A stretch of DNA of 38,999 bases from Halomonas sp. (lineage in GTDB: Bacteria; Pseudomonadota; Gammaproteobacteria; Pseudomonadales; Halomonadaceae), in NCBI RefSeq assembly GCF_030457605.1, contig NZ_JAKDUR010000019.1, forward strand, positions 1 to 38,999, read 5' to 3'. The notes below the pieces were generated by a model. The model made no database searches. It was given only the letters and a program-made list of their open reading frames with translations, and was not told the DNA's origin. Below, piece after piece: positions 1 to 38,999 of the stretch. A program made the translations under genes and the position numbers. Position 1 is the first letter of the stretch; every line of letters starts with the position of its first letter.

Positions 1-1
1 T

Positions 2-67
2 ACGCCGCTGGAAGTTTACGCCGAGATGCTCAAGAAATCGGTTGCTGGCCCGAGCACCCTTCAATAG
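2..67 (+). CDS. C-terminal end of a probable IS30-type transposase (partial)
   Basis: The open frame enters from the left edge and ends at TAG 65-67, leaving 21 residues that contain TPLEVYAEMLKKS. The 'TP-x-E-V' ending resembles the last strand and helix of integrase-core transposases. The bases just after the stop (about 67-94, GTTGCGCTTGGAACTTGAG followed by ACCGCCC) resemble the terminal repeat style of IS30-family elements. Only the end is visible, so the family is an inference from a short match. It could also be the tail of another DDE recombinase. Nothing else is recognisable between here and position 146. Confidence 0.4.
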   Translation, partial: TPLEVYAEMLKKSVAGPSTLQ

Positions 68-146
68 CGTTGCGCTTGGAACTTGAGACCGCCCACCCAA
101 GCAGGCCACGGGACTGCATTCACACAATAAATGTCAGGCACCGCAT

Positions 147-386
147 CTAAGCTGATGCTCTGGCCCAGCCCTGCAGCCGGCGGCCAAGGCGCATCAGGCC
201 GTAGACCACGCCCGGCATCACAAGCATCAGCGCAATGCCCCAGTCGCGGTTGTTGATCAGCCATACCAGCGGCAGCATGACCGCCACCGCCAGGCCAAAC
301 CAGCAGACCAGCGCTGCACACAGGCGCGGCTTGTTGAACGACTCGACCCACGAAGTATCCACGGCATGTTCTCCTTTCAGCGCCAT
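147..386 (-). CDS. small two-helix membrane protein at the end of the nor operon
   Basis: This 79-residue protein has two clear hydrophobic segments (about residues 22-45 and 48-66) and basic ends, so it should be an inner-membrane protein. Its ATG overlaps the TGA of norD by one base (TGATG), which indicates translational coupling and membership of the nor operon. Small membrane proteins such as NorF (about 77 residues in Paracoccus) occur in other nor operons and help NO reductase maturation or activity. The size and position match that role, but I do not see enough sequence signature to name it norF. The exact function is unknown. Confidence 0.7.
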   Translation of the reverse strand: MALKGEHAVDTSWVESFNKPRLCAALVCWFGLAVAVMLPLVWLINNRDWGIALMLVMPGVVYGLMRLGRRLQGWARASA

Positions 387-2332
387 CAGGTGGCAATAAT
401 CTGGCGGTAGATGCTCGGCAGCGCCAGCGACAGGTGCTCCGGCCGCTCGACAATGGCGTAGCCGCCGCGGCCGAACAGGCGCGGAATATACTGCCCCGCC
501 TGGCGGTCGATGGTCACGCCGAATACCCGCACCTCTTCCCGCCGGGCTTCAAGCACCGCCTTGCGGGTATCCTCGATGCCGTAGCGGCCTTCGTAGTAGT
601 CGTTGTCGTTGGGCTTGCCGTCGGTAATCATCAGCAGCAGCCGGTGGCGGTTGGGGCGCTTGGCAAGCTCTCCGGTCAGGTGGCGGATCGCCGGCCCCAT
701 GCGCGTATAGCTGCCGGGCTTGAGCGCCGAGATGCGCCGCGTGACCCGAGCGCTCATGGGCTCGTCGAACTCCTTGAGCGTATTGACGAACACCTTGTGG
801 CGGCGCTGGGAGGTAAAGCTGTGGATGGAATAGTCATCGCCGCAGCCGTCAAGTCCGTGGCCCAGCACCAGAAGCGCCTCCTTGGCCACGTCGAGCACCC
901 GCCGGTCATCGAGCCAGGCTTCGGTGGACAGCGACACGTCGACCAGAATCGACACCGCCAGATCCCGCGCCTGGGTGCGGGTATCGAGATACAGTCGGTC
1001 GCTTGATTCGCCGGTGGCGGCCAGATCGCAGCGCGCGCGGATGACGGCGTCCATGTCCAGCTCGCTGCCGTCCAGCTGGCCGCGCAGCGTTTCGCGCCGA
1101 GGCCTGAGCGCCTCGAACTCCCGGCGCACCCGGCGAATGCGCCGGCGGGTCAGCTCGTCGGGCGTCCAGTCTTCGCCCTCTTCGCTCTGCACGTCGCTGA
1201 TGACTCGGCAGTGTTCGGGCAGATACTGCTGCTTGCGATGGTTCCATTCGGGGTAAAGGTGCTCGCCCCTGAGCCGCCCGCCGCTGGCCTCGTCCGGTGC
1301 CAGGTCCAGGTCCAGCTTGAGCTTGGAGGCGGCCTTCTTGCGGTTGGCCGAGAGCACGATCTCCTCCATCTGATCCGCCGCCTGGCGGGCGTCTTCGTCC
1401 TCGTCGTCGACGTGGCGGTTGAGGTTGACCATCTCGGCCCAGGAGAGCATTTTTTCCGAGGCGTTGAGCATAAAGGAGTCGTCGCGGTCGGCCTGGTCCT
1501 GGTGCCGGCGGTCGGCCTGGCGCTTGCCCTTGTCGTCCTCTTCTTCATGCCGGGTCTTGAGCTCAGCACCGTCATCGTCGTCCTCGACGCTGTCTTCTTC
1601 GGCGTCGCGGGTGCCGATGGAGACGGCCTGCCCCCACAGCGGCACCGGCAGCGGCGGGCGATAGCCCTGGGGCGCACGAAATTCATCGAGAGCGGCGTGG
1701 GGGTCGCGGATGGCCTGCTGCAGCGCCAGCGCCAAACCGCTTTGGGGGTCGGGCGCGCCAAGCTCGGCGCACAGCGCGGCTTCAAACGCGGCTTCCACCG
1801 GCGGCAGCCGGCGGCGCGTCGGACGAATGCTCAAAAGCCCGGCGCACAGCGTCATGTAGCGGTTCTGCAGGCCAGGGAAGCGCTCAAGCGCTGCCTGCCA
1901 GGTGCGCCGGGCTTGGCGCAGCCGGCACACGTCGGCCTGCAGCGGGTCGGCCGGCAGCTCAACCGGGCGCACTTCGGCCAGGTAGGCGGTAAGCCACAGG
2001 TACAGGTCACGGTTGAGCGTGGCCTCGGGGAACAAAGCAATCCCTGGCGGCAGCAGCAGGTGGTCCTCATCGCGGCGGGCCTGATCCAGCTCTTCTTCGT
2101 CCAGCCCCAGCCGCTGGCGCAGGCTGAGCCGGTGGCGGGATGCGCGGCGCTTGATCGCCGCGACTTCAAGCCCTGCGTCGCCACCGGCGGCACGAAAAAA
2201 CACGCCAAGCAGGTGCTGCATGTCGTCCAGCAGCACCTCGGCGTCGGGGTATTCGGGGTAGCTCTCGGCCCGAGAGGCCCAGCGGTGCCAGTGGCGGCCG
2301 ACAAACTCCTCAACCTCAAGAAAATCCAGCAT
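386..2332 (-). CDS. norD: NorD, VWA-domain nitric oxide reductase activation protein
   Basis: A 648-residue protein with a C-terminal von Willebrand A domain (about 455-645). The MIDAS is visible as DVSLS near residue 465, followed by MITDGKPND near 570. The middle (about 240-290) is very acidic and low in complexity. NorD works with the MoxR-type ATPase NorQ to insert or activate the non-haem iron centre of NorB. I chose ATG 2332 rather than the in-frame ATG at 2353 because GGAGG lies 5 bases upstream of 2332 and nothing similar precedes 2353. The gene follows norQ after a short gap and is coupled to the small membrane gene downstream. Length and order (C-B-Q-D) are usual for cNOR operons. 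Confidence 0.93.
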   Translation of the reverse strand: MLDFLEVEEFVGRHWHRWASRAESYPEYPDAEVLLDDMQHLLGVFFRAAGGDAGLEVAAIKRRASRHRLSLRQRLGLDEEELDQARRDEDHLLLPPGIALFPEATLNRDLYLWLTAYLAEVRPVELPADPLQADVCRLRQARRTWQAALERFPGLQNRYMTLCAGLLSIRPTRRRLPPVEAAFEAALCAELGAPDPQSGLALALQQAIRDPHAALDEFRAPQGYRPPLPVPLWGQAVSIGTRDAEEDSVEDDDDGAELKTRHEEEDDKGKRQADRRHQDQADRDDSFMLNASEKMLSWAEMVNLNRHVDDEDEDARQAADQMEEIVLSANRKKAASKLKLDLDLAPDEASGGRLRGEHLYPEWNHRKQQYLPEHCRVISDVQSEEGEDWTPDELTRRRIRRVRREFEALRPRRETLRGQLDGSELDMDAVIRARCDLAATGESSDRLYLDTRTQARDLAVSILVDVSLSTEAWLDDRRVLDVAKEALLVLGHGLDGCGDDYSIHSFTSQRRHKVFVNTLKEFDEPMSARVTRRISALKPGSYTRMGPAIRHLTGELAKRPNRHRLLLMITDGKPNDNDYYEGRYGIEDTRKAVLEARREEVRVFGVTIDRQAGQYIPRLFGRGGYAIVERPEHLSLALPSIYRQIIAT

Positions 2333-2389
2333 GGCGGCCTCCATCAGGTTCATGCAAAACGCGAACGGGTCACGGGTGTATCAGCGGCA

Positions 2390-3214
2390 TCAGCCAAACG
2401 TCGCGCGCACGGCTTCCATCAGTCCTTCCTGCACGTCGGCGTCATCGGACAGCGGTTCGACGATGGTCGCGCGGGCGGCGTCAAGAATCGGCATGCCGGC
2501 CTGAATCAGCGTCGCGCAGTAGATCAGCAGGCGGGTAGAGATGCCCTCTTCCAGGTCCTGGCCCTTCATCGCTCGCAGGCTGGCGGCGAGGTTGACCAGT
2601 GCGGCGCAGCGCTCCGCGGGCAGGCCGCTCTCTTTGGCGACAATGTCGCGCTCCACCGCCGGCGGCGGAAAGTCGAACGACATCGCCACAAAGCGCTGGC
2701 GAGTGCTGGGCTTGAGGGTTTTAAGAATGTGTTGATAGCCGGGGTTGTAGGACACCACCAGCATGAAGTCGTCCGGCGCTTCGATCAGCTCGCCGGTGCG
2801 CTCAAGGGGCAGCACGCGACGGTCGTCGGTCAGCGGGTGAAGCACCACGGTGACATCCTTGCGCGCCTCGACCACTTCGTCCAGATAGCAGATGCCGCCC
2901 TCGCGCACAGCCCGGGTCAGCGGGCCGTCGACCCAGCGGGTTTCGCCGCCCTGCAACAGGTAGCGTCCGGTGAGGTCGGCGGCGGTCAGATCGTCGTGGC
3001 AGGCCACGGTGTGCAAAGGCTTGCCGAGCTTTGCCGCCATGTGGCTGACAAAGCGCGTCTTGCCGCAGCCGGTAGGGCCCTTGAGCAGCAGCGGCAGGCG
3101 CTGGGCGTAGGCCTGTTCGAACATTTCGCACTCGCTGCCCACGCTCTGGTAGTAGGGCAGGCGGGTATCGGCTGCGACAGAAGATTCAGCGGCAAAATCG
3201 GTTACTTGGGACAT
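2390..3214 (-). CDS. norQ: NorQ, MoxR-type AAA+ ATPase for NO reductase maturation
   Basis: A 274-residue AAA+ protein. Walker A is GPTGCGKT (about residues 43-50) and Walker B is ICYLDE (about 105-110); the fold continues through SYNPGYQ and a helical C-terminal lid. With NorD it forms the ATPase/VWA pair that activates the iron site of the NO reductase. The start at 3214 (MSQVTDF) is preceded by GGGAG 7 bases upstream; the frame could extend to an ATG at 3244 but has no ribosome site there. It sits between norB and norD on the same strand, with a strong hairpin in the norB-norQ gap that may set its level below that of the structural subunits. Confidence 0.94.
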   Translation of the reverse strand: MSQVTDFAAESSVAADTRLPYYQSVGSECEMFEQAYAQRLPLLLKGPTGCGKTRFVSHMAAKLGKPLHTVACHDDLTAADLTGRYLLQGGETRWVDGPLTRAVREGGICYLDEVVEARKDVTVVLHPLTDDRRVLPLERTGELIEAPDDFMLVVSYNPGYQHILKTLKPSTRQRFVAMSFDFPPPAVERDIVAKESGLPAERCAALVNLAASLRAMKGQDLEEGISTRLLIYCATLIQAGMPILDAARATIVEPLSDDADVQEGLMEAVRATFG

Positions 3215-3250
3215 GAAAGTCTCCCGGCAGAACAAAAGAAGCAACAGGAG

Positions 3251-3276
3251 AAACGGCCCCGCGCACGGGGCCGTTT
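3251..3276 (-). promoter_or_regulatory. intercistronic hairpin between norB and norQ
   Basis: Arms AAACGGCCCCG (3251-3261) and CGGGGCCGTTT (3266-3276) are perfectly complementary around a 4-base loop. The hairpin lies right after the norB stop (3281-3283) and before the norQ ribosome site. There is no long U tract after it, so it looks more like an mRNA-stabilising or partial-attenuation structure than a full terminator. Confidence 0.7.
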
Positions 3277-3280
3277 GACA

Positions 3281-4636
3281 TCAGGCGTTGTCGGTACCGG
3301 CGGTCATCTGGGTACCGCCCGCAGGAACTTCTACCCGTTTCGGGCCGAAGAAGGCGTAGAGCAGAAGCCCCGCGCCGATGGCCACGGCAATCCCCGCGCC
3401 CAGGCGCATGGCGTAGAACAGCCCCAGCTGGTCCTGGACTTCCATGTAGTTCATGCCCAGTACTCGCTGCAGGTGAGTCTGCACCACGCCGGCGAAGGTC
3501 AGGGTAAAGGTCATGAAGCACATCGCGCCGGTCATGATCCAGAAGCCCCACATGTTCATCACCTGGTTGTACGGCTGGCTGCGGCGCAGCGACGGCATGG
3601 CGAAGGTCATCACGCCAAGGATGATCATCACGTAAGCGCCGTAGAACGCCAGGTGGCCGTGGGCCGCGGTGACCTGAGTGCCGTGGCTGTAGTAGTTGAC
3701 CCAGTGCAGGGTGTGCATGAAGCCCCACACCCCGGCGCCGAAGAAGGCAACGGTCGGGCAGCCCAGCGTCCACAGCATGGCGGCCTTGTTGGGGTGGTTG
3801 CGGCGGCCTTTCCAGAACATGGTGAAGGCGAACATGACCATGGTGAAGAACGGTGCCACTTCAAGGGTGGAGAAGATACTGCCGATGGGCTGCCAGTAGC
3901 TCGGCGCACCGATCCAGTAGTAGTGGTGGCCGGTACCCAAAAGGCCGGAGAACAGCGCCAACCCCACGATAACGTACATCCACTTCTCGACCACTTCGCG
4001 GTCCACGCCGGTCATCTTGATCACCAGGTAGCCCAGCAGGGCCGCCATGATCAGCTCCCACACGCCTTCTACCCACAGGTGAACCACCCACCACCAGTAA
4101 AGCTTGTCGACGGCGAGGTTGGTGGGGTTGTAGAAGGCGAACAGCCAGAATACCGCTGCCAGCCACAGGCCCAGCATCAGCACCATGTTGATCGCTGTCC
4201 TGCGCCCCTTGGCAAGCGTCGCACTGGTGTTGAACAGGAACAGCAGGAAGGAAATGGTGATCAGTACCTTGATCCAGAACGGCTGCTCGAGGAACTCACG
4301 GCCTTCGTGGATGCCGAACTGATAGCCGACCAGCGCCGCCGCCCCGGCGAAGGCGAAGATGCCCAGCTGGATGTAGGCAAGCCCGGGGCTTGCGATTTCC
4401 TGCTCGGCTTCTTCGGGCATCAGGTAGTAGGTGCAGCCCATAAAGCCGATCAAAAGCCACACGATCAGCAGGTTGGTGTGGCTCACCCGCATGATGTTGA
4501 ACGGCATGAAACTGGCCATGAACTCCGGCCAGGCGTAAACCGTGGCCGCCAGCAGGCCGAACACGATCTGCAGCGCGAAAAGCGCCATGGCAACCATGAA
4601 GAACGGTAGCGCCACCCTTTGTGTTTCGTATTTCAT
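3281..4636 (-). CDS. norB: nitric oxide reductase subunit B (NorB, cNOR large subunit)
   Basis: A 451-residue, twelve-helix inner-membrane protein of the haem-copper oxidase superfamily that reduces 2 NO to N2O using electrons from NorC. The canonical cNOR elements are present: HLWVEGVWE (about residues 185-193, haem/FeB histidine plus the conserved glutamates), HHYYWIG (about 234) and AAHGHLAFYG (about 327) carrying haem b and b3 ligands. The length fits the short cytochrome c-dependent cNOR, not the longer quinol-dependent qNOR, and a norC gene is present. ATG 4636 has AAGGAG upstream. It follows norC by 18 bases. Confidence 0.97.
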   Translation of the reverse strand: MKYETQRVALPFFMVAMALFALQIVFGLLAATVYAWPEFMASFMPFNIMRVSHTNLLIVWLLIGFMGCTYYLMPEEAEQEIASPGLAYIQLGIFAFAGAAALVGYQFGIHEGREFLEQPFWIKVLITISFLLFLFNTSATLAKGRRTAINMVLMLGLWLAAVFWLFAFYNPTNLAVDKLYWWWVVHLWVEGVWELIMAALLGYLVIKMTGVDREVVEKWMYVIVGLALFSGLLGTGHHYYWIGAPSYWQPIGSIFSTLEVAPFFTMVMFAFTMFWKGRRNHPNKAAMLWTLGCPTVAFFGAGVWGFMHTLHWVNYYSHGTQVTAAHGHLAFYGAYVMIILGVMTFAMPSLRRSQPYNQVMNMWGFWIMTGAMCFMTFTLTFAGVVQTHLQRVLGMNYMEVQDQLGLFYAMRLGAGIAVAIGAGLLLYAFFGPKRVEVPAGGTQMTAGTDNA

Positions 4637-4654
4637 CGCGGTGTTCTCCTTGGG

Positions 4655-5107
4655 TTAACCGGCGGGATGCGGGGGCCAGTCCTGCGCATCGATGCCATCG
4701 GTCCATTCGAGGAAATCAATCAGCGACTGCATTTCCTCTTCGCTGAAATCGTAGGCCGGCATCTGCCGGCGGCCGGGCACCTCAAGCGGCTGGGCGCGGA
4801 TCCAGGCAGCAAGGCCGGTACGCGCCGCTTCGGGGCTTTGGTGCCCGCCGTAGCGCTCCCAGACGTTTGACAGCTCCGGGGCAAAGTACGCGCCCTCGCC
4901 CAGCAGGCTGTGACAGTTGATGCACATGTTTTTTTCCCACACTTCCTTGCCGTGCTTGACCGACTCGGTCAAACCCTCGCTGTCAGTGGAAACGTTCACC
5001 ATGTACCAGTGGCTGTGCACGGTCAGCGCCGTGAACAGCAGAAAGAAGAACAGCGACCCGCCGTAGAAGATATTGCGGGCCGCCGATCTGGTGAGTCCTT
5101 CGGCCAT
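4655..5107 (-). CDS. norC: nitric oxide reductase subunit C (NorC, membrane-anchored cytochrome c)
   Basis: A 150-residue monohaem cytochrome c. An N-terminal membrane anchor (about residues 13-34) is followed by the CINCH haem motif at 62-66; RRQMPAYDF near residue 120 supplies the likely axial methionine. It passes electrons from periplasmic carriers to NorB. It is the first gene of the norCBQD operon, with a purine-rich AGGGGG ribosome site about 8 bases before ATG 5107. The promoter upstream carries a perfect FNR/DNR box. All expected family features are present. Confidence 0.97.
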   Translation of the reverse strand: MAEGLTRSAARNIFYGGSLFFFLLFTALTVHSHWYMVNVSTDSEGLTESVKHGKEVWEKNMCINCHSLLGEGAYFAPELSNVWERYGGHQSPEAARTGLAAWIRAQPLEVPGRRQMPAYDFSEEEMQSLIDFLEWTDGIDAQDWPPHPAG

Positions 5108-5183
5108 GAGTTATCCCCCTTTTGCTCGCCGGACGTGCCGCAGTGGCTCCTGCCAGGCGATTTTATAAGATGCACTTTGCATG

Positions 5184-5233
5184 CATGTTTATTGTAAGAC
5201 ATACCCCCGGGGGCAAACGTTGATAAGGATCAA
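5184..5233 (-). promoter_or_regulatory. norC promoter with perfect FNR/DNR box
   Basis: TTGAT-AAGG-ATCAA occupies 5220-5233, a perfect match to the FNR/DNR/NNR consensus. On the minus strand a -10 element TACAAT lies at 5196-5191, giving a predicted start near 5184 with the box centred at about -42. That is the position of class II FNR-type activation. CCCCCGGGGG (5204-5213) fills the spacer. No good -35 is needed or seen. This fits induction of nor under low oxygen and NO. The mapped start and the identity of the regulator are inferences. Confidence 0.88.
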
Positions 5234-5255
5234 GTAGAGGAAATATAGCGCCGAA

Positions 5256-6410
5256 TCAGCGACGCACGTAAAGCGAAACGCGGTCGTAGCCGCCGGCCGG
5301 ATAGCGCGCGCGCACCGCCGGATCTGCCTCGATCAGACGAATGTCGCGAGTGGCGTCGAGCAGTGCCCGCATGAAGTGGACAAGCTCCATGCGCGCCAGT
5401 GGCGCACCGGGGCAGACATGCACGCCGGCACCGTAGAGCAGGTTCAGCGACGGATCCCGATCCAGGCGTACCTTGTCCGGCTCGAGGAAGACGTCCGGGT
5501 CACGGTTGGCCGCGCCCCACAGAATCGTCAGCCGCTCGCCCTGCTCGATGCGCCGGCCGCCCACGTCTACCGGGCAGGTGGCCACGCGGCGGTTGGACAT
5601 CAGCGGCGCGTCCAGGCGCAGGATCTCGTCAATCACGTCAGACGTTATCGCCGGCTCGTCGCGCAGACGCTGCTGCCACTCGGGGTGAGCGGCAATGAAG
5701 CGCATCAGAATGCCGATGCTCGCGGAAATGGTGCCAAGCTCGCCCACCGTCCAGTTGCGCATCAGGCTGACCAGCTCTTCGTCGGTCAGCGGACGGCCGT
5801 CGACGGTCTCGTTCATCAGCCGAGTGGTGACGTCATCCGGCGGCGTGTCCATTTGCCGACGCACGTCCAGCCGCTCGCGGATCACACCGTCAAACTCAAG
5901 CGCAAGCCGACCCAGCGCCTCGCGGTCACCGGCAAGGGTGGCCGCCTGCTGGCGCTTGACCCAGTCGCGCAGCGGCTCGTGCAGGCTATTGGGCCAGCCC
6001 ATGAAGGCGCACTGAATCTCCAGCGCAAAATCCTGACCCATGGCCGCCATGGCTTCGACTTCGCCGTCGTCGGGCAGGCGGTCGACCACGCCCTCGGCGA
6101 TGGCGCGGCAGCGTGGAGCAAACTCGGCCATGGCGGCCTCGTTGAAGTAGGGCTCGATAATCCGGCGAAAGCCGGTGTGCTGCGGCGGGTCCATGGCGTT
6201 GGGCACCGACAGATGCCGGCTGGCGGCGTTGCTGAAGGTGGCGTGGTCCTGGAGCACGCGCATGACGTCGGCGTGGCGCAGAAGCGACCACTGCAGATAG
6301 TCGCTGAACGCGACCGGGCAGTGGCTGCGCATGTCATCGTAGGCATGGATCTGGTCGGACTGCACGGCATCGCTGCGCGGATCCCAGTCACTGTCGCGGG
6401 GAGTACTCAT
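5256..6410 (-). CDS. cytochrome P450, linked to the nor operon
   Basis: A 384-residue soluble P450. The EILR (ExxR) K-helix motif and the haem loop YGAGVHVCPGAPLAR with Cys333 as thiolate ligand are clear. The I-helix reads VGELGTIS (222-229). Aligned on Thr227, the residue before it, usually Asp/Glu in mono-oxygenases, is Gly226, and the usual second Gly is Glu224. No redox partner gene is adjacent. The start at 6410 has AGGAGG 4 bases upstream; a longer frame to 6440 has none. It sits directly upstream of the norC promoter, same strand, behind its own FNR/DNR-like box. That suggests a role in NO or anaerobic metabolism, but the substrate is unknown. Fungal P450nor also lacks the acid residue, which makes NO chemistry a testable idea, not a call. 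Confidence 0.92.
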   Translation of the reverse strand: MSTPRDSDWDPRSDAVQSDQIHAYDDMRSHCPVAFSDYLQWSLLRHADVMRVLQDHATFSNAASRHLSVPNAMDPPQHTGFRRIIEPYFNEAAMAEFAPRCRAIAEGVVDRLPDDGEVEAMAAMGQDFALEIQCAFMGWPNSLHEPLRDWVKRQQAATLAGDREALGRLALEFDGVIRERLDVRRQMDTPPDDVTTRLMNETVDGRPLTDEELVSLMRNWTVGELGTISASIGILMRFIAAHPEWQQRLRDEPAITSDVIDEILRLDAPLMSNRRVATCPVDVGGRRIEQGERLTILWGAANRDPDVFLEPDKVRLDRDPSLNLLYGAGVHVCPGAPLARMELVHFMRALLDATRDIRLIEADPAVRARYPAGGYDRVSLYVRR

Positions 6411-6476
6411 CCTGCCTCCTGAGAAAAGGGGGAATAACACGTCTCTCAGGGAACCATGCCCGGGCGGTATCGCGCA

Positions 6477-6490
6477 TTGATACAGGTCAA
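6477..6490 (-). promoter_or_regulatory. FNR/DNR-like box upstream of the P450 gene
   Basis: The plus strand reads TTGAT-ACAG-GTCAA, one mismatch from TTGAT-N4-ATCAA. It lies just after the marR stop codon and 67 bases before the P450 start, so its only sensible target is the P450 gene. No strong -10 is visible at the class II distance; a weak AT-rich patch (6432-6438) lies further downstream. Confidence 0.65.
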
Positions 6491-6514
6491 GCGATAAGCA
6501 GGCTCAATATTTTC

Positions 6515-6943
6515 CTACGGGGATGAGGCATCCATTCCGGCCACGCAGAAGGTCTCGCGAAACCGGCACAGTTCGGGCTGGTGGCGGGCCGCAATGGAGC
6601 GGGCCAGCCTGGCTCCGCGCGGCAGCAGGTGAACCTCGCTGCGGCGGCGGTCTTCTCGCCCCCGGGCGCGCTTGACCAGCCCCGACTGCTCGCAGCGGTC
6701 CACCAGCATGACCGTGCCGTGATGCTTGGCCTGCAGCCGCTCGGCAAGCTCGCCGACCGTGGCCCATTGGGCGTCATCGGCCAGCAGGTGTAGCAGCAGT
6801 TGATACTGCAGCGGCGTGACGCCGTATTCACGGCAAACATCTTCACTGTGGCGCAAAAAACAGCGCAGCTGATAGCGAAAGGCCGACAGCTGTTGGATAT
6901 CCGCCGAGGAAAATGTGGGGTCATGCTGAGTATCGTCCGCCAT
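6515..6943 (-). CDS. MarR-family transcriptional regulator
   Basis: A 142-residue winged-helix regulator. The helix-turn-helix covers about residues 40-85 (VTPLQYQLLLHLL ... ELAERLQAKHHGTV) and the wing is GREDRRRSEVHLL. It has five cysteines, two in the first helix region (Cys28, Cys37), a pattern sometimes seen in redox-sensing MarR/OhrR proteins; that sensing role is an inference. I chose ATG 6943 because AAGG lies upstream at good spacing; the longer start at 6982 falls inside a tandem repeat and has no ribosome site. It is divergent from the yip1-CZB pair across a large palindrome, so it probably represses itself and them. Confidence 0.88.
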   Translation of the reverse strand: MADDTQHDPTFSSADIQQLSAFRYQLRCFLRHSEDVCREYGVTPLQYQLLLHLLADDAQWATVGELAERLQAKHHGTVMLVDRCEQSGLVKRARGREDRRRSEVHLLPRGARLARSIAARHQPELCRFRETFCVAGMDASSP

Positions 6944-6969
6944 TATCGCCTTTGGGCCGTCGCCTTTGT

Positions 6970-7011
6970 TTTGTACTGTCATCTTTGTGCTGCCATCTTT
7001 GTACTACCATC
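6970..7011. repeat. three tandem 14-bp repeats upstream of marR
   Basis: Units TTTGTACTGTCATC, TTTGTGCTGCCATC and TTTGTACTACCATC are joined head to tail (6970-6983, 6984-6997, 6998-7011), each differing from the others at two or three positions. They lie in the 5' leader of marR. They could be a regulator array or a slipped-strand expansion; no protein is known to bind them. Confidence 0.85.
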
Positions 7012-7084
7012 CCGGTATCCATGGGACACTTTGACACAGAACCATTTTACTCGGAGAGGCAGAGCCGGCCTATGGATTCAATAC

Positions 7085-7107
7085 GAAGTATCATACTATG
7101 ATGCTTC
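7085..7107. promoter_or_regulatory. 23-bp palindrome, probable MarR operator
   Basis: Arms GAAG-x-ATCATA (7085-7095) and TATGAT-x-CTTC (7097-7107) mirror each other around position 7096, with a single mismatched pair (7089/7103). TATGAT occurs on both strands inside the arms and matches a -10 element at 5 of 6 positions, so one protein bound here could block both divergent promoters. Size and symmetry fit MarR operators. Confidence 0.7.
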
Positions 7108-7162
7108 CAACGGACTGACGACTATCACCCCGCGTTTACCCCACCTGATCAAGGAGATCACC

Positions 7163-7729
7163 ATGAATCCAACGACAGTGATCAAACTCCCCTTCACGCG
7201 CGGGGCGGGCTGGAAAGAGCTGCAGCGCCGCCGCCCCTCCATTGCCAAACTGGCGTTCGGTCTGGTGCTGCCCATGTCGCTGTTGCCGCCGGTGCTGTTG
7301 TACTACGCCGGCACCCACTACGGCGACGCCTTTGCTCCGGGCTTTGGCGATCGCGAATGGCGCTTCATTACCACCATCCTGTTCTTGTCCGAGCTACTGA
7401 CATTTTTCGTCATGGGCTGGCTGATCCACACCGTGGCCAACATTGCCGATGAACTCTCCATCGACTATCAGGATGCCTACCTGCTGGCGGCTCTTGCTCC
7501 GCTGCCGTTGTGGTCGTCGTCCATCGTGCTGCTGGTTCCCAGCCTGTTACTCAACGTGCTGGCCGTGCTGGTGGCACTGGGCATCTCGTGCAGCCTGGTG
7601 TATCAGGGGCTCGGTGCCCTTTGCGCGCGCCACGGGCAGGACATCACCACCATGTCAGCGACCTACACCATCATGGCCGCCGGCGTCATGGCCTGGGGTC
7701 TTTTGATGGCGATTGTCTGGGCTTACTGA
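7163..7729 (+). CDS. Yip1-family inner-membrane protein
   Basis: A 188-residue integral membrane protein with about five hydrophobic segments after a basic N-terminus. The pattern GWKELQRRRPSIAKL, then LVLPMSLLPPVLLY, resembles bacterial Yip1-domain (PF04893) proteins, whose function is poorly known. The ATG at 7163 has AAGGAG 7 bases upstream; the frame is open further upstream but the first codons there lie across the marR promoter. It is followed after 9 bases by the CZB chemoreceptor, so the two probably form an operon under the palindrome. No catalytic motif is visible. Confidence 0.75.
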   Translation: MNPTTVIKLPFTRGAGWKELQRRRPSIAKLAFGLVLPMSLLPPVLLYYAGTHYGDAFAPGFGDREWRFITTILFLSELLTFFVMGWLIHTVANIADELSIDYQDAYLLAALAPLPLWSSSIVLLVPSLLLNVLAVLVALGISCSLVYQGLGALCARHGQDITTMSATYTIMAAGVMAWGLLMAIVWAY

Positions 7730-7738
7730 GGAGTCACC

Positions 7739-8860
7739 ATGTTGTTACGCAAACGCCAACGTCCCCCAACGCCCGCGCAGGCAGTGGATGACCCCCAGAC
7801 CCTGTGTCTGGAGCGCGATCGCCTGCAGGCACGGGTAGCCGAGCTGGAGTCGGAGCAGCGCGTGCACCAGCACCTGTTCACCAACCTGACCGGCTTCGGC
7901 GACTCGGTTATCGCCCTGCGCGAGTCCTTTACCGATCTGTCTTCGCTGCTGCTGGACAGCCACCAAACCAGCGCGTTTACCACCGAAGAATCCCAGCGCA
8001 GCCAGCAGGCCTTGAACGCCATGCTGGAAGAGCTCAAAGCGCTCAACCAGCGCATCAGCCATGCGGCAGAAGAAGTTACGGTGCTGCACCAGGACGCCGA
8101 GCACATCGACAGTTTTGTGCAGGCGATCGACAAAATCTCGCTGCAATCGACTCTGCTGGCCTTTAACGCCAGTATCGAGGCCGCCCGTGCCGGTGAAGCC
8201 GGCCGCGGCTTTGCCGTGGTAGCCACCGAAGTGCGCCAGCTGGCCACTCGCACCCACGGTGCCACCGGCGAAATCGGCGAGCTTAACCGCAGCATTTTGC
8301 AGCAGGCAGAAAGCGTCGACGGCACCATGCTGGACAACGCCCAAAAGGCCGACCACCTGAGCACCGAAGCCGGCCAGGTCATGCAGCGCACCGAGCAGCT
8401 GCTCACCTTGACCCGGGAGAGCAGCAAAACGCTGTCGTTTTCTGCCATGTTGAGCGAGGTGGAGCTGGCCAATCTGGAGGAGCTTGAGATCAAGCTGGAC
8501 GTCTACCGAATTTTCATGGGGCTCTCGGACAAAAGCGCCTCCGACATCCCCGACGAAACCCAGTGCGCACTGGGTCAGTGGTACTACCAGGGTACCGGCA
8601 ACCAGCAGTTCTACAACGACCAGGATTTCCAGGCGCTGGAAGCGCCCCACCGCGAGGTGCACCAGCAGGCCATCGCCGCAGTGGATTATCGCCAGGCCGG
8701 CGACACCGTGGCCGCCATGGCAGCGCTTTCGCGCATGGAAGCGGCTAACCTGAACGTCATGGAACGGCTGCGCTATATCATGCGCAAATACCGCCCGGCG
8801 GCGTCAACGTCGCTGCCGACAGAAGCCGATTCCCAGCCGACGACGTTGGCGCTCGCCTAG
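7739..8860 (+). CDS. soluble methyl-accepting chemotaxis-type receptor with C-terminal CZB domain
   Basis: A 373-residue cytoplasmic protein without membrane helices. An N-terminal coiled coil (about 20-60) leads into an MCP signalling hairpin (about 120-175) containing the conserved [20 protein letters not shown] tip that contacts CheA/CheW. A C-terminal zinc-binding CZB domain follows, with CALGQWYY near residue 275 and HREVHQQ further on, giving the Cys/His ligands. CZB receptors are known to respond to zinc and to oxidants such as HOCl. No sensor domain precedes the hairpin, so CZB is the likely input. It lies 9 bases after yip1 with GAGGAG as ribosome site. Its TAG shares the CTAG at 8857-8860 with the nnrS stop on the other strand. 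Confidence 0.9.
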
Positions 8861-10026
8861 CGCCCCACTCTGGCGGCGGCGATCCAGTGCACCAGCCGCC
8901 AGGCCACTAACAGCCAGGCCGCACTCCAGCACAGCGCCGCGCTCCACAGCGCGGCCTGCCCGCCGCCAAAGGCCACCGCCAGCCGCAATACGGCAGCGGC
9001 GGCAAACAGCAGCGCCAGCGGCACAAACGCCGGCTCGTCTTCCGGGCGGGCCTTCGCTCGGCTTGCCGCCTGGCGCAGCATTACCGCGCTTGACAGCGTG
9101 CCCAGCGCGCCCACGGTAATCGCGTGCAGCGCGGTGCTCACCGGCAGCACGCCCATCACCGCTGCGCCATAAAGCCAAAGCCCCGCCGCCAGCCAGGCGT
9201 AGCCCGCCATGGGGGCCAAAAGATCGGCGCGCCGGCGGCACTGCCACGGCTCGAACCCCCACAGCCGATACGCCACCAACACCCCGGCCACAAGCGCCAG
9301 CAGCGCGGCAACGGTGCGCCCCAACGGCAGCCAAAGGACGAGCGGCAGCGCGCCCAGCAGCACAATCAGCGCCGCCTCAAGCCGCGGCTGCACACCGGCA
9401 CCGCTTTTGTTGCGATGGCGCTTGAAGTAGCCGTTGACCGCCGGCGCAATCAGCCGCCCGCCCATGAACGTCATCAACAGCGCCAGCCAGAAAACGCCCT
9501 GTTCCAGTAGCGCAAACGCCGGCCAGCCGCCTTGATGGCGCGCCCCCAGGCTCGCCACGGCCACCAGGCAAATCATCCCGATCAGCGGCCCCAGCACCTT
9601 GTTGCGCCACTTTTTCGCGGCAAAAAAGCGCGGGATCACCAGCCACGCCACCAGTGCGGCGAACGCCGCGTCGGCCACGCTTGAGGCGAACAGCCAAACG
9701 CCGCTGACAAGCGCCAGCCGCCCGGCCAGCCACAGCGTCACCAGTATCGCCATTCGCTCCCGGCTCAGCGGCCCCAGTAGGTAGCCGGCCACCACCGCCA
9801 GCGCAAAACCGAACAAAAGCTCCCGAGCGTGCCCGGCGGGCGTTGCCAACAGCCCCGACAGCGGCAGCCAGCCAAACATCGCCAATAGCGACAGCGGCAA
9901 CACCAGCGCGGCGTGCAGCGCGGCCAGCGGGAAAAACATCTGCCACGCCTGGGGGCGGCCGCGCCCGGCGGATGCGTCAGCGTGGCGCTCGGCCCACTGT
10001 CGATAAGCGGTGAAAAAATTGAACAT
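8857..10026 (-). CDS. nnrS: NnrS family haem-copper membrane protein
   Basis: A 389-residue protein with about twelve hydrophobic helices. NnrS signatures include [19 protein letters not shown] near residue 66 and [15 protein letters not shown] near 300, where histidines bind haem and copper. NnrS proteins are induced with denitrification genes and protect cells against NO-derived damage, including loss of iron from central enzymes. It converges on the CZB receptor gene and diverges from modA. I found no FNR/DNR box in the short gap to modA, so its regulation is not clear from sequence. Confidence 0.93.
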
Positions 10027-10148
10027 GCCCCCAAACTAGCGCTTTACGCCGGCAAGTTCGACCACCTTCGAGCGTCCGCCGTTTGCAAGCCATACGGCGG
10101 CGCGGTAGCTTCGCCATGTACTTCACGACATCACAACGGAATATCACC

Positions 10149-10982
10149 ATGGGCAACGCATTGTCTTCGCTCGCCATGGCTCGGCCACGGGCCTGCTTCA
10201 TCTCGCTGCGCCCGGCGCTGGCGCTGGCCGCGCTGGGTACGGCCGGTATCGCCCAGGCCGGCACCCTGCACGTGGCCGCCGCCACCTCCATGACCGACGC
10301 CATGAACGAGGCCATCGCCGCCTACACCGCCGAGCGCGCTGGCGTAAACATCGTGCCGGTGTACGCCTCGTCCTCGACGCTTGCCCGCCAGATCGCCAAC
10401 GGCTCGCCGGCCCGGGTGTATATCTCCGCCAACCAGAAATGGATGGACTGGCTGGAAGACGAAGGCGTCAACGTCCAGCAGCGCGTCGATCTGCTGCAAA
10501 ACCGCCTGGCGCTGGTGGCCCCCGCGGATGAGGCCGACGGCGACTTCATCCCCGGCGAAAGCGGCAGGCTTGCAAGCCTTTTGAGTGACGGCGAACGCCT
10601 GGCCGTGGGCGACCCGGACCACGTCCCCGCCGGCATCTACGCCAGGCAGGCGTTTGAAGCCCTTGGCGAGTGGGAGGCGCTGGCCCCGCGGCTGGCGCGC
10701 GCCAGCGACGTGCGCAGCGCACTGGCGCTTGTCGAGCGCGGCGAGACCCCGGCCGGCGTGGTCTACCAAACCGATGCCCAGGCCAGCGACGGCGTCACCA
10801 CGCTGGGGCTTTTCCCGCTCGACACCCACGACCCCATCGTCTACCCGGCGGCGCTGATCAGTGCACAGGGCAACGACGACGCCTCCGCCTTCCGTGCCTG
10901 GCTTGAAGGCGAAGAGGCCACGGCCATTTTTGCCGACCACGGCTTTGCTTCGGCGCGGGATCACTCAGCACAGGATCAATAG
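10149..10982 (+). CDS. modA: ModA, periplasmic molybdate-binding protein
   Basis: A 277-residue secreted binding protein. A signal peptide runs to about residue 37 (hydrophobic ALALAALGTAGIAQAG) and mature GTLHVAAATSMTDAM matches the start of ModA, including the serine that contacts the oxyanion. Motifs YASSSTLARQI, ISANQKWMDWL, GDPDHVPAGIY and GVVYQTDA follow the ModA order. It delivers molybdate (or tungstate) to ModBC. The start at 10149 is the most upstream ATG with a plausible, weak ribosome site (GGA); an in-frame ATG at 10176 would also leave a signal peptide. No clear ModE site was found upstream. modB follows after 11 bases. Confidence 0.93.
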   Translation: MGNALSSLAMARPRACFISLRPALALAALGTAGIAQAGTLHVAAATSMTDAMNEAIAAYTAERAGVNIVPVYASSSTLARQIANGSPARVYISANQKWMDWLEDEGVNVQQRVDLLQNRLALVAPADEADGDFIPGESGRLASLLSDGERLAVGDPDHVPAGIYARQAFEALGEWEALAPRLARASDVRSALALVERGETPAGVVYQTDAQASDGVTTLGLFPLDTHDPIVYPAALISAQGNDDASAFRAWLEGEEATAIFADHGFASARDHSAQDQ

Positions 10983-10993
10983 AAGCGAGCCCT

Positions 10994-11698
10994 ATGTTAT
11001 CCGCAGCGGAATGGGACGCCATCCAGCTCAGCCTGCGCATTGCGCTAAGCGCGGTAGGCTGGATTTTGCTTCCCGGCATTGCCGTGGCCTGGCTGCTGGC
11101 CCGGCGGGAGTTTCGCGGCAAGGCGCTGCTTGACGGCATCGTCCATCTGCCGCTGGTGCTGCCGCCGGTGGTGATCGGCTATCTGCTGCTGGTCTCGCTG
11201 GGCCGGCGCGGCGTCGTCGGCCAGTGGCTTTATGAGCTGGCCGGCGTCTCCCTGCCGTTTACCTGGCAGGGGGCGGCGGTGGCCAGCGGCGTCATGGCCT
11301 TTCCGCTGCTGGTGCGCGCGGTGCGTCTCTCGCTCGAGGCGGTGGACCCAAAGCTTGAGGCTGCTGCCTACACCCTGGGCGCGAGCCGCTGGCGGATTTT
11401 TCTCACCGTCACCCTGCCGCTGTGCGTTCCCGGGCTTATCACCGGCACCATGCTGGCCTTTGCCCGAGCGCTGTCGGAGTTCGGCGCGACCATCACCTTT
11501 GCCTCCAACATCCCCGGCGAAACCCGCACCCTGCCGCTGGCGCTTTACAGCCTGATCCAGACCCCCGGGCAGGAAGCCGCCGCGGCGCGGCTGTGCGTGA
11601 TTTCGGTGGTGATCGCCATGATCTCGCTGGTGGCCTCGGAGTGGCTTGCGCGCAACGCCCGCCGGCGCACAAGCGAGCGCGACGGGCAGGAGGCTTGA
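10994..11698 (+). CDS. modB: ModB, molybdate ABC transporter permease
   Basis: A 234-residue permease with five to six membrane helices. The EAA loop that docks onto ModC is visible as EAAAYTLGASRWRIFLTVTL (about residues 121-140), and RALSEFGATITFA is typical of ModB. It forms the channel of the molybdate importer. It lies between modA and modC with short gaps on both sides, two bases separating its stop from modC, so all three are surely co-transcribed. Confidence 0.96.
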   Translation: MLSAAEWDAIQLSLRIALSAVGWILLPGIAVAWLLARREFRGKALLDGIVHLPLVLPPVVIGYLLLVSLGRRGVVGQWLYELAGVSLPFTWQGAAVASGVMAFPLLVRAVRLSLEAVDPKLEAAAYTLGASRWRIFLTVTLPLCVPGLITGTMLAFARALSEFGATITFASNIPGETRTLPLALYSLIQTPGQEAAAARLCVISVVIAMISLVASEWLARNARRRTSERDGQEA

Positions 11699-11700
11699 AC

Positions 11701-12807
11701 ATGACGGGCCAGCGTTTACCGAGCGGCGGCCTTCGGGTCAGCGTGCAAAAGCGCCAGGGCCGCTTTGCCCTGGACGCCGATCTTGACCTGCCGGCGTCCG
11801 GCGTCAGCGCGCTGTTCGGTGCCTCGGGCAGCGGCAAGACCACCCTCCTGCGCCTTGTCGCCGGGCTCGACCGGCCCGACGCCGGGCGCATTGCGCTGGG
11901 CGAGCGCACCCTGGTAAACGTTGACGACAAGACCTTTGTGCCGCCCAACCGGCGGCGCATCGGCGTGGTGTTTCAGGAGCCCCGGCTGTTCCCCCACTAC
12001 CGAGTGCGCAAAAATCTCGCCTACGGCATGCCGGCCTCCGCCCGCCCGCGCTTTGACGCCGTGGTGGCGCTGCTGGGCATCGGCCATCTGCTCGACCGCA
12101 TGCCCGGCACGCTTTCCGGCGGCGAGGCCCAGCGAGTGGCCATCGGCCGGGCGCTCTTGACCGAGCCGGACCTTCTACTGATGGACGAGCCGCTCTCGGG
12201 GCTCGACGGCGCGCGCAAACGCGAGCTGTTGCAGTTTATCCGGCGGCTGGTGAACGAAATCAACATCCCCGTGGTTTACATCAGCCACGACCCGGCCGAA
12301 ATCACCGCCATCGCCGACCATCTGACCGTGCTGGAAAACGGCCGGGTACTGGCAAGCGACACGCTGGAAAGCGTGCTGCTGCGGGTAGACCTCACCGAGC
12401 AGCTGGGCGGCTTTGACGCCGCCTCCACCCTGGACGCCACGGTAGTGGGCCACGACGACCATTACGGCCTGACCGAACTTGCCGTGGACGACGAGCGAAT
12501 CTTGAGCGTACCGCTTTATGATGCGCCGGTGGGTACCCGCTTGCGCCTGCGCATTCCCGCCCGGGACGTGGCGCTGGCGGTGAATGCCCCCGAAGGCACC
12601 AGCTACCGCAACCGGCTGGCCGCCTGCATCGAGGCGCTGACCCCGCTGCCCCAGGACCCGGCGGCGATGGAGGCGATCCTGCAGCTTGGCGAGCAGCGCC
12701 TGCGTGCCCGGCTGACGCGCAAATCCCGGGATGAAATGGCGCTGGCCGAGGGCCAGCACGTCACCGCGCTGATCCGCAGCGTGGCGTTTGATACCCGCTG
12801 GCGCTGA
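11701..12807 (+). CDS. modC: ModC, molybdate ABC transporter ATPase
   Basis: A 368-residue ATPase. Walker A is GASGSGKTT with Lys46, the Q-loop is FQEPRLFPHY, the signature is LSGGEAQRVA, Walker B is LLLMDEPLSGLD and the H-loop is SHDPAE. The last part (about 290-368) is the MOP/TOBE-type molybdate regulatory domain. The ATG at 11701 directly follows modB; a longer open frame begins inside modB but is a wrong-frame extension. The stop codon lies within a perfect hairpin (12801-12822). Confidence 0.96.
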   Translation: MTGQRLPSGGLRVSVQKRQGRFALDADLDLPASGVSALFGASGSGKTTLLRLVAGLDRPDAGRIALGERTLVNVDDKTFVPPNRRRIGVVFQEPRLFPHYRVRKNLAYGMPASARPRFDAVVALLGIGHLLDRMPGTLSGGEAQRVAIGRALLTEPDLLLMDEPLSGLDGARKRELLQFIRRLVNEINIPVVYISHDPAEITAIADHLTVLENGRVLASDTLESVLLRVDLTEQLGGFDAASTLDATVVGHDDHYGLTELAVDDERILSVPLYDAPVGTRLRLRIPARDVALAVNAPEGTSYRNRLAACIEALTPLPQDPAAMEAILQLGEQRLRARLTRKSRDEMALAEGQHVTALIRSVAFDTRWR

Positions 12808-12822
12808 CTCGACAGTCAGCGC
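12801..12822 (+). terminator. hairpin over the modC stop codon
   Basis: Arms GCGCTGACT and AGTCAGCGC are perfectly complementary around CGAC. The modC TGA (12805-12807) is inside the left arm. No U tract follows, so it may protect the 3' end of the message or act with Rho, and is not a classical intrinsic terminator. Confidence 0.55.
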
Positions 12823-12873
12823 GGCCGCCGGCACGGCGTGACCCATCCGCCGGCTCGACAAGACGGCAACAAC

Positions 12874-12895
12874 GAATAACATTGAATATCATTCA
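12874..12895. promoter_or_regulatory. Fur-like box upstream of the imelysin operon
   Basis: GAATAACATTGAATATCATT (12874-12893) resembles the Fur 19-mer, and TGAAT-ATC-ATTCA at 12883-12895 is a perfect inverted repeat. It lies about 55 bases before the first imelysin gene. Imelysin-type iron genes are often Fur-controlled, which supports the call. Confidence 0.6.
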
Positions 12896-12949
12896 TGCCA
12901 CAAGGTAACGTAGGCCTACATTTCGGCCATTACTCCAAGGAAACGCCGC

Positions 12950-14215
12950 ATGACTCGTCACCCACTCGTTGCTACTATCTCACTTGCCGCGCTCATGCCG
13001 CTGGCCGCTCAGGCCGCCACCGCCGAGGCTGACGCGGTCATCTCGCACTACGCCGACATCGCCCACGCCACCTATCAGGACGCGCAGACCACCGCCGAGA
13101 CGCTCAACGAACGGATCGACGCGCTGCTGGAAAACCCCACCGCCGAGACCCTGGCCGCGGCCAAAAAGGCCTGGCTTGCCGCCCGCGTGCCCTACCAGCA
13201 GTCCGAAGTGTTCCGCTTCGGCAACGCCGTGGTGGACGACTGGGAAGGCCAGCTCAACGCCTGGCCGCTGGATGAAGGCATGATCGACTACGTCGAGACT
13301 GACGACTACCAGCACGAGCTTGGCAGCGAAGGTGCCACCGCCAACATCGTCGCCAATCAAACCATCAGCGTGGGCGGCAAGGACGTTGACGTCAGCGACA
13401 TCACCCCCGAGGTACTTGCCGACCTCAACGAAATCGGCGGCTCCGAGGCCAACGTTGCCACCGGCTACCACGCCATCGAGTTTCTGCTCTGGGGCCAGGA
13501 CCTGCACGGCTTCGAGGCCGGCAACGGCAACCGCCCGGCAAGCGACTACGCCACCGGCGACAACTGCACCCACGGCAACTGCGACCGCCGGGGCGAGTAC
13601 CTCGACGCCGTCTCCGACCTGCTGGTATCCGACCTTGAGTGGATGACCGAGCAGTGGACCGAAGGCGAGGATGACAACTACCGCGCCGAGCTGCTGGCCG
13701 AAAACGACGAGGAAGGCCTGCGCCGCATCCTCTTCGGCATGGGCTCGCTGTCTCTTGGTGAGCTTGCCGGCGAACGCCTGAAAGTCGCCCTGGAAGCCAA
13801 CTCTTTCGAGGACGAGCACGACTGCTTCAGCGACAACACCCACAACTCGCACTACTACAACGGCCAGGGCATCCAGAACGTCTACACCGGTACCTACGAG
13901 CGGGTGGACGGCAGCGTCGTCTCCGGCCCGGCGGTTGCCGACCTGGTCGAGCAGCAAAACCCCGAGCTTGCCACCGCGCTGCGCGGCCAGCTGGAAACCA
14001 GCATGGACAAGCTTGGCGTGATCAAGCAGACCGCCGAGGCCGAGCAGTCGCCCATGGCGTTCGACATGATGATTGCCCCGGGCAACGAGCAAGGCAGCGC
14101 CATGATCAACGACGCGATTCTCGCGCTGGTGGCGCAAACCGCCTCCATCGAGAAAGCCGCCGGCGAGCTGGGCGTGACCTCGCTGCAGCCCGACACCGCC
14201 GGACACAGCTTCTAA
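12950..14215 (+). CDS. imelysin-family periplasmic iron-uptake protein (peptidase M75-like)
   Basis: A 421-residue exported protein. A signal peptide ends near AAQAA (residue 23), followed by two imelysin helical repeats. The GxHxxE motif is GYHAIE with His174 and Glu177. A cysteine-containing insert (DNCTHGNCDRRG) follows. Members (ICMP, IrpA, EfeO-like) are periplasmic or surface iron-binding proteins. It is the first gene of a block with a DUF1111 protein, a second imelysin and a DUF1513 protein, behind a Fur-like box. The ATG has AAGGAAA upstream. A hairpin with a short U tract follows it, so this first gene may be made in excess of the rest. Confidence 0.9.
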   Translation: MTRHPLVATISLAALMPLAAQAATAEADAVISHYADIAHATYQDAQTTAETLNERIDALLENPTAETLAAAKKAWLAARVPYQQSEVFRFGNAVVDDWEGQLNAWPLDEGMIDYVETDDYQHELGSEGATANIVANQTISVGGKDVDVSDITPEVLADLNEIGGSEANVATGYHAIEFLLWGQDLHGFEAGNGNRPASDYATGDNCTHGNCDRRGEYLDAVSDLLVSDLEWMTEQWTEGEDDNYRAELLAENDEEGLRRILFGMGSLSLGELAGERLKVALEANSFEDEHDCFSDNTHNSHYYNGQGIQNVYTGTYERVDGSVVSGPAVADLVEQQNPELATALRGQLETSMDKLGVIKQTAEAEQSPMAFDMMIAPGNEQGSAMINDAILALVAQTASIEKAAGELGVTSLQPDTAGHSF

Positions 14216-14244
14216 ACATCCGCCGCCAAGGCTGAATGAGGCTC

Positions 14245-14279
14245 AACCGCCCTGTGGCCCTGCCGCAAGGGCGGTTTTT
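14245..14279 (+). terminator. stem-loop with U-run between imelysin and DUF1111 genes
   Basis: Arms AACCGCCCT (14245-14253) and AGGGCGGTT (14268-14276) pair around a 14-base loop and are followed by TTT. It resembles an intrinsic terminator or attenuator inside the operon. Confidence 0.65.
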
Positions 14280-14313
14280 GCCGTTATGGCACACATCCTC
14301 TGCGAGACCGCCC

Positions 14314-15726
14314 ATGACACCGCACTCTTTGACTCTGCTCGCCAGCCTGACGCTCGCTGTCTTCCCAGTCGCCGCCGATGCCGACAAGGCCCACGGCTAC
14401 CCGATTCAGGATACCCGGCTGACCGGCGGCGCGGGCTCCGTTGAGCAGTTTGACCACAACGCCTATTCGCTGCCGCTGGACAACCTGGCCATGACCAAAC
14501 GGCTGGACTTCAGCGTGGGCAACAGCTTTTTTCGCAACCCCTGGGTAGTGGCCCCGGCAAGCACCGCCGCCCGGGACGGGCTGGGGCCGCTGTTCAACAC
14601 CAACAGCTGCCAGGGCTGCCACCTGAAAGATGGCCGCGGCCACCCGCCCAAGGGCGACGAGACGCCCATTGCGCTGTTTTTGCGTCTCTCGCTGCCCGCC
14701 GCCCAGGGCGATGACGAGACCCTCGAGCAGCTGGGCGTGGTGCCGGTGCCCGGCTACGGCCGCCAACTGCAGACCGCCGCGATTCCCGGCGCCGAGCCTG
14801 AAGGTAAAATGGTCATCAAGCACGAAGCCCGCGAAGTCAGCCTTGCCGGCGGCGACACGGTCACGCTGACCGTGCCCCACTACCGCATCGAAGCCCCGGC
14901 CTACGGCGCGCTGCCCGAGGACCTGGAAACCTCGCCAAGGCTTGCCCCACCGATGATCGGGCTGGGCCTTCTGGCCGCGATCCCCGACGACGTCCTGCGC
15001 GCCGCTGCCGATCCTGACGACGCCGACGGCGACGACATTTCCGGCCGGCTCAACCACGTCTGGGACGAGCGCCGCCAGCAAACCGTGGTCGGCCGCTTCG
15101 GCTGGAAAGCCGGCGAGCCGACCGTCGAGCAGCAGGGCATGCACGCCTTCGCCGGCGACATGGGGCTCACCTCAAGCCTTGCGCCGGGTACCGACTGCAC
15201 CGCCGCGCAAAACTGCGATAAGTTCGAGCACGGCGGCGAGCCGGAAGTCAGCGACAAGATCGCGGGCTTCGTGACCTTTTACGCCGAAAGCCTGGCCGTG
15301 CCCATGCGCCGCGACATGGACGACGAAACCGTTGTGCAGGGCGCGCGGCAGTTCAACCGGCGGGGCTGTGCATCCTGCCACACGCCGCGCCAGCAAACCG
15401 CCGACGACGCCTCGCGCCCGGCGATTGCCGGCCAAACCATCTGGCCCTACAGCGATCTTCTGCTCCACGACATGGGCGAGGGCCTGGCCGACAACCGAGC
15501 CGAGTTCGAGGCTACCGGGCAGGAATGGCGCACCCCGCCGCTGTGGGGTATTGGCCTTGCGCAAACGGTTAACCCCCGCGCGCGCTTCTTGCACGATGGC
15601 CGCGCCAAAACCCTTGAAGAAGCGATTTTATGGCACGGCGGCGAGGCCGAAGCGGCGAAGGAGCGCTACCGCCAGCTGCCCAAAGACGAGCGCCAAAGCG
15701 TGCTGCGCTTTCTGGAATCCCTGTAA
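14314..15726 (+). CDS. di-haem c-type DUF1111 protein (CxxCH thiol oxidoreductase-like), iron-uptake operon
   Basis: A 470-residue exported protein with a signal peptide of about 23 residues. Two c-type haem sites are visible: CQGCH at 99-103 and CASCH at 352-356. The overall sequence matches the DUF1111/COG3488 di-haem oxidoreductases related to MauG and bacterial cytochrome c peroxidases. In such operons it sits between two imelysins and is thought to act in periplasmic iron redox chemistry; the exact reaction is not known. ATG 14314 is the start that gives a signal peptide. The open frame extends upstream to 14236, across the hairpin, which is unlikely. Its TAA (15724-15726) is the left border of a structured repeat. 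Confidence 0.88.
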   Translation: MTPHSLTLLASLTLAVFPVAADADKAHGYPIQDTRLTGGAGSVEQFDHNAYSLPLDNLAMTKRLDFSVGNSFFRNPWVVAPASTAARDGLGPLFNTNSCQGCHLKDGRGHPPKGDETPIALFLRLSLPAAQGDDETLEQLGVVPVPGYGRQLQTAAIPGAEPEGKMVIKHEAREVSLAGGDTVTLTVPHYRIEAPAYGALPEDLETSPRLAPPMIGLGLLAAIPDDVLRAAADPDDADGDDISGRLNHVWDERRQQTVVGRFGWKAGEPTVEQQGMHAFAGDMGLTSSLAPGTDCTAAQNCDKFEHGGEPEVSDKIAGFVTFYAESLAVPMRRDMDDETVVQGARQFNRRGCASCHTPRQQTADDASRPAIAGQTIWPYSDLLLHDMGEGLADNRAEFEATGQEWRTPPLWGIGLAQTVNPRARFLHDGRAKTLEEAILWHGGEAEAAKERYRQLPKDERQSVLRFLESL

Positions 15727-15730
15727 CTCT

Positions 15731-15895
15731 CAAAGCCATTGCAGTTGGAGACAACTCATCGAACCGGTAACAGGTCAAAGAGAGGGTTCTACGCCATGGA
15801 TGGCGTAGGTAGCGTCCAAGGACGGATTCATAGCGCCCTCTCGGCGGCCTGTTACCGGTTCCATTAACGTCATTGAACCAACTGCGATAGCCCTG
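15731..15895. repeat. nested inverted-repeat element (MITE/REP-like) inside the iron operon
   Basis: Three pairs of arms are nested: CAAAGCCATTGCAGTTGG (15731-15748) with CCAACTGCGATAGCCCTG (15878-15895), 14 of 18 paired; GAACCGGTAACAGG (15761-15774) with CCTGTTACCGGTTC (15848-15861), perfect; and GAGAGGG (15780-15786) with CCCTCTC (15836-15842), perfect. Inside are a perfect 9-bp hairpin CTACGCCAT-GG-ATGGCGTAG (15789-15808) and CGTCC-AA-GGACG (15813-15824). The element is flanked by near-copies CCCTGTAACTCT (15719-15730) and CCCTGTTTTAACTCT (15891-15905), which look like a target duplication. It has no coding capacity. Confidence 0.85.
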
Positions 15896-15928
15896 TTTTA
15901 ACTCTTCCTGTTTTATCAAGGAACCTGC

Positions 15929-17005
15929 ATGGCTCACACACGCTCTTTATACCGCGCCGGCATGATCACCACCGCGCTGCTGATGACCGCCGGCACGGCC
16001 ACCGCCGCCGACCAGCCCACCCCGCGCCAGCAGTGGCACCAGGCGGCCGCCCAGCAGTACTCGGCCCTGGCTGACGCCGCCGAGACGCTTGAGCAAAGCG
16101 CCGCCGACTACTGCGCCAACGCCAAAAATCAGCCCAGCGACGACGCCCGCGCCACCCTTGAACACGACTGGCTTGCCGCCTACCAACGCTGGCAGGCGGT
16201 GCGCTACGTTCAGTTCGGCCCCGTTGAGCAGCAAAGCCGGGGCTGGCAGCTGCAGTTCTGGCCTGACAGCAAAAACCTGGTAGGCCGCAAGGTGGGCTTG
16301 GCGCTCAAGGCCGATACGCCGGCCACCCTTGACGACGTCGAGCAGGCCGGCGTGGCGCTGCAGGGCTTCCCCGCGCTTGAGTACCTGCTCTACGACGACG
16401 CCATGGACGACGCCTCGCTGGCCAACCCCGGTGCCTGCGCGCTGGCGCAAAACATCAGCACCCATATCCGCCAGACAACCCAGGCGCTTGAAGACGACTG
16501 GCAGGCCTTTGGCGAGCACTTTGAAAGCACCGACGGCTACACCCATACGCTGTTGCAAAGCGCGGTGCAAAGCGTCGAGCAGCTGGAAGAAAAGCGCCTG
16601 GCAGCACCGCTGGGGCTTGCCGGCACGCCGGCAAACAGCTACCGCGCCGAGGCCTGGCGCAGCGGTGAAAGCGTGGCTCTGATGCGGGCAAGCCTTGAGG
16701 GCCTGCGGGAAGGCGTGATGCCGGGCCTGACGGCGCTGCTGCACAGCCGCGGCCACCCAGCGCTTGTGGATAAGCTGGAAGCACAGCTGGACGAGGTGAT
16801 CGCCCGAGCGAACACGCTGCCCGACGGCATGGTCCGCGCGATAGAAGCCCCGACCATTGAAGGCGAAGGCCCCGAGCAAAAGGCCGCCTTCGCCGACCTG
16901 CAGGGCTTTTACGTGCAGGTAAGCCAGCTGCGCCGACTGCTGGCAAGCGACGTGGCCGCCGCCACCGGCCTGCGCCGGGGTTTCAACTCAAGCGACGGGG
17001 ACTGA
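15929..17005 (+). CDS. second imelysin-family protein, variant motif
   Basis: A 358-residue exported protein with a signal peptide ending near TATAA (residue 27). It follows the imelysin pattern, with WQAVRYVQFGPVEQ and a second helical half. The GxHxxE site of the first imelysin is replaced by GFPALE (about residues 146-151): proline stands where the metal-linked histidine would be. This matches the second subgroup (COG3489-like) found in these operons, so the change is a subfamily trait and not decay. One base separates its stop from the DUF1513 gene. The upstream repeat element lies between it and the DUF1111 gene. Confidence 0.85.
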   Translation: MAHTRSLYRAGMITTALLMTAGTATAADQPTPRQQWHQAAAQQYSALADAAETLEQSAADYCANAKNQPSDDARATLEHDWLAAYQRWQAVRYVQFGPVEQQSRGWQLQFWPDSKNLVGRKVGLALKADTPATLDDVEQAGVALQGFPALEYLLYDDAMDDASLANPGACALAQNISTHIRQTTQALEDDWQAFGEHFESTDGYTHTLLQSAVQSVEQLEEKRLAAPLGLAGTPANSYRAEAWRSGESVALMRASLEGLREGVMPGLTALLHSRGHPALVDKLEAQLDEVIARANTLPDGMVRAIEAPTIEGEGPEQKAAFADLQGFYVQVSQLRRLLASDVAAATGLRRGFNSSDGD

Positions 17006-17006
17006 T

Positions 17007-18119
17007 ATGGCCGTCAACCAGACTCGCCGCCGCCTGCTCGCCGCCGGGGCCGGGGCGCTGGCCCTGCCCGCCCTGACCACGGTGCCCTCGATCGCCTGGG
17101 CGCTGCCAGGCCGCGAGCACGCCGACTGGCTGTTCAGCGCGGTCAACGACGCCGACGGCCGCCACTGCATTGCCGGGATTACCCCGGGCGGCGAGCGCCA
17201 CTTTACCCTCGCCATCCCCGAGCGCTGCCACGGCGGCTGCCTATCTCCGGCCAAGCCCCAAGCAGTGGTATTTGCCCGCCGGCCGGGCTGGCGCTTCTAC
17301 GTGGTAGACGGTGAGGCGCAAGAAGTGAGCCACCAGATCGACGCCGGCGACGGCTACCACTTCTATGGCCACGGCGTGTTCGAGCCCGCCGGGCGCTACC
17401 TGTACGTCACCGCCAACCGATTGCATGACGCCATGGGGCTGGTGCGGGTCTACGACGCCGAGAGCGACTACCGCCACGTTCGAGATATTGCGCTTGACGG
17501 CATCGGCCCCCACGAGATCCGCCTGCTGCCCGACGGCGAAACGCTGGCGGTGGGGCTTGGCGGCATCAAGACCCACCCGGACTACGGCCGGGTCAAGCTC
17601 AACCTCAAGGATATGGACCCCGCCCTTTTGCTGGTCAACCGCGAAAGCGGTGAGATTACCGCGCGCCACCGGCCGTCCCACCATCAGCTCAGCTGTCGGC
17701 ACCTGGACGTGGCCGCCGACGGCACGGTGATCGCCGGCTACCAGTTTCAGGGGCCGGAGTGGGAAGCCCACCCGCTGCTCTGCCGGCTGGGGCCGGACAG
17801 CGCGTTCTCGGAGCTTGCGCTGAATGACGCGCTGACCGCCAGCCTGCAGCAGTACACCGCAAGCGTCGCCATAAGCCGCAGCCGGCCGCTGGTGCTGGTT
17901 ACCGCACCGCGCGGGCACAAGGTGCTGCTGCTTGACCACCAGAGCGGCGCACTTGTGGCCGAGTATGCGCTGCCCGACGCCGCCGGGGCGCGCTGCGACG
18001 GTACCGGCGGCTTTGTGGTCTCCTCCGGGCGCGGCGGGCTATACCGCATTACCCCGGGCGAGCCCGAGGCGGTCGCGCTTGCCGACCTGCCGCTCAAATG
18101 GGACAACCACCTGACCTGA
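17007..18119 (+). CDS. DUF1513 Tat-exported beta-propeller-type protein
   Basis: A 370-residue protein with a twin-arginine signal (TRRRLLAAGAGALALPAL, residues 5-22), so it should be exported folded through Tat. The body has repeated short strands such as GRYLYVTAN, GLVRVYDAES and HEIRLLPDGETL, typical of a seven-bladed propeller, and matches DUF1513 by context and motifs. It is the last gene of the iron operon, one base after the imelysin stop. Function is unknown; exported propellers next to imelysins are assumed to help metal or haem handling in the periplasm. Confidence 0.85.
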   Translation: MAVNQTRRRLLAAGAGALALPALTTVPSIAWALPGREHADWLFSAVNDADGRHCIAGITPGGERHFTLAIPERCHGGCLSPAKPQAVVFARRPGWRFYVVDGEAQEVSHQIDAGDGYHFYGHGVFEPAGRYLYVTANRLHDAMGLVRVYDAESDYRHVRDIALDGIGPHEIRLLPDGETLAVGLGGIKTHPDYGRVKLNLKDMDPALLLVNRESGEITARHRPSHHQLSCRHLDVAADGTVIAGYQFQGPEWEAHPLLCRLGPDSAFSELALNDALTASLQQYTASVAISRSRPLVLVTAPRGHKVLLLDHQSGALVAEYALPDAAGARCDGTGGFVVSSGRGGLYRITPGEPEAVALADLPLKWDNHLT

Positions 18120-18144
18120 CCCGCCAGGCCGTCGCCTTTTTGCG

Positions 18145-19017
18145 TCAAACGTCCGCCGGCTGCTCGGCCAGCTGGCGGCGAATCAGGTCACCCAGCTTGC
18201 GCGCCGGCTCCGACGGCCGGTGGGGTGCCCAGTGCAGCGCCAGCTCGATGCTCGGCAGCGCCGGCAGGCCGCTGGATTCATCCAGTAGCTTGAGCATCGG
18301 CGTCAGCATGCTGCGGGTAATCACCACGATCGCCAGCCCTGCAATCACCAGCGGCGTCAGTCCGCTCATGGACTGGCTGGTATAGGCTACCTGCCACTGC
18401 CGCCCGGCCGACGCCAGCGCCTGTTCGGCCACCTCCCGAAACACGTCCGCCCCCCGGGTATACAGCGCCAGCGGCAGCGGGTCGCGCAACAGCGGCTGAT
18501 GCTGCAACCCCACCGCCCATAAAAGCGGCTCTCGGCGGATCACCTCACCCCCCGGCGAGTTGCGCTGGCGGGTGACCAGCGCTAGATCCAGCTCGTCATT
18601 TTTCACCCGCTCGGCCAGATCGGCACTGGTGCCACAAATCACCTCCAGCGCTACGCCGGGATACAGCTGGTGAAAGTAGGTAAATACCGCAGGCAGCAGC
18701 AGCGCGTAGTCTTCGGGAATGCCGAGGCGCAACTCGCCGCTGACCTGGCGCGCCTGCATGTCCTGCCAGGCCTCGTCGTTGGCCGCCAGCAACCGCCGGG
18801 CGTGAGTCAGCAAACGTTCGCCGTCGGCGGTAATCTTGAGCTTGCGCCCCACGCGCTCGTGAAGCTCGAGATCCAGCTGCGCTTCCAGCCGTTTCAACTG
18901 CATGCTGACCGTGGACTGGGTATACGACAGCCGGCTGGCCGCGGCGGTCACGCTGCCGGTATCGGCCACCGCCACCAGCGTACGCAGCAGCGTGAGGTCA
19001 AACGTGGGGGCACGCAT
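18145..19017 (-). CDS. LysR-family transcriptional regulator
   Basis: A 290-residue LysR regulator. The N-terminal helix-turn-helix (about residues 8-65: LRTLVAVADTGSVTAAASRL ... VSMQLKRLE) is followed by a substrate-binding domain (GELRLGIPEDYALLLP onward, 92-285). ATG 19017 has AAGGGAG 6 bases upstream. It is divergent from an EamA-family exporter, and the shared region holds a T-N11-A palindrome, so it most likely controls the exporter. The inducer cannot be read from the sequence. Confidence 0.92.
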   Translation of the reverse strand: MRAPTFDLTLLRTLVAVADTGSVTAAASRLSYTQSTVSMQLKRLEAQLDLELHERVGRKLKITADGERLLTHARRLLAANDEAWQDMQARQVSGELRLGIPEDYALLLPAVFTYFHQLYPGVALEVICGTSADLAERVKNDELDLALVTRQRNSPGGEVIRREPLLWAVGLQHQPLLRDPLPLALYTRGADVFREVAEQALASAGRQWQVAYTSQSMSGLTPLVIAGLAIVVITRSMLTPMLKLLDESSGLPALPSIELALHWAPHRPSEPARKLGDLIRRQLAEQPADV

Positions 19018-19046
19018 AAGTCTCCCTTGTTCACGCCCATCAATAC

Positions 19047-19061
19047 ATCACCAACTGTGAT
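19047..19061. promoter_or_regulatory. LysR-type T-N11-A operator
   Basis: ATCAC-CAACT-GTGAT is a perfect inverted repeat with the T-N11-A spacing of LysR sites. It lies 30 bases before the lysR start and 85 before the exporter start. A second loose repeat, CATC-N8-GATG, follows about 20 bases on. Confidence 0.65.
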
Positions 19062-19145
19062 GGTTTATATCAAAAAGCATCGATTTTATGATGTTTAGCC
19101 ACTGAGTATGCTGCGAGAGTGACATTCAGGGCAAGGAGCTATCGC

Positions 19146-20021
19146 ATGCATCAAATTCACCTTTTATCACCCCGCCGTTTCAGCATCGCCGCTGCGTTGG
19201 TTGCCGTTGTGCTATGGAGTTCTGCCCCGCTGCTTGCCGAACAGGCCCGGGATGTTGCTCCGCTGCCACTGGCCGCGCTTACGCTGTTGGCGGGCGCCCT
19301 AGCGACCATGCCGCTTAGCCGGCGCGAGCCTACCCGCCACCTGAGCGTAAGCTGGCGTTTTGCCATCTGGCTGGGATTGCCGCTATTAACCACCGGTGCG
19401 GTCAGCAGCTATTTCATCGGTATGCGGCTGGCGCCAGCCTCGGACGCCGCCCTGATCACCTACACCTGGCCGGTGCTGTTTATCCTGCTTAGCCAGTGGC
19501 TGACCTTTGGCCGGGTACGCTTTGCAAGCGTGCTGGGGGCGCTGATCGCCTTTTCCGGCGCGGCGCTGCTGATGGCCCCCGAGGCCGGCGGCAGCGGCGA
19601 GGGCTCGCTTGCCGGCTACGGCTTTGCCGCGCTGGCCGCGGTGTGCTGGGCGCTGTATTCCTGGCTGTGCCAGGCCACGCCGGTATCGCTTTCCCCGCTG
19701 ATGCCGCGCATTCTGCTGATCGCAAGCGTGATCACCGCGGCGGCGTTTCTGCCCTTTGCCGAAGGCCACGTTGCGCTGCCGGACAACACCACGCTGCTGG
19801 CGGGGCTGGCCATTGGCCTGGGGCCGTTCGGCATTGCCATGGTGGCCTGGGACAAGGCGCTGCGCTTTGGCCGGGCAAGCGTGATCGGAAGCCTGGCCTA
19901 TGGCGTACCGGTGCTGGCGGCGGCGTTTCTGGTACTGGCAGGAATGAGCGTGCTCGACTGGCGTCTGCCGATTGCCGGCGCGCTGGTGGTAGGCGGCTGC
20001 CTGCAGGCCGGCCGGCGCTAG
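19146..20021 (+). CDS. EamA/DMT-family membrane exporter
   Basis: A 291-residue protein with ten membrane helices in two EamA repeats (about 12-140 and 152-288). Motifs such as SYFIGMRLAPASDAALITYTWPV and MVAWDKALRFGRASVIGSLAY are typical of DMT-superfamily metabolite exporters of the YddG/RhaT type. The start at 19146 has AAGGAG 7 bases before; an ATG at 19119 in the same frame has no ribosome site. The substrate is unknown; a LysR regulator next door suggests an amino acid or similar small molecule. Its stop TAG (20019-20021) is the first three bases of a MITE-like repeat. Confidence 0.9.
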   Translation: MHQIHLLSPRRFSIAAALVAVVLWSSAPLLAEQARDVAPLPLAALTLLAGALATMPLSRREPTRHLSVSWRFAIWLGLPLLTTGAVSSYFIGMRLAPASDAALITYTWPVLFILLSQWLTFGRVRFASVLGALIAFSGAALLMAPEAGGSGEGSLAGYGFAALAAVCWALYSWLCQATPVSLSPLMPRILLIASVITAAAFLPFAEGHVALPDNTTLLAGLAIGLGPFGIAMVAWDKALRFGRASVIGSLAYGVPVLAAAFLVLAGMSVLDWRLPIAGALVVGGCLQAGRR

Positions 20022-20164
20022 GCTTTGTCCGGAAAGTGCCTGCGCTTATTCATACGATGTTAAAAACCAGCTCAAAATGCTCATTTACACGCGGTAAACT
20101 GCGCTATTTCGCTGTTTTTTTGCCTTGTCTGAACTGCGCTCGACAACTTTTCCTACAAACCCTA
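20019..20164. mobile_element. MITE-like repeat, copy 1 (full length)
   Basis: A 146-bp element with ends TAGGCTTTGT (20019-20028) and, inverted, TAGGGTTTGT (20164-20155), 9 of 10 matching, followed by a further imperfect GGAAAGT/GAAAAGT stretch. It has no coding capacity. A diverged partial copy lies at about 20845-20915. The terminal TA suggests an IS630/mariner-type TA target, which is an inference. The left end supplies the TAG stop of the EamA gene and the right end supplies the TAG stop of the TVP38 gene. Confidence 0.7.
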
Positions 20165-20833
20165 ATGACGACTCCTGGAGTAACGACGCAGGACATACAA
20201 CAGCACGATACCAACAGCCAGACCGCCTAGCGCCCAGAGCACTTCGTCGTGGTCTTTGGCCGTGGCCAGCGCACCCAGCTGGCTACCCAGCAGCGTGACG
20301 CCAGCAAGCCCTGGCACAATGCCCAGCACCGAGCCGATCATGTAGTCACGAAAGCGCAGATGAAAGGCGCCGGCCATCATGTTGGTCAGGGTAAAGGGCG
20401 CCAGCGGCAGCAAATTGACCACCACCATGGAGCGCACCCCGCGCCCGGCCAGATAGCGCGACAGGCCGTTCAAACGCTGGCCGCCGTAATTGAGCAGAGC
20501 CTCACGCCCGAGCATTTTGCCCACCCGGTAAGACACCACGGAAGAGCACAGTGTCCCCAGGGTAGCGTAAACAAAGCCCCACAACGGGCCGAACACCAGC
20601 CCCGTTACCGCCACCAGAATACTCAGCGGAAACATGACCAGCAGCGCGGCCACGTAGACCCCGCTGACCGCCACAAACGCCCAGGGCGAATCACGCCACT
20701 GCGGCGCGGCTGCCACCCAGTCCCGCGCCCGCTCAACGGTCAGCACATCGTGCATGGCCAGCCACTGCCAAAGCCCGGCGAACCCTGCCAATAATAAAAG
20801 CGCGCCCAGCGCAATATAGAGCGAACGTGTCAT
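20162..20833 (-). CDS. TVP38/TMEM64 (DedA-like) membrane protein
   Basis: A 223-residue inner-membrane protein. The hydrophobic core has FPLSILVAVTGLVFGPLWGFVYATLG (about 68-93) and VVVNLLPLAPFTLTNMMAGAFHL (about 137-160), the conserved TVP38/DedA (SNARE-associated) pattern with re-entrant loops. Such proteins are linked to lipid or polyprenyl-phosphate transport and membrane homeostasis. It precedes a divergent membrane-bound glycosyltransferase. GAGGAA gives the ribosome site. Both ends are edged by copies of the same repeat: the 5' copy appears to hold its promoter and the 3' copy its stop codon. Confidence 0.9.
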   Translation of the reverse strand: MTRSLYIALGALLLLAGFAGLWQWLAMHDVLTVERARDWVAAAPQWRDSPWAFVAVSGVYVAALLVMFPLSILVAVTGLVFGPLWGFVYATLGTLCSSVVSYRVGKMLGREALLNYGGQRLNGLSRYLAGRGVRSMVVVNLLPLAPFTLTNMMAGAFHLRFRDYMIGSVLGIVPGLAGVTLLGSQLGALATAKDHDEVLWALGGLAVGIVLLYVLRRYSRSRH

Positions 20834-20844
20834 GTCTATTCCTC

Positions 20845-20915
20845 AGGCTACGTCTGAAAAGTATCTGCATTCGGCCATACTGTGTTAAAAACCTGCCCCA
20901 CGTACCCATTTACCC
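20845..20915. mobile_element. MITE-like repeat, copy 2 (truncated), with promoter for the TVP38 gene
   Basis: Starting at AGGCT, about 70 bases align with copy 1; shared blocks include TGTTAAAAACC and CCATTTAC/CTCATTTAC. On the minus strand it carries -35 TTAACA (20888-20883), a 17-base spacer and -10 GATACT (20865-20860), correctly placed about 20 bases before the TVP38 ribosome site. The right part of the repeat is missing. Confidence 0.6.
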
Positions 20916-20968
20916 TGATGGCATAACAAGCGCCCCTGCCCCTCAGCGAAACGGCGGGCTTTCATGCC

Positions 20969-23245
20969 ATGTTCACGGGCATTATGTCCCGATCCCGCCC
21001 GAGGAGATTCAAGCGCGTGCACCGCCAGCGACTCATCCAGTGGTTTTTCTATCTCAACCTGACGCTGATTGCCGCCCTGCTTGGCTACAAGGTCTATCTC
21101 AACTTTTTTGAGCAGGATTTTGCCGCCAACCATGCCGTGCAGGTCAAGAAAATAGAAGCATTGCTGGAGCAAAAAGAGCATTACCGCTTTGCAGTGCTGG
21201 GCAATATCAACAACTCGGTGGGGATTTTCGAGCGCAAGATCATCCCCCAGCTGAATCAGGGCGATTACGACTTTGTCATTTCGGCCGGCAATGCCGTGTC
21301 CAGCGGCGGCGAGGACAAGTATCGCGCGCTGTTCGGCACGCTCTCAAAGCTTGATATGCCCTACCTGCTGACCTTTGGCCCGCTGGAAGAAAGCCGCATC
21401 GGCGGGTTTCGTTTTTATGATCACTTCGGCCCCTACCACTTCAGCTTTGCCGCCGGCCACACGCGCTTTACCTTTCTGGACAGCACCGGCACCACCGATT
21501 ATGGCTGGCAGCTGCGCTGGCTGGATGAGCTTCTGCACACCTCCACGGCCCGCGACCATTTTGTCTTCAGCGCCTATCCGCTGTATCCGGTGGACTATTC
21601 AAGCCTGCTGCGTCTGGACGACGATTACCTGTTTCCCGACGCCTCGCGCAAGGACTTTGCCCGGCTCATCGAGCGTGCCGGCGTCAACGCGGTGTTTTCC
21701 GCCGAGCTTGGCCTGTTCGATCGTCAGACCCACGGCACCACCGACTATGTGGTCACCGGCGGTGCCGGCGGGCTGGTGCTCAACCGCGGGAAAAGCCGCT
21801 ATCACTTTGTTTCCGTGGACGTAAACGACGGCAACGTCACCATTGAAGAAAAACCGCTGGATATCGGTCAACATCCGTTCTGGCGCACCGCGGAAAGCCT
21901 GTGGTTCTTCATTTATTCGCTGTTTTACGTGGGCTATCTCAATTTCATCCTGCTGGTGGCGATCTTCATCGCCATTGCCATCTGGCTATACCGCCGAATT
22001 TTCACCGAGCCCCACTACTACCCCGATTTCGATATCGACCCGGACGATGATGACGGCACGCCGCTGCGCACGGCCATGTTCACCAACAATTACCTGCCGT
22101 TTATCGGCGGCGTGCCGATTTCCATCGAGCGCCTGAAGCGCGGGCTAGCCGCTCTGGGGCAACCGGTCATGATCGTCGCCCCGCGCTATGCCATCCGGCA
22201 GAGCAGCCATGACGAAGCCGACGTACTGCGCCTGCCTTCGCTTTTGCCGCTGGGCAAACATCAGGAGTTCCGGCTGGCCAACATCTTCACCTGGCGGATT
22301 TTTTCCCGGGTGCGCGCCTTTGCGCCGGATGTCATTCACGTGCATCACCCGTTCTGGATCGGCCGTGCCGGCCAGCTGGTCGGCCGCCTGCTGCGCGTGC
22401 CGGTGGTCTATACCTACCACACCCGTCTTGAGCACTACGCCCATTATGTACCGCTGCCCGGGCCGCTGTTTCGTAATTTTATCTCTCACGCGCTGGTCAA
22501 GCGCTTCGCCAACGGCTGCGATGCCATCATTGTGCCGACCAGCTCAGTGGAGGAATATTTACGCATCATCGGGGTGAAAAAACCGATCTTCGTGCAGCCG
22601 ACAGGCATTGAATACGAGCGCTTCGCCCGGACAGACCCGAGCGCCGTCGCGGCGCTGAAAGCGCAATACGGGCTGGATGGTAAACGCATTCTGGTATCGA
22701 TCTCGCGCCTTAGCCGCGAAAAAAACATCGATTTCATGCTCGACGGCCTGCGCCTGCTGCACGACAGTGGCGAGCACAACGCCCACCTGCTGCTGGTGGG
22801 CGAAGGGCATGACCGCCAGCGCCTTGAGGCACGCATTGACGCGCTTGAGCTTGCCGACCACGTCACCCTTGCCGGCGCGGTGCCGCCGGCGGACATTCCG
22901 CTTTACTGCCACATGGCCGAGCTGTTCGTCTTCGCTTCGCGGTCGGAAACCCAGGGTATGGTGGTGCTTGAAGCCATGGCCGCCGGCCTGCCGGTGGTGG
23001 TGATCCGTTCAAGCGGCATCGAGGATATCGTCAGCCAGGGCGGCAACGGCTATAAAACCGCACCGGACGTACAGGCATGGAGCCACGCCGTCGCCACGCT
23101 GCTAAGCGATGACGACAAGCGTCGGCGCATGGGCCGGCAGGCAGCCGACTTTGCCGCCGGCCATCGCATCGAACATTTTGCCCACAGCGTACTGCGGGCG
23201 TATCGCTACGCCGTGGCGGCCAAACGCAAGCACCGCCGCAAATGA
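20969..23245 (+). CDS. membrane fusion protein: degenerate metallophosphoesterase domain plus GT4 glycosyltransferase
   Basis: A 758-residue protein. After a basic start there is a membrane helix (about 24-45), a calcineurin-fold-like domain (about 70-295), hydrophobic helices (about 310-345), then a GT4 glycosyltransferase (about 365-745). The GT part starts TAMFTNNYLPFIGGVPISIE, similar to diacylglycerol glycosyltransferases, and has the EX7E motif in SETQGMVVLE near residue 660. In the phosphoesterase-like domain the metal motifs are altered: AVLGN for DxH, SAGNAV for GDxx, FGPLEE for GNHD, FSAELG for GHxH. It is probably a non-catalytic domain facing the periplasm. A glycolipid product is likely but the sugar is unknown. 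Starts at 20969 and 20984 are equally plausible; neither has a clear ribosome site. Confidence 0.85.
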   Translation: MFTGIMSRSRPRRFKRVHRQRLIQWFFYLNLTLIAALLGYKVYLNFFEQDFAANHAVQVKKIEALLEQKEHYRFAVLGNINNSVGIFERKIIPQLNQGDYDFVISAGNAVSSGGEDKYRALFGTLSKLDMPYLLTFGPLEESRIGGFRFYDHFGPYHFSFAAGHTRFTFLDSTGTTDYGWQLRWLDELLHTSTARDHFVFSAYPLYPVDYSSLLRLDDDYLFPDASRKDFARLIERAGVNAVFSAELGLFDRQTHGTTDYVVTGGAGGLVLNRGKSRYHFVSVDVNDGNVTIEEKPLDIGQHPFWRTAESLWFFIYSLFYVGYLNFILLVAIFIAIAIWLYRRIFTEPHYYPDFDIDPDDDDGTPLRTAMFTNNYLPFIGGVPISIERLKRGLAALGQPVMIVAPRYAIRQSSHDEADVLRLPSLLPLGKHQEFRLANIFTWRIFSRVRAFAPDVIHVHHPFWIGRAGQLVGRLLRVPVVYTYHTRLEHYAHYVPLPGPLFRNFISHALVKRFANGCDAIIVPTSSVEEYLRIIGVKKPIFVQPTGIEYERFARTDPSAVAALKAQYGLDGKRILVSISRLSREKNIDFMLDGLRLLHDSGEHNAHLLLVGEGHDRQRLEARIDALELADHVTLAGAVPPADIPLYCHMAELFVFASRSETQGMVVLEAMAAGLPVVVIRSSGIEDIVSQGGNGYKTAPDVQAWSHAVATLLSDDDKRRRMGRQAADFAAGHRIEHFAHSVLRAYRYAVAAKRKHRRK

Positions 23246-23255
23246 CGCTCGCCGT

Positions 23256-26200
23256 CTATTGCTCCGCCGCTGAAGACTCGGCGGCAATGCGGAACCACAG
23301 CGCGTAAAGCGCGGGCACAAACAGCAGGGTAATCAGCGTGCCCGCTGCCACGCCGCCGATCAGCACAAAGGCCAGCGGCCCCCAGAAACTGTCCATGGTC
23401 AGCGGAATAAAGGCAAAGATGGCGGCAAGCGCGGTCAACACCACCGGGCGCGCACGCTGCACGCCGGCCTCGACCACAGCGTCGCGCAGGGCCATGCCGT
23501 GATACTGGTTGTCGGCCACCTGCTGGGTCAGGATCAGCGTGTTGCGCATCAGAATGCCGGCAAGGCCAATCAGTCCCAACATGGCCACAAAGCCGAAGGG
23601 CTGGCTGAACAGCAGCATGGCCGCTACCGCGCCGATCAATCCCAGCGGAGCTGTTGCCACCACCATGAAGGTGCCGGAAAACGAGCGCATCTGCAGCATG
23701 ATGAACGTCAGCATCAGAATCACCATCAGCGGCTGTAGCGCCGTGATCGAGGCTTCGGCCTTGGCCGACTGCTCCACCGAGCCGCCGATTTCCAGCCGGT
23801 AGCCCTCGGGCAGGCCGGCGCGCAACTCGGCAAGCGAGGCCCAGACCTGCTGACTGACGTCCTTGGCCTGAGCGCCCGACACTTCCGCATTGACGGCCAC
23901 AAACGGCTCGCGGTTGTAACGCTTGATCACCGGCTGTTCAAAGGCCACCTCAAGCTCGCCCAGCTGGGCCAGCGGCACACGTTTACCGTCGTGGGTTTGT
24001 ACCTCAAGGCTCTCAAGGGTCGCCACGTCATTCGCGGCGGCGCGCCCCACGGCGGGTGCCAGGCGGATGCCGTCGCGCAGCTGGGTGATGGTGACGCCAT
24101 CAAGCTGGAACTGCAGCTGGCGTGCCACATCATCCGGCGCCAGCCCCAACAGGCGCAGCCGGTGGGAATCCATCGCCAGATGCACGGTGGGCACGCGTCC
24201 GTCCCAGGCCAGATGCGGGTCGCGAGTGGCCGGATTTTGCGCAAAAACATCGCGCACCTTATGGCCGATTTCACGTAGCGTATCGGTATCATGGCCCAGC
24301 ACCCGCACGCTCACCGGCCAGTCTACCGGCGGGCCGTAGAGCAACGTTTCCACCCGCACCCGGGCCTCGGGGAACTCGCCGTTGGTCACGTGCTTCTGGA
24401 GGGTTTGCATCAGTGCATCTCGGGCTTCGACATCGTCAGCAACGGCAATCAGCCGAGCAAAGGCCGGATTGGGCTGCTCGGGGCTTGCGGAGATGAAAAA
24501 CCGCGGCGCACCGCCGCCCACATAGGCGGAAAGCGAGGCCACGCCGTCGGCCTGGTTGATCAACGACTCCAGCCGGTGCGTGGTGGCATTGGTCGCCGCA
24601 ATCGAGGTGCCTTCGGGATGATCAACGCTGACCAGCACTTCAAGGCGGTCAGAACTGGGGAAAAACTGCTTTTCCACCGGCCCCGCCATCCCTGCTATTG
24701 CCAGCAACAGCAACACGGCGGTGAGCCCCACCACGCTTTTACGATAGTGCACGCAGCCGCTGACCAGCCGGCGCAGGCGCCGGTAGTGGCGTGACTGGTA
24801 GGCGTCGCTCTCGGCGCCCGAGCCGGTATGGCGCGCCGGCATCAATTTGACGCCCAGATACGGGGTAAACACCACCGCCACGATCCACGAAAGCAGCAGT
24901 GCAATGGCCAGCACCCAGAAAATATTACCGGCGTACTCGCCCACATTGGAACGGGCAAAGCCGATGGGCACAAAGCCAGCCACCGTGACCAGGGTGCCAA
25001 ACAGCATGGGCGCAGCGGTAACTTCCCAGGCGTGAGAAGCCGCGCTGACGCGGTCCCAGCCCTGCTCCATCCTGACCATCATCATTTCGATGGCAATGAT
25101 TGCATCGTCCACCAACAGCCCCAGCGCAATGATCAGCGCGCCAAGCGTCACACGGTCAAGATTGATACCCATGGCCTTCATGACCACAAACGTCATCGCC
25201 AGCGTGACCGGAATCGCAATGCCCACGACAATGCCCGCGCGCAGCCCCACGGCCAGCATGGTGACCAGCATGACCACCACCACGGCGACCAGAAACTTCA
25301 CCTGAAACAGGTTGACCGCACCGGCAATGGCATCGGCCTGATTGGTCATTACATCAAGGGAAATGCCCAGCGGCAGCCGCTCACGCTCCTGTTTCCAGAA
25401 TCCGTCCAGCTGCTCGCCAAACTCAAGGCCGTTCTCGCCGTCACGCATGACCACGCCCAACAGCAGGGCGTCTTCGCCTAAGGCTCGCACCATGAAATCG
25501 GGTGGGTCTTCATAACCGCGATTAACGCTGGCGATATCGCCCATCCGGATCAGCTGCTCGCCAATCCGGATGGGCACGTCGGCCAGCGCTTCGGGGTCGG
25601 AAAGATCGCTGCCCAACCGCAGATAGACCCGCGGTCCGTCGGTTTCCAGATAACCTGCGGGCAACAGCTGGTTGTGCGCCTCGATGGCATCAAACACGTC
25701 CCGGGGAGCAATCCCCAGGCTCTGCAACCGGGGCATGTCAAAATCGATCTGCACGCGTTCGTCGCGCTCGCCCAGTACCTCGGCACGGTTGACGCCCTCC
25801 ACCCGCTGCAACCGATCGCGAATACCTTCAGCGCGGCGCAACATCTCGCGCATGGTCAGGTCCGGCGCGGTGAGTGCCACCAGCGAGAAATATACGTCGC
25901 CGAAATCCTCGTTGATGATCGGCCCGACCACACCGTCAGGCAGCGAGCCGGCAGCGTCCTGCATGCGCCGGCGCACCTGATAAAAGCGCTGGGGTACGGC
26001 CTCGCCGGGGGTGGATTCTTCAAACTCGATCTGCATGTCCGCCCGCCCGGGGCGGATGGTGGTTTCCACCCGGTCGACGTTATCCACCGCCTGAATCTGT
26101 TTTTCCAGCGGGTCGGCAACGAGGTTCTGGATTTCTGCAGGCGTGGCCCCAGGCCAGACCGCCGAGACCATCATCACGCGCATGGTAAAATCGGGATCTT

Positions 26201-26315
26201 CCGCGCGGCCCATGGAAATGAAGGCGTAGAGTCCGGAAAGCAGCGCAATAATCAGGAAAAACAGCGTCACCGAGCGCTCGCGCACCGCAATCGCCGATAA
26301 ATTGGGAAAACTCAC
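23256..26315 (-). CDS. RND-family efflux pump inner-membrane transporter
   Basis: A 1019-residue HAE1/AcrB-like pump of normal length. It has twelve membrane helices, two large periplasmic loops, and the TM4 proton-relay aspartates in GLLVDDAIIAIE (about residues 395-406). The GTG start at 26315 (V-SFPNLSAIAV) has GAGGAG 7 bases upstream; an ATG at 26348 lies inside the adaptor gene and lacks one. It is coupled to the adaptor lipoprotein upstream. No outer-membrane factor gene is present, so it must borrow a TolC-type channel encoded elsewhere. Substrates could be drugs, solvents or dyes and cannot be read from the sequence. Confidence 0.93.
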   Translation of the reverse strand: MSFPNLSAIAVRERSVTLFFLIIALLSGLYAFISMGRAEDPDFTMRVMMVSAVWPGATPAEIQNLVADPLEKQIQAVDNVDRVETTIRPGRADMQIEFEESTPGEAVPQRFYQVRRRMQDAAGSLPDGVVGPIINEDFGDVYFSLVALTAPDLTMREMLRRAEGIRDRLQRVEGVNRAEVLGERDERVQIDFDMPRLQSLGIAPRDVFDAIEAHNQLLPAGYLETDGPRVYLRLGSDLSDPEALADVPIRIGEQLIRMGDIASVNRGYEDPPDFMVRALGEDALLLGVVMRDGENGLEFGEQLDGFWKQERERLPLGISLDVMTNQADAIAGAVNLFQVKFLVAVVVVMLVTMLAVGLRAGIVVGIAIPVTLAMTFVVMKAMGINLDRVTLGALIIALGLLVDDAIIAIEMMMVRMEQGWDRVSAASHAWEVTAAPMLFGTLVTVAGFVPIGFARSNVGEYAGNIFWVLAIALLLSWIVAVVFTPYLGVKLMPARHTGSGAESDAYQSRHYRRLRRLVSGCVHYRKSVVGLTAVLLLLAIAGMAGPVEKQFFPSSDRLEVLVSVDHPEGTSIAATNATTHRLESLINQADGVASLSAYVGGGAPRFFISASPEQPNPAFARLIAVADDVEARDALMQTLQKHVTNGEFPEARVRVETLLYGPPVDWPVSVRVLGHDTDTLREIGHKVRDVFAQNPATRDPHLAWDGRVPTVHLAMDSHRLRLLGLAPDDVARQLQFQLDGVTITQLRDGIRLAPAVGRAAANDVATLESLEVQTHDGKRVPLAQLGELEVAFEQPVIKRYNREPFVAVNAEVSGAQAKDVSQQVWASLAELRAGLPEGYRLEIGGSVEQSAKAEASITALQPLMVILMLTFIMLQMRSFSGTFMVVATAPLGLIGAVAAMLLFSQPFGFVAMLGLIGLAGILMRNTLILTQQVADNQYHGMALRDAVVEAGVQRARPVVLTALAAIFAFIPLTMDSFWGPLAFVLIGGVAAGTLITLLFVPALYALWFRIAAESSAAEQ

Positions 26316-26319
26316 GGCG

Positions 26320-27414
26320 TTACTCCTCGTCGTCACGCGGGGCGTCAAGGGCGCGCACGGGCATATCCGGCGTCAGCAGGTGCGTGCCCAGCGCAATCAC
26401 GCGCATGCCACTGCGTAACTCGCTGCCGCTGACCAGCGCCTGATCACGCTCGACCCTGGTCACCTTGACGGCAAACGCCCGTGCCTTGCCGTCAATAATA
26501 TGCCAGAGCCGTGGCCCCTCGCCGCGTTCATCCACGGCAGCCACCGGCACGCGGTATAGCGCCGGTGCGCCGGCATCCGGCATCGCGGTCACAAAGCGGG
26601 TCTGCACGACTTCGCCCAGGCCGATGCCGTCGGCCAACTCTTCCGCGGACGAGCCCACGGCCAGCCGGTAGCGCGCCTGCCAGGTACGGCTGGCCGCATC
26701 CACCGAGCCGGACACTTCCCGGCGCTTCAGGGCAATGCGCTCGTCATCCAGCAAAAGCTCGCCGGTAGCCGGCGGGCGCACATCAGATGGAAACGCGACC
26801 TCCACTTCCCGCGGCCCGGCCCTGGCCAGACGCGCTACCGGATGGCCGCTCTGCACTACCTGCCCCGGCTCACCGCTGACCTCAATCAGCAGGCCGTCGC
26901 TTTCGGCGCGCAACGTGGCGTATTCCAGCGCGTTTTGCGCCTGCTCCATGCGCGCCCGGGCGGCGTCTTCCTGAGTGTTGGCCTGTTCGGCCGACAGCTG
27001 GGCACGGTCAAACGCCTGACGGCTGAGGTAATCCCGCTGGAACAGCTTGCGATCACGCTCAAGGTCCGCCCGGGCCACCGCTGCCGACGCTTTGGCCGAA
27101 GCCAGCTCGGCTTTGGCGGCGGTCAGCGACTGGCGCAAATCACTGGGGTCCAGGGTAAACAGCACATCGCCTTTGGCCACTCGCTGGCCCGAGTCCACCT
27201 CGCGGGTGGCGATCTGCCCACTGACCTGGAACGCCTGCGGCGTTTCATAGCGCGCCCGAATCACTCCGGTCAGGCGAATGGTCGGCGCCGTCACGGAGGT
27301 GACCGGGCGAGTCTTGACGCGGTGCTCCGATGTCTGTCCGGCGCTATTGGCCGACGGATCACCGCAGCCGGCAAGCAATAGCACGGCGCATAAAAAGGCA
27401 GCTGGTTTACGCAT
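26320..27414 (-). CDS. RND efflux periplasmic adaptor, lipoprotein (HlyD/AcrA family)
   Basis: A 364-residue membrane fusion protein. The signal has a lipobox LLLAGC (Cys17), so it is anchored as a lipoprotein. A barrel-sandwich half (VSGQIATREVDSGQRVAKGDVLFTLD) leads to a long coiled-coil hairpin (about 90-165) and back (GLLIEVSGEPGQVVQSG), then beta-barrel and membrane-proximal domains. It links the RND pump to an outer-membrane channel. It is the first gene of the pair, 4 bases from the pump start. Its leader contains a hairpin and a nine-base homopolymer. Confidence 0.93.
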   Translation of the reverse strand: MRKPAAFLCAVLLLAGCGDPSANSAGQTSEHRVKTRPVTSVTAPTIRLTGVIRARYETPQAFQVSGQIATREVDSGQRVAKGDVLFTLDPSDLRQSLTAAKAELASAKASAAVARADLERDRKLFQRDYLSRQAFDRAQLSAEQANTQEDAARARMEQAQNALEYATLRAESDGLLIEVSGEPGQVVQSGHPVARLARAGPREVEVAFPSDVRPPATGELLLDDERIALKRREVSGSVDAASRTWQARYRLAVGSSAEELADGIGLGEVVQTRFVTAMPDAGAPALYRVPVAAVDERGEGPRLWHIIDGKARAFAVKVTRVERDQALVSGSELRSGMRVIALGTHLLTPDMPVRALDAPRDDEE

Positions 27415-27434
27415 GAATCGTCTCTAATATTGCA

Positions 27435-27463
27435 GGGGGGGGGCGGCTGCATGCCGCCGAGTC
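27435..27463 (-). repeat. G9/C9 tract and adjoining hairpin in the efflux operon leader
   Basis: Nine G on the plus strand (27435-27443), read as C9 in the mRNA, lie 20 bases before the adaptor start and overlap the base of a hairpin GGCGGC-TGCAT-GCCGCC. Homopolymers of this length often vary in length; it lies outside the coding region, so a change would tune expression only. Confidence 0.55.
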
Positions 27464-27481
27464 TGAGCATTACGATAAATC

Positions 27482-27493
27482 AAACGACCGTTT
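27482..27493. promoter_or_regulatory. palindrome in the efflux operon promoter
   Basis: AAACG-AC-CGTTT is a perfect inverted repeat about 70 bases before the adaptor gene, in AT-rich promoter-like DNA. It has the look of a TetR-family operator, but no tetR gene is in the window, so the binder is unknown. Confidence 0.45.
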
Positions 27494-27536
27494 ATTAACA
27501 CAATGACACATGAAGCAATACGCATGCCCCTGGCGT

Positions 27537-28472
27537 TCAGGTTGTCGGCCGAGCAATCCAGGCGTATACCTGCTGGCGCGAATAGCAGCTGAACCCTGCT
27601 CGCCGGTAAAGCCGGCAGGCAGGCGTATTGGTGGTATCCACCGAGAGCAGCAAGCGCCGGGCATCGGCCTTGCAAGCCTCGGCAAATGCTGCGTCCAGCA
27701 CGGCCCGGCCAAGCCCGCGCCCGCGCGCCGGCGTCGTTATCCCCATCAGCAAAAGCTCCATGCCCTGCACTTCGCGGCGCGGCGCCAGCAGCAGTGCGCC
27801 AACGGGGGCAGAATCCGGCGCATCCACCAGGTATACCGCCCACCAGTTGGCCGGCGCGCTGTCATCCTGCTGCAAAAAGCCCGCCAGCAAAGCGTCGGTA
27901 TCCAACGCTTCCCGCAGCGCCACGCAGTCAAGCGAGTCTTCCTGCACTGCGCCCAGCAGGGCAAGCTGCTGTTCGTGGCCAAGCGCGGCCCAGGGCGACA
28001 GCCGGATAGCCGGCGCTGTCGGCGGCTCGCTTACCGGCGCGGTCAGGTACTCAAGCGGCGCCAGCAGGCGCATTCCGGCATCTTCAAGCTGCCGAGCAGC
28101 GGCGGTGTCATCGGGCGCCAGCACGGTCTGGCACAGCGCAAAGCCTTGCTCGTGCATAAAGCGCCGGGCGGCGGCCAGCAGCTCAGCGGCGATCTCGCCC
28201 GTGGCGTGGGGTTGCCACAGCTGCGCCATGTTACCGGGCAGCGGCTGTACCCACAGCGCCGCCTGGAGCGTATCGCCGTGCATGGCCACCCAGAGCCCGT
28301 CCCAGTCGTGCTCGGGCGTTGCCAGATGCGCATCAACGGCCTGGGCAAGTTCCTGGCGACCGGCGGGATATTGCGCGCCGGCCAGCTGTAAAATGGCCTG
28401 GCGGCGTAGCGTCAGCGGGCATTGGATGACCGTATCAAAAGCTGCATCCACAGCGGCGTCGGGGGTGGGCAT
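27537..28472 (-). CDS. GNAT-family N-acetyltransferase
   Basis: A 311-residue protein. The C-terminal GNAT domain (about 160-305) has the acetyl-CoA loop TPARGRGLGRAVL and a terminal VDTTNTPACRLYRRAGF. The N-terminal half (about 20-140) is a weaker GNAT-like fold (VAMHGDTLQAAL, LEDAGMRLL), so it is a tandem-type acetyltransferase. The substrate is unknown. The start at 28472 has AGGAG at a long spacing (12 bases), so the exact start is uncertain. It is divergent from cnoX. Confidence 0.8.
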   Translation of the reverse strand: MPTPDAAVDAAFDTVIQCPLTLRRQAILQLAGAQYPAGRQELAQAVDAHLATPEHDWDGLWVAMHGDTLQAALWVQPLPGNMAQLWQPHATGEIAAELLAAARRFMHEQGFALCQTVLAPDDTAAARQLEDAGMRLLAPLEYLTAPVSEPPTAPAIRLSPWAALGHEQQLALLGAVQEDSLDCVALREALDTDALLAGFLQQDDSAPANWWAVYLVDAPDSAPVGALLLAPRREVQGMELLLMGITTPARGRGLGRAVLDAAFAEACKADARRLLLSVDTTNTPACRLYRRAGFSCYSRQQVYAWIARPTT

Positions 28473-28582
28473 AAAGCCGATGTCTCCTGAACATGAAAAA
28501 ACAAGGTTGTGTGCCGCGCCTTGAATCCGGGCGGTGTCGCCTGCATATCCTAGCTAACTTTATTGTTTCCCAGAGAGTTCTT

Positions 28583-29563
28583 ATGCCGATTATTGATCCG
28601 CGTACCGGCGAGGCGCTGACCGCGCCCCTCGATCAGCCCTCAGCCACGTCAGATGCCCCCCCTGCACAGCCCGGCACCCAGGCCGGCGAGAACGCCGCCA
28701 CAGGCGAGGTACGCCGCGAAGACGTGATCCTCGATGCCGATGCCAGCAACATTCAGCAGGTTCTTGAAGCCTCCATGCAGGTGCCGTTTCTGCTTGGCTG
28801 TTGGGCGCCAGGTTCCGAGTCGTGCCAGACTTTGATGCCGATACTCGAGAAGCTGGCGCTGGAATACCGCGGCGCCTTCGTGCTGGCAAGGCTTGACGTA
28901 GAGGCCAACGCCGAAATTGCCGGCCAGCTGGGCGTACGCTCGGTGCCGGACGTGAAGCTGGTCAGCCAGGGCGGGCTGGTCGATGGCTTTCAGGGGACGC
29001 TGCCGGAAAAAGAGCTGCGTGAATGGCTGGGACGCTACTTTCAGCCCCCGGAAGACGCCCCGGCGAGCCCCGAAGAGCTGGCCGACGCGGCCCTTGAGGC
29101 CGGCGACCCAGCCGCTGCCCGGGAGATCTATCAAACGCTGGTGGAGCAATACCCCGAGCATTACGCCTACCAGGTCAGCCTGGCGCGTACGCTGGTGGCC
29201 CAGGGCCTTGGCGACGACGCCCGTGGCGTGCTCGACAACCTGCCGCCGGAAGAGCGCGATGCCGCGCCGGCCCGGGGCGTACGCGCCAGCATCGACTTTG
29301 GCGAACAGGCGCTTCCCCCGGCCGACATCGAGGCACTGGGCGAGCGCGACGATAGCGAGGCACGCTTTCAGCGCGCCCTGCGCCATATCGCCGACGGCAG
29401 CTACGAAGCCGGGCTTGAAGGCCTGCTGCGCCTGATGCAAAGCGATCGCAGCTATAACGATGATGCCGCGCGCAAGACGCTGTTGCAGGTGTTCGACGCA
29501 CTGGGCGCCGAACACCCGCTGACCGTCACTTACCGCCGCAAGCTGTTTGCCCAGCTGTATTGA
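28583..29563 (+). CDS. cnoX: CnoX-like (YbbN) thioredoxin-TPR co-chaperone
   Basis: A 326-residue protein. An unstructured N-terminus (1-45) leads to a thioredoxin fold (about 48-150) and C-terminal TPR-type helices (about 160-320). The usual WCGPC site is replaced by CWAPGSESCQTL, leaving the single resolving-position cysteine (SESC), as in CnoX. CnoX holds oxidised or unfolding clients and passes them to GroEL or DnaK. The start at 28583 (MPIIDPRTG) follows GAGAG; an ATG at 28493 in the same frame overlaps the divergent promoter region. A loose TTGAAT/TATCCT pair (28521-28551, 19-base spacer) lies upstream. Confidence 0.85.
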   Translation: MPIIDPRTGEALTAPLDQPSATSDAPPAQPGTQAGENAATGEVRREDVILDADASNIQQVLEASMQVPFLLGCWAPGSESCQTLMPILEKLALEYRGAFVLARLDVEANAEIAGQLGVRSVPDVKLVSQGGLVDGFQGTLPEKELREWLGRYFQPPEDAPASPEELADAALEAGDPAAAREIYQTLVEQYPEHYAYQVSLARTLVAQGLGDDARGVLDNLPPEERDAAPARGVRASIDFGEQALPPADIEALGERDDSEARFQRALRHIADGSYEAGLEGLLRLMQSDRSYNDDAARKTLLQVFDALGAEHPLTVTYRRKLFAQLY

Positions 29564-29575
29564 TTCCGCACCGCT

Positions 29576-30742
29576 TTATTCACCCTTGAGCAACGTATCC
29601 ATGCGCTCAAGGGCGGCTTCCAGCTGGCTGGCCGTGGTGCCGAAGTTCAGCCGCACAAAGCCCGGATGGCCGAAGTCGGCACCGTCGGACAGCGCCACGC
29701 CGGCCTGCTTCAGCAGCGCTTGCTGGGGCGTATCGCCAAGCCCCGCGTCGCGCATGTCCAGCCAGGCCAGATAGGTGGACTCCGGCGCGCTCATGCTCAC
29801 GCCCGGCCACTGCGCCACTCGCTCCACGAGCCGCTGGCGATGCCCGCGCAAGGTTTCCAGCAGGGCCTGACGCCAGAGATCGCCCGCGCCATAGGCCGCC
29901 TCGGCGGCGACGAGCCCCAATACGTTGCACTCGGGCATCAGTCCTTTTGTCGCGGCCTGAAAACGCTGACGCAGTGCAGGGTCGGCAATCACTGCGCAGG
30001 CGGTGGAAAGCCCGGCCAGATTGAACGTCTTGGACGGCGCCCAGAGTGTCACGGTGCGTGCCAGCAGCTCAGGATAGGCCGCTGCCAGCGGCCGGTGGCG
30101 TGCGCCCTGATCCAGCAGCAGATCGCAGTGCAGCTCGTCCGATACCACGTACAGGTTATGACGCACGACCAGCTCGGCAAGCCCTGAAAGCTCATCGTCG
30201 CGCCACACGCGGCCCGTGGGATTATGCGGCTGGCACCATAGCAGCAGCCGCGTTTCCGGGGTGATCGCGGCTTCAAGTGCGTCAAGATCAAGCCGCCAGT
30301 CGCCATCCGGCGTTTGTGGCGGAGCCAGCGCGGCCTGCTGCGCCAGCCGGCCGGTGTGCCGGGCCACGCTCAAAAACGGCGGGTAAATTGGCGTCACGGT
30401 CAGTACGCCGTCGCCGGGGTTGGTCAGCGCCAGGCTGGCCACATGCAGCGCCGGCACCACGCCCGGCAGCCACTGCTGCCAGCTGGGTTCAATCGCCCAG
30501 CCGTAGTGGTTTTCACTCCACTCGCACAGCGCGGTTTCAAGCTTTTCAGAGACGCCGGCATAGCCATAAACGCCGTGATCCACGCGGCGGGCCAGCGCCT
30601 CGTTGACATTGGGCGGCGAACGAAAATCCATATCCGCGACCCAAAGCGGTAGCACGTCACTACCGTAGCGGTGCCATTTTTTTGACGACCAGTTGCCGTC
30701 GGGGTGTCGCCGTTCAATCGGCGTGGCAAAATCAAACGCCAT
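29576..30742 (-). CDS. MalY/PatB-type pyridoxal phosphate C-S lyase (cystathionine beta-lyase-like)
   Basis: A 388-residue fold-type I PLP enzyme. The PLP lysine is in APSKTFNLAGL, and NPTGRVW and VSDELHCDL are the usual cofactor-contact motifs. MalY/PatB proteins cleave cystathionine or cysteine conjugates, giving homocysteine or thiols plus pyruvate and ammonia. The start at 30742 (MAFDFATPIERR) has GAGGG upstream; the frame is open to 31015, where it would overlap the next gene. It converges on cnoX. Confidence 0.9.
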   Translation of the reverse strand: MAFDFATPIERRHPDGNWSSKKWHRYGSDVLPLWVADMDFRSPPNVNEALARRVDHGVYGYAGVSEKLETALCEWSENHYGWAIEPSWQQWLPGVVPALHVASLALTNPGDGVLTVTPIYPPFLSVARHTGRLAQQAALAPPQTPDGDWRLDLDALEAAITPETRLLLWCQPHNPTGRVWRDDELSGLAELVVRHNLYVVSDELHCDLLLDQGARHRPLAAAYPELLARTVTLWAPSKTFNLAGLSTACAVIADPALRQRFQAATKGLMPECNVLGLVAAEAAYGAGDLWRQALLETLRGHRQRLVERVAQWPGVSMSAPESTYLAWLDMRDAGLGDTPQQALLKQAGVALSDGADFGHPGFVRLNFGTTASQLEAALERMDTLLKGE

Positions 30743-30898
30743 GGTAGCCCTCTGCAGGTTATGCAAAAATCGGTGATCAAGCATTCGGTGGCTGACAGGC
30801 CAGCCATCGAAAATCCGCTCATCAAAAGTACCTGAAAGCATGCCGCCACGAACGGTATTCAGCAACCCTGCTTCCCTGCAACCGCCAGGAGCCGCCTT

Positions 30899-31201
30899 AT
30901 GGCCATTCGCTACAACCTGTGGCTGGACCCGGAAAATACGCACCAGCACCGTGCGGTGGAGGCCGAACTCGAGCACTACTTCATGGAACGCTTCGCCGAC
31001 TATCCGCATATTCATCTGGCCGGCGCAGATCCCTACGATTATGATGCGCCCTTTAACCGGCTATACGGCGTATTATTGGCGCGCGCCGCCGAGTTTTGCG
31101 AACGCCGCTGGGGCTATGTGGCCACGCCTGCACAGTTGAATCGCTGCTTTTTTCGCGCCGTAGGGCGCTCGAACAAATTCGTTCAGGATGTACCCACCTG
31201 A
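30899..31201 (+). CDS. small conserved-looking protein of unknown function
   Basis: A 100-residue soluble protein beginning MAIRYNLWLDPENTHQHRAVEAEL. It is rich in Tyr, His and Arg and has no signal peptide, membrane helix or catalytic motif I recognise. AGGAG lies 8 bases upstream of the ATG, and the codon use and GC are like the neighbours. It starts the same-strand group with the DUF501, LOG and quinone reductase genes. I do not recognise the family. Confidence 0.65.
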   Translation: MAIRYNLWLDPENTHQHRAVEAELEHYFMERFADYPHIHLAGADPYDYDAPFNRLYGVLLARAAEFCERRWGYVATPAQLNRCFFRAVGRSNKFVQDVPT

Positions 31202-31257
31202 CGCTTTCACAAGCGCCTGCCCGCCGTTTACTCCACTGCTCTACAAGAGACGTTTCC

Positions 31258-31779
31258 ATGCTGACCCGCACCCGGCACGCCCCTTCGGCGTCTGAGATAG
31301 ATATCATTACCTGCCAGCTGGGGCGCGCGCCCCGCGGCCTCGAAGCCATTGCCGCAGTGGACGGCGAGGGTACGCCGCTGGCATTACGTATGGCGCCGAT
31401 CGTCGGCGGTGCGCCGTTTCCCACGCTGTACTGGCTGTGCTCCGAGCGCCTGAAGGTGGAAATTTCGCACCTTGAAGCTGCCGGCGTAATCAAACAGCTG
31501 GAACAGCAGCTGCAGGAAGATCCCGACTTTCTCGCCGCCTACCATCAAAGCCACCGCGACTACATCGCCGAGCGCTGGGAGTGGATGAGCGCCGAACAAA
31601 AGGCCGACATTGAACGTCGCGGTTACACCCGAGTGCTCACCGAACGCGGCGTGGGCGGCATCAGCAACTGGGATCAGGTGCGCTGCCTGCACACCCAGTA
31701 CGCCCACCATCTGGGCAGCCACAACGCCATCGGCCAATGGCTGGATGACCACTACCAGCTTGACCGCTGCCTGCCCTGA
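31258..31779 (+). CDS. DUF501 family protein
   Basis: A 173-residue protein. The order CQLGRAPRGLEAIAAV, PFPTLYWLCSERL, and RGVGGISNW ... CLHTQYAHHL matches DUF501, a family of unknown function that is conserved in several bacterial groups. Cysteines and histidines in the last motif could bind a metal; that is an inference. ATG 31258 has AAGAGA upstream; the frame is open further back over the previous gene but without a start signal. It lies 54 bases before the LOG gene. Confidence 0.8.
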   Translation: MLTRTRHAPSASEIDIITCQLGRAPRGLEAIAAVDGEGTPLALRMAPIVGGAPFPTLYWLCSERLKVEISHLEAAGVIKQLEQQLQEDPDFLAAYHQSHRDYIAERWEWMSAEQKADIERRGYTRVLTERGVGGISNWDQVRCLHTQYAHHLGSHNAIGQWLDDHYQLDRCLP

Positions 31780-31833
31780 ACACGGTGTCCCGAAAATTCA
31801 CCCACACGACTTTTGCCACAAGGATCATGCGGT

Positions 31834-32382
31834 ATGGCACGTTTTTGCGTTTATCTTGGCTCCCGCTCCGGTGAGCATCCCGACTTTCGTCAGGCCGCCA
31901 CGGCACTGGGCACAGCAATTGCCGAGCACGGGCACACGCTGGTATACGGCGGCGCGCGCATTGGTCTGATGGGCGAGCTGGCCAACGCCACGCTTGACGC
32001 CGGCGGCGAGGTGATCGGCGTCATGCCCGACCATCTGGTCGAGCGCGAACAGGCGCACTTCGGCCTGACGGAGCTGATCCGGGTGCCCGACATGCACGCG
32101 CGCAAGGCCACCATGGCGGCCAACGCCGATGCTTTCATGGCGCTGCCCGGAGGTATCGGCACGCTTGAGGAGCTGTTTGAAATCTGGACCTGGGGCTACC
32201 TCGGGCTACATGAAAAACCGCTGGGTGTGCTCAACGTGCAGGACTTTTACTCGCCACTGCTGACCTTTCTTGACTCTACCGTCAGCCATGGTTTTCTCAA
32301 CACTCCGACCCGCGACATGCTGCTCGACGCCGCCACCCCCGATGCGCTGCTTGACGCACTGGAAGCCCGCCTGCAAGGCTGA
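31834..32382 (+). CDS. LOG-family nucleoside 5'-monophosphate phosphoribohydrolase
   Basis: A 182-residue protein with a Rossmann-like fold. The LOG signature LPGGIGTLEELFEIWTW (about 106-122) and YGGARIGLMG (about 39-48) are present. Members remove the ribose 5-phosphate from AMP or cytokinin-type nucleotides (EC 3.2.2.4/3.2.2.n1). In bacteria this is usually purine housekeeping. AGGA precedes ATG 31834 by 9 bases. It is followed after 30 bases by a quinone reductase gene. Confidence 0.9.
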   Translation: MARFCVYLGSRSGEHPDFRQAATALGTAIAEHGHTLVYGGARIGLMGELANATLDAGGEVIGVMPDHLVEREQAHFGLTELIRVPDMHARKATMAANADAFMALPGGIGTLEELFEIWTWGYLGLHEKPLGVLNVQDFYSPLLTFLDSTVSHGFLNTPTRDMLLDAATPDALLDALEARLQG

Positions 32383-32412
32383 ACCGTTCGCAACCCACAA
32401 GGAGCTTGCCCC

Positions 32413-33387
32413 ATGCACGCCGTCACCTTCAGCCAGCAGCACGCCAGCTGGCAGGAAATCTCCGACATCGCTGCGCCCGGCGAAGGCGAGGTACAGCTTC
32501 AGGTGGCCTACGCCGGGGTTAACCGCGCCGATTTGATGCAGCGCGCCGGCCAGTATGCGCCCCCGCCCGGCGTGTCCGACGTGCCGGGGCTGGAAGTCAG
32601 CGCTACGGTGGCCACAGTCGGTGCCGGCGTCGACCATTTGGCCGCCGGTGACCGGGTGTGCGCATTGCTGACCGGTGGCGGCTACGCCGAGAGGGTCAAC
32701 GTCGATGCCCGCCAGGTGCTGCCGCTGCCCCGCGGGCTCGACCTGCGCACGGGGGCCGCACTGCCGGAAGTGTTCGCCACCGCATGGCTTAACCTGTTCA
32801 TGGAAGGAAACCTGCAGGCCGGTGAGCGCGTGCTGCTGCATGCCGGCGCCAGCGGGGTGGGCAGCGCGGCCATTCAGCTGTGCCGCACCTTCGGCCACCC
32901 CTGCTTTGTCACCGCCGGCAGCCGCGCCAAGCTTGATGCCTGCCACGCCCTCGGTGCCGATGCGGGCTTCAACCGCCACGACGGCAGCTTTGCCGAGGCG
33001 GTAGAAGCCTGGGGCGAGGTGGATGTGATTCTTGACCCGGTGGGGGCAAGCTATTTACCCGACAACCAGCGCGTGCTGAGCACTGACGGACGGCTGGTAC
33101 TGATCGGCATCATGGGCGGGCGCCACGCCGAACTGGATATGGGCCGTCTGTTGATGAAGCGCCAGCGTCTGCTGGGCTCAACCCTGCGCAGCAAGCCAGC
33201 CGCGGCCAAGGGCGCGATCATGCAGGCGCTTTATACCCACGCCTGGCCATTGCTGGCAAACGGCGAGATTAGCGCGCTGATCGACCGCTGCTGGCCGATT
33301 GAACAGGTCAACGAGGCGCACACTCATATGGAAAATAACGCCAATACGGGCAAGGTGCTGCTGGAGGTTAACGCAGCGGCGTCGTGA
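32413..33387 (+). CDS. zinc-independent NAD(P)H:quinone oxidoreductase (PIG3/QOR family)
   Basis: A 324-residue medium-chain reductase. The GroES-like half has GVNRADLMQRAGQYAPPPG and DVPGLEVSA; the nucleotide-binding half has LLHAGASGVGSAAIQL (about 138-153). It lacks zinc-ligand cysteines. It reduces quinones, and PIG3-type members are NADPH-dependent and stress-related. AAGGAG gives the start. It overlaps the convergent exonuclease gene by 20 bases at its 3' end. Confidence 0.9.
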   Translation: MHAVTFSQQHASWQEISDIAAPGEGEVQLQVAYAGVNRADLMQRAGQYAPPPGVSDVPGLEVSATVATVGAGVDHLAAGDRVCALLTGGGYAERVNVDARQVLPLPRGLDLRTGAALPEVFATAWLNLFMEGNLQAGERVLLHAGASGVGSAAIQLCRTFGHPCFVTAGSRAKLDACHALGADAGFNRHDGSFAEAVEAWGEVDVILDPVGASYLPDNQRVLSTDGRLVLIGIMGGRHAELDMGRLLMKRQRLLGSTLRSKPAAAKGAIMQALYTHAWPLLANGEISALIDRCWPIEQVNEAHTHMENNANTGKVLLEVNAAAS

Positions 33388-33889
33388 GGCTCAGCGTGCG
33401 CGCATAGGTCAGCTGCAACAGGCGGGCATCGTCGCCGGCACGATGACGGTGAATGCCCCGCTCGACAATCAGCGCTTCCTTGGTCTCGCTCCACAGTGCC
33501 TGCTGGTCTTCGCTAAGCAGCAGGCGCAGTGCCTCCAGGCGAAAGCCCGGCAGCATGCCGGCGTGATGAAACAGCAGCGATAACCAGGTGTTATCGTACC
33601 CCCAGCTGTCGCTGTACGCCTTGCCAATACTTGCCAGCTCGTCGTTGATCCAACGTGCCACCTGCGCCACGGGATAGCCTTCGCGGTGCAGGCGCGCCCG
33701 GGAAATGCCGTGCAACAGCTCGGCCCTGGGGTCCCAGTGGGTCCATTCATCCAGCGGCTGAATCAAAAACGCACAGCGACTGCCGTCAGGCCGGGCAATG
33801 CCCACCTCGATCGGGTAGCTGCCGCGCCCGAACCCGGACGCTTCGATATCCAGCAGTGTAGGTAGCGTCTCGGTCACGGGCCTTCTCAT
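33368..33889 (-). CDS. 3'-5' exonuclease (DEDDh, DnaQ-like)
   Basis: A 173-residue exonuclease domain alone. ExoI is LLDIEASGFG (DxE at 14-16), ExoII lies in SWGYDNTWLSLL, and ExoIII is HRAGDDARLL (H...D). These give the four acidic residues and histidine of a DEDDh nuclease on DNA or RNA ends. It converges with the quinone reductase (20-base overlap). Its role, repair or RNA trimming, cannot be told apart here. Confidence 0.85.
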   Translation of the reverse strand: MRRPVTETLPTLLDIEASGFGRGSYPIEVGIARPDGSRCAFLIQPLDEWTHWDPRAELLHGISRARLHREGYPVAQVARWINDELASIGKAYSDSWGYDNTWLSLLFHHAGMLPGFRLEALRLLLSEDQQALWSETKEALIVERGIHRHRAGDDARLLQLTYARTLSLTTPLR

Positions 33890-33918
33890 CCTGTGAAGCG
33901 TCGTGTATCCCGCCGGGA

Positions 33919-34410
33919 TCAGGCAGCGCTGGCCGGGGGCAGGGTGCTATCGGCCATCTGCTGCCAATAGCCGGCCTGCTCGCCATCAACGGCAAGCCCC
34001 AGATCGCCCTGCTGATACGCTCGCACCAATCGCTCGGCGGCAAGGTAATGACCGGCCTTGGCCGCCCGGGCATACCAGGTAACGGCGTATTCGTCCCGGC
34101 GCGGGTACTGGGCGCAGCCGTACTCGTAAATTCTGGCGACCTGGTACTGGGCTTTTAAATCACCCGCGTGGGCCGCTTCTACCACGTAGCGCGCACCACG
34201 CGCCTTGTCCTGTGGCGAAGCGCTGCGATGAAACAGCATATGCCCGTAAACCGACAGCGCGTCGGGATGTCCCGCGTCCGCGCAGCGTTTGAATAGCCTG
34301 AGGGTCAGCCGCTGGGTGCGCTTTGAGCGCGGCAACAGCCAGCGGGTATGAAACAGCCGCTCGGCCAGGCGATATTCAATACGCGTAAACAAAGATGATG
34401 CCTGCAACAT
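33919..34410 (-). CDS. Sel1-repeat protein
   Basis: A 163-residue protein with about three Sel1 repeats (CADAGHPDALSVYGHMLF; AAHAGDLKAQYQVARIY; AAKAGHYLAAERLVRAY), helical pairs used for protein binding. There is no clear signal peptide. AAGGTGG gives a ribosome site. The 240 bases upstream to the aldo/keto reductase hold a short hairpin (CCGGC-CTGA-GCCGG at 34491-34504) and nothing else I can name. Confidence 0.75.
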   Translation of the reverse strand: MLQASSLFTRIEYRLAERLFHTRWLLPRSKRTQRLTLRLFKRCADAGHPDALSVYGHMLFHRSASPQDKARGARYVVEAAHAGDLKAQYQVARIYEYGCAQYPRRDEYAVTWYARAAKAGHYLAAERLVRAYQQGDLGLAVDGEQAGYWQQMADSTLPPASAA

Positions 34411-34651
34411 GGCAAACCACCTTGCCTATCAAGTTGATCCCGGAAAGGCCGCCAAAAAGACGTTGGCGACCACCCATCCCTGCAAGAAACCGGCCTGAGC
34501 CGGTGAAGGGCTGGCAAGCATACGCCTGGCGCTGCAAGGACTCAACCCCCGTGATTTGCTGCCCGCCAACACCATCGCTACCATGCTTTTCACACGCAGG
34601 AGAAAGGCCGCTGATGGCCATGAACTGCCTGCCTTTCAGAAGGAGATCACG

Positions 34652-35683
34652 ATGCACACGCGCCCCTTGGGTAACACCGGCCTGGAAGTCAGCCGGCTGT
34701 GTCTGGGCACCATGACGTTTGGCGAACAGAATACCGAGGCTCAGGCCCACGAACAGCTGGATCGCGCCGTTGCCTTCGGCATCAACTTTATCGACACGGC
34801 AGAGATGTATCCCGTTCCGCCCATCGCCGACACCCAGGGGCTCACCGAGCGTTATATCGGCTCCTGGCTTGCCCGCCGCGGCGCCCGGGACGACGTGATC
34901 ATTGCCAGCAAGGCAGCAGGCCCCGGGGCCGATCATATTCGCGGCGGCCCACGCCTGACTCGCGAGCACCTGCACCAGGCTGTTGACGCAAGCCTTGCAC
35001 GGCTGAATACCGATTACGTGGACCTTTACCAGCTGCACTGGCCCGACCGCCAGGCCAACTTTTTCGGCAAGCTGGGCTATGAGCACGACGAGGAAGAAGC
35101 GGCCACGCCGCTGGAAGAAAGCCTCTCGGCGCTGAAAGAGCTGGTCGATGCCGGTAAGGTGCGTGCCATTGGCCTGTCCAACGAAACGCCCTGGGGCGTC
35201 ATGAAAGCGCTGGAACTGGCCGACCGGATGAGCCTGCCGCGAATCGCTTCGGTACAAAACCCGTATAACCTGCTCAACCGCAGCTTTGAGGTGGGGCTTG
35301 CCGAAATTGCCCACCGTGAAAACATGGGTTTGCTGGCGTATTCCCCGCTGGCCTTCGGCGCGCTGTCGGGCAAGTATTTACACGGCGCACGCCCGGCCAA
35401 CGGCCGGCTGACACTGTATGAGCGTTTCAAGCGCTATACGACGCCGCAGGCAGAAACGGCGATCGAAGCTTACGTATCGCTGGCGCGTGCAAACGGGCTG
35501 GACCCGGCACAGATGGCCTTGGCCTTCGTCAATTCACGGCGTTTCCTGACCAGCAACATCATCGGCGCCACTACCATGGAACAGCTCGAAAGCAACCTGG
35601 CAAGTGAAGCCCTGCGGCTTGACGATGACGTGCTTGATGCCATCGACGACATTCATCGGCGCATGCCCAATCCCTGCCCGTAA
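34652..35683 (+). CDS. Tas-like aldo/keto reductase
   Basis: A 343-residue TIM-barrel reductase. The catalytic set is visible: Asp and Tyr in FIDTAEMYP, Lys in IIASKAAGP, His in DLYQLHWPDR. The length and the opening LGNTGLEVSRLCLGTMTFGEQN match E. coli Tas and related NADPH reductases. AAGGAG lies just before ATG 34652; the frame is open back to 34556 without a ribosome site. It is single, with a hairpin after it. Confidence 0.92.
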   Translation: MHTRPLGNTGLEVSRLCLGTMTFGEQNTEAQAHEQLDRAVAFGINFIDTAEMYPVPPIADTQGLTERYIGSWLARRGARDDVIIASKAAGPGADHIRGGPRLTREHLHQAVDASLARLNTDYVDLYQLHWPDRQANFFGKLGYEHDEEEAATPLEESLSALKELVDAGKVRAIGLSNETPWGVMKALELADRMSLPRIASVQNPYNLLNRSFEVGLAEIAHRENMGLLAYSPLAFGALSGKYLHGARPANGRLTLYERFKRYTTPQAETAIEAYVSLARANGLDPAQMALAFVNSRRFLTSNIIGATTMEQLESNLASEALRLDDDVLDAIDDIHRRMPNPCP

Positions 35684-35738
35684 GCGCCGCGCACAAGAAC
35701 GATCCATAAGAGAGCGATTCGGCCGCTATCACGGTAAT

Positions 35739-35760
35739 AGCCCCGGCCTTGGCCGGGGCT
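35739..35760 (+). terminator. stem-loop after the aldo/keto reductase gene
   Basis: Arms AGCCCCGGCC and GGCCGGGGCT pair perfectly around TT. There is only a short T run after it, so termination would be weak without help. Confidence 0.6.
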
Positions 35761-35824
35761 TGGTATCATGTCGGGTCAATCGGTTATTTCCCGAGCTTCA
35801 TCACACTGGCTTAACGGAGCGCCC

Positions 35825-36607
35825 ATGCTAAGCGTTATTTCCCCCGCCAAAACGCTGGATTTTGACACTCCAGCGACGACAGCCGAGTTTACCCGCCCCG
35901 ACTTTCTCGACAACAGCCAGGCGCTGATTGATATCCTGCGTGGCTACTCTCCCCAACAGATCAGCGAACTGATGGGCGTCAGCGACAAGCTCGCCGGCCT
36001 CAACGCAGCACGCTTTGGCGAGTGGCACACGCCGTTTACCCCGGACAACGCCAAGCCCGCGGCACAGGCCTTTCAGGGGGATGTGTACACCGGCCTTGAG
36101 GCTGAACGCTTCAGCGATGCCGACAATCACTTTGCCCAGTCGCACCTGCGCATTCTCTCCGGGCTTTACGGATTGCTGCGCCCACTCGATCTGATCCAGC
36201 CCTACCGCCTGGAGATGGGCACCCGGCTTGCCAACCCTGCCGGCAAGGATCTTTATGCGTTCTGGAAACAGGCGCTTACCCGGGCGCTGGATGATGCTAT
36301 CACCCAAAGCGGCTCGAAGGTGTTGGTTAACCTGGCATCCAACGAGTACTTCAAGGCTGTCGATACGCAAGCGCTCGACGCCCGGGTGATTACCCCGACC
36401 TTCAAGGACGAGAAAAACGGCAGTTACAAGATCATCAGCTTTTACGCCAAGAAAGCCCGCGGACTGATGAGCGCCTGGATGATCCGGGAGCGCCTCGACG
36501 ATGCCGAAGGGCTCAAGGCGTTTAACGTCGCGGGCTATGGCTTTGATGCCGAGGCATCACAGGGTGATACGCTGGTATTCACCCGGCGCGAACGGGATCG
36601 ACCCTGA
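35825..36607 (+). CDS. yaaA: YaaA, peroxide-stress resistance protein
   Basis: A 260-residue UPF0246/DUF328 protein. [34 protein letters not shown] and [14 protein letters not shown] are the family hallmarks. In E. coli YaaA is induced by peroxide, lowers free iron and binds DNA. ATG 35825 has GGAG upstream; the frame extends to 35768 but the family N-terminus is at 35825. It is monocistronic and convergent with the hydrolase gene. Confidence 0.95.
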
Positions 36608-36632
36608 ACAGGACTGTATTGATGACCGGCCG

Positions 36633-37208
36633 TTAGTAGAAAGTCAATGGCCTTGCCGAGCGGCGCTTCAGCAATGCCTGGTGCGCCTGCTTGAACGTTT
36701 CCGTATCGCAGCGTTCGATCCACTCGTAGGCGACCATATCCGCTGTGACACCCAGTGCACCGCCCGCGCAGGCACGCTCACGGGCAAGTGCTGCTTCTTC
36801 TCGGCGGCGGCTGGCCGTCACGTCACTTAGCCAATACACGGAGTATCCCGCGCTCTGCAGGTCAAGCGCCGTTTGCAGCACACAAATGTGCGCTTCGGCA
36901 CCGCATATCACGATTTGTGATTTTCCCGTTGCCGCCAACGCATCACGGAAATCCGTCTCGCCCATGGCACTGAAATACTGCTTCTGGAAACGCTGGTGCT
37001 CACCCAGCATGTTCAAAAGTTCAGGCGCACTTGCGCCGATTTTTTCAGGCGACTGCTCTGTCACCCATACAGGCACGCCCACCAGCTCGGCCACTCCTGC
37101 CAGCCAGCCGGCTTCATTGACGAGCTGTGCCCCGCCATCCACCACGGGCAATAACCCGGCCTGCAAATCCACCATCAACAATAGGCTGTCTTCACTTTTC
37201 AGACGCAT
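36633..37208 (-). CDS. isochorismatase-like cysteine hydrolase (YcaC type)
   Basis: A 191-residue hydrolase. The catalytic triad positions are VDLQAGL (Asp), the lysine region EQSPEKIG, and GAEAHICVLQTAL (Cys). YcaC-type enzymes hydrolyse small amide or nitrile-like substrates; the natural one is unknown. The start at 37208 (MRLKSED) has GAGGG 7 bases upstream. It is divergent from the Tim44-domain gene over 124 bases. Confidence 0.88.
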   Translation of the reverse strand: MRLKSEDSLLLMVDLQAGLLPVVDGGAQLVNEAGWLAGVAELVGVPVWVTEQSPEKIGASAPELLNMLGEHQRFQKQYFSAMGETDFRDALAATGKSQIVICGAEAHICVLQTALDLQSAGYSVYWLSDVTASRRREEAALARERACAGGALGVTADMVAYEWIERCDTETFKQAHQALLKRRSARPLTFY

Positions 37209-37332
37209 CACATTCCCTCTTTTGTATTGGTTTAAAAACAGGTGATTGTCCAGCATAAGCGTTAAAATGGCGTTTCCCCACTATTCACTTTTTTCACCAC
37301 ATCACACGGCCATGGGCCGCGGAGATACCACA

Positions 37333-38217
37333 ATGATACAACCGGGCTTATTACGACGCGGTCTGTTACGGCACGGCGTGTTCAGGCAGGGATTGATTAT
37401 GCTGCTGACCGGCTTTTTAGCCTTTAGTGCTGCCATAGACCACGCCGACGCGCGCCGTATGGGCGGAGGTAAAAGTTTCGGCAGCTTTTCGCGCTCGGCA
37501 GACCGCCCCGCGGCGGCACCCAAATCCACGGCACAAACCAACGCACCCAACAAGGCCGGTACGACAACCCGGCGCGGCGGCATGGGCGGTATGCTGGGTG
37601 GAATGCTGGCGGGCGGCCTGCTCGCGGCGCTGTTTTTTGGCGGCGCGTTTGACGAGCTGCGACTCATGGATATGCTCATCATGGCAGGCGTTGCGGCATT
37701 GGCCTTCTATGCGTTCCGAATGATGCGCCAGAACCGGCCGGCTCCCGCTGGCCCCTCACCCGCCGCCACCGCGACCGTGCACAAACGGCGTAGCGCCAGT
37801 GCCGACCCGGCATCCGGTAGCCTTGCCGACAGCCTGCGCAGCGACACGCCTGCCTGGTTTGACAGGGAACGCTTTCTGGGTGGCGCCAAGGAACATTTCA
37901 TGACGCTCCAGCGCGCCTGGGACAACAACGACCTCGCCCGCATTCAGGAATATGTTACCCCTGAGCTTTATAACCTGCTGCGCGAAGAGCGCTCGCTGCA
38001 TGCGGCCAATAACCGTACTGAAATCGTACGGCTGCTGGCAGAATTGGGCAGCGTTGAGGAGCAGGGCCAGACGGCCGAGGCAACGGTCATTTTCCACGGC
38101 CTGCTGGAAGAAAACGGCGAACAGACCCAATTTAATGAAACCTGGCACCTGACCCGTCAGTTAAGCGATAACGCCCCCTGGTACGTACAAGGCATCGAAC
38201 AGAATTCCGGTGCGTAG
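37333..38217 (+). CDS. Tim44-domain membrane protein
   Basis: A 294-residue protein. A signal-like helix (about 17-36) precedes a Ser/Ala/Pro-rich linker, then a Gly/Met-rich hydrophobic stretch (GGMLAGGLLAALFFGG) and a second helix (LMDMLIMAGVAALAFYAF). The C-terminal part (about 175-290) is a Tim44/NTF2-like domain (MTLQRAWDNNDLARIQEYVTPELY). Bacterial members are envelope proteins of unknown role. GGAG precedes 37333; in-frame ATGs at 37246 and 37312 are less well supported. A strong terminator follows. Confidence 0.85.
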   Translation: MIQPGLLRRGLLRHGVFRQGLIMLLTGFLAFSAAIDHADARRMGGGKSFGSFSRSADRPAAAPKSTAQTNAPNKAGTTTRRGGMGGMLGGMLAGGLLAALFFGGAFDELRLMDMLIMAGVAALAFYAFRMMRQNRPAPAGPSPAATATVHKRRSASADPASGSLADSLRSDTPAWFDRERFLGGAKEHFMTLQRAWDNNDLARIQEYVTPELYNLLREERSLHAANNRTEIVRLLAELGSVEEQGQTAEATVIFHGLLEENGEQTQFNETWHLTRQLSDNAPWYVQGIEQNSGA

Positions 38218-38259
38218 CATGATGGCTTGGCAAACACCTTTTTAGCACCAGACCAGACG

Positions 38260-38290
38260 CCAAAAAGCCGCTTATATAGCGGCTTTTTGG
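38260..38290. terminator. bidirectional intrinsic terminator
   Basis: Arms CCAAAAAGCCGCT and AGCGGCTTTTTGG pair perfectly around TATAT. The T run in the right arm serves the Tim44 gene and the A run in the left arm serves the lipoprotein gene on the other strand. Confidence 0.9.
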
Positions 38291-38321
38291 TCAGCGGGGT
38301 ACAGTTTACTGTGTCACTGCA

Positions 38322-38516
38322 TTATTCAGCGGCGTCTTCAGCTGAGTTTTCAATGTCATCACCCATCTGCTCTACGTTTTCTCCGGCTTGATCCATGCTT
38401 TCATCAATGTTTTCACCGGCTTCTTCAGCAGGGCCCTGGTTATCACATGCAGCGAGGCCACCAACCATCATCAAAACGCCGAGTGCTGCCACCATTTTCT
38501 TGACTGTTACATTCAT
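38322..38516 (-). CDS. small acidic lipoprotein
   Basis: A 64-residue protein with a lipoprotein signal; the lipobox LAAC puts the lipidated Cys at residue 24. The mature part is about 40 residues and very acidic, with repeats of the kind GENIDESMDQAGENVEQMGDDI, a heptad-like helix. Its acidity fits a halophile. AGGAGGAG gives a strong ribosome site. Function is unknown; similar small lipoproteins are common in Halomonas-type genomes. Confidence 0.8.
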   Translation of the reverse strand: MNVTVKKMVAALGVLMMVGGLAACDNQGPAEEAGENIDESMDQAGENVEQMGDDIENSAEDAAE

Positions 38517-38704
38517 GACTTGCTACTCCTCCTGAGCGTTATAGGAAATACGCGTTTAAGCCTTACATTTGGCAAGGTAACAGAGGATAACGCTCCCGTC
38601 ATTCCATTCTTCACCTCTTCCATATTGCCTGCACAAGAGGTATTTGTCGGGTCTTGCCCGCGGCCCTTTCATCCAAACGCTTGAAAAATATTTCTTCCAC
38701 GCAC

Positions 38705-38731
38705 ACAAAAAACCCGGCACTAGGCCGGGTT
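38705..38731 (-). terminator. rRNA operon terminator
   Basis: Read on the minus strand: AACCCGGC-CTAGT-GCCGGGTT followed by a T run, about 15 bases after the 5S gene. It ends the rrn transcript. The rest of 38517-38704 holds only the lipoprotein promoter region. Confidence 0.85.
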
Positions 38732-38745
38732 GATTGCGTTGTAGG

Positions 38746-38864
38746 TGCCTGACGATGACCTACTCTCGCATGGGGAGACCCCACACTACCATCGGCGCGG
38801 AGCGGTTTCACGACTGAGTTCGGCAAGGGATCAGGTGGTTCACGCACGCTATGGTCGTCAGGCG
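38746..38864 (-). rRNA. rrf: 5S ribosomal RNA
   Basis: On the minus strand the gene begins about GCCTGACGACCATAGCG, has CCACCTGATCCCTTGCCGAAC in loop B/C, CGATGGTAGTGTGGGG in the E region, and ends ATCGTCAGGC. The two ends pair to form helix I. The length, about 119 bases, is normal; the exact ends may be off by one or two. Confidence 0.95.
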
Positions 38865-38979
38865 AAACGGGTGTATATCATGCTGCTGATGGTTTCATCA
38901 GCCGAGGATAAAAATTTGTGATCGTCTCGTCCTGCGTATCCGGTTCGTTGTCCTGCGACCCGACCCCTTGGGTGTTATA
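38865..38979 (-). other. 23S-5S internal transcribed spacer
   Basis: About 115 bases with no tRNA. It contains a hairpin GCTGATG/CATCAGC (around 38885-38902) and, next to the 23S end, a region with ACCCTATAACACCCAAGGGGT that can fold, typical of processing stems. Confidence 0.8.
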
Positions 38980-38999
38980 GGGTCAAGCCTCACGGGCCA
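38980..38999 (-). rRNA. rrl: 3' end of 23S ribosomal RNA (partial)
   Basis: The minus strand reads TGGCCCGTGAGGCTTGACCC, the conserved last bases of bacterial 23S rRNA (CCGTGAGGCTT...). The rest lies beyond the window. Confidence 0.85.

Follow-up and report, generated by a model that had tools for sequence, protein, structure and literature searches.

Whether a cytochrome P450 encoded beside genes for a respiratory NO reductase acts on NO or on molecular oxygen is the question raised by a stretch of 38,999 nucleotides of Halomonas sp. (contig NZ_JAKDUR010000019.1 of assembly GCF_030457605.1; hereafter, the window). NO handling decides the amount of N2O released by denitrifiers, and a P450 family that accompanies NO reductases across Gamma-, Beta- and Alphaproteobacteria would add a new player to this step. 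As judged from the sequences compared here, the P450 of the window is indeed a member of a coherent family of denitrifier P450s, not a lone gene, and, instead of being an ordinary oxygenase, it may act on NO or deal with what NO leaves behind. Such a family would make bacterial P450-based NO chemistry a directly testable question.

As originally predicted, the gene lies directly upstream of norC on the same strand, with norCBQD downstream, as found by a Pfam scan of the window open reading frames (ORFs; table 1). The interval first delimited for the feature (5256-6490) holds for the gene taken together with its upstream box; the gene proper is shorter (6410..5256 on its own strand, stop codon included, with the ATG at 6408-6410) and encodes 384 residues. 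The product scores 69.4 bits with the Pfam P450 model (PF00067, cut-off 22.8), its AF2 model has the P450 fold (mean pLDDT 89.6), with a weak stretch and no helix at residues approximately 60-80, and the residues that define the superfamily (E262, R265 and C333) are invariant in 38 aligned sequences. Tyr326 of the heme-binding loop occupies what we take to be the place of Phe in the usual motif. No match to PHROGs was obtained when a viral origin was checked, and this P450 is the only one found in its own genome (a 2.46-Mb assembly, 79.6% complete). In 55 other genomes of Halomonadaceae, the norB gene of the window has a counterpart at 79-92% identity, and in one more at 47%. The NnrS family protein is presumably NO-related. 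Elsewhere in the window, positions 12950-18119 (plus strand) encode two imelysin-domain proteins around a di-heme peroxidase-like protein, followed by a DUF1513 protein, a stretch that we assume to be an iron-uptake-like island.

Table 1. Features of the window discussed in the text (positions of the whole stretch; P450 residue numbers refer to the window protein).
Feature	Position	Strand	Remarks
norD	386..2353	-	VWA (Pfam)
norQ	2390..3244	-	CbbQ/NirQ/NorQ C-terminal (Pfam)
norB	3281..4636	-	COX1 family (Pfam)
norC	4655..5107	-	cytochrome c domain (Pfam)
Perfect FNR/DNR palindrome TTGATAAGGATCAA	5220..5233	.	between P450 and norC, upstream of norC
Cytochrome P450 gene	5256..6410	-	encodes 384 aa; belongs to the family of denitrifier P450s
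Heme-binding loop LLYGAGVHVCPGA	5403..5441	-	residues 324-336, with Cys333, invariant in 38 aligned sequences
ExxR, E262-R265	5616..5627	-	invariant in 38 aligned sequences
I-helix motif RNWTVGELGT	5730..5759	-	residues 218-227; Gly226 where the acid usually stands, Glu224 three residues ahead of Thr227
FNR/DNR-type box of P450, TTGACCTGTATCAA on the P450 strand	6477..6490	-	67-80 nt before the ATG
MarR-family regulator	6515..6982	-	next gene upstream of P450 (Pfam)
NnrS family membrane protein	8857..10026	-	Pfam

The search for relatives scored 7999 candidates, and the 120 best of 3883 align with the window protein along almost the whole length at 98 to 59% identity. With one genome scanned per species, 132 loci were confirmed, and the best 80 were kept: 77 hold the same kind of P450 and three (L078-L080) hold unrelated P450s at 24-26% identity. 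These three and L092 were left out as generic P450s, and G484 (208 bits) was dropped from the 17 positives of an order-level sample, in which family members score at least 386 bits and the next match 208; the best solved P450 (PDB) reaches 201 bits with the family profile. The family occurs in Halomonas, Vreelandella, Billgrantia, Marinobacter, Halopseudomonas, Pseudomonas and Stutzerimonas, and also in Thauera, Pseudogulbenkiania, Microvirga, Rhodoblastus, Acidovorax and others; a collection of plasmids extends it to Paraburkholderia, Caballeronia, Ensifer, Shinella and Ciceribacter (51-54% identity) and to distant members from Deinococcus (37-38%). When 51 family sequences and four control P450s were placed in a midpoint-rooted tree, the former made up one side of a fully supported branch. 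The copy found on an Ensifer canadensis plasmid (L151:8001-9133) is in two pieces, the frame being broken before the heme loop, and has an NnrS-like gene near it.

The I-helix (RNWTVGELGTIS, residues 218-229) was placed by a MAFFT alignment with 30 other P450s and by a profile alignment to P450nor. Both align Thr227 with the conserved Thr and bear out the prediction that Gly226 stands at the position of the acid usually found beside it. The accompanying idea of a lost acid survives only in part: the canonical acid at position 251 is absent from every full-length family member compared, but it is not simply gone. In 90 distinct sequences (out of 99 full-length ones, two partial sequences having been left out), Gly, Ala or Ser, and never an acid, stands at position 251. 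Glu at 249 goes with Thr at 252 in 84 of the sequences, and Asp at 249 with Ser at 252 in the other six. The acid-alcohol pair of Class I monooxygenases at 251/252 is, therefore, found in none of the 90, the acid being at 249. In 30 control P450s (the best Pfam scorers of the order, with a bias towards a few types of P450), the residue at 251 is Asp in 20, His in seven and Glu in three, and that at 249 is Ala in 19, Gly in 10 and Cys in one. On these alignments, the acid of the family is shifted by two residues, from 251 to 249, rather than lost. The six Asp-Ser members form one group with 100/100 support in the tree and may thus reflect a single event; two Deinococcus proteins provide two further Asp-Ser pairs. 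A P450 encoded on a cyanobacterial plasmid (L147:7995-9143, 43% identical) has a related RNW I-helix with an AGHGT motif and no acid at 249, which suggests a sister family; with Gly before Thr and the 249 acid absent, the loss at 251 would possibly be older than the gain at 249.

The moved acid, with its paired Glu-Thr or Asp-Ser residues, is also a natural case in which to study how protons reach heme-bound O2 or NO in P450s. The kept Thr or Ser at 252 and the nearby acid count against the NO reading in so far as they would fit O2 chemistry too. The P450 might be an O2-dependent monooxygenase used where oxic conditions give way to anoxic ones, whose substrate would be a specific metabolite of the denitrifying cell, for example in the repair of nitrosated or nitrated compounds or in a quinone- or lipid-related step, with the 249 acid delivering protons. 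The invariable presence of an acid at 249 and of Thr or Ser at 252 in the 90 sequences suggests that a proton relay has been retained, the matches listed show ordinary bacterial P450s as the nearest in sequence and fold, and aerobic denitrification is reported in Halomonas (PMC8014003). Although we regard this alternative, taken singly, as rather unlikely, it is nearly as good as the NO reading; the facts that weigh against it are the tight tie to NO reductase genes, the FNR/DNR boxes and the scarcity of candidate redox partners, which are set out in what follows.

The tie to NO reductases is seen in 201 Halomonadaceae genomes, 31 of which encode the P450 and 57 cNorB. All 31 P450-positive genomes encode an NO reductase, namely cNorB in 29 and qNor in two (G019 and G122), and the association between P450 and cNorB is strong (Fisher p 6e-17, with genomes treated as independent; shared ancestry is corrected for neither in this test nor in the tree). 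Among 293 genomes sampled across the order, a cNorB or qNor-type domain is present in 15 of the 16 family-positive ones, as compared with 62 of the 293 overall; two of the positives (G000 and G020) are shared with the Halomonadaceae sample. Neither NO reductase was found in G429 (88% complete), which encodes two family P450s. For more distant loci, 49 genomes were inspected, taken from the best 80 loci after omission of those of Halomonas, Vreelandella and Billgrantia, of L041 (same genome as L024) and of L078-L080. A NorB match was found in 38 (including G207, where it is weak, at 33% identity) and qNor in eight of the other 11, i.e. 46 of 49, a set which was picked for holding the P450, has no base rate of its own and has a few genomes in common with the order sample. 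In G223, G224 and G244, reached via loci of metagenome-assembled genomes, the P450 is present and neither NO reductase was found. In the genomes sampled, the P450 is, therefore, nearly always accompanied by an NO reductase. The converse fails, in that 28 of the 57 cNorB-encoding Halomonadaceae genomes lack the P450, so that NO reduction in general can do without it, a point that tells against the NO reading.

A role in heme d1 biosynthesis was also considered, cd1 genes being adjacent to the P450 in many Halomonas, and was rejected because six of the 31 P450-positive Halomonadaceae genomes (one of the six being the incomplete genome of the window itself) lack the D1-heme family. With a D1-heme protein in only 25 of the 31, including one (G129) with a single weak match, the link to NO reductase is the stronger of the two. 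When the six genomes and G129 were searched for the copper nitrite reductase, only G019 passed the cut-off, so that neither the D1 nor the Cu type of nitrite reductase was found in G000, G122, G138, G191, G198 and perhaps G129.

The gene neighbourhoods of the relatives, named by Pfam for representatives and by tblastn for the others, include nor, nir, nar, nnrS, hmp, ric and ubiTUV genes. Within flanks of at most about 8 kb, 43 of 92 distinct loci (window included) contain at least one of nor, nir, nnrS, hmp and ric, and 20 contain a UbiT/U/V-like or NrdD/G-like gene; either set of markers is found in 50 loci and none of the markers in 42. The arrangement varies: the P450 precedes norCBQD in the window and in two Vreelandella loci (L001 and L002), lies between hmp and the nir cluster in many Halomonas, is followed by a CRP/FNR-type gene in four Microvirga loci and, in Paraburkholderia and Caballeronia, comes on the same strand after narGHJI, a peptidylprolyl isomerase gene, a nitrate/nitrite transporter gene and one small gene. 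No NO context is visible in the flanks of the Deinococcus loci (37-38%) and of the cyanobacterial relative (43%); these loci and the 42 without markers count against the NO reading. Two other genes recur in the same surroundings, one for a hexameric tyrosine-coordinated heme protein (HTHP, PF11534; L005, L018, L029, L054 and others) and one for a Yip1-domain membrane protein, which in the window lies at 7163-7729 (plus strand) and in relatives stands upstream of the P450, on the other strand (a cluster of 23 loci).

Two further explanations arise from these neighbours. The U32 and SCP2 proteins encoded beside the P450, which we take to be UbiU, UbiV and UbiT, would be in line with an O2-independent P450 (an isomerase, dehydratase or similar) carrying out an anaerobic biosynthetic step and co-regulated with ubiTUV and nrdDG, the more so as genes of these two sets adjoin the P450 in some of the 20 loci (L099, L100 and L101). 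Such a function seems improbable: no substrate gene is constant, and the adjacency is not specific, since the ubiTUV and nrdDG genes share anaerobic islands with those of denitrification. NO is also known to bind the P450 heme, and the MarR gene, whose cluster of homologues immediately precedes the P450 in 22 of the 77 loci of relatives that were clustered, could be taken to indicate an NO sensor or sink, in which the heme-thiolate binds NO without turnover and is perhaps coupled to the neighbouring regulator. We consider this quite improbable, given that the mean column identity of 67% and the many invariant residues in the 38 aligned sequences argue for catalysis, and that the MarR genes are mainly confined to Halomonadaceae loci and, hence, are not part of a family-wide pattern.

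The P450 gene had been predicted to carry a near-perfect FNR/DNR box of its own, and this is what is found, with one mismatch from TTGAT-N4-ATCAA (TTGATACAGGTCAA in forward-strand letters). In the 39-kb window, TTGATNNNNRTCAA has three matches at two places only (0.05 expected), a result that none of 100 shuffles equals, and TTGATNNNNATCAA, with one mismatch allowed, has two matches, which six of 100 shuffles reach; a lone one-mismatch box is, therefore, weak, and its weight rests on conservation in relatives. Among 62 representatives less than 88% identical (window included), a perfect TTGAYNNNNRTCAA lies within 250 bp upstream of the P450 in 11, as compared with 0.09 expected from dinucleotide shuffles, and a one-mismatch box in nine more (1.24 expected), so that a box of the FNR/DNR regulon type (TTGAY-N4-RTCAA) with at most one mismatch precedes 20 of the 62 genes (1.3 expected). 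The other 42, to which the Marinobacter and Microvirga genes tested conform, have at least two mismatches, mostly at chance level. Perfect boxes precede seven Halopseudomonas/Pseudomonas P450 genes, though no marker gene was found in their flanks. In the window, a scanner detected no sigma-70-like -10/-35 pair in 6380-6540, which is still compatible with an FNR-dependent promoter. Since boxes recur in relatives and nearly every P450-positive genome in the samples also encodes an NO reductase, the predicted expression under low oxygen or NO is likely.

As to the source of electrons, the original prediction that no redox partner is encoded nearby agrees with the Pfam scan, in which no ferredoxin, flavodoxin or ferredoxin reductase was found among 30 window ORFs. 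The genome of the window (79.6% complete) contains only two Fer2 frames at E<=1e-5, a cut-off that may miss small ferredoxins, one of them a 413-residue frame and the other reading, from its sequence, as a xanthine dehydrogenase small subunit; no others but these two were found at this threshold in G138, a close relative whose genome is 100% complete. In 28 loci, two of them from a genome already represented, a gene for an SdhB-like iron-sulphur protein occurs close to the P450, usually on its strand, with a gap of 112-139 bp in eight (L012, L033, L044, L054, L056, L071, L088 and L100). Its product could be an electron donor or, possibly, a spare subunit.

Of the explanations weighed, the one that we tentatively prefer is that the P450 is a cytoplasmic NO-linked heme-thiolate enzyme, with NO reduction as the likeliest reaction. 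An FNR/DNR-type activator would turn the gene on as oxygen falls and NO appears, and the cytoplasmic heme-thiolate would bind NO and turn it over, most likely to N2O, with electrons coming from a donor and protons via the relocated Glu224/Thr227 pair. The P450 would serve the cytoplasm as a safety valve, next to NorCB, which is bound to the membrane, and Hmp, which requires oxygen; its NO reductase role would be a second one, the respiratory Nor being present already, and this weighs against the proposal. The weakest step of this proposal is the reaction itself, and the evidence would also agree with a reaction of some other molecule derived from NO. A more specific version, which we hold to be more doubtful, sees in the family a bacterial P450 NO reductase or NO-transformer independent of CYP55 and accessory to respiratory NO reduction in many denitrifying genera, in which the acid, formerly at 251, lies over the heme at 249 and there is no B-C loop for binding NADH, hence the use of a protein electron donor.

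A cytochrome P450 was reportedly seen in Rhizobium japonicum grown anaerobically on nitrate, to go by the title of a 1972 paper. Among the papers listed in searches of open-licence literature, no description of a P450 family like the present one was seen; CYP112/114/117 are listed in a study of Bradyrhizobium under microoxia (PMC6515984), and a P450 is placed beside tusA in a Hyphomicrobium sox locus (PMC12423496).

By every test made, the family consists of P450s and, by the tests applied, it is neither CYP55 nor TxtE. The likeness to the fungal NO reductase P450nor (CYP55A1 of Fusarium oxysporum), which had been pointed out at the outset, is confined to a soluble P450 in an NO-related setting, to the missing 251 acid (Ala242-Thr243 in P450nor, Gly226-Thr227 in the window protein) and to the kept alcohol, all 90 sequences having no acid before Thr or Ser at 252. 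It does not extend to Gly240 of P450nor, in place of which the family has Glu, nor to the distal B-C loop, where Lys62 and Arg64 of P450nor bind NADH: this stretch has about 30 residues in the printed P450nor sequence and 15-16 in the 13 family members aligned, as compared with 21-26 in the controls. Membership in CYP55 was rejected on this loop and on sequence score, since P450nor, with 124.5 bits on the family profile, exceeds all 30 controls of the same order (18.7-60.6 bits) but is itself outscored by at least 60 PDB P450 sequences, from 149 bits (the 60th) to 201 (CYP125MRCA). The absence of P450nor among the 50 fold matches listed proves nothing by itself.

The sequences and folds that come closest among the matches listed are those of ordinary bacterial P450s (CYP125, EryK, CYP109 and P450eryF). 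The family differs from such class-B enzymes (CYP125, CYP113/EryK, CYP109 and CYP107) at 249 and 251, where they usually have Gly and, before Thr, Asp or Glu, respectively; to our knowledge, they have no tie to NO reductase genes. TxtE, the 4-nitrotryptophan synthase, is a distant relative that uses NO and belongs to a different gene setting. Its model (TIGR04458) is the second-best NCBIfam match of the window protein and might suggest a nitrating P450 using NO and O2, which is very improbable indeed, as the score of 95.6 bits is far below the cut-off of 500 and neither an NO synthase nor a biosynthetic cluster was seen in the window ORFs scanned; assignment to TxtE was, thus, rejected. A parallel for the displaced acid is provided by CYP4-type P450s, in which the I-helix acid also lies a few residues before the conserved Thr, as a Glu at position 248, one residue earlier than that of the family, and is esterified to the heme.
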